Part shown: piece after piece, positions 1 to 64,000 of the stretch
Layout: each line of letters begins with the position of its first letter
Numbering within the stretch: position 1 is the first letter of the stretch
DNA from: Acidobacteriaceae bacterium
Lineage (GTDB): Bacteria > Acidobacteriota > Terriglobia > Terriglobales > Acidobacteriaceae
NCBI GenBank assembly: GCA_027449965.1
Contig: DAIDKP010000026.1
Span: 62,001-126,000, forward strand
DNA length: 64,000 bases
Direction: 5' to 3'
The notes under the pieces: model-generated
The model's input: the letters and a program-made list of their open reading frames with translations, nothing else
The model's database searches: none
What the model was told of the DNA's origin: nothing
Position numbers and translations under genes: made by a program

Positions 1-1
1 T

Positions 2-670
2 AGCCTGCCGCGTATCGCTTCTCTAGCTCAGGAGCAAGGGTTTGATTTTCATAGCCAGGAGGATGGAGCGCCCTCCGGCTGGAGTGCTCGTCAGGCGGAC
101 TGTACTGCTCTTCCTGACTATTTGCTTCTCGGCTATCAGCAGGCCGCGGGCACTCACAGCGAAGCCGGTTTCACTGTGGCCATTCCGCGCACCGGCAAAG
201 CTCGCATCCACCTTGTTCCGGTCCAGCGCCGTGGATTCACGCTGTACACGTCATCCCGCCGCAATCGCATCACCATCGTCGTCTTCAATGACCTGCTGAA
301 AGACGATGCGCGCGCCGTGCGTTCTGACTGGCTGGGACTGGGTCTTTGCTACGCCGCGCTGGCGGGTGACCAGGTTCAGGCTGCGACGACGCTCCATCCA
401 TCCTCACCGCCCTCCACCAGCATTCCACAACCCACCTACACCACGGCTTCGCTGTCGCTTTCCTGGAAGCAGCCACCCACCATCACCTTTGTCGGCTTGC
501 CGCCGGGAGGTTCAGCACCCCGTCAGTGGACCCTGATCTTCACTCCGGCCGGATCGTTGCACAAGGTTCTGACCAGGCGCGCACATGCTCTTGCCATCAC
601 TCCAGCGCGAGAAGATGCACACATGGAAACCCCGGTTGTGGCCAAGGGGCAGGTGGTTGATTGGAAGTAG
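2..670 (+). CDS. Hypothetical protein, 5' end outside window
   Basis: The frame is open from the first bases of the window to a TAG at 668-670, so this is the C-terminal part (about 222 residues) of a longer gene whose start lies upstream. The visible part has a mixed beta-rich character, with segments such as VPVQRRGFTLYTS and RNRITIVVFND, and a Pro/Ser/Thr-rich stretch in the middle. There is no recognisable catalytic motif or membrane segment. I do not recognise the family. It converges on the HU-like gene, and no obvious terminator hairpin lies between them. The reading frame is well supported by length and codon use, but function cannot be stated. Confidence 0.6.
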   Translation, partial: SLPRIASLAQEQGFDFHSQEDGAPSGWSARQADCTALPDYLLLGYQQAAGTHSEAGFTVAIPRTGKARIHLVPVQRRGFTLYTSSRRNRITIVVFNDLLKDDARAVRSDWLGLGLCYAALAGDQVQAATTLHPSSPPSTSIPQPTYTTASLSLSWKQPPTITFVGLPPGGSAPRQWTLIFTPAGSLHKVLTRRAHALAITPAREDAHMETPVVAKGQVVDWK

Positions 671-833
671 CCAGATCGGCCTCAAACCTGGAAGGGATAG
701 AGCCTGCTTGGCATTCGCGCCGATCTCTGTCACTGGACCACTTGTTCTCGATTCACCCTGCCTGCGACTGCCCCTACGGAGCAAACTCAAAGCCAGCGAT
801 ATTCTGAAAACCTGGGAAACTCGATTCCACCCT

Positions 834-1127
834 CTACTCTGTCGTGGCCGCCGGATTCGGAGCAATTTCATGCAGTTCTTTTCCGGGCTTGAAGCGGATC
901 GCTTTGCCTGGAGCAATGCTGACTTCGCTGCCGGTTCGCGGATTGCGGCCAATTCCGGTCTTTCGGGGTCGGACGCTGAAAACGCCGAAGCCGCGCAGCT
1001 CAATCCGATCGCCGGACGCCAGAGCCTTTTTCAGCCCTTCAAAGACACAATCCACGGCTGCTTCTGCCTTGATGCGGGGCAATCCGGTACGCTCGATCAC
1101 TTGATGAACGATGTGCTGTTTGATCAA
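834..1127 (-). CDS. HU/IHF family DNA-binding protein
   Basis: This is a 97-residue nucleoid-associated histone-like protein that should bind and bend DNA as a dimer. The N-terminal helical body is followed by RIELRGFGVFSVRPRK and then the beta-arm signature GRNPRTGSEVSIAPGKAIRF, which is diagnostic of the HU/IHF family, and the length is typical. The start is a TTG, chosen because AAGGACAGGA lies just upstream and the family normally begins a few residues before the first helix (here IKQHIVHQVIERT). It is a single gene convergent with the truncated gene to its left. The sequence does not decide between HU and an IHF-type subunit. Confidence 0.93.
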   Translation of the reverse strand: MIKQHIVHQVIERTGLPRIKAEAAVDCVFEGLKKALASGDRIELRGFGVFSVRPRKTGIGRNPRTGSEVSIAPGKAIRFKPGKELHEIAPNPAATTE

Positions 1128-1298
1128 CGTTCCTGTCCTTTTCTTCAGATTCTAAAGCGTCGCGTGATCCGCGTCGCTGGCGTGAGCATATTCATTCATG
1201 ACGTCATTGTCAATTGCGACCATCAGCCCATAGGATAAGCATCAAGCGCACCTGTCGCGCCATAATTCATCTGCCTGTTCCTCAGGCTTCGGAGTCTC

Positions 1299-1853
1299 AT
1301 GCCAATTCTCAGTGATCGCTGGATTCGAGAACAAGCCCTGAATCAGGGAATGATTGAGCCATTTAGCGAAAAACAGGTTCGCGAAGGGGTCATCTCCTAC
1401 GGACTCTCTTCCTATGGATATGATCTCAGGGTCTCCGACGAATTCAAAATCTTCACCAATGTAAACAGCGCGGTTATCGACCCTAAAAATTTTGACGAGC
1501 GGTCCTTTGTCACTGTCCAGGCCGATTCCGTCATCGTTCCGCCCAACAGCTTTGCCCTCGCCCGTTCCGTCGAGTATTTTCGCATTCCACGCAACGTTCT
1601 CACCATCTGCGTCGGCAAATCTACCTATGCGCGCTGCGGAATCATCGTCAATGTCACTCCCTTTGAGCCGGAGTGGGAAGGGTTCGTTACCCTTGAAATC
1701 TCGAATACCACGCCACTTCCCGCTCGTGTCTACGCGAATGAAGGTCTTTGCCAGATTCTCTTTTTTCAGGGGAACGAACCCTGCGAAGTCAGCTATGCTG
1801 ATCGCAAAGGGAAGTATCAGAAGCAGCAGGGCATTGTTCTCCCACGCCTTTGA
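1299..1853 (+). CDS. dcd: dCTP deaminase
   Basis: This cytosolic enzyme deaminates dCTP to dUTP, feeding dUMP and dTMP synthesis. The 184-residue protein carries the trimeric dUTPase-fold signatures [19 protein letters not shown] and [20 protein letters not shown]. The Glu in the EWEG or TLEIS strand region supplies the catalytic acid of the family. Length is close to the usual 185-193 residues. The ATG is preceded by a GGAG Shine-Dalgarno sequence. Whether it is monofunctional or a combined deaminase/dUTPase cannot be read from the sequence alone. It is followed by a regulator in the same direction after about 130 bases. Confidence 0.95.
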
Positions 1854-1984
1854 ACGAGCGGAACAGCAGGCGGAATATTCTCGCTTGTCCCCATTGTGCG
1901 CTGCCCATGATTCAGCTACAGTGCAGGTATTTTGGCTCTCCTTCAAACAGTGTGGCTGGAATCCAATGGTTAAGGAGTCTATGG

Positions 1985-2653
1985 GTGAACGCTACCGCCG
2001 TTGATAAGCGTATACCGCTTGGCGTCGTCTCTACCGATCCCATTCGTACCGAGGGGCTGCTCGGCATCTTTGACGCGCATCCGCGTATCCACGCGTACAG
2101 TGCGGAGTTGCGGGCTCTTCTTGAGGGCGACACGCTTCGCTTTATTCTCCTTGACGTCTCCACAACGGATTCATGGATCGACACGCTTTTTTTTGTGCGC
2201 AGACTCCGCCCCGATATTCGTCAGATTGTCATCGGTCCCTCGACCGATGAAGAGATTGTCCAGCGTTCGATCATCGCCGGTGGTCGTGCCTATCTTGATG
2301 TTTGCTGCGAGCCGGAGCAGGTGAGGATGGCTCTGGAGGCTGTTCTTCAAGGTTCCATCTGGGCACCCCGCCGCACGCTCTCCAAGCTGATTGATCGCCT
2401 GCTCGCGGGTTCCACCACGCATCGGAAGGATCAATTCGGAAAGCTCAGTCGCCGTGAACGTCAGGTTCTTGACCGCATTCTTGAAGCTCGTTCCAATCGT
2501 GAGATTGCTGAAGACCTGGGTATTGAAGAACGCACCGTCAAGGCGTACGTCTCCAGTCTGATGCGCAAGACCGGCGTCCAAAACCGAGTCGCGCTCTCCA
2601 TGCTCGCCGTCCACGATGCTTCGACGCGGAACCAAGAGTTCCACTCTCTGTGA
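1985..2653 (+). CDS. LuxR/NarL-type response regulator with degenerate receiver
   Basis: This is a 222-residue transcription factor. The C-terminal LuxR HTH is at about 153-215 (KLSRRERQVLDRILEAR, then SNREIAEDLGIEERTVKAYV). The N-terminal 125 residues have a CheY-like pattern: an Asp in the phosphoacceptor position (D57 in FILLDVS) and only one acid near the first strand (STD18P). The usual Lys after strand 5 is replaced by Asp in AYLDV, so normal phosphorylation is doubtful. I chose the GTG at 1985 because AAGGAG sits 7 bases upstream. The longer in-frame reading back to 1850 overlaps dcd and is Cys-rich and non-conserved in look. No histidine kinase gene is adjacent. Confidence 0.85.
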   Translation: MNATAVDKRIPLGVVSTDPIRTEGLLGIFDAHPRIHAYSAELRALLEGDTLRFILLDVSTTDSWIDTLFFVRRLRPDIRQIVIGPSTDEEIVQRSIIAGGRAYLDVCCEPEQVRMALEAVLQGSIWAPRRTLSKLIDRLLAGSTTHRKDQFGKLSRRERQVLDRILEARSNREIAEDLGIEERTVKAYVSSLMRKTGVQNRVALSMLAVHDASTRNQEFHSL

Positions 2654-3131
2654 ATTGCACTGGAAATGTATCGAAAGTAATGCCTGATATGTGCTTTTTA
2701 TTGCATGAATGTTAATTTGTAAAATGAACAACTGAAACAGTTTGTGGGACGAATTGGTTACTAAATGACACTGCCCTTTCGTTACCTTGCGAACATTGTT
2801 CCCGATTGGCAATATGGGTTTAGTAACAACGCAGATCTGGGGAAGGACTTCTCTGGCCGCACAGTTTTTGTGCATCCCGGGAAGTCCTATTTTTTGCTCG
2901 TGCAAAGCGGCCATCCTCGTCTCTCTTCAGAGACAACTCTTTCACTTCCCGAAACATCCAACTGATATAAGGGATAAGTCTGCGAATTCCGAATTGGCAG
3001 AGATTCGTTCGGTTTGTAATTTTGCGTTTTCTGGCTTCATCGATTCCTTGCCTTGAGTCAACGCTTGCAGCCGAAAAATCACTTCGCTGATTCTTCGCCA
3101 TAAAACCTAAGCTTGAAAGGGAAGCAAGGCA
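2654..3131. other. 478-bp intergenic region with paired inverted repeats
   Basis: No convincing gene was found here; short open frames lack ribosome sites and family resemblance. The region is AT-richer than its neighbours. It holds a 9-bp inverted repeat, GTTACTAAA at 2757-2765 and TTTAGTAAC at 2819-2827, enclosing smaller complementary pieces. A long terminator-like hairpin follows at 2844-2896. It serves as the 3' region of the LuxR gene and the 5' region of the SYLF gene, so a structured leader or a small RNA is possible. Confidence 0.5.
2844..2896 (+). terminator. Terminator-like two-tier hairpin followed by T6
   Basis: AGGACTTC (2844-2851) pairs perfectly with GAAGTCCT (2881-2888). Inside it GCACA (2859-2863) pairs with TGTGC (2869-2873) around a GTTTT loop. 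ATTTTTTG follows immediately. The structure could end the LuxR transcript or act as an attenuator in front of the SYLF gene. Confidence 0.55.
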
Positions 3132-3833
3132 ATGAAAAAACTGATTACTCCGATCCTGTGTTGTGTTGTCCTGCTGGCTTCGTCCGGCATCGCCCAGGCC
3201 GCCTCGTCCAAAGGCGATCTGCAGCAGCGTGTCGATGCCGCCAAAGTCGTTCTTGACCAGATCATGGGAACCTCTGACCGCACCATCCCGCTGAATATCC
3301 TTCAAATGGCCACCTGTGTCGGCGTTGTTCCCGGCATGAAGAAAGCAGCTTTCCTCTTCGGTGCGCAATACGGCCAGGGTGTGGTCACCTGCCGCACCGG
3401 CCACGGCTGGAGTGCGCCTGTCTTCATCCGTATGGCGGGTGGCTCATTCGGCTTTCAGATCGGCGGCCAGTCCACCGATCTCATCCTCGTTGCCGTCAAC
3501 AGCAGAGGCTTCCAGGATCTGCTGAAGAGCAAGTTCCAGATTGGCGGAGACGCCAGCGCCGCTGCCGGTCCTGTCGGACGTGACTCCCAGGCCGCCACCG
3601 ACTGGAAGATGAACGCTGAACTGCTCACCTACTCCCGCAGCAAGGGCCTCTTTGCCGGCATCGATCTGGATGGCACCTCCGTCAGCCAGAACACTGCTGA
3701 CACCACCACCTACTTTGGTGCCAGCCACAGCTTCGGCTCCATTCTCAAGGGTTCGGTTCCGGTTCCCTCCGGAGCGGTCCCGTTTGTGCGCACCGTAGCC
3801 AAGGACTTCGTCGACTCCAAGGATCGCAAGTAG
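3132..3833 (+). CDS. SYLF-domain (Ysc84-like) lipid-binding protein, exported
   Basis: This 233-residue protein has a clear Sec signal peptide (MKKLITPILCCVVLLASSGIAQA) with cleavage expected after AQA. The mature part matches the SYLF/Ysc84 family: ATCVGVVPGMKKAAFLFG, then QYGQGVVTCR, SAPVFIRMAGGSFGFQIGGQ and TDLILVAVNSRG, ending in LFAGIDLDGTSVSQN. Family members bind phosphoinositides or other lipids. The bacterial versions are periplasmic or envelope-associated and mostly uncharacterised. A GGGAAG/AAGG ribosome site precedes the ATG. It appears monocistronic, with a hairpin overlapping its stop codon. Confidence 0.9.
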   Translation: MKKLITPILCCVVLLASSGIAQAASSKGDLQQRVDAAKVVLDQIMGTSDRTIPLNILQMATCVGVVPGMKKAAFLFGAQYGQGVVTCRTGHGWSAPVFIRMAGGSFGFQIGGQSTDLILVAVNSRGFQDLLKSKFQIGGDASAAAGPVGRDSQAATDWKMNAELLTYSRSKGLFAGIDLDGTSVSQNTADTTTYFGASHSFGSILKGSVPVPSGAVPFVRTVAKDFVDSKDRK

Positions 3834-3852
3834 CGCGGATTCGCGCTGTTTT
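3832..3852 (+). terminator. Rho-independent terminator of SYLF gene
   Basis: AGCGCG and CGCGCT form a 6-bp GC stem with a GATT loop, overlapping the stop codon and followed by GTTTT. It is short but well placed. Confidence 0.55.
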
Positions 3853-3946
3853 CACCATCCACGATCCGTCCCCGCATGGCGCAGGACTTTGCCTTCGGGC
3901 CCGTCCCGCGCCATGCTTTGTTTCTGTGCACGAACTCGCCGACGGT

Positions 3947-3952
3947 TACACT
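3947..3952 (+). promoter_or_regulatory. -10-like box TACACT for a leaderless transcript
   Basis: TACACT ends 7 bases before the GTG proposed as the lpxL-like start. There is no Shine-Dalgarno sequence, so the mRNA may start at or next to the start codon. The same hexamer sits 6 bases before the nadE GTG. No good -35 match was seen. Confidence 0.35.
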
Positions 3953-3959
3953 ATCTGTT

Positions 3960-4976
3960 GTGCCGCAATCGCCCATTCGCAGCCTCGCCGAGTATCTTCC
4001 GGTCCGCTGCTTCGTCTTTCTCGTCGGCCTCATGCCTCGTCGGCTGGCTCGTCGTCTGTGCGCAGCCTTGGGCCTGCTTCTTTTCCGTCTGCACTCTCGT
4101 CTGCGGCGGGTTGGCCTGCGCAATCTGGCCATGGCCCTGCCTGAGCTTGGCTCCGGCGAGCACCAGCGCATTCTTCGCCAGCTCTTTGTCCACATTGGAT
4201 GGCATTTCGCCGAATTCTGTCGGATGTCTCGCTACACGCGGGAAAACGCCGCTGGCTGGATACGCTGCGCAGGCATGGAGCACTACGAGCAGGCAAAGGC
4301 TCGCGGCAACGGGGTTCTCGTGCTCACCGGTCACTTGGGTGCCTGGGAGCTGTCCAGCTTCTATCACTCACTCCAGGGCCACCCCATGGGCCTGGTTGCG
4401 CGTCCACTCGACAATCCCCGCCTCGACGCTTTCGTCCGCTCCATTCGCTGCCGCCACGGCAACTGGATTATTCCTCGCAATGACTTTGCCCGTGGCCTGT
4501 TGCAAGCCATGCATCAGGGGCGCAGCGTCGGCATCCTCATGGACACCAACATGACGCCGCCCGAAGGCATCTTCGTTCCTTTCTTCGGCATTCCCGCCTG
4601 CACCGCCAGCGGCCTGGCGCGCATCGCCCTGCGCACCGGCGCAGCCATCGTTCCCGGCTTCCTGCTCTGGGAACAGGCCGAATCCCGCTACGTCCTCCAC
4701 TTCGCCCCGCCCATCCATCCCGTGGTCACAGACAATCGTACTCAGGACATTGCCATGCTGACCGCTCAATGCACGGCTGTCCTGGAGTCCTGGATTCGCC
4801 GTTATCCTGATCAGTGGCTGTGGATTCATCGCCGCTGGAAGACGCGTCCGGTCGGAGATCCGCCTCTTTATGGCAACCCAGCAGGCGGCAACCCCGCAGG
4901 CGGCAACCACGCAGGATTGCCAGCCGAACGCCATGCTCAGCAGCAGCACGAAGAGCCATCCCGCGCACAGGAGTAG
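3960..4976 (+). CDS. LpxL/HtrB-type lipid A late acyltransferase
   Basis: This is a membrane-associated lysophospholipid/lipid A acyltransferase that transfers an acyl chain onto the lipid A precursor. The acyltransferase HX4(D/E) motif is present as H125-LGAW-E130 inside LTGHLGAWEL. The C-terminal family block YPDQWLWIHRRWKTR is also present, and residues 10-35 form the expected hydrophobic N-terminal segment. I chose GTG 3960 (338 residues) because homologues begin just before this segment and a -10-like box precedes it. An ATG at 3876 in frame would add 28 unlikely residues. The tail carries three 5-residue repeats (GNPAG type). lpxD starts 3 bases downstream, so the two genes form a lipid A operon. 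Confidence 0.85.
   Translation: MPQSPIRSLAEYLPVRCFVFLVGLMPRRLARRLCAALGLLLFRLHSRLRRVGLRNLAMALPELGSGEHQRILRQLFVHIGWHFAEFCRMSRYTRENAAGWIRCAGMEHYEQAKARGNGVLVLTGHLGAWELSSFYHSLQGHPMGLVARPLDNPRLDAFVRSIRCRHGNWIIPRNDFARGLLQAMHQGRSVGILMDTNMTPPEGIFVPFFGIPACTASGLARIALRTGAAIVPGFLLWEQAESRYVLHFAPPIHPVVTDNRTQDIAMLTAQCTAVLESWIRRYPDQWLWIHRRWKTRPVGDPPLYGNPAGGNPAGGNHAGLPAERHAQQQHEEPSRAQE
4872..4916 (+). repeat. Three tandem 15-bp repeats in lpxL-like 3' end
   Basis: The unit GGCAACCCAGCAGGC is repeated three times with 1-2 changes per copy and encodes GNPAG, GNPAG and GNHAG. It lies after the conserved acyltransferase fold and is likely a variable linker tail. Confidence 0.8.
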
Positions 4977-4979
4977 CCT

Positions 4980-6038
4980 ATGAAAATCGCTCACAGGACG
5001 ATCGCCGAACTCATCGCCCAGCTTGGCGGCACTCTGGTCGCCGGGGATCCCGCATCGACGATCCACTCGCCAGCGTTGCCCCACACGGCCACCGCGCACT
5101 CCATGCTCTTTGCCGAGTCCGAGGCTACGCTGGCTCAGGCTCTTGCCGCGCGGCCAGGAGTCGTGGTCACCACGCAGCGCCTGGCTGACTCGCTGACGGA
5201 GGCTGACTCCACGGCCGTCGAACCCGCGGCTGTCGTTCCAGCGGTTGTCGTCACTGACCAGCCGCGGCTCTGGTTCGCCCTGGCAGCTCAACGGCTTGCG
5301 TCGTCCAACCAGCCTTCCGGCATTCATCCAACCGCAGTCGTCCCCTCCGATGCCGTCCTCGCCCCGGACGTCACGATCGGTGCTTGCGCCGTCCTCGGCG
5401 AAGCCGTCCAGATCGGCCCACGTTCGCGCATCGACGCGGGAGTCGTCCTCCAGCCCGGCGTCCGCATCGGTGCAGACTGTCATCTATGGCCGCGCGTCGT
5501 CGTCTACTCCGGCACCACGCTGGCAGATCGAGTCATCGTCCACGCCGGAGCTGTTCTCGGTGCCGACGGTTTCGGGTACGTCCGCGACCGTAAGACCGGT
5601 CGCTACACACAATTTCCGCAGCAGGGAACTCTCGTCATCGAAGACGATGTTGAGATCGGAGCCAACACCACCATCGACCGCGGCGCGCTGGCAGAGACGC
5701 GCATACGCCGTGGCGTCAAACTCGATAACCTCGTTCACATCGGCCACAACTGCACCATCGGCGAAGATGTCGTCATGGCCTCGCTTTGCGGCATCTCCGG
5801 CTCGTCCTCGATCGGTGACGGAGCTATCCTTGCCGGTCAGGTGGGCGTCGGCGACCACGCCTCCATCGGCCCGGGTGTCATCCTCGGCGGCCAGGCCGGT
5901 GTGCTTTCCGGCAAAACGATCACAACCACAGGAACCGTCCTCTGGGGCACGCCTGCGCGTCCGCTCCGTCAATATCTGCGTGAACTCGCCACCCTCGCGC
6001 GTCTCAGCCGAAGGCCGTCGAGGACACCGGAAGAATGA
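4980..6038 (+). CDS. lpxD: UDP-3-O-acylglucosamine N-acyltransferase
   Basis: This enzyme adds the second 3-hydroxyacyl chain (amide-linked, from acyl-ACP) to UDP-3-O-acyl-GlcN in lipid A synthesis. The 352-residue protein has an N-terminal UDP-binding domain (to about residue 110) followed by a left-handed beta helix of hexapeptide repeats, for example [15 protein letters not shown] and [16 protein letters not shown]. The catalytic His is expected at His256 in HIGHNCTIG. The family block VLGADGFGY is present. Length is typical. It sits 3 bases after the acyltransferase gene and overlaps the next gene by ATGA, so the three are probably co-transcribed. Ala/Val-rich low complexity at 75-92 is a small lineage-specific insertion. 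Confidence 0.95.
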
Positions 6039-6583
6039 GGATTGTTCAGATCTTCGGCAGCGGACGCGACTCCGGCAAGACCACGCTTGGCTGCGCGATT
6101 CTGACCGCATTTCCAGCCCTGCATTGGATCGCCGTCAAGGTCACGCCTCACAGCCACAGCCGCGATGCCGACTCCGCGCTCACAGGCAAAGACACCGACC
6201 GCTTTCGTCACGCCGGAGCCATCGAGTCACACCTGTTGAGTGCGCCCATCACTCCGGCGTCGTTTCACCCATTCGTCCGTCGAGCCGACGCCGTTCTCGT
6301 CGAATCCGGTCAGGCGCTCGCCGGCCTTTGCTGGCCTTTGCTGCGTTTGGCCATCGCGCCTGCGGATGCTTCTCTCTGGAAGCCCGGTTTTGCGCAGCGT
6401 GCGATGCATGTGGATGCGCTGCTTCTCATCGGCTCAGCCTCGGCAGCGCCTGATGCGATCCTCCAGCCATCCGCGTCGCAGCCATTCGCGGAGTATCCGC
6501 CGCTGGTCTTTCACGCGTCCAATCCGATAATACTTCCGTCGCCGCTTCATGCCTGCCTCGCCGATTTTCTCAATCAAGATTAG
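6035..6583 (+). CDS. MobB-like P-loop NTP-binding protein
   Basis: This 182-residue protein begins with a Walker A loop, [11 protein letters not shown]. It has a second block, [11 protein letters not shown]...[12 protein letters not shown], that resembles the MobB pattern (K-x-HHH-region, then GKDS-R-AGA). MobB binds GTP and assists molybdopterin-guanine dinucleotide synthesis. Here there are no other molybdenum-cofactor genes nearby. The gene overlaps lpxD by 4 bp, so a role connected with envelope synthesis, or simple co-transcription, is equally possible. The C-terminal half (105-182) is not obviously conserved. Its stop overlaps the stop of the convergent FliB-like gene. The P-loop is seen directly; the MobB relationship is inferred from motif spacing. 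Confidence 0.65.
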
Positions 6584-7830
6584 AGACTCAACAGCTTTTC
6601 CAGCGGAACCATTCGCATCAGTCGCTTCCATGCATGGCGCAGTACAGCAAACTCCGCGCTGCGAGCAAAGACCGCGCGCGAGAGTGACTGGACGCAAAGC
6701 GCGGCGGCTTCCAGATCGAAAACTGCGTCGCCGGCGACACCGATCCAATACAGCCGGATCCACGCCCACTGCAACGAGAGGCCCGCAAACGCATCCTCGT
6801 TTTGTTCGTGCTCCGCCGTCCCGCACGCATCGAACGTCGCAGTGCCCAAAGGATACAGCCCGCGAATCAATTCATTGCAGAGATAGTTCTCCATCCACTG
6901 CGGATGATTGGTCAGCACAGGTTCCAGCACCTCGTCGCGCAGCTGCTGGCAGCGTGGGAGCAGTTCCACTACAGCTTGATGCCCAGCCTGATGCCTATTT
7001 TGATAGGCCATGCCGCGCAAAACGCGTGCGGTCAGTTCACGAAATCGCCGGTTTCCCCCTGCGAATCCCAAAGCGGTGTTCATCGCCGACAGCAGAAACT
7101 CCAGCGGTTCAGGGGCAATCGTGCCCGACGCTGCGCCAGGCATCTTCCCTTGATCCAGCAGCACCCGGCATATCTCTCGCAAAGCCGCAGCAGCGTTGCC
7201 GTCGCGCCGCGCATCGAGCGACCGGGCCAGGGAACCGAGAAGTAGCAGTCGATCCGCCATCGGCCACTGTCGCGAGCGCAGAATCGCCTCGTGGAAGCCT
7301 TGCCATGACCAGAACATTTCCGTCACGGTCGCAGCTTCCGGAAGCGATGCAAGCGTCTCCTCCAGCACGGTCTGGGGCGCAGGCCGCGCGCTCTCGTCGG
7401 TTGAGCACAACACCAGCCGGGCTGCCTCCGGGCAGGAAAGACTCAACGAACTGTGGACTTCGCCATCAATGCGATGGTGAACGCGCGGATAGACCTTGCA
7501 GCCCAGCGGCATCGGATCTTCACCATGCCGAGCCTGGATTCCGCACAAGCCTTCCGGCTCCAGAAACGGACAGCTTCCATCGTGCTTCAGTCCGAGCCAT
7601 CCCATCTGCGTTGGCTTGGAACTGGTATCAAACCGTCGAAGATGGGTCGTCAATACAGTCTGCACGCGAGCATCGTTCAGGCCACTCAGCGCAACCAGAG
7701 CCGGCTCATCCATCGTGATCTGCCAACCGCCACAGCAGCTCTCTTCGCACTCAGGGCCGATGCAGCGAAATCTCTCCACGCACCCATGAAGCCAGCCGGA
7801 TTGCCTCCGGTTGTTCTCGATTGCCGACAT
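6580..7830 (-). CDS. FliB-like lysine N-methylase family protein
   Basis: This 416-residue protein belongs to the FliB family, named for the Salmonella enzyme that methylates flagellin lysines. The signature is the Cys-rich N-terminal block FRCIGPECEESCCGGWQI, followed by DGSCPFLEPEGLCGIQ and LGCKVYPR. Several cysteines arranged this way suggest a metal or Fe-S site. The rest is helical and variable, as in the family. No flagellar or chemotaxis gene is present in this window, so the substrate may be another protein. The ATG at 7830 is the first one upstream of the Cys block. The gene is convergent with the MobB-like gene (4-bp stop overlap). Confidence 0.8.
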   Translation of the reverse strand: MSAIENNRRQSGWLHGCVERFRCIGPECEESCCGGWQITMDEPALVALSGLNDARVQTVLTTHLRRFDTSSKPTQMGWLGLKHDGSCPFLEPEGLCGIQARHGEDPMPLGCKVYPRVHHRIDGEVHSSLSLSCPEAARLVLCSTDESARPAPQTVLEETLASLPEAATVTEMFWSWQGFHEAILRSRQWPMADRLLLLGSLARSLDARRDGNAAAALREICRVLLDQGKMPGAASGTIAPEPLEFLLSAMNTALGFAGGNRRFRELTARVLRGMAYQNRHQAGHQAVVELLPRCQQLRDEVLEPVLTNHPQWMENYLCNELIRGLYPLGTATFDACGTAEHEQNEDAFAGLSLQWAWIRLYWIGVAGDAVFDLEAAALCVQSLSRAVFARSAEFAVLRHAWKRLMRMVPLEKLLSL

Positions 7831-7954
7831 TCGCTCCCCTGTCCGTGCGGTCTTCCGTTCAGTCCGCGTGCGTCGAGGGCAAATGATGTGCCGCGAAATG
7901 GAGAGCAGATGGGAAAAAACTCAGCAACCGGCCCGCGTCTGCAACCAGCCCGCG

Positions 7955-9328
7955 TCAGCAGCGCACAATCTTCTCCGACCGTATTCCCCTGGTCGCGTTC
8001 CGTGTGTCGATCACCAGCTTCGCCTCGGCCACAATCTTTTCGTAGTCGTAGCTGGTGTGGTCGGTCACAATCACTACCGCGTCAAACTCCGCCAGATTTT
8101 CAAGCGGCGTATTCGTCATATTCAGCGCATAGTGCCGACCTTGACCCACCCGCGGGAAGAACGGATCGTTGTAGGCAACCTCAGCTCCGCGCTGGCGCAG
8201 CAGCTCGATGATCGTCAGCGAAGGAGATTCGCGCAGATCGTCGATATCGCGCTTGTACGCCAATCCCAACACCAGGATGCGCGAACCTTTGATCGGCTTT
8301 GAGTGCTCGTTCAGCCCCGCCGCAATCTGTTCGATCACAAAATAGGGCATCGCCGTATTCACCTCGCCGGCAAGCTCGATGAAGCGCGTGTGGAAATCGA
8401 ACTGCCTGGCCTTCCACGACAGATAGAACGGATCGATCGGAATGCAATGCCCACCCAGTCCAGGCCCCGGATAAAACGCCTGAAAGCCAAACGGCTTGGT
8501 CTTTGCCGCTTCGATCACTTCATGAATATCAATGCCCATCCGTATTGCCAGTTGCTTCAGCTCATTCACCAGCGCAATGTTCACGCAGCGATAGATATTT
8601 TCAAGCAGCTTGGTCATCTCCGCCGCCGCCGGTGAACTCACCGGCACCACGCGCCGAAAGATGCTGCCATAGAGCGCCTTGCCCAACTCCAGCGCCGCCG
8701 GTCCGCAGCCGCCAATCACCTTGGGAATGTCGGCGCGCGCCACCGTTTCGTTGCCCGGGTCTTCGCGCTCCGGTGAAAACGCAACATGCACGCACGGACT
8801 GCTCAAATCCTCTCCAGTCCGCGCCACACGCAGCCCGTTGCGGTTGCCGCTTTCCAGCCGCGGAGCCACCACCTCGTCCGTCGTTCCCGGATACGTCGTG
8901 CTTTCCAGTACCACCAGTTGATGGGCTTGCAGATACGGCGCCAGTGCATCCACCGTCCCCGTCACATAGCTCAGGTCCGGTTCGTGGTACTCGTTCAGCG
9001 GCGTTGGCACACACAGGATCATCGCATCCATCTTCGCCACTTCGGAGTAGTCCGTCGTCGCGCGAAATCCCGCCTGTTGCGCTCGCCGGATCGACTCGGC
9101 TGGAATCCGCACAATGTAGGATTCCCCGCGATTGAGCGCCGCAACCCTGCTTTCCTCAATGTCAAATCCCGTCACCGCAAAGCCCTGCTCGCTAAAGAGC
9201 AGCATCAGCGGCAATCCCACATAGCCCATGCCCACAATACCGATTCTTGCTTCGCGGCGACCGATCTTTTCCACCAGCGCGGCCACCGTCGGATGCAGCG
9301 TCGCCTGTCTTGTTTCGTCGTGTGTCAT
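7955..9328 (-). CDS. wbpA: UDP-N-acetylglucosamine 6-dehydrogenase (WbpA/TviB type)
   Basis: This is an NAD-dependent nucleotide-sugar dehydrogenase of 457 residues that oxidises C6 of a UDP-hexosamine to the uronate, supplying an acidic sugar for surface polysaccharide. The Rossmann motif is GIVGMGYVGLPL. The family blocks ESTTYPGTTDE and FSPEREDPGN are present, as is the catalytic Cys295 in GLGGHCIPIDPFYLSWKAR. The C-terminal UDP-binding domain begins near VLGLAYKRDIDDLRESP. The form of these motifs matches the WbpA/TviB group better than UDP-glucose dehydrogenase, but exact substrate specificity is inferred. It is transcribed divergently from the epimerase gene, the usual partner in making UDP-GalNAcA. 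Confidence 0.9.
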   Translation of the reverse strand: MTHDETRQATLHPTVAALVEKIGRREARIGIVGMGYVGLPLMLLFSEQGFAVTGFDIEESRVAALNRGESYIVRIPAESIRRAQQAGFRATTDYSEVAKMDAMILCVPTPLNEYHEPDLSYVTGTVDALAPYLQAHQLVVLESTTYPGTTDEVVAPRLESGNRNGLRVARTGEDLSSPCVHVAFSPEREDPGNETVARADIPKVIGGCGPAALELGKALYGSIFRRVVPVSSPAAAEMTKLLENIYRCVNIALVNELKQLAIRMGIDIHEVIEAAKTKPFGFQAFYPGPGLGGHCIPIDPFYLSWKARQFDFHTRFIELAGEVNTAMPYFVIEQIAAGLNEHSKPIKGSRILVLGLAYKRDIDDLRESPSLTIIELLRQRGAEVAYNDPFFPRVGQGRHYALNMTNTPLENLAEFDAVVIVTDHTSYDYEKIVAEAKLVIDTRNATRGIRSEKIVRC

Positions 9329-9458
9329 CTCTTCGATTGTAACTTCCGCGCCGCGCCGTTATCGTCGCAGGTCACCGCTTCGCCGTCTCACCGCCGCTTG
9401 AGCTGTATTCTGAAACAGGCCCTCGCGCTGCCGATCTTACCCCTTCAGGAGATCTTCG

Positions 9459-10394
9459 TTGCCTCGCTATCTCGTCACCGGCGCTGCCGGGTTCATCGGA
9501 CGCTCGCTTGCCGCCGCTCTTCTTGCCCGTGGAGAATCCGTGCGCGGCGTGGATAACTTTGCCACCGGCAAACGCGACAATCTCCGCGGCCTTGAAGCGA
9601 TGGAGTTCCTCGAAGGCGACCTGGCCGATCCGGCCATCGCTGCCCGCGCCTGCCACGGTGTTGAGGTGATCCTGCATCAGGCGGCTCTGCCCTCGGTCCC
9701 ACGCTCGGTCGCTGATCCGCTCAGCACCAACGTCGCCTGCGTCGATGCCACGCTTCAGTTGCTCATCGCCGCCCGCGCCGCCGCTGTACGCCGCGTCGTC
9801 TACGCGGCCTCGTCTTCGGCCTACGGCGACACGCCCACACTGCCCAAGCACGAGCAGATGCCGCCCAATCCCATCTCTCCCTATGCCGTCGCCAAGCTCA
9901 CCGGCGAGTACTACATGCGCTCCTTTGCTCGTGTCTACGGCCTTGAAACCGTCTGCCTGCGCTACTTCAACGTCTTCGGGCCGTATCAGGATCCCACCTC
10001 GCAGTACTCCGGTGTGCTGGCCGTCTTCTGCCGCCGCATGCTCGCCGGCCAGGTGCCCGTGATTCACGGCGACGGCGAACAAAGCCGCGACTTCACCTTC
10101 ATCCAAAACACCGTCGAGGGCAACCTGCTTGCGGCACATGCCGAGGGCGTCAGCGGCCAGGTCATAAACCTCGCCACCGGCCATCGCATCACGCTCAACC
10201 AGGTCGTCACGCTGCTGCGCGAACTCACCGGCTACGACGGCCCGGTCGAGCACGCCGAGCCGCGCTCCGGCGACATTCGCCACTCCCTTGCCGACATCAC
10301 GCTTGCCCGCAATCTTCTCGGCTACCAGCCCAGCGTCGATTTCCGCGAGGGCCTGCGCCGCACCGTCCAGTGGTATCGCACGCAGACCCCGTAG
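9459..10394 (+). CDS. NAD-dependent nucleotide-sugar epimerase (SDR)
   Basis: This is an extended short-chain dehydrogenase/reductase of 311 residues, most likely a UDP-hexose(NAc/A) 4-epimerase. The NAD-binding glycine motif is TGAAGFIGRSL. The active-site Ser region is AASSSAYGD, and the catalytic Tyr and Lys are in SPYAVAKLTGEYY. RYFNVFGPYQDP is the usual substrate-loop block. The TTG start is supported by a CAGGAG site about 8 bases upstream. The divergent neighbour is a UDP-GlcNAc dehydrogenase, so together they would yield a UDP-galacturonamide-type sugar (WbpP/TviC-like step); substrate is inferred from context. The fusion exporter follows downstream. Confidence 0.9.
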   Translation: MPRYLVTGAAGFIGRSLAAALLARGESVRGVDNFATGKRDNLRGLEAMEFLEGDLADPAIAARACHGVEVILHQAALPSVPRSVADPLSTNVACVDATLQLLIAARAAAVRRVVYAASSSAYGDTPTLPKHEQMPPNPISPYAVAKLTGEYYMRSFARVYGLETVCLRYFNVFGPYQDPTSQYSGVLAVFCRRMLAGQVPVIHGDGEQSRDFTFIQNTVEGNLLAAHAEGVSGQVINLATGHRITLNQVVTLLRELTGYDGPVEHAEPRSGDIRHSLADITLARNLLGYQPSVDFREGLRRTVQWYRTQTP

Positions 10395-10485
10395 AGCAGC
10401 ACATCCGTATGCGATCTGCGTCGCCGGGCTTTCTTTCCATCTGCGCGAATTCCCGTTCTTCCTCGCGCACGATTCCGTCAGAGCG

Positions 10486-13071
10486 ATGTATGCTAAGCAG
10501 CAAGGATTTCATTCATCCGCCAGAGGTTCCCCGGCCGTGACGGAGTATTCTTCCGATCCTGCACAGCATCCCGTTCCCACCACCTCAGCGCCCGCCGATT
10601 CGCTGCGCGGTATCGTCGCTTTGCTGCGCCGCCGCCGCCGCTTCTGTGCCCTCACGCTTGGCTCGCTGCTTGCTCTGTGCCTGGTCTACTGTCTTGTCGC
10701 GCCCAGCCAGTATGAAGCGCAGGCGCTGGTCTCGCTTGGAATGCAAAGCAGCCCGTCCGTCAGTCTCGCCGCCGTCGAGGCCGTCGCACCAGCCTCCATC
10801 CTTAGCGCGCCGCTTCAGCTTGAAACCATTGTCGATATCCTGCGCAGCCAGCGCCTTGCCTGGCGCGTCATTCGCGAGCTGCGCCTCGATCAGAATCCGG
10901 CATTCTGCCCGCACTGCGCCACGCGTTTTCCCCATCTCAATCTCGACGCTCCCGGCACTGAAGCGGAAAGCTATCTCATTGACCGCTTCCACGCTGACCT
11001 GCACGCCCGCGCGCTGCCGCGCACGCTGCTCATCCAGATCGGTTTCCGCTGCCGCAGCGCATCGCTCTCCGCTCAGGTCGTCAATCGACTCATTGCCGAC
11101 GAGATGGACGCAGAAACCAGCAGCCGCCTGGATACGACCGCGCGCGCCGCCGACTGGCTTCAGACACAGCTTGACGCGCTCAATCGCGAAGCCGCCGCCA
11201 ACGAAAAAATCCTTGCCGAGTTCGAGCGCACACACAGCATCCTCACCTCGGAGCAGACGCTGGCCAGCGGCGTCTCCGTCGAAATCGCGCGCGATCCCGC
11301 CGTGCAGCAGGTCGATGATCTTGGCCGACAGCTTGCACTCGCCGAAGGTGACCGCATCGAGCGCCAGGCGCTCTACAACGAAGCGAAGCAGGGCGACCCC
11401 GAGCAGGTGCTTGCCGCCAATCCCGCCTATCAGGCCGTCATGGCCTCCAGCGGTTCTTCGCTCGCGCTCCAGTTGCAGACTCGCCGCAGCGACCTCGTCA
11501 CCGAGCTTGCGCAGTGGCGCGCCGAGCACGGACCCAACTTCCCGCAGGTCGTCCAGTTGCAGCGCGCCATCGACGACATCGATCGCCAGCTTGCCGCCAC
11601 TCAGGCCAATCTGCTCTCCGGGTTTCACCGTCTCGCACAGGAGTCGGCGGATCGCGAAAAACTTCTCCGCGCACAGTGGCAGGCGGCCACGGACCAGAGC
11701 CTCCAGCGCAACAGCCTCACGCTTCAGGATGCAGTCCTTCGCTCGCGTGTGCTCGCCAACCATGAGCTGATCGCGCGGCTCGATGCCAAGATCCGCGAAG
11801 CCCGACTCAACGCCGGCGCCCACGCCGCCTCCATCGTCGTCGTCGATCCGGCTCGCGTTCCCTTCAAGCCCGCAGCGCCCAATCTTCCGCTCTACATGGC
11901 GATCACTTTTGTCTGCGGCCTGTGGCTCGCTCTTGGCGGAGCCTATCTGCTCGACCAGCTCTCACCCTCCGCGGCTCGCGCTCATCCGGTCCTGCTGCTT
12001 TGCGCGCTCATTCTTTTCGGCGTGCCGCTCGGTCGCGCTCAGGCTCCGTTACCCAGCACCTCCGGCGTTCCCACGGGAGTCGTTCCCTCCATCCCGCAGT
12101 CTGGTCCATCCATTCCGCCGCCCAATCCCAAGACCGCACCCTCCGTCTGGAATTCAGAGTCCAATGCGCCCTCCGCGCAAGGCAATGCGCTGCCGCCCTT
12201 TGCCTCGGCTTCCACCGTCCTCGGCATGCCCATCGCCTTGCCCATCCACGCCGGTGATTTCCTCGACGTCAGCGAGTTTCACGATCCGGAGTTCCACTCC
12301 GTCGTTCGAGTCGCCGACGATGGCTCCGTTCTGCTTCCTCTCATCGGAACCATTCATCTCGGCGGACTCAGCGAATCGCAGGCAGCCGCCGCCATCGACA
12401 AAGCGCTCATCACCGAAGGAATGCTCGTTCATCCCCAGGCCAGCGTCCTCGTCACCAATGCAGCCGGTCAGGATGTCAGCGTTCTCGGCGAGGTCGCTCG
12501 CCCTGGCGTCTATCCGTATGCCACGCATCATCGCCTGCTCGATCTCATCTCCGCCGCCTCCGGCCTCACGCCCACAGCCGGGCGACTCGTCAGCATCTAT
12601 CACCGCGACGCTCCGCAAACGCCGCACAACGTCATCCTCGATCCTTCCGGCACCGACGCAAAGACCGACCACAATCCTGAACTGGAACCAGGCGACACCG
12701 TTCAGGTCAGCCGCGCCGGACTCGTCTACGTCATTGGCGATGTCGTTCGTCCCGGCGGCTTTGCCGTCGATCCCACACAGGGCCTCACCGTCGTTCAGGC
12801 GCTTTCGCTTGCCTGGGGAGCCACTCCAAACGCCGTCTCCACCAAAGCCATCCTCATTCGCAATCAGAAGGGTGGACGCACCCTCACCACACTCAATCTC
12901 AAACGCATGATCCACGGCCAGGATCCGGATGTTCCCATCCGCGATCGCGACATCCTTTTCGTTCCCGACAGCACCGCCAAGAATCTCATCAACAAAAGCC
13001 TCGAAGCTGCCATTCAATCCGTCATCGGCGTCTCGCTCTACGCCGGCCTCGTATACTCGCAGAGGTTCTAA
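10486..13071 (+). CDS. Fused Wzz (chain-length/export) and Wza (polysaccharide export) protein
   Basis: This single 861-residue frame joins two proteins normally made separately. Residues 1-490 are a Wzz/GumC-type polysaccharide co-polymerase: membrane segment at about 52-72, long periplasmic coiled coil (ADWLQTQLDALNREAAANEK region), second membrane segment at about 469-489. Residues 502-520 then look like a new signal peptide, VLLLCALILFGVPLGRAQA. After a Pro-rich linker come a Wza-type poly-export domain (PIHAGDFLDVSEFHDPEF) and two SLBB-like segments (VSVLGEVARPGVYPY; VYVIGDVVRPGGFAVD). There is no C-terminal tyrosine kinase domain. I chose ATG 10486; the frame extends further up but overlaps the epimerase gene. 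No internal ATG separates the halves cleanly. Confidence 0.85.
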   Translation: MYAKQQGFHSSARGSPAVTEYSSDPAQHPVPTTSAPADSLRGIVALLRRRRRFCALTLGSLLALCLVYCLVAPSQYEAQALVSLGMQSSPSVSLAAVEAVAPASILSAPLQLETIVDILRSQRLAWRVIRELRLDQNPAFCPHCATRFPHLNLDAPGTEAESYLIDRFHADLHARALPRTLLIQIGFRCRSASLSAQVVNRLIADEMDAETSSRLDTTARAADWLQTQLDALNREAAANEKILAEFERTHSILTSEQTLASGVSVEIARDPAVQQVDDLGRQLALAEGDRIERQALYNEAKQGDPEQVLAANPAYQAVMASSGSSLALQLQTRRSDLVTELAQWRAEHGPNFPQVVQLQRAIDDIDRQLAATQANLLSGFHRLAQESADREKLLRAQWQAATDQSLQRNSLTLQDAVLRSRVLANHELIARLDAKIREARLNAGAHAASIVVVDPARVPFKPAAPNLPLYMAITFVCGLWLALGGAYLLDQLSPSAARAHPVLLLCALILFGVPLGRAQAPLPSTSGVPTGVVPSIPQSGPSIPPPNPKTAPSVWNSESNAPSAQGNALPPFASASTVLGMPIALPIHAGDFLDVSEFHDPEFHSVVRVADDGSVLLPLIGTIHLGGLSESQAAAAIDKALITEGMLVHPQASVLVTNAAGQDVSVLGEVARPGVYPYATHHRLLDLISAASGLTPTAGRLVSIYHRDAPQTPHNVILDPSGTDAKTDHNPELEPGDTVQVSRAGLVYVIGDVVRPGGFAVDPTQGLTVVQALSLAWGATPNAVSTKAILIRNQKGGRTLTTLNLKRMIHGQDPDVPIRDRDILFVPDSTAKNLINKSLEAAIQSVIGVSLYAGLVYSQRF

Positions 13072-13073
13072 CC

Positions 13074-14309
13074 ATGGCTCGTCTAGTCGCAGCGCTCCTG
13101 GTTCTCTACGCCTTTGCCGTTCCCTGGCAATATGCGCTGGATCTGGGCGAGCCGCTAGGCAACGTCGCCCGTGTCACCGGCGTACTGCTGCTGGTCGTCG
13201 CCATTCCTGCTGTGCTCGCGCGTCGCCGCTGGCACTCCCCCGGCCTTCTGCCTGCGCTCATCTTCCTGCTTTTTCTTCTGCTCTCCGCTTCGTATCTCTG
13301 GTCCATCGATCCACTTACAACACTCGATAAAATCCGCGCTTACTTCCAGGTCATGATGATCGTCTGGATCGCCTGGGAGTTTCTGGAAACTCCCGCGCAG
13401 TGGCGTCAACTGCTGCGTGCCATCGTACTCGGCTCCATCGTTCTGGCCGTGCTCACCCTGCTTGGTTTCACCTCAGCCGCTGTTGTCGCAGCGGCTGAGC
13501 AGGCGCGCTTCACCGCCTCCGGACAGGACCCCAACGACGTCGCGCGCTTCCTCGATCTGGTCTTTCCCATCGCCGCTCTGCTCATTGCAGAGGACTCCAA
13601 TCGTCTCTTCCGGTTTCTCGCCGCCGCCTATCTGCCGCTCGGCCTGCTCGCCGTCGTGCTCACTGCCTCGCGCGGAGGCTTTGTCGGCGCGGTCATCGCC
13701 CTGGTCTCCGCGCTTGTCCTGCTGGCTCGCTGGCGGCCATCGTCGGCTGCCTCGGCGGCGCTCATTCTCGCCGCGCTTTCCACTCTCGCCACGTTTCTTG
13801 TTCCAGCGGAAACCTTCGCTCGCCTCGCCACCATTCCCGCTCAGTTTCAGGCTTTGGACTTCAACGACCGTTTCGGCATCTGGACCTCCGGTGCGCAGGC
13901 GTTTGCTCATGCGCCCTGGCTTGGCTACGGGGCAGGGAACTACTCGCTCGCCGCAGGCCTTGCCACGGAAGACACCGCGCACAACACCTTCATGGCGCTG
14001 CTCGTCATGGGTGGACTCGTCGCCGTCACGCTGCTGCTGGTCATTCTCATCGCCGCGCTGCGCTCCATTCTGCGCGCCCGCGGCCTCACGCGCTTCGCCT
14101 TCCTCGGCGTCTTCCTCGTCTGGATCGTCACGGCCAGCGTCGGCTCAGTGGAAGAGAACCGTATGACCTGGCTGCTCTTCGCCTGTTGCGCGCTGCTGCC
14201 ACGCCTGGCCCGTCATCCCGCAGCTTGTTCCGGCTCCCCTGCGCCACCCGCTGCCTTGTCTGCTGTTCGTTCACAGCCATTCGCTCCGCCTGCTCCGGAG
14301 TCCGCTTGA
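13074..14309 (+). CDS. O-antigen ligase/polymerase family membrane protein
   Basis: This is a 411-residue polytopic inner-membrane protein with roughly ten hydrophobic segments. Its Wzy/WaaL signature region lies around SRGGFVGAVIALVSALVLL and in the periplasmic-loop block FNDRFGIWTSGAQAFAHAPWLGYGAGNY, followed by DTAHNTFMALLVMGG. These features identify the Wzy_C (O-antigen ligase/polymerase) family. In this operon a polymerase role, linking lipid-borne repeat units in the periplasm, is the simplest reading. It starts 2 bases after the Wzz-Wza stop. It overlaps the flippase start by TTGA, indicating tight translational coupling. The last 40 residues are Ala/Pro-rich and not conserved. Confidence 0.88.
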   Translation: MARLVAALLVLYAFAVPWQYALDLGEPLGNVARVTGVLLLVVAIPAVLARRRWHSPGLLPALIFLLFLLLSASYLWSIDPLTTLDKIRAYFQVMMIVWIAWEFLETPAQWRQLLRAIVLGSIVLAVLTLLGFTSAAVVAAAEQARFTASGQDPNDVARFLDLVFPIAALLIAEDSNRLFRFLAAAYLPLGLLAVVLTASRGGFVGAVIALVSALVLLARWRPSSAASAALILAALSTLATFLVPAETFARLATIPAQFQALDFNDRFGIWTSGAQAFAHAPWLGYGAGNYSLAAGLATEDTAHNTFMALLVMGGLVAVTLLLVILIAALRSILRARGLTRFAFLGVFLVWIVTASVGSVEENRMTWLLFACCALLPRLARHPAACSGSPAPPAALSAVRSQPFAPPAPESA

Positions 14310-15649
14310 GCAGCTCGGCCATTGCGCGTCCCTCTGCGCATGCGCGCATCCTTCGCGCTGCCTCCGGCATCACTGCCGCCACGCTCCTCGTCAAGCTCGC
14401 AGCCACCGGCAAGGAGCTGCTCGTCGCCGCCGTCTTTGGTCGCGGCGCGCTCATCGACGCCTTCATGCTCGCCGTCCTCATCCCCGGCCTGCTCGTCAAT
14501 CTCTTCGCTGAATCCATGAACCAGGCCCTGGTTCCCGAACTCATCCGTCTTCGCGCCGCGCAGGGCGAGGCTGCCGCCGAGCGCCTGCTTTCCTCCGCGT
14601 TCACCTTCAGCTTTCTGCTGCTCGCCGCGCTCGCCGCGCTGCTGGCTCTCGCCGCGCCAGCTTTTTTCCCCATCCTCTTTCATCTGCCGCCTGCCACGCT
14701 TCCGCTGGCCATTCGACTCTTTCGCGCGCTGCTGCCCTTTGCTTTGCTCAGCGCCCTTGCCTCGAACGGCGCGGCCATACTCAACGCATCTGAGCGTTTC
14801 CTCGCGCCTGCGCTTGCTCCCATCCTCACGCCGCTCGCCACCATCGCCCTGCTTCTGTTCCTTCCGCGCGCATGGGGTGTCTGGTCGCTCGTCGGCGGTA
14901 ACCTGCTCGGTTCCTCGCTGTGGGCGCTCGCCATTCTCGTGCTCGTCTTTCACAGTGGCCAGCGCTTCGGCGCCATCGTCTTCACCCCGGAGCTTCGCCG
15001 CCTCTTCATCCAATACGGCACCATCCTGCTCAGTTGCGTCGTCGCCACCGGCGGCCTGCTAGCCGATCAGGTCATGGCCTCCTGGTTGCCCGTCGGCAGC
15101 GTCGCCGCTCTTACCTGGGCCAGCCGATTCTCCGCCGTCCTCATGGCCATCCTCGGTGGAGCCATCAGCACCGCCATCACTCCCTACTTCGCGCAGCGCA
15201 TCGCCGCGTGCGACTGGCCCGGCTGCCGTGCCATCCTTCGCCGATACTCGCTGCTCGCCACCGCCATCACCCTTCCGTTTGCCGCGATTCTCGTCTTCGC
15301 TTCGCGCCCCATCATCGCGCTCGCCTTTCAGCACGGCGCCTTTCGCGCGCAGGACACCGCTCTCGTCGCCTTCGTTCAATCCATGTTTGCCCTGCAAATT
15401 CCCTTCTTCGTCGTCAGCCGCGTCTTCTACCGCTTCCTGCTGGCCATGCGCCGCAGCTCGCTCGTCCTCGCCTGCGGAATCATCAATCTCGCGCTCGACG
15501 TCATGCTCAATCTGCTGCTCATGCGCTGGATGGGCGTCGCCGGCATCGCGCTCGCCACCTCGCTCTGGATGGTCTCCACCTTCCTTTTTCTCGCCTACTG
15601 GGCGCGTCGCATCCTGCGCAGCGCCGACGCTTCTCCGGCCACAGCATGA
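14306..15649 (+). CDS. MurJ/MviN-family lipid-linked oligosaccharide flippase
   Basis: This 447-residue membrane protein has 12-14 hydrophobic segments. Its N-terminal motif, FGRGALIDAFMLAVLIPGLL then LFAESMNQALVPELIR, is characteristic of MurJ/MviN. MurJ flips lipid II; within a polysaccharide cluster a member of this family can serve as the Wzx-type flippase for the repeat unit. The start is the TTG at 14306, which overlaps the TGA of the previous gene (TTGA); the longer reading upstream is out of character. It overlaps the next gene by ATGA. The position between polymerase and deacetylase-like gene favours a polysaccharide role over the essential lipid II flippase, but sequence alone does not settle it. 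Confidence 0.85.
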   Translation: MSSSAIARPSAHARILRAASGITAATLLVKLAATGKELLVAAVFGRGALIDAFMLAVLIPGLLVNLFAESMNQALVPELIRLRAAQGEAAAERLLSSAFTFSFLLLAALAALLALAAPAFFPILFHLPPATLPLAIRLFRALLPFALLSALASNGAAILNASERFLAPALAPILTPLATIALLLFLPRAWGVWSLVGGNLLGSSLWALAILVLVFHSGQRFGAIVFTPELRRLFIQYGTILLSCVVATGGLLADQVMASWLPVGSVAALTWASRFSAVLMAILGGAISTAITPYFAQRIAACDWPGCRAILRRYSLLATAITLPFAAILVFASRPIIALAFQHGAFRAQDTALVAFVQSMFALQIPFFVVSRVFYRFLLAMRRSSLVLACGIINLALDVMLNLLLMRWMGVAGIALATSLWMVSTFLFLAYWARRILRSADASPATA

Positions 15650-16488
15650 GCGATTCCATCCATTCCGCTTCGCTAGTTCCATCGCCGGCCCAGGCCCAGT
15701 ATCTGCTGCGCATCGACGACCTCACCCCAACCATGCCCACCGGAGTGTGGCCTGCGCTTCTGGCTCTCATCAATCGCTTCCACCTCCAGCCCATCCTCGC
15801 CATCGTTCCCGACAATCGCGATCCCGCACTGATGCACCCAGCACTCACACGCTCCGCCCGCGCGCATCCCGACCAGGTCTCTGCGCTCACCTCGGATGAC
15901 CTCCATCCCGATTTCTGGCCACAGATGCGTGCCCTGCAATCCGCCGGAGCCGCCATCGCACTCCACGGCTATCGTCATCTCTGCACCGCGCGCGGCTGGG
16001 GACTCGTGCCGCTCCACCGCCGCAGCGAGTTTGTCCGCATTCCCGCCTCCATTCAGCGCCAATGGATCGGGCAGGGAATCGCCCTCCTGCGCGCGCATGG
16101 CCTTCAACCCACTCTTTGGGTAGCCCCGCGACATGGCTTCGATCACGCCACGCTGCTGGCTCTCCGACACCACGGCATCACCACCATCTCCGACGGATTT
16201 GCCCCGCGTCCGCACCTCACCTTCCACTGCGCCTGGATTCCGCAGCAGCTTTGGGAGCCGATGCCCATGCCGCCCGGACTTTGGACCATCTGCCTGCACC
16301 CGGCAACGGCAACACCCGCGCTTCTGGTCCGTCTGGAAGCTTTCCTCGAACTCCACCACGCGCAATTCACCTCGGTGGACCGCGTCCTTCGCGAGTGGCC
16401 CATCGCTCCACCGTCCGTCTCCGATCGCCTCTTCGCCCTGCGCGCCTATCTTCGCTTTCATGCTCGCCAGTTTTTCGGCTCGCGCTGA
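15646..16488 (+). CDS. DUF2334 polysaccharide-deacetylase-like protein
   Basis: This 280-residue protein has the divergent deacetylase fold. YLLRIDDLTPTM holds the Asp-Asp pair at the first strand, ILAIVPDN is the second strand, and AIALHGYRH supplies the His/Tyr/His motif in the metal-site position. Late in the protein IWICLHPA-like TICLHPATATP provides a further His. These features match DUF2334/NodB-like carbohydrate esterases, which remove acetyl groups from polysaccharides. There is no signal peptide, so a cytoplasmic or membrane-face role is likely. It overlaps the flippase gene by ATGA and ends the operon. Substrate is unknown; modification of the lipid-linked sugar is an inference from location. 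Confidence 0.8.
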   Translation: MSDSIHSASLVPSPAQAQYLLRIDDLTPTMPTGVWPALLALINRFHLQPILAIVPDNRDPALMHPALTRSARAHPDQVSALTSDDLHPDFWPQMRALQSAGAAIALHGYRHLCTARGWGLVPLHRRSEFVRIPASIQRQWIGQGIALLRAHGLQPTLWVAPRHGFDHATLLALRHHGITTISDGFAPRPHLTFHCAWIPQQLWEPMPMPPGLWTICLHPATATPALLVRLEAFLELHHAQFTSVDRVLREWPIAPPSVSDRLFALRAYLRFHARQFFGSR

Positions 16489-16529
16489 ATCGCCAACCAT
16501 CTCTGCCCGCACATCCCGCTCTGATCGAT

Positions 16530-17657
16530 TCACGCCTCATCCTCCAGCCGCAGCGCCTCTCGATAGACGCGTTCATACCCAGCCACCATCCGCGCCCGCG
16601 TGAACTGCTCCAGCGCGTGTGCCCGCGCCGCTGCGCTCATCCGTTGGCGTTCATGCTCGTCCATCCTCATCACGCGCTCCATCGCTGCCGCCAGCGCCGC
16701 ATCGTCTTCGCCAACCGCCACAACCCCCGTCGTCTCCGGAATCACCACCTCCAACGCGCCTGCCGTCGCCGTCGTCGCCACCGGCAAACCCGCCGCCGCA
16801 GCCTCCATCAGGCCAACCGGCAAACCCTCCCATCGCGACGCCAGCACCACGCCATCCGCACCGGCATACAGCGCGCGCGCATTCTCGCAAAAGCCATGCC
16901 ATCGCACCTGTTCGCTCACGCCCAGCTCCCGCGCCATCGCTTCCAGTCGTTCGCGCTCCGCGCCATCGCCGGCAATCTCCAGCCGCGCGCTTCCACACCT
17001 CCCTCCACGTCCGTCACGCAACACCAGCGCAAAAGCGCGCAGCAGCCGCGGATAGTCCTTCACCGCCGCCAGCCGTCCCACGGCCAGCCACACAAACGTC
17101 TCTCCGCGCGGCCTGGTCTCAGTGGAAAACGCCTCCACCGCAATCCCGTTTCTCACCACGCGGATATCCTCCGCCAGTCCAGCTTCGAGCGCCGCCTGCC
17201 GCACCGCTTCACTCACCGCCGTCACACCGTCCGTCAGCCTGCTCGTCGCCCGATACAGCCACCGCGTCCACCGTCCACCCACGCGCGTCGAGTGCAGCGT
17301 ATCTACAATCGCAGGACCACTTCCTCCGCGCGCTCCCAGCCACCGCGCCGCGCGCGCAAACCACGCTCCATGCGCCAGATGTCCATGCAGCACATCCGGC
17401 CGCTCCCGGCGCTGCCATTGCACAAAGACCCTCCACCCGCGCGGATCGATCCACGCCTTCCGCATCCCAAGCGTCACAAACCCGATCCCGCGTTCTCTCA
17501 GCCACGCCGCCTGCTGGTCCGTTGCCCCGCCGCTCAGCGCAATCAACGTCACCCGCCACTCTTTCCCGGCCAGTCCGGCCGCCAGCTCCAGCGTCATGCG
17601 CTCCGCTCCGCCCACTGCGGCAATCGTCGGAATCACCAGCGCAACGTGGCGGCTCAT
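16530..17657 (-). CDS. GT4-family glycosyltransferase
   Basis: This is a 375-residue cytoplasmic GT-B glycosyltransferase. The N-terminal Rossmann half begins VALVIPTIAAVGGAERMTLE, with the Gly-Gly-Ala-Glu typical of GT4 retaining enzymes. The C-terminal half has WLAVGRLAAVKDYPRLLRAF and the donor-binding E-x7-E motif in SRWEGLPVGLMEAAAAGLPV. I chose ATG 17657 because it directly precedes the first strand and overlaps the upstream gene's stop by ATGA; an upstream extension is low-complexity. It is the second gene of a two-gene minus-strand unit convergent with the polysaccharide operon. Donor and acceptor sugars cannot be read from sequence. Confidence 0.88.
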   Translation of the reverse strand: MSRHVALVIPTIAAVGGAERMTLELAAGLAGKEWRVTLIALSGGATDQQAAWLRERGIGFVTLGMRKAWIDPRGWRVFVQWQRRERPDVLHGHLAHGAWFARAARWLGARGGSGPAIVDTLHSTRVGGRWTRWLYRATSRLTDGVTAVSEAVRQAALEAGLAEDIRVVRNGIAVEAFSTETRPRGETFVWLAVGRLAAVKDYPRLLRAFALVLRDGRGGRCGSARLEIAGDGAERERLEAMARELGVSEQVRWHGFCENARALYAGADGVVLASRWEGLPVGLMEAAAAGLPVATTATAGALEVVIPETTGVVAVGEDDAALAAAMERVMRMDEHERQRMSAAARAHALEQFTRARMVAGYERVYREALRLEDEA

Positions 17658-18814
17658 CGGCACGCTCCGGCTGCGCGCTCCAAACACTGTTCCCACGCCC
17701 TCAGCGCTGTTGCCTGCGCAAACGGCTCCAGAAATAGGTGCTCCAACCGTCCCACCCCGCCGCGTGCCTGCTGCACGGCTTCGCTCAGCGCTTCGGCCAG
17801 CGCTTCGCTGCTCGGCTCCCGCGCAATCCACGCTCCATCGCAGCCATCCAGCAGCCGCACAACCCCTTCGCTTGAGGGCGTCGTCACCAGCGCCAATCCC
17901 GCCGCCGCTGCTTCCAGCAGCGCATTCGGCATCCCCTCATACCGCGACGGCTGCACATACACATCCGCCCATCCCAGCCACCGCGCCACCTCCGGCTCAA
18001 ACCCCACCATCTTCACCGTCGCCTCCAGGCCCAGCCGTCGACGCAGCGCCTCCAGGCGATCCCGCTCCGCCCCCTCACCCACAATCGTCAGCCGCGCGTG
18101 CTCGTCCACACTCGCCACCCGCGCCCATGCCTCCAGCAGCAGGTCCATGCCTTTCTCCTTCGCCAGCCGACCCACGCTCAACACCTGCACCGGCTCGCTC
18201 GTTCCCTCGCGTGCCCATCTTCTCGCCGCAGCGCGAATTCCCTCCACATCCACCGGATTCGCCGCCACCCACGTCTTCGCCCGCGCCACGCCCAGAACCG
18301 CCTGCACATCCTCGGCCATCGCCTCCGTCTGGCAGATCACCCCATCAGCCCGCCGCATCAGCCATCCATACACCTGCCGTTCCACGTCGCCCGTCAGCGC
18401 TCTGGAAACCGTCGTATTCACTCGCGGCGCAATGCGCATTCCGCGCGGCAGCAGCGGCCTCAGCGCCAGCACCAGCGCGCTCAGGTGCAGCATCATCGGC
18501 ACCACCACCTCCGGACGGATGCGCTCCATCAGCCGCACCACTCCCGGTCCCGCTCGACGCACGCGTCCCGCCTCCAGCCGATGCACCGTCACCCACTCCG
18601 GCAACTGTACCGCCCCCGGCTCATCGTCCGTCACCACCGCCACATGCACCTCAAACCGCGCCCGATCCACACCCGCCGCCACGCGCGCCATCACCAGCTC
18701 TGCACCACCCCCACCCAGGTGCGGAGCCATCAGCAGAATCCGTCGTCGCCTTCCCGATTGCCTGATCTCCTGCTTTGCGATCTCCGGTTCCGACGCTTTT
18801 GTTTCCTCACCCAT
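17654..18814 (-). CDS. GT4-family glycosyltransferase
   Basis: This 386-residue GT-B enzyme begins with a charged 22-residue lead before RRILLMAPHLGGGGAELVMA, the acceptor-side loop of GT4 enzymes. The donor half carries VLSVGRLAKEKGMDLLLEAW, then LTIVGEGAERDRLEALRRRL and the E-x7-E block SRYEGMPNALLEAAAAGLAL. Cytoplasmic location is expected. GAGGACGGA lies just before the ATG. It shares the operon with the following glycosyltransferase through a 4-bp overlap and is divergent from a third glycosyltransferase gene. It probably adds one sugar of the lipid-linked repeat unit; which one is not visible. Confidence 0.88.
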   Translation of the reverse strand: MGEETKASEPEIAKQEIRQSGRRRRILLMAPHLGGGGAELVMARVAAGVDRARFEVHVAVVTDDEPGAVQLPEWVTVHRLEAGRVRRAGPGVVRLMERIRPEVVVPMMLHLSALVLALRPLLPRGMRIAPRVNTTVSRALTGDVERQVYGWLMRRADGVICQTEAMAEDVQAVLGVARAKTWVAANPVDVEGIRAAARRWAREGTSEPVQVLSVGRLAKEKGMDLLLEAWARVASVDEHARLTIVGEGAERDRLEALRRRLGLEATVKMVGFEPEVARWLGWADVYVQPSRYEGMPNALLEAAAAGLALVTTPSSEGVVRLLDGCDGAWIAREPSSEALAEALSEAVQQARGGVGRLEHLFLEPFAQATALRAWEQCLERAAGACR

Positions 18815-18906
18815 TCCGTCCTCGACTGCTTCTCAGCATACTTCGCCGCCGCCTGCTCTCACCGTCGCGCCACGCATTCCTCGTGGCAGAATGAGGATGA
18901 CCCCTC

Positions 18907-20127
18907 ATGAAGCCTCGCCCCTCATCGCGCCCCTCACCGTGCACCATCCTCTTCGGCGTCACCAGCGACCAGACGCTCCTCGTCCTGCGCGAGCGAATTC
19001 TCACTCTGCGTGATGCCGGTTTTGCCGTCACGGTCATCGCCTCGCCCGGCGTTCATCTCGATCGCCTTGCCGCCGAGCCGCAGGTCGCCATCCATCCCAT
19101 CCCCATCCGCCGCGGCATCGCGCCCGTGGCCGATCTCGCGGCCTTCCTCCGCATCTTCGCGGTCCTTGCCCGACTTCGCCCTTCCATCGTCGATTTCAGC
19201 ACGCCCAAGGCCGCTTTGCTCGGCCTGCTCGCCGCTCGTCTGCTGCGCATCCCTGCTCGCATCCACACGCTTCGCGGCCTCCGTCTGGAGTCTGCATCAT
19301 CCCTTCAGCGCCGCTTGCTTCTCGCCGCCGAACGCCTCACCGCCGCCTGCGCACACTTCGTTCTCTGCAACAGCCCCAGCCTGCTCGATGCCGCTGTCGC
19401 GCTGGCCATTGCGCCCCGCTCAAAGATGCACATCCTGGCCCACGGCAGCAGCAACGGCGTCGATCTTGAACGCTTTCACCCCGACCACTCCGCATCGCGC
19501 AATCACGCTCTGCGCACCCAGCTCTCCATCCCCGCCGACGCACCGGTTCTCGGCTTCGTCGGGCGGCTCACCCGCCACAAGGGCATCCTCGAACTCCTCG
19601 ATGCCTTCGACCGCATCTCCGCGGAGCTGCCGCAAACCTGGCTCCTGCTCGTCGGCTGGATCGACCATTCCGAAGACCGCCTCGATGCCTCGCTCATCGC
19701 GCGCATCCATCGCCACCCACAGATCGTCCTCACCGGCTTTGTCCACGACGTTGCCGGCTATTACCGCGCCATGAACGTCTTTGTCCTGCCCACCCATCGC
19801 GAAGGATTCTCCAACTCCGCCCTGGAGGCCGCGGCCACCGCTCTGCCCATCGTCACCACCCGCGCCACCGGCGCGCGCGACGCTGTTCATGACGGCCACA
19901 CCGGGCTGCTCGTTCCCGTCGAAGACTCCGCCGCGCTTGCCGCCGCACTGCTCCAGCTTCTGCGCGATCCTGCGCTCTGTCATCGATTGGGCGCAGCAGC
20001 GCGCGCTCGGGCCGCGGAGAACTTCTCCCGGAAGCAGGTCATGGATGCAACACTCGGTTTTTTTCAGCAAGTCGCTCGTCAGCACGGACTCGGCCTGAGC
20101 CAGGTTCATCCATTCAGCAAAGACTAG
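18907..20127 (+). CDS. GT4-family glycosyltransferase
   Basis: This is a 406-residue GT-B glycosyltransferase. Its N-terminal half includes VDFSTPKAALLGLLAARLL and IPARIHTLRG, a pattern seen in undecaprenyl-linked sugar transferases of the PglA/WbpX-like group. The C-terminal half has PVLGFVGRLTRHKGILELLD and the E-x7-E motif in THREGFSNSALEAAATALPI, then a VHDGHTGLLVPVED segment. A GAGG site precedes the ATG. It is divergent from the other two glycosyltransferase genes. Its end overlaps the argA-like stop by 4 bases on the opposite strand. Sugar specificity is unknown. Confidence 0.87.
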   Translation: MKPRPSSRPSPCTILFGVTSDQTLLVLRERILTLRDAGFAVTVIASPGVHLDRLAAEPQVAIHPIPIRRGIAPVADLAAFLRIFAVLARLRPSIVDFSTPKAALLGLLAARLLRIPARIHTLRGLRLESASSLQRRLLLAAERLTAACAHFVLCNSPSLLDAAVALAIAPRSKMHILAHGSSNGVDLERFHPDHSASRNHALRTQLSIPADAPVLGFVGRLTRHKGILELLDAFDRISAELPQTWLLLVGWIDHSEDRLDASLIARIHRHPQIVLTGFVHDVAGYYRAMNVFVLPTHREGFSNSALEAAATALPIVTTRATGARDAVHDGHTGLLVPVEDSAALAAALLQLLRDPALCHRLGAAARARAAENFSRKQVMDATLGFFQQVARQHGLGLSQVHPFSKD

Positions 20128-20642
20128 CCAATCCGCACCAGTTGCTCGGCCTCATGTTTCGGACCCAGAATCGACACACGCGGAATCCGCCCTCGCACCA
20201 TCGCTACCTCATCGCAGCGATGCAGCCGCGGACAGCTTTGGCAATCTTTGAAGATCTTGTCCGGCAACTCCGCCTTGTCTTCCACCACACGAAAACCGAA
20301 CCGGAAAAAGAAATCCGGAATCCGCGTAAACAGGCACACTGACTGGATGCCATGCTCTTCCGCCTCGTCCAGCAGCGCGCGCAGCACCGCGCCGCCCGCA
20401 CCCTTGCCCTTCGCGCCAGGCGTCATCACAATCGATCGCACCTCAGCCAGATGCGGACCATACAAATGCAGCGCTCCGCAGCCCAGAAACACGCCCGTCT
20501 CCGACTCCGCCACCGTAAAGTCGCGCACATTCTCGCAAATCTCCGCAAACTGCCGCTTCAGCAGCGTTCCATCTCCGCTCAGGCTGTTCACCAGCTCAAA
20601 GATGTTCGTCGCGTCCTGCAATCGCGCCTTACGCACACGCAT
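20124..20642 (-). CDS. argA: Short GNAT-type N-acetylglutamate synthase
   Basis: This 172-residue GNAT acetyltransferase is the last gene of the arginine operon. The acetyl-CoA loop is visible as VRSIVMTPGAKGKGAGGAVLRALLDEA, interrupted by the family's usual Q/R-x-x-G pattern in modified form (GAKGKGAGG). The protein ends with a Cys cluster, CQSCPRLHRC (C-x2-C-x5-C), seen in small stand-alone NAGS-like GNATs. Given its place after argH and the lack of an argJ gene in the window, the likely role is acetyl-CoA-dependent acetylation of glutamate, the first step of ornithine synthesis. It overlaps argH by 14 bp. Function rests mainly on context. Confidence 0.78.
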   Translation of the reverse strand: MRVRKARLQDATNIFELVNSLSGDGTLLKRQFAEICENVRDFTVAESETGVFLGCGALHLYGPHLAEVRSIVMTPGAKGKGAGGAVLRALLDEAEEHGIQSVCLFTRIPDFFFRFGFRVVEDKAELPDKIFKDCQSCPRLHRCDEVAMVRGRIPRVSILGPKHEAEQLVRIG

Positions 20643-22077
20643 CGCTCATCTCCGTCGTCGTGTTGGCCATGCGCAATCGCTCAACCTCCGCCGCTGCCGC
20701 TGCCAGCGCCGCCTGCACCCGTCTTCGCGCCGTGCCGCCCACCACATCATGGCAATCCACCGTCGCCATCAGCTCCACCGCGTCAAAGAAATCCGCATCA
20801 AACTCCGGTCCAAACTGCCGCAGCTCTTCCAGGCTCAGCTCATTCAGCTCCACGCCCCGGTCCAGCGCAAAACGCACCGCATGGCCGATCTTCTCGTGCG
20901 CCACGCGAAACGCCACACCTTTGCTCACCAGATACGTCGCCGCCGCCATCGCATTCAGATAGCCTGTCGCCGCCGCCTCGCGCATTCGCTCCAGGCGGAA
21001 GCTCGCCTCGCGCGTAAATCCCGCCAGCAGTCCAATCATCCGGCTCGTTCCGCTCAACGCAAAACATGGCTCCTGTGTCTCCTGCATGTCTTTATTGTAG
21101 GCAAGCGGCTGTCCTTTGATCGTGAGCGTCAACGCCGACGCCGCGCCAAAAATCCTGCCCACGCGCCCGCGCACCAGCTCCACCAGATCCGGATTCTTCT
21201 TCTGCGGCATCGCGCTCGAACCCGTCGAATAGCGCTCCGGCAATTCGACGAATCCATACTCGGCGCTCGAAAACAGCGCCATCTCCTCGGCAAAACGCGA
21301 CGCGTGAAGCGCCACAGACGTCAGCGCCTGCGCATACTCCAGCGCAAAATCCCGATCGCTCGTCGCATCCATGCTGTTGGCCGTCGGCGCGTCAAATCCC
21401 AGCTCCCGCGCCGCAATCTCCCGGTCCAGCGCAAGCGTCGCTCCAGCCACCGCGCCCGACCCAAGCGGACAGCGATTCAGCCTTCGACGGCAATCTTCCA
21501 GCCGCGTTGCATCGCGCAGCAGCATCTCCGCATAGCCATGCAGCCAATGCGCCACCAACACCGGCTCCGCTCGCTGCATGTGCGTATACGATGGCATCAC
21601 CGCCTCACCGGCTTCGCTCGCCCTGCTCAGCAATGCCTCGGCCCACTCCAGCAGCGCCGCCTGCACACGCGTGATCTCCTCGCGAACAAACAGCCGCAAA
21701 TCTGTCGCAATCTGCTCATTCCGGCTCCGCCCCGTATGCAACTTCAGCGCCAGCGGACCAATCTCCGACGTCAACGCCAGCTCCACCAGATGATGAATAT
21801 CCTCGGCAGAAGGATAATCGCGCAGCGCCGCTTCCACGCTGGCCCCAGCATAGCGCGCCGACACTGCGTCCAGACCCTCGCGAATCGCGCGCGTCTCCGC
21901 TTCGTTCAACACGCCCGCCGCGCACAGCGCCGAGCCATGCGCCTTGCTCGCGCGCGTCTCCTGCGGCAGCAGTTGAAAGTCAAACAGAATCGAGCGCTGC
22001 CAAGCCTCAAACTCCGGATCCAGCGGCTCTCGAAATCGCCCTGACCACATCTTCGCGGATTGTTGTTCGTTCGACAT
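20629..22077 (-). CDS. argH: Argininosuccinate lyase
   Basis: This 482-residue member of the fumarase/aspartase superfamily cleaves argininosuccinate to arginine and fumarate, the final step of arginine synthesis. The superfamily signature GSSAMPQKKNPD carries the mobile catalytic loop. Upstream blocks include SAEDIHHLVE (nucleophile-side His region), HTGRSRNEQIATDLRLF and SYTHMQRAEPV. It is a cytosolic homotetramer in the family. The length is about 20 residues above the usual 460, mostly an Ala-rich C-terminus. It starts 11 bases after the argG stop and overlaps argA. Confidence 0.96.
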   Translation of the reverse strand: MSNEQQSAKMWSGRFREPLDPEFEAWQRSILFDFQLLPQETRASKAHGSALCAAGVLNEAETRAIREGLDAVSARYAGASVEAALRDYPSAEDIHHLVELALTSEIGPLALKLHTGRSRNEQIATDLRLFVREEITRVQAALLEWAEALLSRASEAGEAVMPSYTHMQRAEPVLVAHWLHGYAEMLLRDATRLEDCRRRLNRCPLGSGAVAGATLALDREIAARELGFDAPTANSMDATSDRDFALEYAQALTSVALHASRFAEEMALFSSAEYGFVELPERYSTGSSAMPQKKNPDLVELVRGRVGRIFGAASALTLTIKGQPLAYNKDMQETQEPCFALSGTSRMIGLLAGFTREASFRLERMREAAATGYLNAMAAATYLVSKGVAFRVAHEKIGHAVRFALDRGVELNELSLEELRQFGPEFDADFFDAVELMATVDCHDVVGGTARRRVQAALAAAAAEVERLRMANTTTEMSDACA

Positions 22078-22088
22078 GCCTTCCTGCG

Positions 22089-23444
<1,356 letters not shown>

Positions 23445-23446
23445 TC

Positions 23447-23490
23447 AAAAACAAAAATGGAGCGGAGGAAGTGCCTGTCCGCCTTCCTCC
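23447..23490 (-). terminator. Hairpin with U-tract in the argF-argG gap
   Basis: On the transcribed strand GGAGGAAG pairs with CTTCCTCC around an 11-base loop (genomic 23464-23490). The run TTTTTGTTTTT (complement of 23447-23457) follows 6 bases later. It sits between co-directional arginine genes, so partial termination of distal transcription is possible. Confidence 0.5.
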
Positions 23491-23504
23491 ATCGCAGCGG
23501 AAAA

Positions 23505-24536
23505 TTAGCCGCGCGCGTCCGACAAACCGTCCAGCCCGCCCAGCAGCAGCAGCAGCAGCGCCTTCTGCGCATGCATCCGATTCTCCGCCTGGTCAAACAC
23601 AATCGACTGCGGCCCATCCAGCACGGCATCCGTCACCTCCGCGCCACGCCGTGCCGGCAGGCAATGCATAAACACTGCATGGTTCCTCGCTCGCGCCATC
23701 ATCGCGTCGTTTACCTGGAACGGTCGGAAGATCGGCGCGCGCTTCGTCGATTCATGCTCAAAGCCCATGCTCACGCACACATCTGTATACACCGCATCAG
23801 CATCTTCCGCGCCCGCCATCGGGTCCTGCGTCAGCCGGATCTCGCATTCGTTTTCCGCTGCAATCTCCCGCGCCCGCGTCACAATCTCGATATCCGGTGA
23901 ATAGCCGCGCGGCGTCGCCACCGTCACATTCACGCCCAGTTGCGCGCCGGCCATCATCAGCGAATGGCACACATTGTTCCCATCGCCCACATACGTAAAG
24001 TTCAGCTTCTTCACCGTGCCAAAGTGCTCTTCCAGCGTCATGAAATCCGCCAGCGCCTGGCACGGATGTTCAAAGTCCGACAGCGCATTGATGACCGGCA
24101 CGCGCGCATGTGCCGCCATCTCCGTAATCGTGTCGTGCGCATACGTGCGCAGCACAATCACGTCCACCCATCGCTCCACATTCCGCGCCACATCGGCAAT
24201 CGACTCGCGCTCGCCCAGCGGCGAATTCGTCTGGTCGAAAAACACCGCATTCCCGCCCAGCGTATTGATTCCTGCCTCAAAGCTCAGCCGTGTGCGCAGG
24301 CTCGCCTTCTCAAACATCAGCACCATCTGCTTCGCGTCCAGCGCCTGCCGATACGCGCGCGGATTCCGCTTCACCTCATGGCCCAGCTTCAGGATTGCGC
24401 GCGTTTCGCCGCTCGTCAGGTCGCTGATCGAGCACAGGTCTTTCCCCGCCAGCCGCTTCATCGCCTCTGCAATATCCACATCTCCGCTCATATCCACCTC
24501 CGGCGCCAGATCGCGCACCAGCATCCCGCTAGCCAT
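23505..24536 (-). CDS. argF: Ornithine carbamoyltransferase
   Basis: This 343-residue anabolic transcarbamylase makes citrulline from ornithine and carbamoyl phosphate. The carbamoyl-phosphate loop appears as FEKASLRTRLSFE (S-x-R-T-R). The DxxxSMG ornithine-binding loop is present as DVCVSMGFE, and the catalytic Cys lies in MHCLPARRG. GDGNNVCHSLM and DQAENRMHAQKALL complete the family pattern. About 30 extra residues precede the usual start (MASGMLVRDLAPEVDMSGD). A GGGAGGA site before ATG 24536 supports translation from there, though a start at the internal ATG is possible. It overlaps argD by 8 bp. Confidence 0.95.
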   Translation of the reverse strand: MASGMLVRDLAPEVDMSGDVDIAEAMKRLAGKDLCSISDLTSGETRAILKLGHEVKRNPRAYRQALDAKQMVLMFEKASLRTRLSFEAGINTLGGNAVFFDQTNSPLGERESIADVARNVERWVDVIVLRTYAHDTITEMAAHARVPVINALSDFEHPCQALADFMTLEEHFGTVKKLNFTYVGDGNNVCHSLMMAGAQLGVNVTVATPRGYSPDIEIVTRAREIAAENECEIRLTQDPMAGAEDADAVYTDVCVSMGFEHESTKRAPIFRPFQVNDAMMARARNHAVFMHCLPARRGAEVTDAVLDGPQSIVFDQAENRMHAQKALLLLLLGGLDGLSDARG

Positions 24537-25812
24537 TGCTTTTTCCTCCCGCCGTCTGCGCTTCCTTCTTCACGTCTGCTTCGCTCAGCACAGCATCCAG
24601 CGCTTCCACAGCCTCATCAATCTGCGCGCGCGTCACCACCAGCGGCGGCAGGAAGCGCAACACCGTATCGCTGGTGCAGTTGATCAGAATTCTGCGCTCC
24701 AGCAGCCGCTTCACCACCTGCTTCGCCAGCGCTGCCGAATCCAGTTCTGCGGCCACCATCAGCCCCAGGCCGCGCACTTCCACCATCGCCGCATGACGCT
24801 GTTGCAACTCGCGCAACCGCTGCTGAAAATATCCACCCACCTCCGCTGCATGTGCCAGCAGCCCCTGGCGCTCCATCGTATCGATCACCGCAATCGCCAC
24901 CGCGCACGCCAGCGGCCCGCCGCCAAACGTCGTCCCGTGCATCCCCGGATGAATCGCCCGCGCCACTTCATCCGTACACACAATCGCGCCCAGCGGAATT
25001 CCGCCCGCCAGCGGCTTGGCAATCGTCGTCACATCCGGCAGAATCCCCAGATGCTGATACCCAAACCACTTGCCCGTGCGTCCCATCCCTGCCTGAATCT
25101 CATCCACCACCAGCAGCGCGCCCGACTCCCGCGTCAGCTCGCGCGCCGCCGCGGCAAACTCCGCTGACAGTGGACGTATCCCGCCCTCGCCCTGAATCGA
25201 CTCCACCAGCACCGCGCAAACATCCGTTGAAAACTTCGCCCTCAGGTCGTCCACATCATTGAAGCGCACAAACTCCACGCCCGGCATCACCGGCTCAAAC
25301 GGCTCGCGATACTTCTTCTTGTGCGTCGTCGCCACCGAGCCGAACGTCCGCCCGTGAAAGCTCTGCTCGACGGCCAGAAACCTCGTTCCGATTTCCCTGC
25401 CTTCGCTGCGCAACAGCCCCGCATGTGCGCGTGCAAACTTCAGCGCACCCTCCCACGCTTCCGTGCCGGTATTGGCAAAGAACACGCGATCCAGCCCCGT
25501 GCGCTCCACCAGCCGCTCGGCCAGCTCCGCCTGTCCGCGATGAAAATACAGATTCGATGTGTGAATCAGCCTGCGGCTCTGCTCTACAATCGCGCGCTCA
25601 ATCGCCGGATGCGCATACCCCAGCGCATTCACGCCAATCCCGCTCAGCAGGTCCAGATACCGCTCGCCGTGCTCATCGATCAGATGCACGCCTTCGCCGC
25701 GCTCAAACACGACTGCATTCCGCTCATACGTCGGCACCAGCAGCCTTGCCTCCGCAGCCTGCAACTCACCCAGCATCGACTTCGTTTCCACGCTCACGGT
25801 TTCCACACTCAT
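24529..25812 (-). CDS. argD: Acetylornithine aminotransferase
   Basis: This 427-residue class-III PLP aminotransferase converts N-acetylglutamate semialdehyde and glutamate to N-acetylornithine. PLP binding is shown by NTGTEAWEGALKFAR, then VVDEIQAGMGRTGKWF (Asp on the pyridine nitrogen) and the Schiff-base Lys in TTIAKPLAGGIPLGA. HGTTFGGGPLACAVA is also typical. It overlaps argB by 4 bp upstream and argF by 8 bp downstream. Class-III enzymes also include succinylornithine and GABA aminotransferases, but the operon makes ArgD secure. Confidence 0.95.
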   Translation of the reverse strand: MSVETVSVETKSMLGELQAAEARLLVPTYERNAVVFERGEGVHLIDEHGERYLDLLSGIGVNALGYAHPAIERAIVEQSRRLIHTSNLYFHRGQAELAERLVERTGLDRVFFANTGTEAWEGALKFARAHAGLLRSEGREIGTRFLAVEQSFHGRTFGSVATTHKKKYREPFEPVMPGVEFVRFNDVDDLRAKFSTDVCAVLVESIQGEGGIRPLSAEFAAAARELTRESGALLVVDEIQAGMGRTGKWFGYQHLGILPDVTTIAKPLAGGIPLGAIVCTDEVARAIHPGMHGTTFGGGPLACAVAIAVIDTMERQGLLAHAAEVGGYFQQRLRELQQRHAAMVEVRGLGLMVAAELDSAALAKQVVKRLLERRILINCTSDTVLRFLPPLVVTRAQIDEAVEALDAVLSEADVKKEAQTAGGKSNG

Positions 25813-26591
25813 GCCACCATCACCTCGGTTCCTTCCTCAATCCTCGCCGAGCAAAGCTCCGGCAGTCGAGCCGCCGCCGCCGCCGGCAGAATCCTCACCC
25901 GCTTCACCCCATGCAGCAGCGCCTCGCGACACGCTCCCAGCTTCGGCAGCATCCCGCCGGAGATCACCGCCGTCCGCGTCATCTCCGCAATCTGATCAAT
26001 ACTCAGCCAGCGCAACACCTCGCCATCGGCACCCCGCACTCCCGGCACATCCGTCAGATACACCAGCGCATCCGCCTTCACGCTGCGCGCACACGCCGCC
26101 GCCATCTCGTCGGCATTCACGTTGTAATACTCCCCGTCAAATCCCAGCGCCACCGGAGCCAGCACCGGAACGCCGCGCAACCCCCAGATCGCTTCCATCC
26201 ATCGCGGATCGCTCGACGCAATCTCGCCCACAAATCCCAGGTCCGGCTCCATCCGTTTCCGCCGCGCGCGAAACTGCATTCCATCCCCGCCACACATCCC
26301 CACAGCCGCCTGTCCCACTCCCGCCAGCGCCGCCACCAGACGCTTGTTCACCTCACCGGCAAAAACCATCAGCGCCACATCGCGCGTCTTCGCGTCCGTC
26401 ACGCGCAGTCCGTCGCGAAACTCGCTCCTGTGTCCCATCGCCTCCAGCGCGCGCGTCAACTGCACGCCTCCGCCATGCACCACCGCCACCTGATGTCCCG
26501 CGCTTCCCATCGCCGCAATCGCCCTGACGCTGCCCGCCAGCAGCGCATCGTCCACCAGACCAGCGCCGCCCAGCTTCACCACAAATCTCAT
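25809..26591 (-). CDS. argB: Acetylglutamate kinase
   Basis: This 260-residue amino-acid kinase phosphorylates N-acetylglutamate, the second step of the pathway. Motifs are VVKLGGAGL (phosphate-binding Lys and Gly pair), VAVVHGGGVQLTRAL (acetylglutamate/ATP Gly-rich loop), YYNVNADEMAAACA (catalytic Asn/Asp), LVYLTDVPGVRG and ISGGMLPKLGACREAL (ATP-site Lys). The length matches arginine-insensitive dimeric types lacking the extra N-terminal helix, so feedback inhibition by arginine is not expected from sequence. It overlaps argC and argD by 4 bp each. Confidence 0.95.
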   Translation of the reverse strand: MRFVVKLGGAGLVDDALLAGSVRAIAAMGSAGHQVAVVHGGGVQLTRALEAMGHRSEFRDGLRVTDAKTRDVALMVFAGEVNKRLVAALAGVGQAAVGMCGGDGMQFRARRKRMEPDLGFVGEIASSDPRWMEAIWGLRGVPVLAPVALGFDGEYYNVNADEMAAACARSVKADALVYLTDVPGVRGADGEVLRWLSIDQIAEMTRTAVISGGMLPKLGACREALLHGVKRVRILPAAAAARLPELCSARIEEGTEVMVA

Positions 26592-27640
26592 TCCAGACCC
26601 TCCGACTCGCGCCAGCCCATCATCACATTCAGGTTCTGCACCGCCTGTCCTGACGCGCCCTTCAGCAGGTTGTCCAGGCAGCTCACGATCACCACGCGCC
26701 GCCCATCTGCTGCAACCCGCCAGCCCACGTCGCAGTAGTTTGTCCGCGCCACAAACTGAATCTCCGGCAGGCTCGCGCCACGCAGCCGCACCATCGGGCT
26801 GCCCGCGTAAAAATTCTCGTAAATCGCAGAGACCTTCTCCTGCGTCATCGCTTTCGTCAGCCGCACATAGCTCGTCGCCAGAATCCCGCGCGCAATCGGC
26901 AGCAGATGCGGCGTAAACGTCATCGACTCGCGCCCCATCCCCAACTGCTCCAGCAGCTCGCCCACATGCCGATGCGTAAACACTCCATACGCCGACAGAT
27001 TCTCCGCCGCGTGCATGAAATGCGTCGTCGCCGTCGCAGCCTTGCCCGCGCCGCTCACGCCGCTCTTCGCGTCGCAGATCACGCCCGCATCCGCATCCAC
27101 CACGCCTGCGGCCATCAGCGGCTTCAGCGCCAGAATCGCCGCCGTCGCATAGCAGCCCGGATTGGCCACAATCCTCGCGCCGCGAATCCGCTGCCGATGC
27201 AACTCCGGCATCCCGTACACAGCCTCGCGCTGCACCGCCGCCGCGCGCGCTTGATCCGCGTCCTCAAATCCATACACCGCGCGATTCTCCGCCTCGTCCA
27301 GACGCCACGCTCCGCTCAGATCGATCACGCGCAGCCCGCGCGCAGCAGCTTCCGGCACCAGTTCCCGAGCGCTCTCATGCGGCGTCGCCAGAAACAGAAC
27401 CTCCACACCGCGCTCCGTCAGCGTCTCCCACAAAAACGGCTCGACAGGAATCAGGCCCGTTCCGCTCGCGTCTTCCAGCACCGGATGCAGCGCGCCAATC
27501 CTCCCGCCTGCGCTTTCCGCACGCGCCATCAGCACAGGCCGCGCGCCCTGCAACCGCGGATGCCGCGCAAGCAGGCGCACCAGCTCCGCGCCCGTGTATC
27601 CGCTCACACCCATCACTGCCGTCTTCACTGCCGCGCTCAT
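26588..27640 (-). CDS. argC: N-acetyl-gamma-glutamyl-phosphate reductase
   Basis: This 350-residue NADPH-dependent dehydrogenase reduces acetylglutamyl phosphate to the semialdehyde. The NADP loop is VMGVSGYTGAELVRLL. The catalytic Cys lies in ANPGCYATAAILAL, and the family block DAKSGVSGAGK is followed by the His-rich HRHVGE region. I chose ATG 27640 because its ATGA overlap with the argR stop and the position just before AAVKTAVMGVSGYTG fit the family start. The frame stays open further upstream inside argR. Its form belongs to the type 1 ArgC group. Confidence 0.95.
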   Translation of the reverse strand: MSAAVKTAVMGVSGYTGAELVRLLARHPRLQGARPVLMARAESAGGRIGALHPVLEDASGTGLIPVEPFLWETLTERGVEVLFLATPHESARELVPEAAARGLRVIDLSGAWRLDEAENRAVYGFEDADQARAAAVQREAVYGMPELHRQRIRGARIVANPGCYATAAILALKPLMAAGVVDADAGVICDAKSGVSGAGKAATATTHFMHAAENLSAYGVFTHRHVGELLEQLGMGRESMTFTPHLLPIARGILATSYVRLTKAMTQEKVSAIYENFYAGSPMVRLRGASLPEIQFVARTNYCDVGWRVAADGRRVVIVSCLDNLLKGASGQAVQNLNVMMGWRESEGLE

Positions 27641-28092
27641 CCTTCCAACATCCTCTTCAACCGCTTCGTCACTTCGCTCGCCAGTTGCGGCGTCGGACAC
27701 ACCAGCAGCACCGTGTCATCGCCCGCAATCGTGCCCACAATCTCCGCCCAGTCCTCGTAATCCAGCGACGCCGCCACCGGCTGCGCACCGCCCATCACCG
27801 TCCGGATCACCACCTGATTCATCGCCTGATCGCACCGCAGTCCGAAGCTGTCCAATACCTCTTCCACGCTCGGCGGGCGATCATCCAGCGCCACCGGCGC
27901 GGCTCCGTTCCCATTCGCAAACGTATACCCATCCGGACCTTTCATCAGGTGCAGCTCGTGCATATCGCGCGACAGCGTCGCCTGCGTCACCACCAGCCCG
28001 CGCCGCCTCAGCTTGCGCCTCAGCTCGTCCTGGCTCTGGATCGCCGTGCTGCTCACCAGCTCCCGAATCGCATTATGTCGTTCCAGCTTCAT
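27637..28092 (-). CDS. argR: Arginine repressor
   Basis: This 151-residue hexameric repressor senses L-arginine. The N-terminal winged helix includes AIRELVSSTAIQSQDELRRK and the recognition region VVTQATLSRDMHELHL. The C-terminal oligomerisation/arginine domain has the family core GTIAGDDTVLLVCP. The length is that of ordinary ArgR when started at ATG 28092 (MKLERHNAIREL); the longer open frame upstream covers the operator. It is the first gene of argR-C-B-D-F-G-H-A. Two ARG-box-like palindromes lie 56-93 bases upstream, which implies autoregulation together with control of the whole operon. Confidence 0.95.
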   Translation of the reverse strand: MKLERHNAIRELVSSTAIQSQDELRRKLRRRGLVVTQATLSRDMHELHLMKGPDGYTFANGNGAAPVALDDRPPSVEEVLDSFGLRCDQAMNQVVIRTVMGGAQPVAASLDYEDWAEIVGTIAGDDTVLLVCPTPQLASEVTKRLKRMLEG

Positions 28093-28147
28093 CTTCGCCT
28101 TGTCTTCGCTGCTCTCTGCTGGATTCTGTCGGCAAAGTGCACAAACA

Positions 28148-28185
28148 CTTGCATAAATATACGCATCTTTGTATAAATATGCAAA
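28148..28185. promoter_or_regulatory. Pair of ARG-box-like ArgR operators
   Basis: CTTGCATAAATATACGCA (28148-28165) and TTTGTATAAATATGCAAA (28168-28185) are both imperfect 18-bp palindromes of the AT-rich ARG-box type. They are separated by 2 bp. In E. coli paired ARG boxes are usually 3 bp apart, and the argR operator itself is the known 2-bp case. They lie between argR and the divergent gltB, so ArgR could act on both. Confidence 0.8.
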
Positions 28186-28313
28186 GCGCTGCGCTTGTTT
28201 TCTCATCCTCCTTTCGTTCCGCCTTCCACCTGCTCGCGGCACGCGCCGGAGGTCTATCCCGTACTCTGCACCCGGCGCTGGAATTTTGTAGAGAAAAGGT
28301 CGTACCATCATTT

Positions 28314-31300
28314 ATGGACTGGCATTCTTATCTGTCTTCTTCTGTTGCCGCACACACCTCGCCCTACGCGTTTCCCACGCTCATCGACCCGCGTTTTGAC
28401 TCCGACTCCTGCGGCGTCGGCTTTATCGCGCAGCTCTCCGGCGACCCCTCTCATGCCATCCTTCGTCACGCACTGACCGCGCTTGCTCGCCTCGAGCATC
28501 GCGGAGCCGTCGCCGCCGACGGCAAATCCAGCGACGGTGTCGGACTCATGACCGCCATCCCGCGTGAACTTCTGCTGGCCTCTGTCGGCCTCACGCTCCA
28601 GCCGCAAAAACCCCTCGGCGTCGTCGTCGCCTTTCTGCCCGACGACGACTCCGCCCAGCGCAAGCTGCTCGACAACGCGCTCGCCGCCCAGCGCGCTACC
28701 GTCCTTGCCTGGCGCTCCGTCCCGGTCCGCAAAGAGGTGCTCGGACCCATCGCCGCATCCTCCATGCCACGCATCTGCCAGGTGCTCGTCACCACCGATG
28801 ATCCGGCGGACTTCGACCGCCGCCTCTATCTCGCGCGCAAGCACTTCGAGCGCTCCCAGGCTTCTGGCTACGTCGTCAGCTCTTCTTCTTCGACCATCAT
28901 CTACAAAGCGCTTTGCGCCGGTCGTCTCCTTGCCGACTGTTACCCCGACCTCGCGGATCCGGCCTTTGCCACGCCCTTTGCCATCTTCCATCAGCGCTAC
29001 GCCACCAACGTTCTGCCCTCGTGGGATCGCGCGCAGCCTTTCCGCGCGCTGGCTCACAACGGCGAGATCAACACCATCTGGGGCAACCGTTCCCGCATGG
29101 AGGCCCGCGCCGCCACCATGCCGCTTGATCTTTATCCCATCCTCACCAGTGGCGGCTCAGATTCCACTTCGCTTGACGAAGTCGCCGAGCTGCTTTCGCA
29201 AAACGGGCGCACCCTCGCCGAAGCCATTCGTATGCTGGTCCCGCCCGCCAATCATGGCAACCGCTCCTCGTTCCTCCAGTACAGCGGCGACTGCATCGAG
29301 CCGTGGGACGGCCCTGCCGCGCTGGCCTTCGCCGACGGCCGCCAGGTCGGTGCCATCCTCGACCGCAACGGACTGCGTCCCTGCCGCTTCTCGCTCTCTG
29401 ACGATGGCCTCGTCTACGCCGGCTCCGAAGTCGGCCTCGTCGACATCGATCCGGAGCGCGTCATCCACTCCGGTCGACTCGGTCCCGGCCAGATGATCCT
29501 CGCCGATCTCGAAACCCACGAGTTTCTTGAAAACGACGAACTGCTCGCTCGCTTCGATACTGCCGGTAATTATCAGGATCTCGTCCAGCGCGACACGCCC
29601 CTCGTCGCCGACAATCCCTGGCAGCCCATCGAAGCCGCCGAACTCAACCGCCTCCAGCATCGCTTCGGTTACAGCCGCGAAGACGTGCGCATGATCCTCG
29701 CGCCCATGGCCGCGGAGGGCAAGGATGCCGTCTGGTCCATGGGCGACGACACCCCGATCGCGCCGCTGGCCCGCGCCCCGCGCTCGCTGTACAGTTTCTT
29801 CCGCCAGCGCTTCGCTCAGGTCACCAATCCTCCCATCGATCCGCTCCGCGAGGCTGTCGTCCTCCAGATGCACACCCGTCTCGGGCCTTGGCCTCACATC
29901 CTCGAACGGCGCGAACCGCTACCCGGCCTCTCGCTGGCTTCGCCTTTGCTCACGCTGTCCCAGATGGATCGCCTCGGTCAGCGCCGTCACCCGCACGCCG
30001 CCGAGCTGCCTGTCGAAATCCTCGACTGCCTCTTTTCCGCCAATGATTCCCTGGAATCAGGTCTTGATCTGCTCACCCGTACCGCCGTCGAGCAGGTCGC
30101 GCAGGGCGCAAAGATTCTGCTGCTCACCGATCGCGCTGCCTCCGTCACCGCCATGCCCATCCCCATGGCCATGGCCGTCGGAGCTGTTCATCGCCGCCTC
30201 ATTCAGGAGGGCGTCCGCGCGGAAGTCGGCCTCGCCGTCGAGGCCGGTGACTGCCGCGAGATTCATCACGTCGCCGTCCTGCTCGGCATGGGTGCCGGGG
30301 CCATCTGTCCCTGGCTCGCCATTGAAACCGCAAACGCCGTCCAGCCCCTCGACGGCGAGCGCAATCTCCTCCACGCGCTCGAACTCGGTCTTGCCAAAGT
30401 CATGTCCAAGATGGGCATCAGCGTCGTGGACAGCTACCGAGGCGCTCATCTCTTCGACATCCTCGGCCTCGCCGACGAGGTCACGCGCAAGTGTTTCTCC
30501 GGTGCGCCATCCCCGCTCTCTGGCCTCGGCTTTGCCCAGGTTGAGCAGCTCATCCGCTCCAACTGGCAGGATGACTCCGCCACACCGTCCGAGTCGTCAC
30601 CGGAACCCGATTCCGGTTCCCTCGTCACCTCCATCGCTCGCCCGCCCGCCGCCGCCGCGCGCGATCTGCCCGACTACGGCTTCATCCGCTTCCGCAAGGC
30701 TGACGAAGCCGAATCCCACGCCTGGCAGCCGCAGACCGTTCGCGCGCTCCAGTCCGTCGTCGGCTCCACCAAACAAGGCGCGGCGCTCGCGCTCGCTCCG
30801 TGGTCGTCCTTCGCCGAGCAGGCCAGGGAAGCGCAGCCTGCCAACCTCCGCGACCTGCTCGAAATCCGTCCCGCCGGCCCGGAACTCGCCCTCGACGCCG
30901 TCGAGCCGACCGGCACCATCGTACGCACCTTCATCGCCTCGGCCATGAGCTTCGGCTCGCTCTCGCCAGAGGCGCACCAGACCATCACCCAGGGCATGAA
31001 CCTCATCGGCGCGCGCTCCAACACCGGCGAAGGCGGCGAAGACCCTGCCGTCTACTCGCCCATCGACGGTGCGCCCTCGCTGCTCAACAACAAAATCAAA
31101 CAGGTCGCCAGCGGACGCTTCGGCGTCACCGCCGAATACCTCATCCACGCCGAAGAGATCGAAATCAAAATCGCACAGGGTGCCAAGCCCGGCGAAGGCG
31201 GCCAGCTCCCCGGCCACAAAGTCACCGAGCTGATCGCACGCCTGCGCCACGCCCAGCCCGGCATGCAGCTCATCTCTCCGCCGCCGCATCACGACATCTA

Positions 31301-32780
31301 CTCCATCGAAGACCTCGCGCAGCTCATCTACGATCTCAAGCGCGTCAACCCCGCAGCCGCCGTCGGCGTCAAGCTCGTCTCCGAGTGCGGCGTCGGCACC
31401 ATCGCCGCCGGCGTCGCCAAGGCCTACGCCGACTACATCGTCATCGCCGGCCACTCCGGCGGCACCGGCGCATCGCCCCTGTCCAGCATCAAGTACGCTG
31501 GTGACCCCTGGGAACTCGGCCTCGCCGAAGCCCAGCAGGTGCTCGTCCACAACGGCCTGCGCGGTCGCGTCCGCCTGCGCACCGACGGCGGCCTGCGCAC
31601 CGCCCGCGACATCCTCATCGCCGCCCTGCTCGGTGCCGATGAGTTCGCTTTCGGCACCGCCGTCCTCGTCGCGCTGGGCTGCGACATGGCTCGCCAGTGC
31701 CACCTCAACACCTGCCCCACCGGCATCGCCACTCAGCGCCCGGAACTCCGCGCCAAATTCCGCGGCAAGCCCGAGCACGTCGTCCGCTTCTGCGAAGAAC
31801 TGGCCACAGAACTCCGCCAGTTGCTCGCCACGCTCGGCCTTCCCTCGCTCGCCTCGGCCACCGGACGCACCGACCTGCTTGAGCAGATCCGCTTCGACGG
31901 CGCGCTCGATCTCTCACCCGTCCTCGCCGCCGCGCGCATCGCCGCGGAAACCGGCACCGCCATACGCTGGATGGGCGCGCGCAACGACCGCCCCGAAGAC
32001 CGTCCCGCCCTCGACGACGCCTGGGTCGAACCGGCACTCGCCGCCTGGCGCGCCAACCAGCCCTACTCGCTCACCACGCGCATCACCAACGAAGACCGCA
32101 CCATCGGCGCGCGACTCGCCGGCAAACTCGCCCAGCTTCGCACCCAGAATCCCTCCGCCACCGGCGCACCGCTCAGCTTTTCCATGCACGGCGTCGCCGG
32201 CCAGTCCTTCGGAGCCTTCGCCGTCTCAGGCATGACCCTCTGCCTCGACGGCCTTGCCAACGACTTCGTCGGCAAGGGACTCAGCGGAGGTGAGCTGATC
32301 CTGCGTCCCCAGGGCCGCGCCGCGCGTGAGAGCACACGCCACGTCATCCTCGGCAACGTCGCCCTCTACGGCGCAACCTCCGGCTCGCTGTTCGCCGCCG
32401 GTCGCGCCGGCGAACGCTTCGCCGTCCGCAACTCCGGCGCGCTGGCCATCGTCGAGGGCTGCGGCGACCACGGCTGCGAATACATGACCGGCGGACTCGC
32501 CGTCATCCTCGGCGACACCGGCATCAACTTCGGCGCCGGCATGACCGGCGGCCTCGCCTGGATCTACGACGACAAAGCATCCTTCATCGAAGACGGCCTC
32601 TACCACCCGGATTTCCTCGTCGCCGAACGCTACCTCGACCTCGACTTCGCCGCCCAGCGATCCATCCGCGAACTCGTCGATCTCCACGTCGCCAAAACCG
32701 ACAGCGCCTGCGGCAAAGTTCTGCTCACGCGCTGGGACGAACTAGCCCGCAACCTCATCCGCGTCACCCCCAAAGCCTGA
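28314..32780 (+). CDS. gltB: Glutamate synthase large subunit (GltB/GOGAT)
   Basis: This 1488-residue enzyme transfers the glutamine amide nitrogen to 2-oxoglutarate. A 32-residue propeptide precedes the class-II amidotransferase domain, whose N-terminal Cys33 (DSCGVGF) is exposed by cleavage. The central domain follows. Then come the FMN/synthase domain (TGEGGEDPAVYS; IKQVASGRFGV; PGEGGQLPGHKV; ISPPPHHDIYSIEDL) with the 3Fe-4S cysteines in GCDMARQCHLNTCPTG, and the C-terminal beta-helix domain (GGLAVILGDTGINFGAGMTGG). I chose ATG 28314; the frame extends far upstream through argR but has no ribosome site there. No gltD follows, so the small subunit is elsewhere or the enzyme is ferredoxin-dependent. 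Confidence 0.95.
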   Translation: MDWHSYLSSSVAAHTSPYAFPTLIDPRFDSDSCGVGFIAQLSGDPSHAILRHALTALARLEHRGAVAADGKSSDGVGLMTAIPRELLLASVGLTLQPQKPLGVVVAFLPDDDSAQRKLLDNALAAQRATVLAWRSVPVRKEVLGPIAASSMPRICQVLVTTDDPADFDRRLYLARKHFERSQASGYVVSSSSSTIIYKALCAGRLLADCYPDLADPAFATPFAIFHQRYATNVLPSWDRAQPFRALAHNGEINTIWGNRSRMEARAATMPLDLYPILTSGGSDSTSLDEVAELLSQNGRTLAEAIRMLVPPANHGNRSSFLQYSGDCIEPWDGPAALAFADGRQVGAILDRNGLRPCRFSLSDDGLVYAGSEVGLVDIDPERVIHSGRLGPGQMILADLETHEFLENDELLARFDTAGNYQDLVQRDTPLVADNPWQPIEAAELNRLQHRFGYSREDVRMILAPMAAEGKDAVWSMGDDTPIAPLARAPRSLYSFFRQRFAQVTNPPIDPLREAVVLQMHTRLGPWPHILERREPLPGLSLASPLLTLSQMDRLGQRRHPHAAELPVEILDCLFSANDSLESGLDLLTRTAVEQVAQGAKILLLTDRAASVTAMPIPMAMAVGAVHRRLIQEGVRAEVGLAVEAGDCREIHHVAVLLGMGAGAICPWLAIETANAVQPLDGERNLLHALELGLAKVMSKMGISVVDSYRGAHLFDILGLADEVTRKCFSGAPSPLSGLGFAQVEQLIRSNWQDDSATPSESSPEPDSGSLVTSIARPPAAAARDLPDYGFIRFRKADEAESHAWQPQTVRALQSVVGSTKQGAALALAPWSSFAEQAREAQPANLRDLLEIRPAGPELALDAVEPTGTIVRTFIASAMSFGSLSPEAHQTITQGMNLIGARSNTGEGGEDPAVYSPIDGAPSLLNNKIKQVASGRFGVTAEYLIHAEEIEIKIAQGAKPGEGGQLPGHKVTELIARLRHAQPGMQLISPPPHHDIYSIEDLAQLIYDLKRVNPAAAVGVKLVSECGVGTIAAGVAKAYADYIVIAGHSGGTGASPLSSIKYAGDPWELGLAEAQQVLVHNGLRGRVRLRTDGGLRTARDILIAALLGADEFAFGTAVLVALGCDMARQCHLNTCPTGIATQRPELRAKFRGKPEHVVRFCEELATELRQLLATLGLPSLASATGRTDLLEQIRFDGALDLSPVLAAARIAAETGTAIRWMGARNDRPEDRPALDDAWVEPALAAWRANQPYSLTTRITNEDRTIGARLAGKLAQLRTQNPSATGAPLSFSMHGVAGQSFGAFAVSGMTLCLDGLANDFVGKGLSGGELILRPQGRAARESTRHVILGNVALYGATSGSLFAAGRAGERFAVRNSGALAIVEGCGDHGCEYMTGGLAVILGDTGINFGAGMTGGLAWIYDDKASFIEDGLYHPDFLVAERYLDLDFAAQRSIRELVDLHVAKTDSACGKVLLTRWDELARNLIRVTPKA

Positions 32781-33406
32781 TTCACCAGGCCTGGGTCACG
32801 GAGCCTGACGCGCAAATCTCAATTCCTCAACCACTTTCCCTCAACGACAGAGGCGGCAACCCGCCGCCTCTGCAAATCCAGTCAAGCGCCTGCCTATGGA
32901 AAACCTCCATATCTTGCCGACAACAAACTGAATGGTATTCCATGGAAGCTGTTACAGCCCATCCACTTTTAGTAAAGTTTTACGCTGATATCGCCGCAGT
33001 CCATCGAACGTACCTCCAGGAATCTCGACTACTCTTCCTGTGAAACCGGAGCCTGTCGCCTCTTGCTCTTGCGTAACCCTGATTCTGAATCTGCTAACTC
33101 TATACAGGAGAAGAATAAGCACTTCCAGTGTCCGGCGCCGTGACGTCAAGGCGCACGTTACTGAAGCGCATATTTCTGACAATTTAGTAATCTGATAATT
33201 TTTATTTGCTTCATATATTCAGCGGTATGATATCTCTAACAATTTGAGTTAGCTTTCTCTATTGCCGAGCGACTCAGGCCCAATAGCATTAAGCGGATGC
33301 AGACCTCTGTTCTTACTCTCGGACTTCAGTGCTTTCGGCACTTTTCTGGATTCACGGCAGGCTCTCGAATCCTGCAGGGATCTATGGGAAGGGAGGTTGG
33401 ATTGCC
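32781..33406. other. 626-bp intergenic region
   Basis: Apart from the hairpin after gltB, no gene or repeat was supported. The right half is distinctly AT-rich (33180-33260, including TAATCTGATAATTTTTATTT), which suits a promoter region for the downstream glycosylphosphotransferase gene. An open frame on the minus strand at 32952-33182 has no ribosome site or family resemblance. Confidence 0.4.
32848..32872 (+). terminator. Perfect 10-bp GC hairpin downstream of gltB
   Basis: CAGAGGCGGC pairs perfectly with GCCGCCTCTG around an AACCC loop, 68 bases after the gltB stop. There is no T-run, so termination may rely on the stem or on Rho. Confidence 0.5.
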
Positions 33407-34930
33407 ATGGCGACACCTGAACTTCATAAACCGATAGCTGCGAACAACCAGCCACCGACGAAACATCCTCGTCCAACCAGCCAAACCGGTCGTTATCAAA
33501 CGGCGCGCGGCAGCATTCTCGGCTGGATGGCGCTGGATGCCATCACTGTTTTGCTCGCCGTCACCGCCGCCACAGTCATCGACCTTCACATTTCGCCTCT
33601 GAACGGCGCTCGAAGTTTTGTCCACAGTCAGCTCATTCAGGGTGAAACCGTCGGTGTGCTCACAGCGCTCCTGGTCGGCTTTATTGCTGTGCTCATCCTG
33701 GTCAACCGCAGCCTGCTTCTTTACAGCCCGGTCCGACTGGCGAGCCACTTGCATGAGCAGCGTCTCAGCCTTCAGGCTTGCCTCATCACCACACTCATGC
33801 TTATGGGGGCGCTCTATCTGCTCCATGCCGAAATGGTTCCGCGCCGCATCGTGCTCATCTCGGTGCTTTTGATTACTGTCGGCCTGGCGCTGCGCCGCGC
33901 GCTTTTCCGCACCGCCATGTATCACCGCTTTGAACGTGGCATCAACACCCGCAACGTCATCATCGTAGGTCTCGGCGCAGAAGCGCTCGCCTTGCGGCAT
34001 CATCTGCAAAATATGCGCCAGCTTGGTTTTGTCTTCAAGGGTTTTGTCTATGTTCCGGGCGTGGATAACCTCCATGAATTCCGCACAGCAGACGAACTGC
34101 TTGGTCCACTCGACCAGCTCTTTGACTATGCCCGGCAGCACTTCGTGGATGAGATATTCTTCACCGCTGTCTGCGAGCGCAGCGTCATCAACCTGACCCT
34201 GGAACGCGCGCGGGAAAGTGGCATTGATCTCCGGGTTGTGCCGGATCTCTATGACGGGCTGGCCTGGAGCAACAATGTCGAGTACATCGGGCAGTTTCCC
34301 ACGATTCCTCTGTACCGCAGCGAAATTCCCGAAGTTGCGCTCGTACTCAAGCGCATCTTTGATGTCTTCTTCTCGGTGCTCGTCTTCGCAATTCTTTCCC
34401 CGGTCATGCTGCTCATCGCCCTTGCCATACGGCTCGATTCCGAAGGCCCCATCTTTTATCTCTCCGAGCGCATCGGGCGCAAAGGCAATGTCTTCCGCTG
34501 CATCAAGTTCCGCACCATGGTTCAGGATGCGGAGCGTCGTCGTGCCGAACTCATGCACATGAACGAGCGAGAAGGCATTCTCTTCAAGTTGAAACGCGAT
34601 CCACGCGTCACACGTGTGGGAGCGTTCCTTCGCAAATATTCCCTGGACGAGCTGCCCCAGTTCTTCAACGTTCTCAATGGCACCATGAGCATCGTTGGTC
34701 CGCGTCCGCCCATCGCCAGCGAAGTTCGCCAGTATCGGCTGGCTCATCTGCGCCGTCTGGACGTCACCCCAGGCATCACGGGACTCTGGCAGGTTCAGGC
34801 ACGGCAGGATCCATCCTTTGACAGCTACATCTCGCTCGATGTCAGCTACATCGAAAACTGGAGCCTCTGGCTCGATCTCAAGATCATCCTTCGCACCATC
34901 GGCGTAGTCTTTGCCGGCACCGGCTCCTGA
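33407..34930 (+). CDS. Undecaprenyl-phosphate sugar phosphotransferase (WcaJ/PssY type)
   Basis: This 507-residue membrane enzyme starts polysaccharide synthesis by moving a sugar-1-phosphate onto undecaprenyl phosphate. It has four N-terminal membrane segments (about 40-175), a CoA-binding-like domain starting [16 protein letters not shown], and a fifth hydrophobic segment, [20 protein letters not shown]. The conserved catalytic domain contains [37 protein letters not shown] and IVGPRPP, then [11 protein letters not shown] chose ATG 33407 because GGGAGG lies 10 bases upstream. It is the likely initiating transferase for the polysaccharide cluster at 8-20 kb, although it is 13 kb away. Confidence 0.92.
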
Positions 34931-35027
34931 TCGTCACTCCGGTTGGTCATGCTTCCATCGCGGCGTTGCGGCAAATCTGGTTTACGCCCCATCGGGTTCG
35001 CGGGCTCAGGTGTTGGCGCATCTCAGT

Positions 35028-35033
35028 TACACT
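35028..35033 (+). promoter_or_regulatory. -10-like box TACACT for leaderless nadE
   Basis: TACACT ends 6 bases before the GTG start, exactly where a -10 element would sit for transcription starting at the start codon. No ribosome site is present. The same arrangement occurs before the lpxL-like gene. Confidence 0.4.
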
Positions 35034-35039
35034 AATACT

Positions 35040-36725
35040 GTGAAGATCGCTCTTGCCCAGACCAACCCCACTGTTGGGGACTTCGCGGCAAATTCCAAAC
35101 AGATTGAAGACGCAGTCCGTCGCGCGGCGGCTGCACAGGCTCGTTTGATCGTCTTTCCGGAACTGGCCATCCCCGGCTATCCACCGGCGGATCTGCTCGA
35201 CAAGGCTTCCTTTCTTGTCCGCTGCCAGGCTTCCGTTGAGTCGTTCCAGCAGATCACTGCCGAGCTTCCCATTGCAATCCTGCTCGGTGTTGCGCTGCCC
35301 GCACCCGACGGTAGCGGCAAGCCCGCCATCAACGTCGCACTGCTGCTCGATCACGGGTGCATCGTCTTCCAGCAGCAGAAGATGCTGCTGCCTTTCTACG
35401 ATGTCTTCGATGAGCAGCGTTACTTTGCTCCCGCAAACGAACAGTCCATCTGCGCATGGGAAGGAGAGCGGCTGGCCATCACCATCTGTGAAGATGCCTG
35501 GAACGACAAGGATTTCTGGCCGCAGCGCCTCTATCCCGTCGATCCCATTGAACGCCTGGCTGCGGATCGCCCGACGCTGCTCATCAACCTCTCAGCCTCG
35601 CCATACTGGGTTGGCAAGCCCGCCATTCGCAGGCGCATGCTTCAGACCATCGCGACGCGTCACCGCCTGCCTGTCGTCTTTGTCAATCAGGTCGGCGGCA
35701 ATGACAGTCTCGTCTTCGACGGCTCCTCGTTTGCCCTCGATGCTTCCGGTCAGTGTCTCGCACAAGCTGCCGCCTTCCAGCAAGACCTCGTCTATGTCGA
35801 CTCCGCTGAACTATGCGGCCTCGCTCCTCTCGATTCCGGCATCGTCGAACGCGCAGCCGAGCCGCCTGCGACTCAGCCAGTGGCAGAGCAGGAGCTTTTC
35901 GACGCGCTCGTCCTTGGCACCCGCGACTATATTCACAAAACCGGCTTTCGCAAGGCAGTCATCGGCCTGAGCGGCGGCATCGATTCAGCTCTGGTCGCCG
36001 TGATTGCCACGCACGCTCTCGGTGCAGACAACGTGCTCACCCTCGGGATGCCAAGCCAGTATTCTTCTCCAGGATCCATCGAAGACAGCCAACAGCTTGC
36101 ACATAATCTCGGGGTGCGCTTTGAGGTTGTTGGCATTCAGACCATCTTTCAGACCTTCACCCAGACACTCCAGTCACTGTTCGAGGGCTGCTCGCCGGAT
36201 CTCACCGAAGAAAATCTCCAGTCGCGCATCCGTGGCACGCTGCTCATGGCCATCTCCAACAAGTTTTCCCGTCTGGTGCTCACCACAGGAAACAAATCGG
36301 AGATGTCGGTTGGATACTGCACGCTTTACGGCGATATGGTCGGCGCTCTTGCCGTGATCGGCGACTTGCTCAAGACGCGCGTCTATGATCTCTGTCGCTG
36401 GATCAATCGTGAGCAGGAGGTGATTCCGCAGGCCATCCTCACCAAATCTCCATCGGCTGAGTTACGCCCGGATCAGAAGGACAGCGACTCCCTGCCACCC
36501 TACGATGTGCTCGATCCCATTCTCGCCGCCTACATCGAGCGCGGCGAATCGACGGAGGAGATCATCCTGCGCTCCGGTTTCGCTCGGCCTCTTGTCGAGT
36601 CCGTGGTCGCGCTGGTGGAACGCAGCGAATACAAGCGTCAGCAGGCCGCGCCCGTGCTCAAAGTCACTCCCAAATCGTTCGGCAGCGGCCGCAGATTTCC
36701 CATAGCCGCTCACCGTCAGGTATAA
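35040..36725 (+). CDS. nadE: Glutamine-dependent NAD+ synthetase
   Basis: This 561-residue enzyme makes NAD from deamido-NAD using glutamine. The N-terminal nitrilase-type glutaminase has the triad E41 (FPELAIPGYPP), K114 (QQQKMLLP) and C150 (ICEDAW). The C-terminal synthetase has the pyrophosphatase loop S311-GGIDS and the blocks GMPSQYSSPGSIEDSQ, TGNKSEMSVGYCTLYGD and LTKSPSAELRPDQKDSDSLP. I chose GTG 35040 (VKIALAQTNPTVGDF), the universal family start, which also has the -10-like box just upstream. Translation further upstream would overlap the previous gene. The thiol protein gene follows after 56 bases. Confidence 0.95.
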   Translation: MKIALAQTNPTVGDFAANSKQIEDAVRRAAAAQARLIVFPELAIPGYPPADLLDKASFLVRCQASVESFQQITAELPIAILLGVALPAPDGSGKPAINVALLLDHGCIVFQQQKMLLPFYDVFDEQRYFAPANEQSICAWEGERLAITICEDAWNDKDFWPQRLYPVDPIERLAADRPTLLINLSASPYWVGKPAIRRRMLQTIATRHRLPVVFVNQVGGNDSLVFDGSSFALDASGQCLAQAAAFQQDLVYVDSAELCGLAPLDSGIVERAAEPPATQPVAEQELFDALVLGTRDYIHKTGFRKAVIGLSGGIDSALVAVIATHALGADNVLTLGMPSQYSSPGSIEDSQQLAHNLGVRFEVVGIQTIFQTFTQTLQSLFEGCSPDLTEENLQSRIRGTLLMAISNKFSRLVLTTGNKSEMSVGYCTLYGDMVGALAVIGDLLKTRVYDLCRWINREQEVIPQAILTKSPSAELRPDQKDSDSLPPYDVLDPILAAYIERGESTEEIILRSGFARPLVESVVALVERSEYKRQQAAPVLKVTPKSFGSGRRFPIAAHRQV

Positions 36726-36781
36726 ACCAGTAGATGCCGCATTGCACGTTGCGTGCCTCTGTAAACAAAGGAGAATCGCCA

Positions 36782-37762
36782 TTGAAGTTTCTGTCTTCCT
36801 CTCGTAACCTGCTGTTGCTGGCACTTTGCGCCACTGTTCTTGTCCCCGTCGCCTGCGCACAACAGAATATTCCTCCTGCTCCGGCTCAGGGTGCGGGTGC
36901 AATCGCAGGGCCGGTCTTCCCCAAGCCTGATCCGAAGGACTTCACCGCCACAACGCCCACAGTCGATCAGGTCAATGCATTTCTCAAGGCGACCTGGGGC
37001 TATGACTCCAGCCGATTGTTTCAGGTGCAGCGCATCGCCAGGACCCAGATCGATGGCGTCGCCAATGTGGTCGTTATTGTCGGCACACGCGACAAGCCTC
37101 AGCTCAGCGCGCTTCAGTTCTTCACCATGCCTGACGGAAAGCACATCATCGCCGGCGGCGAAATTCTTCCCTTTGGCGCGCGTCCCTATGACGAAAACCG
37201 CGCCACGCTGCTGAGCCGCGCAACGGGTCCGTGGGAAGGCGCGGCTCCGCGTGATCTCGTCCTGGTCGAGTTTGCTGATTTCCAGTGCCCGCACTGCAAA
37301 GCTGCTGAGCCGACCATGGAAAAGCTGGCCGCCGATTTTCCCAACGCGCACATCATCTTCCAGAACTTCCCGTTGACGCACGTGCATACGCAGGCATTCC
37401 GCGCTGCCGCCTACGGTGTCTGCGTGGCGCAACTGGGTGGAAATGCGGCCTTCTTCAAATATGACAAGGCCGTATTCGATGGGCAGGCTGGACTGACGAC
37501 TGATGACAGCACCACGCTCACCCTCAACAGCGCCGTCACCGCCGCCGGTCTCAGCCCGGATAAGGTGCAGGCCTGCTCCACCACTGCGGCCACACAGGCA
37601 ACCGTCCAAAGCCAGATCAAGCTGGCGGAGGATCTCGGCGTCAATCAGACTCCGTCGCTGGCGATCAACGGACGACTGATTCCGCTGGGCGGCGTCCCTT
37701 ACGACGCGCTCAAGCAGATCATCGCCTATCAGGCGCAGATGGACGGTCCGGCACCCAAATAA
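36782..37762 (+). CDS. Exported DsbA/DsbG-like thioredoxin-fold protein
   Basis: This 326-residue periplasmic protein has an N-terminal signal segment (FLSSSRNLLLLALCATVLVP). It then has an unassigned domain (about 45-150) and a thioredoxin domain with redox motif C169-PH-C172 in FADFQCPHCKAAEPTM. A cis-proline loop lies in NQTPSLAINGR. The CPHC motif is that of DsbA-type oxidases and their relatives (DSBA_oxidored/thioredoxin_4). The start is a TTG with AAAGGAGAA upstream; no ATG is nearby in frame. ACAQQ leaves it uncertain whether signal peptidase I or II processes it. A role in disulfide formation or isomerisation is inferred. Confidence 0.85.
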   Translation: MKFLSSSRNLLLLALCATVLVPVACAQQNIPPAPAQGAGAIAGPVFPKPDPKDFTATTPTVDQVNAFLKATWGYDSSRLFQVQRIARTQIDGVANVVVIVGTRDKPQLSALQFFTMPDGKHIIAGGEILPFGARPYDENRATLLSRATGPWEGAAPRDLVLVEFADFQCPHCKAAEPTMEKLAADFPNAHIIFQNFPLTHVHTQAFRAAAYGVCVAQLGGNAAFFKYDKAVFDGQAGLTTDDSTTLTLNSAVTAAGLSPDKVQACSTTAATQATVQSQIKLAEDLGVNQTPSLAINGRLIPLGGVPYDALKQIIAYQAQMDGPAPK

Positions 37763-37786
37763 ACATCATTGAATCGTCACACCCGG

Positions 37787-37823
37787 CAGCGGACTGCATT
37801 GATGCAGTCCGCTGTTTGTTTTT
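37787..37823 (+). terminator. Strong Rho-independent terminator
   Basis: CAGCGGACTGCA pairs perfectly with TGCAGTCCGCTG (12 bp, TTGA loop) and is followed by TTTGTTTTT. It ends the nadE / DsbA-like unit and faces the convergent secretin gene. Confidence 0.9.
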
Positions 37824-37927
37824 GCCGGATTGCCCCGCCACCGGCTCCGCATTCGCTTCGCCGCGACGTGTGCCCGGTCGCGAATCATAGGAATACGAGC
37901 CAGGCCTGCGCGGCGAAGAACCGCGCT

Positions 37928-39976
37928 TCATTGCATGGAGTTTTTATCCACCATCAGCATCGGGCTGTGACCATTGGGCTGCGTCGAACGCGCCACGGTC
38001 GGTGTCACCAGCACAACCAGCCGCGCCACATTCTGGTTCAGCAGAATATCGCTGATGTCCTGCATCCCCGGAATATCGCCAAGGCCGGGCAAGCCGCTCA
38101 GCACGCGGCTTTCCTGCCGGGACAAATCGCTGAATAACACGGCTGTCTCGCCGGCGCGCAGCGTCAGCACTCCGTCAAACTGGCGATTGTCCAGAATCGG
38201 GATTCCATTCAGGCTTGGTCCTGCCAGTGCTTCGATCTTCAGGCTCAGCGTCAGGGCAACGTCACCCGAACGCATCACGCGAGGCCGTGAGCGAAGTGTC
38301 AGCCCCAGATCTTCATACTGAATCTGCGGAATATTCTGTGACTGCGCCAGCGCTCCGTAGCCAGCCGCGGTCGCTGCCGCGGAGATCGCAGGAGAAAGCT
38401 GCGCCGACGAGTACGAGGCCGTCTCGATCGGATATTTTTCGCCATCCTTGATCGTGCCTTCCTCATCGTCGCCCAATCTCAGGTGAACGTCATTGAGCGT
38501 GCGCGTGTCGCTGGAGTTCAGGCTGAGCGTCAGGGTCGCCGCGCCGGGCGTCACCAGGCTTTGCGTCAGCCCGTGGCCAAACGGAATAAATCCCTGATTG
38601 AACGGCGTACCCGTCAGCGCTCCCGATGCGGCAAGAATGGCGACAATCGCAATCTGGTTCGTCAGCGTATTGGCGTTGGGCACCAGTCCGGACGAGATGA
38701 TCTGCTGGATGGCCGAAGCATTCTGCGTCAGGATGTTTTGAATCTCGGAGTAGGCGTTGTAGACCCCGGTCTGCTGCAAAAACGTCGCTCCGGTCTCCCG
38801 CGTGCTCACATGCGCAATCTCGATGATCTTCACTTCCAGGTCAATCTGGTTATGTCCATCGATCAGTTCCTGCACGGTCTGGTTAAAAGCGCCCAGTGTC
38901 TGCATCGGCGCCCGTACGGTAACCGTCTCCGCACCCGGCTGCGCAATGGCCTGCTTGACCCCGAAGACATTGTGAGCCAGATTGCTGACGTCCGTCAGTT
39001 CCTTGGCCGTCAGTCCGGGCATGAAGACCGTCTCCATCTCCTGACGGTCCAGGTTGGTGTGGTTCTCCCTGGTATCCTTGGCCACCAGCACGCGATAGGG
39101 ATCAAGCGGCACAAAAAATGTATCGGTCGCCAGCCCCAGCGCCCGGGCCGCCTGCTCAAAGCTGGCATCGTCCATCGCGAACTGCACCGTTTGCACAGAG
39201 ACGCTGGAGTGGATCTCCGCCGTCAATCCGTATGCGGCATAGACCTGTCGAATCAGCTCCGGCGCGTTCATCCGCAGGTGAAAGCTGTGTCGCCCGATCG
39301 ACGGCTTCAGCGCGACCGTCTGCGCCGCGATTTGGGCGGAAGCATCCTGCAGCAACGGAGGCTGGTTCGGAGCCGCGTCGCCTGCGAGCAGTTGCAGCGT
39401 CCGAATCGTCACGTCGTTTTGCGGGTCCAGCTTGTATGCGCGCTCAACCAGAGACATCGCCGTGGCATGGTTGCCATTGGCCTCGGCGCGATTCGCGGCG
39501 TCGTCCAGTTGCGTCACTTCACTCTGGCGCGCCAGCCCTGCCGCACGCTGATACGTCAGGCTCTGCGGCACCAGCCTGGACGCCTCATCCAGCACGGGCA
39601 GCGCTGCTTCGGAGTGGTGCGCGGCCAGCAGCTTGACGCCGCGCAGATACAGTCTGGCCGCTTTGCGCTCGGCTCGCAGGCTGCCTTCGGTCTGCGGCTT
39701 GCCCTGCTCGATCCCGTCCGGATTCTCGCTCGGCTTCGGGGCATCCTTGCCCGGGCTTGCTGCTCCCCCGCTGGTGCTTGCGGGCTGGGCAGAATTCTGC
39801 TGCTTGCTCGCTGTCTGTTTCTGGTCCGCTGCCTGTTTCTGGGCCACTGCCTGGCTCGGATTCGCCGGTGTGCTGGCAGTGGTTGCCGTCGTCGGCTGCT
39901 GTGCTCGTCCCCGCTGCGCCAGCAGGAGCAGCAGACCACACAGACTCAGGCTCATCCAGCGCAGGCACCGGCTCAT
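37928..39976 (-). CDS. Secretin (GspD/PilQ-like) outer-membrane channel protein
   Basis: This 682-residue protein has a signal peptide (about 1-27, ending GRAQQ). A Gln/Ala/Ser/Thr/Pro-rich linker follows to about 90, then a TPR-like stretch (AARLYLRGVKLLAAHHSEAA onward). An STN/N0-like domain (FHLRMNAPELIRQVYAAYGL) and a secretin N1-type segment come next. The C-terminal secretin barrel has DLEVKIIEIAHVSTRETG, TLRAGETAVLFSDLSRQE, the GLPGLGDIPG block and LVVLVTPTV. I chose ATG 39976 because it overlaps the HAD gene stop by ATGA. It would form a ring channel of a type II secretion or pilus system, but no partner genes are in the window. Confidence 0.85.
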   Translation of the reverse strand: MSRCLRWMSLSLCGLLLLLAQRGRAQQPTTATTASTPANPSQAVAQKQAADQKQTASKQQNSAQPASTSGGAASPGKDAPKPSENPDGIEQGKPQTEGSLRAERKAARLYLRGVKLLAAHHSEAALPVLDEASRLVPQSLTYQRAAGLARQSEVTQLDDAANRAEANGNHATAMSLVERAYKLDPQNDVTIRTLQLLAGDAAPNQPPLLQDASAQIAAQTVALKPSIGRHSFHLRMNAPELIRQVYAAYGLTAEIHSSVSVQTVQFAMDDASFEQAARALGLATDTFFVPLDPYRVLVAKDTRENHTNLDRQEMETVFMPGLTAKELTDVSNLAHNVFGVKQAIAQPGAETVTVRAPMQTLGAFNQTVQELIDGHNQIDLEVKIIEIAHVSTRETGATFLQQTGVYNAYSEIQNILTQNASAIQQIISSGLVPNANTLTNQIAIVAILAASGALTGTPFNQGFIPFGHGLTQSLVTPGAATLTLSLNSSDTRTLNDVHLRLGDDEEGTIKDGEKYPIETASYSSAQLSPAISAAATAAGYGALAQSQNIPQIQYEDLGLTLRSRPRVMRSGDVALTLSLKIEALAGPSLNGIPILDNRQFDGVLTLRAGETAVLFSDLSRQESRVLSGLPGLGDIPGMQDISDILLNQNVARLVVLVTPTVARSTQPNGHSPMLMVDKNSMQ

Positions 39977-40740
39977 CGCGGCCACTCCATCAAAGCGCAA
40001 AACGACGAGCAGCAAACCTCTGGCTCCAGCCGATCCAGCTCGGCAAAGGAATAATTTCCAGTCGCCACGGCAATCACCGGCAGCCCGTTGCTGCGGGCCG
40101 CTTCGATGTCGCGTGGCGTATCGCCCACCACGCAGATGCTCGCCGTCTCACGCCCCAGACGGGATTGTGCCCGCGTTGCCGCATCGCCCACCAGATCAGC
40201 TCGAACCGGAAAATGATCGCTGAATCCGCCCAGAGCAAACCACCCGCGCAGTCGGCACATCTCCAGCTTCGCCCATCCAATGCGTTCCAGATTTCCCGTC
40301 GCAACCCCCAACAGCGTACCGCGTGCTCGCAGCCAATCCAGAATGGCCACAACCCCAGGCATTCTGCGGAAGCGCAGATCGTCGCGTCGCGACTCCACAA
40401 TCTCTGCCATGCGCTGCAGAATGGCTTCGCGATGCACTTCCAGCCGGGCCGGAGGCACACCGCTGCGCTCCCATGCCTCCGCCAGAATCGCCGTATCCGT
40501 TCCGCCATGGAGCGTGACGCCGTCAAGAGATATCTGCTCGCCGGTGACCTGCTCGACCGCCTCTGAAAAGCTGTCCACGTGGATGCGATCCGCACTGCGA
40601 AGCAGGGTTCCATCCACGTCAAACAGGTAGGCGTCATGGGCATCCCACGCGCGAGCGCCTCGCATCGCCACACGATGTGGCTCCAGCGCCAATGCCTCTT
40701 CTATCGTTGGATGGAGAAGGGAATTCGTTGCTTCTGTCAC
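39973..40740 (-). CDS. HAD-superfamily phosphatase (Gph/phosphoglycolate-phosphatase-like)
   Basis: This 255-residue cytosolic hydrolase has HAD motif I as LFDVDGTLLRSADRIH (nucleophile Asp and acid Asp), motif II in LLGVATGNLERIG, and motif IV in ICVVGDTPRDIEAAR. A helical cap lies between I and II (about 55-125). The pattern matches small-metabolite phosphatases of the Gph/beta-phosphoglucomutase group. Its substrate is not readable. It lies between the Fis-like gene (14 bases upstream) and the secretin gene (4-bp overlap). That link may be fortuitous, or a housekeeping phosphatase may share the promoter. About 35 residues precede the first strand. Confidence 0.85.
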   Translation of the reverse strand: MTEATNSLLHPTIEEALALEPHRVAMRGARAWDAHDAYLFDVDGTLLRSADRIHVDSFSEAVEQVTGEQISLDGVTLHGGTDTAILAEAWERSGVPPARLEVHREAILQRMAEIVESRRDDLRFRRMPGVVAILDWLRARGTLLGVATGNLERIGWAKLEMCRLRGWFALGGFSDHFPVRADLVGDAATRAQSRLGRETASICVVGDTPRDIEAARSNGLPVIAVATGNYSFAELDRLEPEVCCSSFCALMEWPR

Positions 40741-40754
40741 CTGCGGAACGCCTT

Positions 40755-41057
40755 TCAGCGAGCCGACCTGCGCAGCTCACTGAGCACTGGACGTTCACTG
40801 CGCACAGGACGCTTGTAGCCGGCTCGTACCTCGGCCATGCCCAGCTCCAGCTCGCCCATCTTGCGGCCCAGAGTATTCCGGTGCATCCCAAGTTCCACAC
40901 AGGCCTTGCACTGGTTCCCTCGATGCTTCACCAGCACCTGATAGATATACTGCCGCTCAAACTGTCGAACGGCTTCGTCCAGCGGAATGCCCGCCGCATA
41001 CATCCTGTTTACCAGTGCGTCGATCTCGTGCTTCACGTCGTGTCCTCTGGATTCCAC
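40755..41057 (-). CDS. Fis-type helix-turn-helix regulator
   Basis: This 100-residue protein has a Fis/NtrC-type HTH_8 DNA-binding segment: LDEAVRQFERQYIYQVLVKH followed by GNQCKACVELGMHRNTLGRK. This is the C-terminal domain found in Fis and in sigma54 activators, here as a small stand-alone protein with a short N-terminal helix. It could bend DNA or regulate its own operon (Fis-like, HAD, secretin). Its last 25 residues are basic (Arg-rich). The family of short Fis-like proteins is known in acidobacteria and deltaproteobacteria; no target can be named. Confidence 0.82.
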   Translation of the reverse strand: MESRGHDVKHEIDALVNRMYAAGIPLDEAVRQFERQYIYQVLVKHRGNQCKACVELGMHRNTLGRKMGELELGMAEVRAGYKRPVRSERPVLSELRRSAR

Positions 41058-41136
41058 TTTGCTCTCTTGACCAGTCAGAAAGTCAATTCATGCAATCGTG
41101 CGTTGCATACCAGTTTACTTCGTCTGTTTTAGCAGG

Positions 41137-41162
41137 ACTGCCGATTTTACGGCAGTTTTTTT
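41137..41162 (+). terminator. Hairpin with T-run next to the cvpA stop
   Basis: ACTGCCG pairs with CGGCAGT around ATTTTA, followed by T6 on the plus strand. It lies directly after the cvpA stop on the minus strand. The U-tract, however, is oriented for plus-strand RNA, so it would end an opposing transcript better than cvpA itself. Confidence 0.5.
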
Positions 41163-41745
41163 ACGGATTCTGAGTCGTGGATGGAATGGCGCCGGGTGGA
41201 TTGGTGTCGGGAGCTGTAGCATCCGGATCCATTGATTCAATCCCGGTCATGATTTTCTTTTGCATTCCATACGATGTCAGATTGGAGAGCACCGCAGTTG
41301 TTCCGGCCAGGTACTTGGGCAGCATCGCATCGGACAACGTATCTGCGCCGGGAAAAAAAGCCGCGATCGACATGATGCAGATGGCACTCAGCAGTACTCC
41401 GCGCGCCAGGCCCAGCAGGCCGCCTCCGATTCCATCCACAATGGACGTCCCCAGCCACTCCACCAGATGATGCGATGTCAGTTCGTGCTGGATGGCGTGT
41501 CCGACAAAGCCAAATGCAACCACCACAATGAAAACCTGAAGCAGAAACCAGATCGCGTTGGCCGCATCCAGACTGTGCACCATGGGCGCAAGCTCTTTGG
41601 CAAAGCGTTGAAAGTTCCTGCTTGCAAACTCGACTCCAACGACCAGTCCGACAATCAGGATGGTCGAACGGATCATCCCTCCCCGATAGCCTGACCAGAT
41701 GCTCAACCCAACCACGGCCAGGATTACGAAATCAATCCAACCCAC
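41161..41745 (-). CDS. cvpA: CvpA family membrane protein
   Basis: This 194-residue inner-membrane protein has four hydrophobic segments in the CvpA arrangement. It starts MGWIDFVILAVVGLSIWSGY, then the second segment STILIVGLVVGVEFASR, and WFLLQVFIVVVAFGFVGHAI. The GIGGGLLGLARGVLLSAIC segment carries the family's conserved Gly-rich helix. CvpA is needed for colicin V production in E. coli and is associated with envelope and purine-gene loci. Here it follows purC by about 75 bases on the same strand, which resembles the cvpA-purF link in enterobacteria. The C-terminal 30 residues are Pro/Thr-rich and cytosolic or periplasmic. Confidence 0.88.
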   Translation of the reverse strand: MGWIDFVILAVVGLSIWSGYRGGMIRSTILIVGLVVGVEFASRNFQRFAKELAPMVHSLDAANAIWFLLQVFIVVVAFGFVGHAIQHELTSHHLVEWLGTSIVDGIGGGLLGLARGVLLSAICIMSIAAFFPGADTLSDAMLPKYLAGTTAVLSNLTSYGMQKKIMTGIESMDPDATAPDTNPPGAIPSTTQNP

Positions 41746-41819
41746 CGATCACCTCCGCTGTTGAATTCGCGCCTGCCCGCCAGCAACACCGGCTGGGCAA
41801 AGCACACCCCGTACCTGCT

Positions 41820-42725
41820 TCAGCCGAGCCGCTCGCGACCCGTCAATGCACGAAAAGCTTCCAGATATTTAGCCCGGGTTCGCTCGGCGACATCCTCCGG
41901 CAAACCGGGTGCGGGAGCCTGCTTGTTCCAGCCAATCGCTTCCAGATAATCCCGCACAAACTGTTTGTCAAAGCTTGGCTGCGCACCTCCCGGCTTCCAC
42001 TCGGCACGGCTCCAGAAGCGGGAAGAGTCCGGCGTCAGCGCCTCATCGGCCAGCAGGATGGGAGCGTGGGGCTGTGCCACGGCGCGCCCGAATTCAAACT
42101 TGGTATCGGCCAGAATCAGGCCTTTCGACTCCGCATGGGCCGCAGCCTTCCCATAGAGCGCAAGGGTCAGTCGTCGCAGCTCGGCGGCATCGGCTGCTCC
42201 CACCAGCTTCTCCATCTGCTCAAAGGAGATGTTTTCGTCGTGCTCGCCGTTTTGACTCTTGGTCGCCGGAGTAAAGATCGGCTCCGGGAGTCGCGATCCA
42301 TCCAGCAGTCCTTCCGGCAGCGGAATGCCACACACCGTGCCGCGTTCGCGATATTCCTTCCAGCCCGATCCAGCCAGATAGCCGCGCGCCACGCACTCGA
42401 CCGGAAACATCTGAGCCTTCCTGACCAGCATGGAACGCCCGGCAAGCTGCTCGGAAAATGGCCGCAACACCGCTGGATACGAATCCACATTCGCGCTCAG
42501 CAGGTGATTAGGCACGATGTCGGCCAGAAATTCAAACCAGAAAAGTGAAATCTGGGTCAGAATCCTGCCCTTGTCCGGAATTCCAGTGCCAAGCACATGG
42601 TCGAAGGCTGAGATGCGATCTGTCGCCACCAGCAAAAGATCACTGCCCACCGCATAAAGATCGCGCACCTTGCCCCGACCGATCAGGGGCACACTCGTAA
42701 CATTGCTTTCCTGCAACGCTTTCAA
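41820..42725 (-). CDS. purC: SAICAR synthetase (purine biosynthesis)
   Basis: This 301-residue ATP-dependent ligase joins CAIR and aspartate to give SAICAR. Family motifs are GKVRDLYAVGSDLLLVATDRISAFD, then VECVARGYLAGSGWKEY, FTPATKSQNGEHDENIS and ILADTKFEFGRA (metal-binding). The long form (about 300 residues) resembles yeast-type PurC rather than the 237-residue E. coli form. Upstream is a 338-bp gap containing a palindrome of CRP type about 107 bases before the start. cvpA follows. Confidence 0.95.
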   Translation of the reverse strand: MKALQESNVTSVPLIGRGKVRDLYAVGSDLLLVATDRISAFDHVLGTGIPDKGRILTQISLFWFEFLADIVPNHLLSANVDSYPAVLRPFSEQLAGRSMLVRKAQMFPVECVARGYLAGSGWKEYRERGTVCGIPLPEGLLDGSRLPEPIFTPATKSQNGEHDENISFEQMEKLVGAADAAELRRLTLALYGKAAAHAESKGLILADTKFEFGRAVAQPHAPILLADEALTPDSSRFWSRAEWKPGGAQPSFDKQFVRDYLEAIGWNKQAPAPGLPEDVAERTRAKYLEAFRALTGRERLG

Positions 42726-43063
42726 CTCTTCACTCCAAAGACTTTCCGCGCCTTACTCCGGCATTCCGGGGGTGCGTGCTGACTCTCTGAACGTATCATG
42801 TTCGGGTGACTCCGGGGTACCCACACGCCCATGTGATCCCTATCACAAACTGGTTCACTCCAACTCATGCATACTCAACTCGTCGCGTAGTTCTGGATTT
42901 GATTCGCGCACCCTCTGCCGGATTCAACTTCCAGACGCGCAGCAAGCGGCGTGGATACAGTGGGGAAGCTGTTCTCTGCGTCGTTTTTCCGGTTGATTGG
43001 CGGGCATGGTTCACTGACCTCCACCGTGCCTGCCGATCCCGGAGAAATTTCCCCCTGATCCAT
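42726..43063. other. 338-bp gap between smc and purC
   Basis: No gene is supported here; open frames on both strands are short and lack ribosome sites. The only clear signal is the CRP-type palindrome at 42832-42847. The region serves as the purC promoter region and the smc 3' flank. Confidence 0.5.
42832..42847. promoter_or_regulatory. CRP/FNR-type palindrome upstream of purC
   Basis: TGTGATCCCTATCACA matches TGTGA-N6-TCACA exactly, the CRP consensus, and extends by A/T on both sides. It lies about 107 bases upstream of purC. A regulator of the CRP family is expected but none is in the window. Confidence 0.6.
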
Positions 43064-46000
43064 TCAAGCCGACGCGCGCTCCTGCTCTCGTCCACCGACA
43101 TGCACACTGACCACACGTGAGACACCCGGCTCCTGCATCGTCACGCCATAGATCAGGTCTGAGGTCTGCATCATGCGCTTGGAGTGCGTGACCAGAAGGA
43201 ACTGCGTATCGCCAGCTAACCCTCTCAGCAGATCCGCAAGACGGCCCACATTCGTCTCATCGAGCGCTGCATCCACCTCGTCCAGCACGCAGAAGGGAGC
43301 AGGCTGGTACTGGAAGATGCCCACCAGCAGGCTCAGTGCCGTCAAAGCCTTTTCACCACCGGAGAGCAGCAGCACATTCTGCAGCTTCTTTCCCGGCGGG
43401 GAAGCCACAATCTCCAGACCGCTTTCGACCTGATTCTCACCGTCCACCAGTCGCAGAAACGCCTGACCGCCCCCAAACAAACGGCTGAACACCGCGCCGA
43501 AGTTCTCGTTGATTCGCGCAAAAGCCTCATCGAACTTTGTCCGGGAGATCTGGTCGATTTCGCGAATCGTCTGCATCGTGTTCTCAATCGATTCCGTCAG
43601 ATCCTTCCGCTGAGCCTCCAGGAATCCATGCCGTTCCGCGGTCTCCTTATACTCTTCGAGCGCCATCATATTCACCGGACCCATGGCTTCGAGCTTCTGT
43701 CGCAACTCTCGACACACCTCTTCCTCGGCGATCAGAGCGTCCTCTTCCAGACGCGCCAATCCCTCTTCCAGCCGCAGCGCGTTTGCTTCCACGCCAAGCT
43801 CGTGCAGGCAGTTTGTCTCCACATACTCCAGATCGCTTTTCAGCTTTGCCTGCTGGGTTCCCAGAGCGCTTCGCTGCTCGCGTAGCGTCTCCATTTGCGC
43901 GCGTTCCATCTTCAGCGCCTGCTCCATTTCCACCAGTTGCGCGCGCAGAGCCGTCATCTCAGTAGCGGCGTTCCTGGCTTCTTCCAAAGCGGCTTCCTTG
44001 CGCGCCCGCAGCTCGGTTTCATTCACGCTCAGCGTTTCATTTTCCCGACTTCGCTGCTCGCGCTCGGCCACTGTCGCGGCCTGCTGCTGTTCCAGTTGCA
44101 GCCGCCTGCGCTCCAGGTCCGCAAAGACTCGATCAATACGCTGATAGGTGCTCTCGGCATTGCGTCGGCGCTCATCCAGACCCGCCAGCTCTGCCGTTGC
44201 GCGCGCGGCCTCCTGCTGCGTGGCATCGCGCCGTTGACGGGACTCGGCCATCTGCTGCGCAAGCTGCTGCATCGCCGCCTCTGCCGCTTCCAGTTCGCTG
44301 CGGATCGCCGCCGCCTCGTTTTGTTTCTGCGCAATCTGCGCCTGTTTCTGCGCCTGTGCCTCGCGGTTCCGGCTTTTCTGTCCATCCAGTTCCGACAGCC
44401 TGCGCTCCAGCCGCTGGCGCTCCTGGTCGCTTTGCCGCAGCATGGCGCTCTGGTTGGCCACTTCGCGCTCGGCGTTGCGACGGCGTTCGTCCATCTGCTC
44501 CAGTGCGGCATTCATCTCGTCAATGCTGCGTACGGCGATCTGCACACGTTCTTCGGCGGATCGCAACTGCTCATCGAGTGCCTCCAGTTGCTTTTGCCGG
44601 CTGCGCAACTCGCGCTTCTGCAACAGCGGACCCTCGGACGCGGGCCGACCGCCACTGACCATCTGCCCGTGATAACACTCGCCGCCTGAGGCCAGAAAAT
44701 ACCCTTCCGGGTGCTGCTCGGCCAGGCGCTGCGCCGTGGCTCCGTCCGGGCACAGATATCCATTTCGCACCTTGGCCAGAATCCGCTCGATGGGCTGCTC
44801 CAGGCCATTCTGCGTCCTCAGTATCTCGCGCAGCGGCTTCACGCCTTCCGCGTCAACCCCAACCCTGGTCGGCTCATGCTGAGTCAAACCGTCCTCATGC
44901 TGCACCACAAATGTCGCGCGGCCATCGACGCCCGCCTTCAGCAGTTGCACACCGCTTTCAGCGTCCTTCCATCCGCGCACCACAAGGTAGCTGAGTTCCT
45001 CGCGGAGAAACTCATCCACCAGCACCTCATGCTCGCCGTCCACCTCAATAAAATCCGCCAGCGCTCCCAGCGGCGCACGACCATCGCCCAGGGAGTTGGC
45101 CTTCAGCAGCTTCCTGACCGTCTCCGTCGAGTAGCTGTGGTTGCGAATCTGCGCATCCAGCGCGGCAAGCTGCCCGCTGACCACTGCCTGTTCCCGACGC
45201 AGTTGATTGATCTGCGCTCGCGCCTCGCTCTCAGTGCGTCGCTCTGCGCTCAGCCGCTCGCGCACTCCGGCCAGTTCAGCCTGCACACGCGTCAGCGCTT
45301 CCGCGGCTTCGCTGGCGCGTGTCCGCGCATGCTCCAGTTGAGCCGTCATCTGATCGTTTTCGCTCGTGCTCCGGCGGGACTCTTCGTCCAGACGCTCGGC
45401 TTCGCGCAGCAGCGCGGCCAGCGATTCCTCGGCCTGCGCCACCTGTGTGCGCGTCATGCCGGCGCGGGACTCCAACTGCATGGCGCCGCGTCGGCTCGTC
45501 TCCAGACGCCGTTCCATCTCGGCCACGGCTTCAGCGGCCTGTCTGGCTTCACGCTGCCTGGCCTCGGTCTGTTCGCGAAAACTCCTGGCCTGCTCACCGA
45601 TCATCTGCTGCTGTTGCAACTGCTGCGTGCGCTCCTCGCCAATGGTCGCGCTTTGTTCGCGAGTCTGTTCTGCTTCCGCGGCCAGAGTCGCCAGCCGCGT
45701 TTCCAACTCTGCAATGCGTTCGCGATTGGCCTGTTCGCGCGTCGTCGCGCGTTCCAGTTCCACGGCAGCTGCGTTGGCCTCGGTCTGTGCGGTGCGGCTG
45801 GCGCGTTCCAGCGCATAGCCTCGCTCGGTCAGTGTGTGTTGCTCGCCCTCGCGCAAGGTAACCCGCTCGGAGGCTGCTTCAATCTCCGCACCGAGCCGCG
45901 CAATCTCCGCCGTCATGCGATCCTGCTCGGCATCCATGGCCACCATGCGGCTCAACATGGTCACGCGCAACCGCGCACGCAGATCGTCCCGCACCGCTCC

Positions 46001-46978
46001 ATAGCGCTCGGCCTTGGCCGCCTGCCGCTTCAGGCTGTTCATCTGCCGCGTGACTTCATCGAAAATATCGTCAACACGCGCCAGATTCTGCCGCGCAGAC
46101 TCCAGCCGCAGTTCCGAGAGCCGCTTTTTGGTTTTGAAACGCGTAATCCCCGCAGCTTCTTCAATGATGGAACGACGATCATGCGGCTTGGCGCTGAGCA
46201 GTTGGCCAATCCGCTCCTGCCCGATGATCGCGTAGCTCTCCGGCCCCAGTCCCGTGCCCATGAAGATGTCCTGAATATCGCGCAGTCGGCAGAGCTTGCC
46301 GTTCAGCAGATATTCGCTTTCGCCGGTGCGAAAGAGCCGGCGCGTGATGACGATTTCACCTTTCTGAACGCGTGCGTGAAACTTTCGGCGTCGAATCTTC
46401 AGCACCACCGAGGGTTCGCCCGCGTGCTCGCCGGATGGCTCAGAGGATGACTCAGCACCCGGCGCTGCTTCGGCGCCCATCTCGGGCGCTTCGCCTGCCT
46501 GCTCGTCGGCTGCTTCCCCTGCGGGGTCGTCGCTGTCTTCGCCGGTCTCGCCGCCAGCCTCATTGGAAATCGGTCCGGGCTGGTTCTCCGCAGCCAAAGC
46601 TTCCGCCTCTGCCGCGCGCTCACGCTGGATCGCTTCTTCGTCCCAGTCCTCGGGCATCTCGCTGATGACTTCCACCTCGGGCACGGCAGAAATGGGCCCC
46701 TCGTACGCCGCAGGATCGACCAGCGTCAGAGAGACCTCAGCCATCCCCAGAGCTTTGCGCTCACGCGTTCCGCTGAAGATCACATCCATCATGTGCGTTC
46801 CACGCAACGATTTCGCGCTTTGCTCGCCCAGCACCCACGTCACGCCGTCCAGAATGTTGGACTTTCCACACCCATTCGGTCCAACTACCACCGCAATGCC
46901 CGTTCCCGGCAGCAGCAGCTCGGTTTTGTCACAAAAGCTCTTGAACCCCAGAATGTGAATCTTCTTCAGCTTTAGCAT
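43064..46978 (-). CDS. smc: Chromosome segregation ATPase SMC with acidic head insertion
   Basis: This 1304-residue SMC protein is the core of the condensin that organises chromosomes. It has Walker A at 33-40 (GPNGCGKS), long Glu/Gln/Arg-rich coiled-coil arms, and a hinge around 625-790 (GALADFIEVDGEHEVLVDEF). The ABC signature LSGGEKALTALSLL lies near 1204, and Walker B FCVLDEVDAALDE near 1235. I chose ATG 46978 (MLKLKKIHILGFKSFCDK), the family start. Odd feature: between VSLTLVDPAAY (about 83-92) and ITRRLFRTGESEYLLNGK (from 221) there is a Glu/Ala/Gly/Pro-rich segment of roughly 110 residues not found in ordinary SMC heads. The length is about 120 above the usual 1180-1190. Confidence 0.95.
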   Translation of the reverse strand: MLKLKKIHILGFKSFCDKTELLLPGTGIAVVVGPNGCGKSNILDGVTWVLGEQSAKSLRGTHMMDVIFSGTRERKALGMAEVSLTLVDPAAYEGPISAVPEVEVISEMPEDWDEEAIQRERAAEAEALAAENQPGPISNEAGGETGEDSDDPAGEAADEQAGEAPEMGAEAAPGAESSSEPSGEHAGEPSVVLKIRRRKFHARVQKGEIVITRRLFRTGESEYLLNGKLCRLRDIQDIFMGTGLGPESYAIIGQERIGQLLSAKPHDRRSIIEEAAGITRFKTKKRLSELRLESARQNLARVDDIFDEVTRQMNSLKRQAAKAERYGAVRDDLRARLRVTMLSRMVAMDAEQDRMTAEIARLGAEIEAASERVTLREGEQHTLTERGYALERASRTAQTEANAAAVELERATTREQANRERIAELETRLATLAAEAEQTREQSATIGEERTQQLQQQQMIGEQARSFREQTEARQREARQAAEAVAEMERRLETSRRGAMQLESRAGMTRTQVAQAEESLAALLREAERLDEESRRSTSENDQMTAQLEHARTRASEAAEALTRVQAELAGVRERLSAERRTESEARAQINQLRREQAVVSGQLAALDAQIRNHSYSTETVRKLLKANSLGDGRAPLGALADFIEVDGEHEVLVDEFLREELSYLVVRGWKDAESGVQLLKAGVDGRATFVVQHEDGLTQHEPTRVGVDAEGVKPLREILRTQNGLEQPIERILAKVRNGYLCPDGATAQRLAEQHPEGYFLASGGECYHGQMVSGGRPASEGPLLQKRELRSRQKQLEALDEQLRSAEERVQIAVRSIDEMNAALEQMDERRRNAEREVANQSAMLRQSDQERQRLERRLSELDGQKSRNREAQAQKQAQIAQKQNEAAAIRSELEAAEAAMQQLAQQMAESRQRRDATQQEAARATAELAGLDERRRNAESTYQRIDRVFADLERRRLQLEQQQAATVAEREQRSRENETLSVNETELRARKEAALEEARNAATEMTALRAQLVEMEQALKMERAQMETLREQRSALGTQQAKLKSDLEYVETNCLHELGVEANALRLEEGLARLEEDALIAEEEVCRELRQKLEAMGPVNMMALEEYKETAERHGFLEAQRKDLTESIENTMQTIREIDQISRTKFDEAFARINENFGAVFSRLFGGGQAFLRLVDGENQVESGLEIVASPPGKKLQNVLLLSGGEKALTALSLLVGIFQYQPAPFCVLDEVDAALDETNVGRLADLLRGLAGDTQFLLVTHSKRMMQTSDLIYGVTMQEPGVSRVVSVHVGGREQERASA

Positions 46979-47278
46979 CGACGCTCCAGATACCCGTTTC
47001 ATCCGCTGCCTGCGCAACAGGACTATCCTCCAAACTAAGCACCCACACCCTCACTTTCAACTGTCTGCGCAGCGGTTTTTGTGGATAACTGGTACCCAAT
47101 TTCGTTCTTTGTTTCGACAGCCAGGTTCTGTTGAATTCCGGCCCGGTTTTCCACATTCCGGCGCGCAGACACGCCACTCTGCCGTGGCGAACCCGCGAGT
47201 GAACAGGGAAGGGAAGGCAACGGAATTGCCGTCGGAGTTGAAGAAAAATCAGAATCGGAGATCACTCAGTTCAGGCCG
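46979..47278. other. 300-bp gap upstream of smc with DnaA-box-like sequences
   Basis: No gene is supported. The minus strand reads as the smc leader. It carries one perfect DnaA box, TTATCCACA (complement of 47080-47088), and one variant, TTTTCCACA (47147-47155). Confidence 0.5.
47080..47088 (-). promoter_or_regulatory. Perfect DnaA box (TTATCCACA)
   Basis: TGTGGATAA on the plus strand equals TTATCCACA on the minus strand, about 100 bases upstream of smc. TTTTCCACA occurs 60 bases further upstream on the plus strand. Two 9-mers alone do not make an origin; control of smc by DnaA is a possible reading. Confidence 0.4.
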
Positions 47279-48391
47279 TCACAAGACGGGCACCGGGATG
47301 CGTGCCACCTTTGCGCCCATCAAATATGTCAGCCACACCGACCCGTGTCCCACGCGGATGCTGTCGCCGCCCTTGCCGGTCCACTGTGCGGTCACGCGGT
47401 TTGTCCGTGGAGCGATGCGCGTGATCGGAAAATCAAAGACGGTCGCCCACACCTGTCCTGCGCCAAAGGTGATCTCACCACCCAGCCCCGGAATTCCGGC
47501 CTGGATCGTTGCCAGAGCCTTGCCGGTCCGCGCATCCACGCGGGTCACCGTGCCATCACCCTGATTCAGAGTCCACACGCTTCCCGCTCCGAAGGTCAGG
47601 AATCGCGGCATCGCTCCCGTCGGTGTCGTTCCCGCAACCTGATTCGTTCGCGGGTCCACGCGCACCAGTTCGTTTCCGCGATTGCTCGTCACCCACACCA
47701 TCCCGGCCGCAAAGAGCGGATTATACGAACCATCCGGCAGCGCGATCCGCGCCACCACAATGCCCTTGACCGGATCAATCCGATTCAGCACCACCTTCAC
47801 AGGCACCGTGCGCCGCTTGCCCGCTGTTGCCGGCATCTCCGGCTCGGCTGCGCTCACCATCCAGACGCTGCCCGCGCCTGTCGTCACGCCGCCTTCAGAG
47901 TCTGCCGGACCCACGGCCACCTCACGCCATAGCTTGCCGCTCGTTGCATCCACCTCCACCAGCTTGTGGTCACCGCAGGACGGAATCCAAAGTCCACCGA
48001 AACCTGTTGCCAATCCCGAGCACGGCCGGTTGACCACCACCACGCGATCCAGGCGGTTTGTCCGCGCATTCAGCCGCACCACATGATTGGCACTCGAACT
48101 TGTCACCCAGACTCCATCCGAGGTCATCGCCATCCAATCCGGATGCCCTTCAACGGGAAACTCGGTGGACGGAACCAGAGCGTCGATGGGACGCTGAACC
48201 CCGGGAACACCCGTTTTGGCCGGAAACTTTGGGCCTGTCTGCGCGACGCATACCCCAGCCATGACCACGGCAACTGCCGAAGAAAATCGCGCCCACCGGA
48301 GCAGAGACTCTCCCATGGCCCGGGCTGCCGTCCATGTTGTCATCCGCCATGCTTTCGAGCCTGCCATCCGTAGCTTTACGATTTCCCTCAA
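47279..48391 (-). CDS. Exported YVTN/Vgb-type beta-propeller protein
   Basis: This 370-residue protein has a hydrophobic signal segment near 30-45 (FSSAVAVVMAGVCVAQ) followed by repeats of about 45 residues. The repeats take the form GAGSVWMVS...LNRIDPVKGIVVARI and GAGSVWTLN...VTRVDARTGKALATI, typical of YVTN-family or virginiamycin B lyase-like beta-propellers. Its role is unknown; propellers of this class often bind small molecules or proteins in the periplasm. I chose the TTG at 48391 because AAGGAGG precedes it by 5-6 bases; longer upstream reading is Arg-rich and unlikely. LysR lies immediately upstream on the same strand. Confidence 0.82.
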   Translation of the reverse strand: MREIVKLRMAGSKAWRMTTWTAARAMGESLLRWARFSSAVAVVMAGVCVAQTGPKFPAKTGVPGVQRPIDALVPSTEFPVEGHPDWMAMTSDGVWVTSSSANHVVRLNARTNRLDRVVVVNRPCSGLATGFGGLWIPSCGDHKLVEVDATSGKLWREVAVGPADSEGGVTTGAGSVWMVSAAEPEMPATAGKRRTVPVKVVLNRIDPVKGIVVARIALPDGSYNPLFAAGMVWVTSNRGNELVRVDPRTNQVAGTTPTGAMPRFLTFGAGSVWTLNQGDGTVTRVDARTGKALATIQAGIPGLGGEITFGAGQVWATVFDFPITRIAPRTNRVTAQWTGKGGDSIRVGHGSVWLTYLMGAKVARIPVPVL

Positions 48392-48425
48392 GCCGTCCTC
48401 CTTGCCAAATATTCCGGACTCCTGT

Positions 48426-49376
48426 TCACGCACTCGCGCGTTTCGCCGTCGTCTCTTTGGCCGAACCCTTGCGCCGCAGCGCCACGGCGACCGAGTGCGG
48501 CGTTCCATGCGTGGCAACCTCCAGAAATGCCTGTGCCGCACGAGTCAGAATCTTGTCCTTCCGATAGATCAGCGCCAGCTCGCGCTGTACGCGCATGCCT
48601 TCGACGCGCATCGTCTTCAGCGTTCCCGCCTCCACATCTGCACGCACGTTGGACTCCGGCAGAAAACCGATGCCCACGCCTGCCTGAATCAGCCGCTTCA
48701 ACAGCTCGCTGGATTCCAGCTCCATCGCCACGCGAGGCCGTACGTCGTGTGTGTGAAAAAAGTGATTGATCTTCTCCCGCAGCCGTCCATGCTTCATCAG
48801 CAGCAGCGGATACTGCAGAATCATATCCAGCTTCACCGTGTTCCGGCTTGCCAGCGCATGATGTGCCGACACCGTCAGCAGGACATCATCCTTGTATAAG
48901 GACATCGCTTCCAGCCGCGTATCCTGCACCGGAGTTGAAACCACGCCAAAGTCAACCTCGCGGCTGATGACGGCTTCCATCGTGCGCGACCGTTCCGCTC
49001 GCACGATGCTCAGGTTTACACGGGTATAGAGCTTCCTGAACTGTGCAAAGACCCCCGGCAGCAGATAGAGACTCGCCGCCTCGTTGGAACTGACGGTGAT
49101 CTCGCCGCGTGGCGACTGGTACAGCTCGCTGACCCCGGCCAATATATGGCTGTAGCACTGGAGGCAATGCTCGGCGAATGGCTCAAACAAGCGTCCGGCC
49201 GCCGTCAGCAGAATCTTCCCGCCTTCCCGGTCAAAGAGCCGCGCGCCCACCTCGTTTTCAAGCGAACGAATCTGTGCCGAGATTGCTGGCTGCGTTACGC
49301 CCAGCTTTTCCGCGCACCGCGAGAAGCTTTTTACCTGACAGATGAGTTGAAATGTCTTGAGCTGTTCAAAGTCCAT
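48426..49376 (-). CDS. LysR-family transcriptional regulator
   Basis: This 316-residue regulator starts MDFEQLKTFQLICQVKSFSR. The winged HTH is at about 1-60, including CAEKLGVTQPAISAQIRSLE and GARLFDREGGKILLTAAG. The effector-binding domain covers about 90-300 with ITVSSNEAASLYLLP and VGIGFLPE; it resembles the CysB/CysL/CbbR group. GGAGGAGA lies 7 bases before the ATG. It is divergent from the GPx-like gene at 49533 and 1 kb from the guanidine/urea cluster, so control of either is possible but only by location. The C-terminal 15 residues are basic. Confidence 0.93.
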   Translation of the reverse strand: MDFEQLKTFQLICQVKSFSRCAEKLGVTQPAISAQIRSLENEVGARLFDREGGKILLTAAGRLFEPFAEHCLQCYSHILAGVSELYQSPRGEITVSSNEAASLYLLPGVFAQFRKLYTRVNLSIVRAERSRTMEAVISREVDFGVVSTPVQDTRLEAMSLYKDDVLLTVSAHHALASRNTVKLDMILQYPLLLMKHGRLREKINHFFHTHDVRPRVAMELESSELLKRLIQAGVGIGFLPESNVRADVEAGTLKTMRVEGMRVQRELALIYRKDKILTRAAQAFLEVATHGTPHSVAVALRRKGSAKETTAKRASA

Positions 49377-49532
49377 CGTGCGTCTCCTCCAAAAAACAGC
49401 GTTCCCGTCGTTGATTGCTTCGCTTGACTGTGCTCTCCGGATAAATCTTCCTTCTTCACCGCATCGATTCTTCTTCTTCCCGGAGTTTCCCCGAGCAATT
49501 GCCTGGCATCAGTGAGAAACTAACTCCAATCT

Positions 49533-50207
49533 ATGCTCATGCGCGCCGTTTTCAGACCTTTTTCTTGCCTGCTTCTCGCGCTCTCGCTTCACTCCTTTGC
49601 GGCAGCTTTCGCCACTCACACAAACGATGCGGCGCTGACGGCCTGGGATTTCTCGGTCGTCATGCCCGGCGGCCAGCTTCAGCCGCTGTCGGCTTATCGG
49701 GGCAAGGTACTGCTGATCGTCAACCTTGCCAGCCAGTCGATTTACGCCTCTCAGCTTCCTGCGCTCAGCCAGCTTCAGAAGACCTACGCCGCCAAAGGTC
49801 TGGTCGTCCTCGGCATTCCCTCCGCAGACTTCGGCCACGAAGAGCTTTCCGATCCTGCCGCCGTTGCCGCTTGGTACGCAAAGCAGAATCTTGATTTCCC
49901 TGTTGCGGCGCTCGCCACGCTCACCGGAGTTCATGCCATCCCCCTGGTTGACTTCCTCACGCATTCTCCCAAGGCTCCCGCCGGCGGACCCATCCGTTGG
50001 AACTTCACCAAGTTCATTCTCGACCGTTCCGGCCATCCGGTTCAGCGCTTTGAAGCGCCAGACGATCCTGCAAGTCCTGACTTTGCCGTGCAGCTTGAAA
50101 AAATCCTCGATCAACCATTGCCGGATACGCAGCCGGCAGCTCCATCCAAACCGGCTCCGCGCCATTCTTCGCGTCATGCTGGTCACAGCGCGGCCCAGGC
50201 CGCCTAA
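49533..50207 (+). CDS. Exported glutathione-peroxidase-like protein, active-site residues lost
   Basis: This 224-residue protein has a signal peptide (about 1-27, LLLALSLHSFAAAFA) and a GPx/thioredoxin-like fold: LLIVNLASQSIYASQL, GLVVLGIPSADFGHEEL and WNFTKFILDRSG. In GPx the first block is N-V-A-S-x-(C/U)-G; here Ser69 (codon TCG, not TGC or TGA) stands in that place. The catalytic Gln of NQFG is Asp99, while Trp156-Asn157 are kept. It is therefore unlikely to reduce peroxides the usual way. The C-terminal 25 residues are His/Pro/Ala-rich. Its end overlaps the convergent allophanate hydrolase stop by 4 bases. Function is unknown. Confidence 0.82.
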   Translation: MLMRAVFRPFSCLLLALSLHSFAAAFATHTNDAALTAWDFSVVMPGGQLQPLSAYRGKVLLIVNLASQSIYASQLPALSQLQKTYAAKGLVVLGIPSADFGHEELSDPAAVAAWYAKQNLDFPVAALATLTGVHAIPLVDFLTHSPKAPAGGPIRWNFTKFILDRSGHPVQRFEAPDDPASPDFAVQLEKILDQPLPDTQPAAPSKPAPRHSSRHAGHSAAQAA

Positions 50208-52033
50208 TTCGGAGCAGCCTGTGCCCGGTAAGCCCGCCATCCACCCAGGTGTGTAATCTCCTCGGCGTCCCCGATGCCAACCGGCTCACAGATAAAGCCC
50301 TTCACCGTTGATCCATCCTCCAGTTGCAGCGTTCCCAGTCCCAGCGGGGCGGGAATCCCGGCCAGAAAACTCCCGACCGTATCCTCGGGCATCGCCCATA
50401 TTTCCACTTCGATTCCGGGTCCGGTCACTTTGGGGTCAAAGACCAGTCCGGGTTTGGCCGGAATCGTTCCCTTCAGCGCAAACAGCCGATAGCTCGGTGC
50501 TGTCCGGGTCGTTCGCACCAGTCGAGCCTGCCGCTCGGTCAGTTGCCAGTTCAGAGGCTGACCGTTCAAATGCGCGCCGACCACGGCGATCTCCATGACG
50601 CCGTGCAGCCCGGCTTTTGCCGGAATCGCTTCTGTCTGCCTGAGCCGCGTGGCTGTGGCGCCGAGGGTGCTCTCGCCACACAGCGTCCGATGGAGCCGAT
50701 CGGCCACGTGCAGCAGGCCACCTTCGCTGAAGGCGGGCCCGATCAGCGAAACTCCGCTCGGCTTCCCATCCTCGCGCAATCCAGATGGCACGGCCACCGC
50801 AGCCATATCCAACAGATTCACAAAGTTGGTGTACCAGCCCAGTTGACTGTTTCGCAGCACCGGCTCCTGACGAATCTGCTCCAGCGTAAAGACGGTCGGC
50901 GTCGTCGGCAGCAGCAGAAAGTCCACCTGCTTCAGGAGCGCGTCAGCCACCTGTCTCAGCTCGCCCAGCCGATATTGTCCGCGAAAGGCATCGACCGCCG
51001 AGAGTGGCTCACCGCTCAGCACGCTTCCGCAAACCGTCTCATCCATCTCCGCGCCGTGCGCCCGCGCAAATTCCCCCACTGCCGCAGTCCGTTCGGCCAC
51101 CCAGGGACCGCCATAAAGCAACCTGGCCGCCGCCGCCAAAGGCGCATACTCAAAAGCAACCGCCTCGCCACCCAGCTCTTTCAGTCCATCCACGGCCCGT
51201 GTGAATGCAGCTTCCGCCTGGACGTCACCGAAAAACTCCCGGCCGGACTCGTCGGGAACTCCGAAGTGGAAGCGGCTCATCGCCCACGGCGCTGCTCCCT
51301 GACCCGGAGCCGGCTTGCGGCTCATCCAGTCTTTCTCATCCGGCCCGCCCATCACTTCCAGCACAGCCAGGGCATCCTTGCAGGTCAACGCAAAGACGCT
51401 GACGCAGTCGAGGGTCCGGCAGGCAGGAACGACCCCGTGTGCGGAGACCACTCCGCGCGTCGGTTTCAGGCCCACAATTCCGTTCATCGCCGCCGGCACA
51501 CGGCCCGATCCTGCCGTGTCCGTTCCCAGCGCAAAGCTCACCAGCCCTCGCGCGACGGCCACGGCCGAACCTGAACTCGATCCTCCGGAGATCACGCCCG
51601 GAGCGATCGCGCTCTCGCACGCTCCATACGGCGAACGGGTTCCCACCAGTCCGGTTGCAAACTGGTCCATATTCGTCTTGCCGATGAGCACGGCTCCGGC
51701 ATCGAGCAGCCGCTTCACGGCCTCAGCCGTCGAACTGGCGGCATAGGCAAAGGCCGGGCAGCCCGCTGTCGTCTCCATTCCTGCCACGTCAAAGTTGTCT
51801 TTGACCGCAAAGGGAATTCCGAACAAAGGCAGTTTTTCCACATTCACTTTCTGACGTAAAGCATTCAATCGATGAATATTGTCTTGAATATCCACAAGCG
51901 ATATCCACGCCGGTCGAAGTCCTTCCTCAGCGATCCGTTCATCGATGAAGCGCAGCACCGATTCCGGGGTGGTCCTGCCCGCTGCATAGGCTGCCTGGAG
52001 CGCGCCAATCTCCATTGGGAAGCAATCGTTCAT
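50204..52033 (-). CDS. atzF: Allophanate hydrolase
   Basis: This 609-residue amidase-signature enzyme converts allophanate to two ammonia and two CO2, the last step of urea/guanidine carboxylase pathways. The Ser-Ser-Lys triad is K78 (FAVKDN), cis-Ser152 (ISGGSSSGSAVA) and nucleophile Ser176 (GTDTAGSGR). The C-terminal domain from about 440 (VVGAHLNGQPLNWQL and GYCLPLGIGT-like GLGTLQLEDGSTVKGFICE) is the AtzF-specific decarboxylase part, so this is a full AtzF rather than a simple amidase. It overlaps the carboxylase stop by ATGA. Confidence 0.93.
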   Translation of the reverse strand: MNDCFPMEIGALQAAYAAGRTTPESVLRFIDERIAEEGLRPAWISLVDIQDNIHRLNALRQKVNVEKLPLFGIPFAVKDNFDVAGMETTAGCPAFAYAASSTAEAVKRLLDAGAVLIGKTNMDQFATGLVGTRSPYGACESAIAPGVISGGSSSGSAVAVARGLVSFALGTDTAGSGRVPAAMNGIVGLKPTRGVVSAHGVVPACRTLDCVSVFALTCKDALAVLEVMGGPDEKDWMSRKPAPGQGAAPWAMSRFHFGVPDESGREFFGDVQAEAAFTRAVDGLKELGGEAVAFEYAPLAAAARLLYGGPWVAERTAAVGEFARAHGAEMDETVCGSVLSGEPLSAVDAFRGQYRLGELRQVADALLKQVDFLLLPTTPTVFTLEQIRQEPVLRNSQLGWYTNFVNLLDMAAVAVPSGLREDGKPSGVSLIGPAFSEGGLLHVADRLHRTLCGESTLGATATRLRQTEAIPAKAGLHGVMEIAVVGAHLNGQPLNWQLTERQARLVRTTRTAPSYRLFALKGTIPAKPGLVFDPKVTGPGIEVEIWAMPEDTVGSFLAGIPAPLGLGTLQLEDGSTVKGFICEPVGIGDAEEITHLGGWRAYRAQAAPN

Positions 52034-55000
52034 TCGGCCTCCATCAAAACCAGGCGCTGACCGGCATGAACCAGCCTGCCTTCAGAGCAGAGAATCTCTC
52101 GCACAACCCCTGCCGTGGAGGTCGCAATCACAATCTCCGTCTTCATCGCATCCAGCACCACCACCCGCTCGCCGGCCTCGACGCGCTGGCCCACCTTCAC
52201 GGCGACCCGGAAGACACTCGCCGTCATGGGAGCATCCACAGTCTTCATGCCGTGTGGTGTTTCCACAGGGTCTTCGGAGAGATTTTCCTCGTCGGCAACC
52301 GCCGGCAACTCCGCAACGCCCATCGCGCGCCACCGCTCGCGCTCTTCGTCAAATGCCGCTCGCTGCCGACTGCGGAAGCTTTCCGTAGAGGATTTTATGG
52401 AGTCAAGAAAGTCCATGTACTGGTTTAACTTGAACTCATTCTGTTCAATCTCAAGTTCATGTTTTCCATGGAGCAGGTCGCGCCGCAACTCCAGCAGTTC
52501 TCCGGCTGTGACGGGGTAGAAACGAATCCGGTCGAAGTTTCGCAACGCCCAGGGGCGGCCCGCTTCAAAGGTTCGCGTTACGCGATAGGTATTCCATACC
52601 GGAACCGTTCGTCCTACAAGCTGATAGCCACCCGGCCCCTCCATTCCATAGACGCAAAGATATGCTCCGCCAATTCCGACGGCATTTTCCGGTGTCCAGG
52701 TCCGCGCCGGATTGTATTTGGTGGTTACCAGTCGATGGCGCGGGTCAAGAGGCGTGGCAACGGGCGCGCCCAGATAGACATCGCCCAGGCCCAGAACCAG
52801 ATATTCTGCACTATGGACAATATCATGTATATCAGTAATATCCGACAATCCATTAATGCGTCGAATAAACTCAATATTGTCCGGGCACCAGGGTGCATCC
52901 GGCCTGACCGACTGCGCATATTTGGCCTGAGCCAGCCGAGTTGCCGGATCATCCCACGACAACGGCAGATACACAGTTCGTGATTCGACCGTCACTTCAG
53001 CGTCCACGGGCAGCGCCTTGTCTGTGCGCTCCACAATCTCAAGGAGTCGGTCCCGGCTCAGCAACTCGCTGGAGTAGTGAATCTGCAACGACCGCACGCC
53101 GGGAGTCATCTCGATGATGCCGGTGACGCGCTCGGCTCGCAGCGCCTCTTCCAGCAGATGCACCCGGAAGCGCAATCTCAGGTCCAGCACGCGCTCGCCA
53201 TACTCGACCAGCAGATATTTGTCGCCTGCCGCGCGACAGATGCGTTCCACTGCGCCGTGAACGGCCTTGCCCACCACCGCGGATTCCGAGGCTTGGACTG
53301 CCACCGGAAGCTCTGGAAGCTGCTCGGCCTCACCGCGCAGATACGCTTCCACGCCCTGCTCGATCGTGGCGGCATCCGGTTCTGTCACACGACGGAATCG
53401 CACCGAATCCCCGGCCTTGAGCTGGCCCAGCTTCCACAGTTCGCCGGCCACGACCACCCCCGGGCAGACAAATCCTCCCAGGCTCGGACCATCCGGCCCC
53501 AGCAGAATCGGCATATCTCCCGTGAAGTCGATGGCTCCAATGGCGTAGGCATTGTCGTGGATATTGGAGGGATGCAGCCCGGCTTCGCCGCCATCTCGCC
53601 GCGCCCACTCCGGCTTGGGACCGATCAGCCGCACGCCCGTCCGGTCGCTCTGGTAGTGAACTCGCCAATCCGTGGCGAAGATCATCTCGATATCGGCATC
53701 CGTAAAGAACTCAGGCGCGCCATGCGGGCCATAAAGAACGCCAATCTCCCACTCGCGCGTGTACTCCGGAGGCTGGGCAAACTCGATGGGCGTCTGCGCC
53801 GCTGACGAGCCAATGTGCAGGACGTCGCCGGCTCGCAGCGCCCGTCCAGCATGTCCGCCAAAGCCTCCCAGCAGAAATGTGCTGGCGCTGCCCAGAAAGC
53901 TCGTTTCCGCCAGTCCGCCGCGCACGGCCAGATAAGCCCGCGCGCCGCCCTGCCGCGTCGCGCCCATTCTGAGCACCTGGCCGGATCTGGCCTCGAATGG
54001 CTTCCATCGCGGCACCGGCACGTCGTCCAGCGTGGCTGCCATCTCTGCACCCGTCAGCGCCATCACCGTGTCGGCGTCCAGCCGCAGCACCGCGCCGATG
54101 CTGGTCATCTCCAGCGCCGGAGCACCCTCGACATTGCCCACCAGTCGATTGGCCATGCGCATCGCCAGTCCGTCCATCGGTCCGCTGGGCGGCACGCCCA
54201 CAGGCCAGTAACCAACGCGGCCCGGCCAGTCCTGCACGGTTGTCTGCGTTCCGCCTTCGATCACCACCAGCGCCCGACGCTGATAAGCAAATTGCGCCAG
54301 AAATCCCGTCGTCATCCGGCCGGATCGAAAGGTATTGTCGGCAACGATCTGTCGCAGATATCCGAGATTCGTCTCCGTGCCCTCGATTCCGGTTGCGGCC
54401 AGCGCCTGCTCCAGCCTGACTACGGCCTCGGCACGGTTGCAGCCCGAGACGATGATCTTTGCCAGCATCGGGTCATAGTAGGGAGTGACCTCGCTGCCGC
54501 TTTCCACCCAGGTTTCGACTCGTGCATCGGCTGGAAACTCGACGCGGCTCAGTCGTCCCGGCGCCGGACGAAAGCCATCCGCGGGATCCTCGGCATAGAG
54601 CCGCGCCTGAATCGACCACCCCTTCGCCTGCACCGGCTCGATCGCGCTCAGCCGCAGCTCGCCGGCAGCCTCGCGCACCATCCACTCGACCAGGTCGATG
54701 CCGGTCACCTCCTCGGTGACGCCATGCTCCACCTGAAGCCGAGTATTCACCTCCAGAAAGAAGTAAGCCTCGGTCTCGGCATCGACCAGAAACTCCACCG
54801 TTCCCGCTGACCGGTACCCGACCGCCTCGCCCAGCGTGACCGCGGCGCCCAGCAGCCCATCGAGCGTCGCCTGGCTCAGCCCCGGTGGCGGCGTCTCCTC
54901 GATCACCTTCTGGTGTCTGCGTTGTGCCGAGCAGTCCCGCGCACCAAGAGCCACCACGCGCTCCCCGTCGCCAAAGATCTGCACCTCGACATGCCGTGCG

Positions 55001-55611
55001 CGGGCCACAAACCGCTCCAGAAAAACGCTTCCATCTCCAAAGCTGTTTTCGCTCAGCCGCACGACCGACTCATACGCCTCAGCCAGCGCCGCGGCATCCG
55101 CGCAGACGCGCATCCCGATTCCACCGCCTCCCGCTGAGCTTTTCAGCATCACGGGATATCCGATTTGCGCGGCTGCCGTCAGCGCTTCCGCCTGGCTGGC
55201 CAGCACGCCTGTGCCCACCAGCAGCGGCACGCCGCACTGCTCGGCAATGGCCCGCGCGGTATGCTTCCGCGCAAAGGCCTCCATCTGCGCCGCCGTTGGC
55301 CCGATGAACCGCACACCCGCCGCTTCGCAGGCCGCCACAAACCCCTGATTCTCGCTCAGAAATCCGTATCCCGGATGGATGGCCTCCGCTCCGGTCTGCC
55401 GCGCAGCGTCAAGGATTCGCTCGACCGAAAGATAGCTTTCCGCTGCCGCCGCCGCTCCGATTGCGACGGATTCATCGGCCTCCAGCACATGTCGCGAAAG
55501 CCGGTCGGCTTCCGAATGGACGGCCACCGAGCGGACTCCCATGTTGCGCAGCGTTCTCTCGATCCGGCAGGCTATCGCGCCCCGGTTGGCGATCAGCACT
55601 TTAGCGAACAT
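52030..55611 (-). CDS. Biotin-dependent urea/guanidine carboxylase
   Basis: This 1193-residue multidomain enzyme has a biotin carboxylase at 1-450 ([32 protein letters not shown] loop; [14 protein letters not shown]). Paired allophanate-hydrolase-like/KipI-KipA carboxyltransferase domains follow from 460 to about 1040 ([30 protein letters not shown]-like; [18 protein letters not shown]). The C-terminal biotinyl domain has its Lys in LDAMKTEIV. The carboxylation product is allophanate or carboxyguanidine. Co-occurrence with two DUF1989 genes suggests guanidine as substrate. I chose ATG 55611, with GGGAGG upstream; it overlaps the previous gene by 11 bp. Confidence 0.93.
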
Positions 55612-56254
55612 TCGCCTCCCACACGAGCACCTCAATCGGCGTCGGATTGTATCCGTTGCATGGGTTGTTCAGTTGAGGACAGTTGCTGATCACCATCAGC
55701 ACATCCATCGCGGCCACCAGCTCCACATATTTGCCCGGAGCCGAGACTCCGTCCTCAAACCGCAAACCACCCTCAGGCGTTACGGGCACGTTCATAAAAA
55801 AATTGATATTGCTGGTGAGGTCACGCTTGTCCAGCCCGTGCCACCCGGTCTGCACGGCCTTCAGAAAGCTCTGCCGACAGGCGTGCATGTGTCCGATCTC
55901 GAGGTCATACCGCACCCGATTGCTTTCCGCAGAACATGCGCCACCGAGTGTGTCGTGCCGCCCGCAGGTGTCGGCGGTAATCGTCAACAGCAGATGGCCG
56001 CGCGAGGAGATCAGCCGCGTTCCCGTCGTCAGATAGATGTTGCCCTGGGCGCAGATCGTATCCTGCGCGCTGTAGCGGTCTCGCGGATCGGCAGCGTTAT
56101 AAAACAGTGTATCCACGGCCTGATTTCCGTTCAGGTCTACGATTCGCAGGGTCTGCCCCTGAGCAATCTCCAGTACAAACGGATCGCCTGCCTTCACCAC
56201 TGTGCGCAATCTTGCCGTCTCCGGCGTCCGCTCACTCGTCGTTATCATTTCCAT
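55601..56254 (-). CDS. DUF1989 protein; probable carboxyguanidine deiminase subunit (CgdB/UAAP2-like)
   Basis: This 217-residue DUF1989 protein used to be called urea-carboxylase-associated protein 2. Work on guanidine assimilation assigned these proteins as subunits of carboxyguanidine deiminase, which turns carboxyguanidine into allophanate and ammonia. Family features are [20 protein letters not shown], then [34 protein letters not shown] (Cys and His) and [12 protein letters not shown]. It overlaps the carboxylase start by 11 bp and follows the second DUF1989 gene by 61 bases. Which gene is the A and which the B subunit is inferred from order. Confidence 0.88.
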
Positions 56255-56315
56255 CGTCTGAATTTGCCCTCGCCGTTCCTGACTCTGCGGATAGCTGGAT
56301 GTTCCGCCTGGCAGA

Positions 56316-57029
56316 CTACAAAAAATACATCTCCGTCATCACAAACCCGCGTGCATTCTCCGGGCAGTGCCTGCGACAGGCGTCATCGGGTCCAGGCATC
56401 GGAACCCGGCTCACCGACAACTCCACCTTGCCCGGCGCATAGCGTGTGCTCTCGGCCAGCGGATGCGGGGAGTTGTTGAGCACGACCAGCACATTCATCT
56501 CCGCTCGCAGCTCCACAAAGCTGCCAGCCTTCGAATGATCCGGTTGATAACGCATGGCGCCGGTCTCCTCCACCACCACCTTGCTGAAGAAGTTGACGGT
56601 TGCCTGCAAATCGCGCTCGCCCAGCCCATACTTGGCCAGTTCGGTGATCATGCCGTCGCGTGCATTCTGGTGCCATGCGTTCCGGTGCTCCTGATAGCTG
56701 GTCTTGCCGTACTTGCCTTCGATCCATGCCGCGTTGGTCAGCCCAGCCAGCGGGTCGTGCCAGCCAACCGAGTCTTCCGTGATGGAGCAAAGCACACGGC
56801 CCATATCGCTGAAGAGCACATTGCCTGCGCGAAGCCGCGCCGTATGCTGCGCCTTCAGCGTATCCGGCACATTGAGCCGCTCGGCCGGATTCTCAAAGTT
56901 CAGCATGTAGGCCGCCACGTTGGCTCCGCCTTCCACGTCGACCATTCGCAGAGCCGTGCCCCGCTTCAGCACATGTGACCACGTCGCTCCGCCCATCAGC
57001 ACACTTCGGAACAGCTCAGATCCATCCAT
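56316..57029 (-). CDS. DUF1989 protein; probable carboxyguanidine deiminase subunit (CgdA/UAAP1-like)
   Basis: This 237-residue DUF1989 protein is the first gene of the minus-strand guanidine/urea unit. Family features are [53 protein letters not shown] and [14 protein letters not shown]. The C-terminus ends with [20 protein letters not shown], including two Cys. I chose ATG 57029: it gives the usual 230-residue length and has GGGAGA nine bases upstream; the frame is open further but is Arg-rich and non-conserved. With its partner it would supply the deiminase activity between carboxylase and allophanate hydrolase. Confidence 0.88.
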
Positions 57030-57073
57030 AAATACACGTCTCCCACATGCACGGCTGGCTTCAGCCGTTCGGT

Positions 57074-57149
57074 TCGTTCGCCTGTCTGCTTCTCGTTCGC
57101 CTGCAGGATCTTGCAGCCCGTCGCAGGAACGCTTCGGAATGCGTTCCTG
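57074..57149 (-). promoter_or_regulatory. Leader hairpin and 11-bp direct repeats ahead of DUF1989 gene
   Basis: CAGGAACGC (57124-57132) pairs perfectly with GCGTTCCTG (57141-57149) around an 8-base loop. Closer to the start, TCGTTCGCCTG occurs at 57074-57084 and 57093-57103 with a 19-bp period. Both lie within 120 bases of the start codon, so a regulator site or structured leader is likely. Confidence 0.5.
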
Positions 57150-57634
57150 AACGTTTGGCGGGTGAGCGGCCCAGATTGATGGGTGCGTCATTCCGGCCAT
57201 CCGGCGGCTAGCGTTCCAGGTGGATTTTTTGTGGGGTCGGCGGCCCGCAGCAGACATCCATAAAGGTCATGCGTAACTGAACCTTGATGGACGAACATCG
57301 ATGCATTCTGCGGACTGTCATAGAGGCACAATAGCACGCAATCGAGCCTGCGCAAGCACAAATTTCTATCGGAAGATGCTGGCTTTAAGTCCTTTGCTGT
57401 TAAGCCTTTTGCTCTCAATCCGTATCAATAAATTTTATCCATGCGATGGACGGCGGCGCGTGTGAACCGTCGGTGCGGCGCCTCTTGACCGTGGTCGGAG
57501 TGCAGTCTGGATGATTTGGCTCGCTGTGCGGGTCCAGATGGATGAATTAGGTATTCGATTCGATGTAAGTATTTGATTTTATAATATTTATTTTTATTTC
57601 TGATGTTGGCGTTGAGGTTACCTGGGTGTTACCC

Positions 57635-57648
57635 CCCCCCATGGGGGG
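57635..57648. repeat. Homopolymeric C/G palindrome
   Basis: CCCCCCATGGGGGG is a perfect palindrome within a run of nine C and six G, followed by TATATTATTTTT. It could act as a plus-strand terminator, or the long homopolymers may be prone to slippage. Confidence 0.6.
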
Positions 57649-57867
57649 TATATTATTTTTCTCGCCAACGAAAATATGGCGAAATGTGTACTGAGTTGCA
57701 ATTACGCCTGACTTTGTTTCGCTGCCCTGGCGTGGGCGCAGGCATCCAGCCAGAGCCAGTATGGCACAAACCCCAAGAATAGGATGCAGGCATTGCGTAC
57801 AGCCGATGCGCGTGTGCGCGGTGGCGCTCTCGCTGGGTCGCCGGGCTGGGATGAGGATTGCCGGGAA

Positions 57868-57875
57868 TAATTTTT
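57868..57875. repeat. Target-site duplication, left copy (TAATTTTT)
   Basis: The 8-bp TAATTTTT directly left of the left terminal repeat is identical to 61225-61232 on the right. Eight-base duplications are the norm for the IS1595 family. Confidence 0.9.
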
Positions 57876-57897
57876 CGGAAGTATGCACTTTACGCAA
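57876..57897 (+). repeat. Left terminal inverted repeat of IS1595-type element
   Basis: The 22-bp end starts C then GGAAGTATGCACTTTACGCA plus A. All but the outermost base are the exact reverse complement of 61203-61224. Confidence 0.95.
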
Positions 57898-57911
57898 GGA
57901 GGGTCTGATCT

Positions 57912-58790
57912 ATGATTAGGCCACTCCCGAAGCCGCACCCGTTCTTGCATCCTAAACCAGAGCGGCTTCCAAAACGAGGGTGCATGACAATTGCGTTAGG
58001 AATGCTCTGCCACGGGGGTGCCATTCTCGCCACGGATGGTCGTAGCACATTTCAGGATGGTTCGGCTGCGCGCGGTAGAAAACTTTGTGTGGTCAACGCA
58101 AAAAATATTTCCTTTGCTTTCGCAACTGCTGCTGATGATTTGGATGCCGCTGAAACGCTTGTGCGCAAAACTGCGGCCGCGCTTGGGAAAACAGCAACAG
58201 GCATCAAGGAATGGACGGATGTTGAGGAAGTCATTGCCAGGGAAATGGCAGAATGGGCCTCGGCTTATGGACAGCATTCTTTTCCGATTACTCGGTTGAT
58301 TGCCGGAATCACGATTCCGAGTCAAGGTGTGCGACTGTATTTATGCGAACCTCCGACTACTGTTGTCCATAAAGAAGAAGGGTACATAGCAGTGGGAAGC
58401 GGGGCGATGGTCACTGATCCGCTATTTGCAGCGCTATTTACTCCGCTTTCTCCTACCTGCGGGGCGCAGTATGTTTGCCGTGAAATTGCGTATCTGATGT
58501 ACAGGGCAAAGAAAGACAATATTTATTGCGGAGGACCGACGGACGCCGTGTATTTGAACAGCGTCGATGCATCGGCAACATGGATCAACCCGTGCGACTT
58601 CCATAATGCCGAAGCTGCCTCTTTTCAGCTAGATTTGATCCTTCAGCACACTGCTACGGCGGCATTGACTGATCCGGGGCAATTCTTGGAACACAATGCC
58701 GATTCCGTCAAAGGTGTAATTCTCCAATGCGAAAAGCTCAGAGAGACTATATTCCATACTATTTCAGGGGAAATAATTGGGAGGAAATAA
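57912..58790 (+). CDS. Proteasome-like (Ntn-hydrolase) protein, IS passenger gene
   Basis: This 292-residue protein has a strong AAGGAGG site nine bases before the ATG at 57912. From residue 25 it reads MTIALGMLCHGGAILATDGR, the opening strand pattern of proteasome beta/HslV-type Ntn hydrolases. Thr26 would be the nucleophile, Asp42 (position 17 from Thr) matches the conserved Asp, and Lys57 is close to the catalytic-Lys position. A Gly-rich KEEGYIAVGSGAM block follows, like the family's GSG segment. A second start at ATG 57984 would expose this Thr directly after Met removal; otherwise a 24-residue propeptide would need cleavage. The fold assignment is inference from motifs. No ATPase partner is visible. 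Confidence 0.6.
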   Translation: MIRPLPKPHPFLHPKPERLPKRGCMTIALGMLCHGGAILATDGRSTFQDGSAARGRKLCVVNAKNISFAFATAADDLDAAETLVRKTAAALGKTATGIKEWTDVEEVIAREMAEWASAYGQHSFPITRLIAGITIPSQGVRLYLCEPPTTVVHKEEGYIAVGSGAMVTDPLFAALFTPLSPTCGAQYVCREIAYLMYRAKKDNIYCGGPTDAVYLNSVDASATWINPCDFHNAEAASFQLDLILQHTATAALTDPGQFLEHNADSVKGVILQCEKLRETIFHTISGEIIGRK

Positions 58791-58798
58791 CTTTTTAC

Positions 58799-58827
58799 TT
58801 GACACAACTTGCGCCAAGTCGCATAAT
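58799..58827 (+). promoter_or_regulatory. Transposase promoter with palindrome in the spacer
   Basis: TTGACA (58799-58804), a 17-bp spacer and CATAAT (58822-58827) form a near-consensus sigma70 promoter. The expected start point coincides with the transposase ATG at 58834, giving a leaderless mRNA. Within the spacer, ACTTG-CGC-CAAGT (58807-58819) is a possible operator. Confidence 0.8.
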
Positions 58828-58833
58828 TAAACC

Positions 58834-59790
58834 ATGACAAAGAGAGACCGCAAACATCAGCTTTCCGATTCGCCAGTAGTCGAACAGATTCCCGTTGCGT
58901 GTGCCAATGAACTGGCAGCGGTTGAGTTTCTGGAGCAGATGCGCTGGGGCGCGAATCCCTGCTGCGTTCATTGTGGTAGCGTGGATGTCTACAAGATGGC
59001 CGACGCCAAGACGGGCGAGCGGAACAGTCGGTATCTGTGGCGTTGCCGGGACTGCAAACAGCAGTACACGGTTCGGATTGGTACGGTCTATGAAGAGTCA
59101 AGGATTGAGCTTCGCCATTGGTGCTATACGTTCTGGAGAGCGGCAACATCGAAGAAGGGCGTCTCGGCTCTCGAAATCAAGCGTCACTGCCAGATTTCCT
59201 ACAAGTCGGCCCTGTTCCTGATGAACCGCATTCGCTTTGCGATGGCCCCTGATGGATCTCAGGAGCCTCTGACGGGCGTTGTGGAGTGTGATGAGGTCTA
59301 CATCGGCGGCAAGCCCCGGAACAAGGGCAATAACCCGCGTGGACGCGGAACCCGCAAGACTCCGGTATTCGCAGCGGTCCAGCGGCATGGCGAAATCCGC
59401 CGTCGCGTTGTGGCGAACGTGACAGGTGAGACGCTGAAATCGGCCATCCGTGAAGTTGTAGCCCCATTCGCCCGGATCATGACTGACGAGAACGGCGCAT
59501 ACAACGGTATCGGCAAGGACTTTCTTGGCGGACATTCCAAGGTATGCCACAAGGCTGGAGAATATGCCCGTGGCGATGTTCACACGAACACGGCGGAAAG
59601 CAGCCATGCGCTGCTGAAGCGCAGCATTGTGGGCATCTATCACAACGTCAGCAGCGAATACCTGCATCGGTATCTCTGGCAGGCTGATTTTCTCTGGAAC
59701 GCCCGTAAACTCAATGACGGAGAGCGGACCGTGACGGCAATCAAGGCAGCGGAAGGCAAGCGCATGATGTACCGGCAACCAGCCGCATAG
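58834..59790 (+). CDS. IS1595-family transposase
   Basis: This 318-residue transposase has an N-terminal zinc ribbon (C44-VH-C47 and C71-RD-C74, the latter in WRCRDCKQQY). A helical region follows, then an RNase H-like catalytic core. The core shows ECD153EVYIGG (first Asp), IMTD218ENGAY (second Asp) and HTN252TAE255SSHALLKRSI, the DDEN-type third motif of the IS1595 (ISXO2-like) group. YLHRYLWQADFLWNAR near the end is also typical. No ribosome site is seen before the ATG, consistent with leaderless translation. It appears intact, with no frameshift. Confidence 0.95.
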   Translation: MTKRDRKHQLSDSPVVEQIPVACANELAAVEFLEQMRWGANPCCVHCGSVDVYKMADAKTGERNSRYLWRCRDCKQQYTVRIGTVYEESRIELRHWCYTFWRAATSKKGVSALEIKRHCQISYKSALFLMNRIRFAMAPDGSQEPLTGVVECDEVYIGGKPRNKGNNPRGRGTRKTPVFAAVQRHGEIRRRVVANVTGETLKSAIREVVAPFARIMTDENGAYNGIGKDFLGGHSKVCHKAGEYARGDVHTNTAESSHALLKRSIVGIYHNVSSEYLHRYLWQADFLWNARKLNDGERTVTAIKAAEGKRMMYRQPAA

Positions 59791-59798
59791 GGGAGAGA

Positions 59799-59957
59799 AT
59801 GGCAACTAAGAAGAAAGCGGCAAAGCGGACACCAGCGGCGCGTGCAGGAGCACGGCGCGGGCCTAAGCCCGATACGCTCAAGATCGAAGGCGACTGGAAA
59901 GAGGCGATGAAGAAATCGCTTCAGAAGAAGAAACCGCCCGAAGGATGGCCGAAATAG
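59799..59957 (+). CDS. Small basic protein (52 aa) downstream of transposase
   Basis: This gene starts 8 bases after the transposase stop, with GGGAGAG just upstream of ATG. The product has a Lys/Arg/Ala-rich first half (MATKKKAAKRTPAARAGARR) and then PDTLKIEGDWKEAMKKSL followed by a Lys-rich stretch ending PPEGWPK. It is cytosolic, strongly basic, with no Cys and no membrane segment. It may bind DNA or help transposition, since similar short ORFs sit directly after transposase genes in some related elements; I could not confirm this by search. Its tight coupling to the transposase gene favours a transposition-related role. Confidence 0.75.
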   Translation: MATKKKAAKRTPAARAGARRGPKPDTLKIEGDWKEAMKKSLQKKKPPEGWPK

Positions 59958-59973
59958 GCATGAAGGATGTTCG

Positions 59974-60648
59974 ATGAAAGGTGCGCGTTATCTGATTTTC
60001 GGGGCTGTGGTCGCCTGTGCGTACTGTTCGGCATTTTCACAAAACAGTCCTTCATGTCAGGCCGATCTCCAAGACTTGAAGCTTCCATCGAGGGCCTTTA
60101 TTGACGGTGCGATGGGAGAGAACGAGCCGCCAGTATCGCTGCTTTTCTCGCAAGGTGGCGTAGATGCTTATGCCGCCACAGATTACGAGGCGATCAAAGC
60201 CTTACGCGATAACGGCATATCATCCACCGATGAAGCCGTGACGGTTATCGTCGTCTTCCAAGATGAACAGGTGCGTTCGTCCATAGCAAAACTGCTTGAA
60301 GATGGCGGCGTTAGTCCGGAGAATGCCCAGAAAGTGAAGTTCAAGGTGTTCCAGTTCATGTTGACGCCAATCTGGGTAGATAACGTGCTCGAAAGAAAAT
60401 GGATGATCTCTGGATACGAATATTATGAGCCGTACTCTTGCGTGCCGCCAAGTCAACGGAGGGAGTCACAGGCGCAATACGATTCCGAACTCTGCGCGGC
60501 TACAGATTATTGCCCGAATCAAATCTATGGGATTTTCCCTCTTGGCGGATTACCCCCAAGGATGCGCCTTGTTCCAGAGGACTCGAATGTTCTTAAGGCG
60601 CTTGAAATGATTCGGTCTAAACTGGCTGCCTATGGCCTTCCAAACTAA
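59974..60648 (+). CDS. Hypothetical exported protein, IS passenger
   Basis: This 224-residue protein has a signal peptide (MKGARYLIFGAVVACAYCSA, cleavage near FSQ-NS). The mature part has a Cys pair near the N-terminus (SCQADL) and several more (YSCVPP, LCAATDYCPN). The middle contains TVIVVFQDEQVRSSIAKLLE and a C-terminal LKALEMIRSKLAAYGLPN helix. I do not recognise the family. It lies in the same direction as the transposase and its base composition fits the rest of the element. Periplasmic or secreted location is inferred from the signal peptide. No function can be stated. Confidence 0.7.
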   Translation: MKGARYLIFGAVVACAYCSAFSQNSPSCQADLQDLKLPSRAFIDGAMGENEPPVSLLFSQGGVDAYAATDYEAIKALRDNGISSTDEAVTVIVVFQDEQVRSSIAKLLEDGGVSPENAQKVKFKVFQFMLTPIWVDNVLERKWMISGYEYYEPYSCVPPSQRRESQAQYDSELCAATDYCPNQIYGIFPLGGLPPRMRLVPEDSNVLKALEMIRSKLAAYGLPN

Positions 60649-60741
60649 ACAAACGAGAATGTGTTGCAACGCAAGCGTTCCGGTCTTACGATGCTCTTGA
60701 ATAATCGGTGGGATGCATCGTCTGGAGCGGAGTGGATTAAC

Positions 60742-61200
60742 ATGGCATGGGAAGATGAAGAACTGGCCGCATATGAAAGAAAACGGACAGAAGCAAATGA
60801 ACGGAACCTGCTTTCCGTACAGCGGAACAGGATGTTGGAAGAGCAGCACGAAAAACAATGGATAGCACTGCGTACTGAGATTTTAGAAACCTTTCAACTT
60901 CTAAACGAAAAGGCTGGCCGCATAATCACCCAATCTAGGACGCATCAAGTATATGAATTGCGAATTCAACGGGAAGACAGGGAAGAATTGCAAGCGGAAT
61001 ATGACGCAGAGACCAGGGCTGTCACGTTCACCAGCGAATCAAACTCATTTGATGAAATTTCCTTCGGGCTGACGGTTCACCCAGTTCAAGGAAACGACCG
61101 TCTAGTCTGGAGCACGATAGGGAAGAACTCAGAAGATTTAAGCAAGGAACAGGTATCGAAAAACATTGTCTCTAAATTCCTTCGCGTTGCAACATTCTAA
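60742..61200 (+). CDS. Hypothetical soluble protein, IS passenger
   Basis: This protein of about 152 residues starts MAWEDEELAAYERKRTEANE, an acidic/basic helical segment likely to form a coiled coil to about residue 60. It is followed by beta-like strands (TRAVTFTSESNSFDEISFGL; VQGNDRLVWSTIGK). I chose ATG 60742 because GGAG lies nine bases upstream; longer readings to 60661 lack a ribosome site. There is no signal peptide and no Cys cluster. The stop ends 2 bases before the right terminal repeat. Family unknown. A role with the exported protein gene next to it is possible but unsupported. Confidence 0.6.
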   Translation: MAWEDEELAAYERKRTEANERNLLSVQRNRMLEEQHEKQWIALRTEILETFQLLNEKAGRIITQSRTHQVYELRIQREDREELQAEYDAETRAVTFTSESNSFDEISFGLTVHPVQGNDRLVWSTIGKNSEDLSKEQVSKNIVSKFLRVATF

Positions 61201-61202
61201 GA

Positions 61203-61224
61203 TTGCGTAAAGTGCATACTTCCC
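61203..61224 (-). repeat. Right terminal inverted repeat of IS1595-type element
   Basis: Reverse complement of the left repeat, differing only at the outermost base (G instead of C in the same orientation). Confidence 0.95.
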
Positions 61225-61232
61225 TAATTTTT
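61225..61232. repeat. Target-site duplication, right copy (TAATTTTT)
   Basis: Identical to 57868-57875. Removing the element restores a continuous region upstream of the blaI operator. Confidence 0.9.
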
Positions 61233-61245
61233 TTGCAGGGTAGCT

Positions 61246-61261
61246 AACTAAATCTTTAGTT
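61246..61261. promoter_or_regulatory. BlaI/MecI-type operator
   Basis: AACTAAATCTTTAGTT is a 16-bp palindrome with one mismatch. It has ACTA-N6-TAGT, the same half-sites and spacing as the BlaI/MecI box. It lies 30 bases before the blaI-like start, so autorepression is expected. Confidence 0.75.
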
Positions 61262-61291
61262 GGTGCGTCTGAGTGAGTGGAGGATGCGCTG

Positions 61292-61705
61292 ATGCCGCCG
61301 AAGAAGTCTGCAACCTTGACCGAAGCCGAGCTTCGCCTGATGAAGATTCTGTGGCGACGGGGTGAATCCGGCGTCTCTGATCTGGTGGCGGCCTTGCCGG
61401 AGGAAGAGTCGCTGGCCTACAACTCCGTGCTGACGACGGTGCGCATCCTGGAACGGAAGGGCTATGTGACCCATCGGCAGGAGGGTCGCGCGTTTCTCTA
61501 TGAGGCTGCGGTGGCCGAGCAGGAGGCCGGTCAGTCGGCGGTGCAGCATCTGGTGAGTCGTTTTTTTGGCAACTCGCGCGAGCAGCTCGTGTTATCACTG
61601 CTGGGGGATCGGTCGCTTTCGCCGGAGGAGATTGAGCGGTTGCGAGCGGTGCTGAATGAGGCGGCAGCCGAGAGGCTGGATGCGACCGGGAAGGCGGAGG
61701 AATAA
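61292..61705 (+). CDS. blaI: BlaI/MecI-family transcriptional repressor
   Basis: This 137-residue winged-helix repressor has the family core LTEAELRLMKILWRRGESGV, then NSVLTTVRILERKGYVTHRQEGRAFLY. The C-terminal helices, for dimerisation, include VQHLVSRFF and LSLLGD. BlaI is cleaved or released when its M56 sensor detects a signal. ATG 61292 is chosen because GGAGGA precedes it by 7 bases; an in-frame GTG at 61277 is less likely. The M56 gene follows 3 bases after the stop. The IS1595 element sits about 60 bases upstream, so the native promoter may be altered. Confidence 0.93.
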   Translation: MPPKKSATLTEAELRLMKILWRRGESGVSDLVAALPEEESLAYNSVLTTVRILERKGYVTHRQEGRAFLYEAAVAEQEAGQSAVQHLVSRFFGNSREQLVLSLLGDRSLSPEEIERLRAVLNEAAAERLDATGKAEE

Positions 61706-61708
61706 GCG

Positions 61709-63334
61709 ATGACCCATCTTTTGCTGACAGGCCTGCCGCTTTGGATCGTCTGGCTGGATGCATCGCCGCTGATGGGCTTTGCGCATACATTGACGCGGCT
61801 TGCGCTGGATGGAGTTGCGCTGAGCGTGGCGCTGGGTGGGATTTGCCTGCTGGCGCTGCCAGCGCTGCCGCTGATGCGCCGGTTGAGCGCGAGGCTGCGC
61901 TTCCGTGTGCTGGTGGCGGGATATTTGCTGGCCGCGCTGCTGCCGCTGGTGGTGATGGCCTGGCCGCATTCGGGGCTGGGCAGTCACGCTGCCGCTGCGG
62001 TCATCGGGCCGGTCGCCGACGCAGCCGTCACCGGAGCAGGGACTGCGATTCAGATCGGGTCCGGAGTGGCGCTGCTCGTTGGCTTGCTGTGGATGGGGCT
62101 TTCGCTGGCCTATGCGATGCGTCTGCTGGCGCAGTCGATGCGCATGAGCGCGGTGCGCCGGGCCGCTGAGCCACTGCCTTTGGAGTTAGTTCCGGCGATT
62201 TCCTGCCCGGTGGCGCTTGCGGATGGAATCGATACGCCGTGTCTGGTGGGCGTTCTGAGGCCGATGATCCTGATTCCGCGACGGCTGCCGGAGCAGATCG
62301 TCCCGCGCCAGCTGGCCGCGGTGCTGGCGCATGAGGCGGCTCATCTGCGCCGCCTGGATCTGTGGGTGAATCTGGCGCAGAAGCTGGTGCTGCTTGCGTT
62401 TCCGCTGCATCCGATGCTCTATCTGCTGGATCGCTGGCTGTGCCGCGAACGCGAGCTGGCCTGCGATGAGATGGTGCTTGGGCTGCGGCATGAGCCGATC
62501 GACTACGCTTCGAGTCTGGTGGATGTGGCGGCGTTTTCGCTGAATCGCCCGGCGGTCAGTCTGTCGTTTGGACTGGTGCGCTCGCGGTCGGAGCTGGCTG
62601 CCCGCATCGAGCGTATTCTGCGTCCTCAGCCCCGCCTGCATCCTGTCCTGGCAGTGCTGCTGACAGTGGCGTTGGCGGCGGGTGCCGGGACGCTTACGAC
62701 GGAGGCGCTCAAGCATCTTCCGACGCTTGCGTTTGCGCCACTTCAGGCTGCGCCTGCTGGTCTGAGTGAGCCTACTCGTCTGGCTGCCGCCGGGCCGGTG
62801 GTGGGCGAGACGACGCTCCGCCCGGCTCAGAAGATCGAGACGGCGTATCGCATTCCGCCTGCCGAGCGCTTTCCGGCGCGCCTGCTTCGCGCGGCTTCTT
62901 CGATGCGTGGGACGGGCGTTGCCTCTGGCGCGCGGACGATGAAGGGATCGGTGGATCGCGGGCCTGCGTCGGCTGCCCTGGCGGCGATGCCGGTGGCTGC
63001 GCGACGGAACGCGCGCTGGGCACCGCAGATCGCAGAGCCGATGGCCGGGCAGATGGCCGAGGCAAGCACAGAGTACGCCGTGGTGGTGGTGATGACTGCG
63101 GTGACCACGACGACCGATGCTTCGCCGGATCGCTTGCTGGCGGGTGACGAAGAACGATCCGCGCCAACGGCAGAGGCTTTCGGCGAAGCTCCGATTACGC
63201 CGCAGCCGCCGTCCGGTGCGAGTCTGCGACGATCCGCGACAAGTTTCTACTTCACGGTTGTCACCACCACGCTTCGGCTGACTCCGGCGCAACGCGCGCG
63301 GATCTCGCCGCAGTGGTTGGCGCGACAGCTTTAA
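61709..63334 (+). CDS. M56-family BlaR1-like membrane metallopeptidase
   Basis: This 541-residue protein has N-terminal membrane segments at about 30-55, 65-85 and 108-133. The zinc protease motif is H208-EAA-H212 in VLAHEAAHLRRLD, with the Glu in the following CRERELACDEMV block. A fourth membrane segment lies near 312-333 (LHPVLAVLLTVALAAGAG). It matches the M56/BlaR1 signal-transducing peptidases but lacks the C-terminal penicillin-sensor domain. Instead the last 200 residues are Ala/Thr/Pro-rich with no recognisable fold. It would inactivate the neighbouring BlaI in response to an unknown periplasmic cue. The ribosome site GGAGGAAT overlaps the blaI stop region. Confidence 0.9.
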   Translation: MTHLLLTGLPLWIVWLDASPLMGFAHTLTRLALDGVALSVALGGICLLALPALPLMRRLSARLRFRVLVAGYLLAALLPLVVMAWPHSGLGSHAAAAVIGPVADAAVTGAGTAIQIGSGVALLVGLLWMGLSLAYAMRLLAQSMRMSAVRRAAEPLPLELVPAISCPVALADGIDTPCLVGVLRPMILIPRRLPEQIVPRQLAAVLAHEAAHLRRLDLWVNLAQKLVLLAFPLHPMLYLLDRWLCRERELACDEMVLGLRHEPIDYASSLVDVAAFSLNRPAVSLSFGLVRSRSELAARIERILRPQPRLHPVLAVLLTVALAAGAGTLTTEALKHLPTLAFAPLQAAPAGLSEPTRLAAAGPVVGETTLRPAQKIETAYRIPPAERFPARLLRAASSMRGTGVASGARTMKGSVDRGPASAALAAMPVAARRNARWAPQIAEPMAGQMAEASTEYAVVVVMTAVTTTTDASPDRLLAGDEERSAPTAEAFGEAPITPQPPSGASLRRSATSFYFTVVTTTLRLTPAQRARISPQWLARQL

Positions 63335-63374
63335 TCCCCTTCAACCGAAGCATCCACAAAAGGAGAAGAACATC

Positions 63375-64000
63375 ATGGAAACAAAAACTAATCGATTAGT
63401 TGAATCTCTCAGGCGATGGGCGCTTCCGGGCGCCGTGTCCGCAGTGATTGTCTCTGGTGCGAGTCTGGGCATGTGGAGCCATTTCACCGCCGTTCATGCG
63501 GCGAGCGCTGCGGTTTCGCCGATCGATGACAGCAGCGTCTCCGCGCTGGAGTCGCTGGACAACGCAGTGGAGGCGGTGGCTGCGCGTGTGACGCCGACGG
63601 TGGTCAACGTGTCGGTGACGGCGCGCCCGGGCAACGAGGGCGATGCGGAGGATGGGCAGGGTTCCGGTCCGCAGCCGGGCATGCCGCAGGGGATGCCGCC
63701 GGGCCAGTTGCCGCCGGGACTGCAACAGTTTTTCTTTGGCGGGCCGGGTATGCAGCAGCCGCCGCAGAATCCGGTGGAACATGCGGTGGGCAGCGGCGTC
63801 ATCATCTCGCCGGACGGATACATTCTGACCAACAATCACGTGATCCACGGCGCGGTGAATATTCAGGTGACGCTGGATGACCGGCGCGTCTTTCCAGCGA
63901 AGCTGGTGGGAGCGGACAAGCTGACGGACCTGGCTGTGCTGAAGATCAACGCGACCCGCCTGCCGTTCATTGGCTGGGGCAACTCGGCGAATCTTCATCC
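63375..64000 (+). CDS. HtrA/DegP-type serine protease, 3' end outside window
   Basis: The gene starts at ATG 63375, with AAAGGAGAAG upstream, and is open to the window end (208 codons seen). A hydrophobic N-terminal anchor or signal (about 15-35, VSAVIVSGASLGMW) is followed by a Gly/Pro/Gln/Met-rich linker (about 90-130). The trypsin-like core follows: GSGVIISPDGYILTNNH155V carries the catalytic His and KLTD185LAVLKI the Asp. The catalytic Ser and any PDZ domains lie beyond the edge. HtrA proteases degrade misfolded envelope proteins. Its place 40 bases after the M56 gene suggests co-regulation by BlaI. Confidence 0.93.
   Translation, partial: METKTNRLVESLRRWALPGAVSAVIVSGASLGMWSHFTAVHAASAAVSPIDDSSVSALESLDNAVEAVAARVTPTVVNVSVTARPGNEGDAEDGQGSGPQPGMPQGMPPGQLPPGLQQFFFGGPGMQQPPQNPVEHAVGSGVIISPDGYILTNNHVIHGAVNIQVTLDDRRVFPAKLVGADKLTDLAVLKINATRLPFIGWGNSANLH

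What the first reader, a model, noticed from the sequence alone, without database searches (positions are those of the whole stretch)
57876..61224. Intact IS1595-family element carrying four passenger genes
Terminal inverted repeats of 22 bp (21 matching), an 8-bp target duplication TAATTTTT and a full DDEN transposase define a 3349-bp element. Most IS of this family carry only the transposase, though passenger-bearing members are known. Here four unrelated genes fill the space from one repeat to the other, including a proteasome-like gene, and the composition is foreign to the host.
Basis: partly seen in the sequence, partly recalled or inferred. Interest (0 to 1): 0.85.

Follow-up and report, generated by a model that had tools for sequence, protein, structure and literature searches.

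The report
Proteasome-like genes riding insertion sequences
The window holds an intact small jumping element, and its proteasome-like gene belongs to a protease family that, in one class of Acidobacteriota bacteria, often sits inside such elements and appears to have been swapped between at least three kinds of them.

Summary
Window 57876-61224 is an intact 3349-bp IS1595-type element: 22-bp ends (21 matching), exact 8-bp duplication, full transposase, four other ORFs, GC 51.7% against 62.0% around it. It is single-copy, and a same-genus genome lacks it at the syntenic locus.

It belongs to a group of cargo-swapping elements found here only in Acidobacteriota. The 52-aa ORF is a companion of the transposase, not an unrelated passenger. 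The 224-aa gene's one other relative found lies in a different IS1595-type element.

The proteasome-like gene is the surprise. Of 54 loci from a profile search of 398 class genomes, 33 have an IS1 or IS1595 transposase within 1.5 kb (25 of 40 without the profile's own rows). Transposase hits: 34 in 153 kb near the gene, 1 in 695 kb farther out. Of the 33, 24 show matched ends plus an exact duplication (0 of 49 shifted controls); in 21 of these the gene starts next to one end. Three element groups carry it; its tree mixes them. The Thr/Asp/Lys active site is nearly invariant and the predicted fold is proteasomal.

Best reading: exchangeable cargo encoding a protease. Its function, perhaps in genetic conflict, is inferred.

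The parts
57868..57875 (.). left copy of the 8-bp target duplication TAATTTTT
57876..57897 (+). left terminal inverted repeat, 22 bp
   Evidence: similar ends in 20 further paired-end elements
57912..58790 (+). proteasome-like N-terminal nucleophile (Ntn) hydrolase, 292 aa; its start codon begins at base 37 of the element; Thr26/Asp42/Lys57 correspond to Thr1/Asp17/Lys33 of the proteasome
   Evidence: Pfam Proteasome 2.4e-7; invariant residues; predicted fold matches Anbu, E 2.9e-12
58834..59790 (+). IS1595-family transposase, 318 aa
59799..59957 (+). 52-aa basic ORF, conserved companion of the group-A transposase
59974..60648 (+). 224-aa ORF (N-terminus looks like a signal peptide, by eye); its one relative in 151 class genomes is in another IS1595-type element
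60661..61200 (+). 179-aa ORF from GTG, or 152 aa from ATG 60742; no family above a curated cut-off
61203..61224 (-). right terminal inverted repeat, 22 bp
61225..61232 (.). right copy of the target duplication

Best explanation
The element is an IS1595-family 'transporter IS': a DDE transposase acts on the 22-bp ends, duplicates 8 bp of target and moves whatever lies between. In its group the transposase and the 52-aa ORF are the constant parts and the rest is exchangeable cargo. The proteasome-like gene belongs to a fast-diverging Ntn-hydrolase family that often occurs as cargo of IS1/IS1595-superfamily elements, mostly next to one end, and has been swapped between element types and within the same slot. 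Shown by sequence: element boundaries, recurrence, mixing of element types on the tree, intact active site, predicted fold. Inferred: the product is an active, probably oligomeric, Thr protease or related hydrolase that works on cell or invader proteins rather than on its own transposase, giving the carrier an advantage such as defence or conflict. In six group-A elements the Ntn start codon lies at base 36-39 of the element, so transcription probably needs a promoter outside the element or half inside the end (inferred).
For: Ends and duplication: 17 of 21 paired-end group-A elements have an exact 8-bp duplication. Profile search: 54 distinct loci at E<=5e-14; 53 fetched with flanks, the 54th is one small contig (L037). 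33 of 54 have an IS1 (16) or IS1595 (17) transposase within 1.5 kb; without the 14 loci whose gene was a row of the profile, 25 of 40. In the 53: 34 transposase hits in 152,759 near bases, 1 in 695,499 farther bases, the group-A transposase of the interrupted element L187. Ends >=15/18 plus exact duplication in 24 of 33, in 0 of 49 shifted controls, in 1 of 20 transposase-less loci; in 21 of the 24 the gene is next to an end, its match beginning within 200 bp of the tip. IS1595-B: 10 of the 11 best transposase matches have a proteasome-like ORF in the slot, six of them weak by profile; 1 has a membrane protein. Tree: labels mixed, 25 changes against a least possible 3. Ntn against transposase distances: Mantel r -0.01 (n=12) and -0.03 (n=11). 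Active site over 58 proteins: Thr 52/Ser 3/Ala 1/gap 2; Asp 57/gap 1; Lys 53/Arg 3/gap 2. Window gene against L096: dN/dS 0.243/1.318. L096 is a window-like element that lost the transposase but keeps the Ntn gene.
Against: No activity or phenotype is shown. 15 of 54 loci have neither transposase nor a recognisable end beside the gene. Proteins are only 13-33% identical within the IS1 and IS1595-B sets, so the Mantel tests and deep branches are weak; the tree is a quick one with long branches and 19 of 49 inner branches open. Labels are slightly more clustered than shuffles (25 against 28.4; as low in 9 of 200). Of 30 IS1-type loci only 8 have the gene within about 1.5 kb, and 4 of those 8 are rows of the query. 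The IS1595-B query too was built from carriers; the 23 lower-ranking loci fetched (L219-L241) show no profile match. Group A carries the gene in 7 of 17 transposase-bearing paired-end elements, counting one broken by Ns, one interrupted and one divergent copy. One group-B copy (L281) has Ala at the nucleophile position. No PADLOC model matches the three Ntn proteins tested. L096 may have lost its transposase in place. Host genomes are mostly drafts without names.
Confidence: 0.6

Rival explanations
1. The proteasome-like protein is an element-serving regulator: it degrades the transposase, or a host factor, to tune transposition, so it is part of the transposition machinery.
For: Partner in 10 of the 11 best matches of one IS1595 subgroup; several elements are only 2.0-2.6 kb long, with room for little besides this gene and the transposase; bound to two related transposase families. 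Lon acting on IS transposases is recalled, not looked up.
Against: Ntn distances do not follow transposase distances (low power); supported branches join IS1-borne and IS1595-borne genes; 22 of 30 IS1-type loci lack it and L283 has a membrane protein instead; a transposase-less derivative keeps it.
Confidence: 0.25
2. Neutral hitchhiker: compact elements pick up nearby genes at random and this family is simply common cargo without function.
For: Cargo is varied; some copies are partial or carry a stop; transposase-less units carry only small unknown ORFs (L091, L097, L099).
Against: One family recurs beside the end in three groups; active site kept in nearly all; dN/dS about 0.18 between window gene and L096.
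Confidence: 0.1
3. The association is an artefact of draft assemblies, search bias or repeats.
For: Most genomes are drafts; the profile was seeded from a transposon-borne gene, and 2 of its 15 rows (L096, L050) came from searches with the ends or the transposase.
Against: 13 of 15 profile rows came from similarity to the window gene alone and five of them have no transposase; without profile rows 25 of 40 loci still have one; exact ends plus duplications in 24 of 33 against 0 of 49 controls; L153 lies in a single-contig genome, G410.
Confidence: 0.03

Closest known systems
IS1595 family, 'transporter IS' members (term and citation seen in passages of PMC3129680; Siguier 2009 itself not read)
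   Same: Zinc-ribbon plus DDE transposase, inverted ends, 8-bp duplication, passenger genes between the ends
   Different: Constant 52-aa companion ORF, proteasome-like gene beside the end, cargo varying between elements; not compared with ISfinder
Anbu, HslV and 20S proteasome beta subunits
   Same: Predicted fold (5nyg Anbu best, E 2.9e-12), Thr1/Asp17/Lys33, profile match to proteasome beta subunits (best 3h4p chain a, 1e-13)
   Different: Borne on insertion sequences, no unfoldase gene seen in the window element, Pro-rich N-terminal leader, extreme divergence
The 22 proteasome-like subfamilies of Fuchs et al. 2021 (PMC8665760; found passages and parts 2-4 of 6 read)
   Same: Orphan proteasome homologs of unknown function; PPH and AAH travel with phages
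   Different: The paper reports no genomic context suggestive of function; words beginning transpos- or Acidobacter- do not occur in its main text. Which subfamily, if any, ours joins was not tested
Mobile insertion cassettes (MICs) and MITEs (passages of PMC3129680)
   Same: L096, L091, L097 and L099 are end-to-end units without transposase and with duplications
   Different: L096 keeps a conserved protease gene; movement after transposase loss is not shown

Membership tests
IS1595 family | IS1595-type DDE transposase with N-terminal zinc ribbon | tested here: met
   PF12762, PF12760 and NF033547 above curated cut-offs
IS1595 family | Short inverted ends and 8-bp target duplication (family trait recalled) | tested here: met
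   21/22 and TAATTTTT; 17 of 21 paired-end elements, this one included, with exact duplication
IS1595 family | DDEN-type subgroup signature and ISfinder identity | tested here: inconclusive
   D153, D218, E255, K262, N289 present; ISfinder not available
Transporter IS | Passenger genes unrelated to transposition between the ends | tested here: met
   Relatives of the Ntn and 224-aa genes found with other transposase groups
Proteasome-like Ntn hydrolases | Thr1/Ser1, Asp17, Lys33 active site | tested here: met
   Invariant in 15; nearly so in 58
Proteasome-like Ntn hydrolases | Proteasome beta-subunit fold | tested here: met
   Model pLDDT 78.3, Foldseek to Anbu and 20S; a divergent member, L279: pLDDT 69.9, best E 6.1e-9
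Proteasome-like Ntn hydrolases | Ring assembly and proteolysis | not testable with these tools
   needs biochemistry
Known anti-phage defence system | Match to a described defence family | tested here: not met
   No PADLOC match for three Ntn proteins tested

The most novel reading that the evidence does not exclude
Acidobacteriota insertion sequences of the IS1/IS1595 superfamily carry an interchangeable arsenal, above all proteasome-like proteases, as conflict or defence genes: a protease family whose main home is the insertion sequence, shuffled through a slot beside the element end much as cassettes are in an integron.
Probability: 0.35. Interest if true: 0.88.

Novelty: new variant of a known kind. 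Interest (0 to 1): 0.73.

Why it matters
Orphan proteasome homologs have lacked any telling genomic context (stated by the authors of PMC8665760). Finding one family often inside insertion sequences gives a context, a boundary map and a testable role (defence, conflict or transposition control). It also suggests that elements of only about 1.4-3.5 kb can act as exchange platforms for enzymes.

Tried and rejected
Rejected: the gene as chance neighbour; the four ORFs as four unrelated passengers (52-aa ORF is constant). Led nowhere: plasmid and phage collections gave no Ntn match (plasmids; phages); viral contigs none (window gene only); a 199-genome phylum sample, whose make-up is only partly listed, gave 2 matches at E<=1e-10, the window's own genome and one of the same family. 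Defence reading of other cargo is weak: of 10 proteins, 4 matched PADLOC models at E<=0.1 (L053 to PDC-S42 3e-46, L045 NYN 6e-14, L049 part-length 5e-13, L054 2e-4); of 10 (8 from neighbourhoods of Ntn genes without IS1/IS1595 transposase, 2 slot proteins of other elements), 4 matched at E<=0.01; no random-protein control was run. Papers: IS1595 with proteasome 0; proteasome-like with transposase and bacteria 0; searches were seen as listings only, apart from the two papers named. 'Not in print' covers only this open-access library. Genome contigs was scanned once, with the transposase: 16 loci, one a distant Chitinophagaceae outlier (33%) left out of the group.

Counts and drops: one search lists 55 match rows at E<=5e-14; two are pieces of one gene (G102), leaving 54 loci. 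I had set aside G210 (L037) as spurious; the check shows a real Ntn domain (3e-15) in a long frame on a 3958-bp contig with no transposase, so it now counts in the 54. L044, a weak match that one search does not list, was dropped. Weaker matches were not fetched. In some searches the tool fetched 30 loci per search, one per genome; I added seven group-B loci. In one search, 49 of 66 possible control windows fitted inside the stretches held. L034, L041 and L052 were left out of profile A4. The end motifs found beside five transposase-less genes had no chance control.
Full report
The observation. The element at 57876-61224 is real and intact: 22-bp ends with 21 matches, exact 8-bp duplication TAATTTTT, IS1595 transposase, four further ORFs. 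Its GC is 0.517 against 0.620 for the rest of the window. The genome holds one copy and no further end within 3 mismatches. A same-genus genome, G014, has the flanking genes at 85-86% identity without the element; homology on the right resumes at the duplication, but the left intergenic stretch differs, so the empty site is only approximate.

The group. A scan of genome contigs with the transposase alignment found 16 loci: 15 Acidobacteriota with transposases 69-85% identical (one only a short end piece) and one distant outlier. The named records are mostly Terriglobia or unspecified Acidobacteria; one is called Chloracidobacterium, which NCBI places in Blastocatellia. A search for the end sequence with up to 2 mismatches in 399 class genomes gave matches in 31; the reversed control matched in 3, one hit each. 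In 21 paired-end elements, the window's included, ends match at 16-22 of 22 and 17 have an exact 8-bp duplication; of the other four one lies at a contig end, one has Ns and two show none. I call these group A. All 15 Acidobacteriota loci and five more (L090, L093, L094, L095, L101) have the small ORF downstream of the transposase, as have two incomplete ones (L027, L028); a more distant relative (L029, 48% identical) shows no convincing copy. It is therefore a companion of the group-A transposase. Cargo otherwise varies: an NYN nuclease, a NucS-type nuclease, a PADLOC candidate family, small zinc-binding-like proteins (by eye), membrane proteins, or nothing recognisable. Four units have the ends and exact duplications but no transposase (L091, L096, L097, L099).

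The proteasome-like gene. It matches Pfam Proteasome above the curated cut-off. Its profile finds proteasome beta subunits best by sequence (3h4p chain a, 1e-13), and its model (pLDDT 78.3, 15 sequences) finds Anbu best by fold (E 2.9e-12, TM 0.79 by target length). Thr26, Asp42 and Lys57, close to the spacing of Thr1, Asp17 and Lys33, are invariant in 15 relatives. In 58 aligned proteins the counts are Thr 52, Ser 3, Ala 1, gap 2; Asp 57, gap 1; Lys 53, Arg 3, gap 2.

Where its relatives live. A search with the window protein hit 16 of 299 class genomes. A profile of 15 relatives hit 92 of 398 at E<=1e-4, many of the weak ones probably ordinary HslV or Anbu. Thirteen profile rows came from similarity to the window gene; two (L096, L050) came from searches with the ends or the transposase. 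At E<=5e-14 there are 54 loci. I fetched 53 with up to about 9 kb on each side where the contig allowed; the 54th, G210, is a 3958-bp contig without transposase. With profiles for IS1 and IS1595 transposases, 33 of 54 have one within 1.5 kb: 16 IS1, 17 IS1595. Leaving out the 14 loci that supplied profile rows, it is 25 of 40. In the 53 there are 34 transposase hits in 152,759 near bases and 1 in 695,499 farther bases, the latter being the group-A transposase of the interrupted element L187. Ends of at least 15/18 with an exact adjacent duplication were found in 24 of 33 such loci, in 0 of 49 windows shifted by 5.5 kb, and in 1 of 20 loci without transposase, L190, which is L096. The 24 comprise 11 IS1-type, 10 IS1595 group-B and 3 group-A elements; in 21 the gene lies next to an end and its profile match begins within 200 bp of the tip. 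The recurring ends are the window's; GGTAGTGGGTCAGTTTGA-like with IS1 transposases; and CAKGATTATTCACTTGAC-like with a second IS1595 group, B. Five further transposase-less loci have one such motif beside the gene, so 39 of 54 have a transposase or an end; 15 have neither.

Base rates. In 151 class genomes the 11 best group-B transposase matches have a proteasome-like ORF in the partner slot in 10 cases; the eleventh, L283, has a membrane protein there. Four of the ten are strong. Six are weaker by profile with a search space of 1000: L277 9e-11, L282 4e-8, L281 3e-6, L278 2e-4, L279 6e-3 and L280 none; L280 is cut by a contig end and reaches Pfam Proteasome only at 0.0034, below the cut-off. 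The weakest complete one, L279, was modelled (pLDDT 69.9) and matches proteasomes by fold at 6.1e-9. The query was built from six carriers, one of them among the 11; the 23 lower-ranking loci fetched (L219-L241) show no profile match. Of 30 IS1-type loci 8 have the gene, 4 of the 8 being query rows. Of 17 group-A paired-end elements with transposase 7 have it, counting one broken by Ns (L048), one interrupted by another element (L049) and one divergent copy on the other side (L052).

Exchange. On a quick tree of 52 proteins the three element labels and 'none' are mixed, needing 25 changes where 3 would do; shuffled labels need 28.4 on average, and 9 of 200 shuffles were as low. Supported cross-type pairs include L176 (IS1) with L139 (IS1595-B) and L143 (IS1) with L050 (group A). 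Protein distances of Ntn and transposase do not correlate within IS1 (r -0.01, n=12) or group B (r -0.03, n=11), although Ntn identities of 13-33% leave little power. The window gene and L096 (67% identical) give dN/dS 0.243/1.318. L096 aligns to the window element from its left end through the Ntn gene, then jumps to the last 49 bases of the 52-aa ORF: relative to the window 1127 bases with the transposase are missing. Whether it moved afterwards is unknown.

Other cargo. The window's 224-aa gene has one relative besides itself in 151 class genomes, at 30% identity, inside a further IS1595-type element with its own ends and duplication (L275). No family above a cut-off was found for the 179-aa ORF.

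How it works, and what is inferred. Transposition by a DDE transposase on the ends with 8-bp duplication follows from family knowledge and the junctions. That the Ntn product is an active hydrolase is inferred from the conserved active site. That it acts on cell or invader proteins, perhaps in conflict with phages, is inferred from its exchange independent of the transposase, its fast divergence, its survival in a transposase-less derivative, and the kinds of other cargo; none of these is a direct test. In six group-A elements the Ntn start codon is at base 36-39 of the element (for L050 the ATG inside the listed frame), leaving little room for a complete promoter, so expression probably depends on the insertion site.

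Against known things. As an element it is a member of the IS1595 family and a transporter IS in the sense of PMC3129680 (passages seen). As a protein it is a proteasome homolog near Anbu by fold. Fuchs et al. 2021 (PMC8665760; passages and parts 2-4 of 6 read) list 22 new subfamilies, say they found no genomic context suggestive of function, and their main text has no word beginning transpos-; they do report phage-borne PPH and AAH. I did not place our family in their map. Within the open-access library searched I found no report of this association. I rate it a new variant of a known kind: known element class, known enzyme superfamily, a recurrent union that I found nowhere reported.

Noticed in passing
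L049:4040-9665: Group-A element whose Ntn gene is interrupted; the stretch between its two pieces holds a second IS1595 transposase, a RelA/SpoT-domain gene (3.9e-15) and a small ORF that resembles GIY-YIG nucleases by eye only (Pfam gave nothing convincing).
   Followed up: partly
L283:3647-6009: Group-B IS1595 element with a 403-aa membrane protein in the slot where ten relatives carry a proteasome-like gene.
   Followed up: partly
L275:3393-6603: Another IS1595-type element carrying a relative of the window's 224-aa gene and a DUF2513 gene.
   Followed up: partly
L148, L158, L141: Ntn genes without transposase lie within a few kb of a KAP/QatA-like NTPase, an Mrr/LmuA-like protein and a PycTM-like protein; no control was run.
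   Followed up: partly
L053:1339-2283: Group-A cargo gene matching PADLOC candidate family PDC-S42 at 3e-46.
   Followed up: no
L037 (G210 contig): A proteasome-like domain (3e-15) embedded in an open frame of about 930 codons, unlike the other copies.
   Followed up: no
L091:1513-2633, L097:1485-1831, L099:4598-5097: Transposase-less units with group-A ends and exact 8-bp duplications, carrying only small unknown ORFs.
   Followed up: no
L193:3028-3287: At the syntenic locus in G014 the left intergenic stretch contains short A/G-rich repeats (GCAAAGGCAGAA-like) absent from the window.
   Followed up: no
57001-64000: GC skew changes sign from negative to positive near 57 kb, close to the element and to a switch of gene direction.
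   Followed up: no
G000:C7:3251-4078 (L256): The window's own genome also holds an IS1-type transposase without a proteasome-like gene in the 1.5 kb on either side.
   Followed up: no
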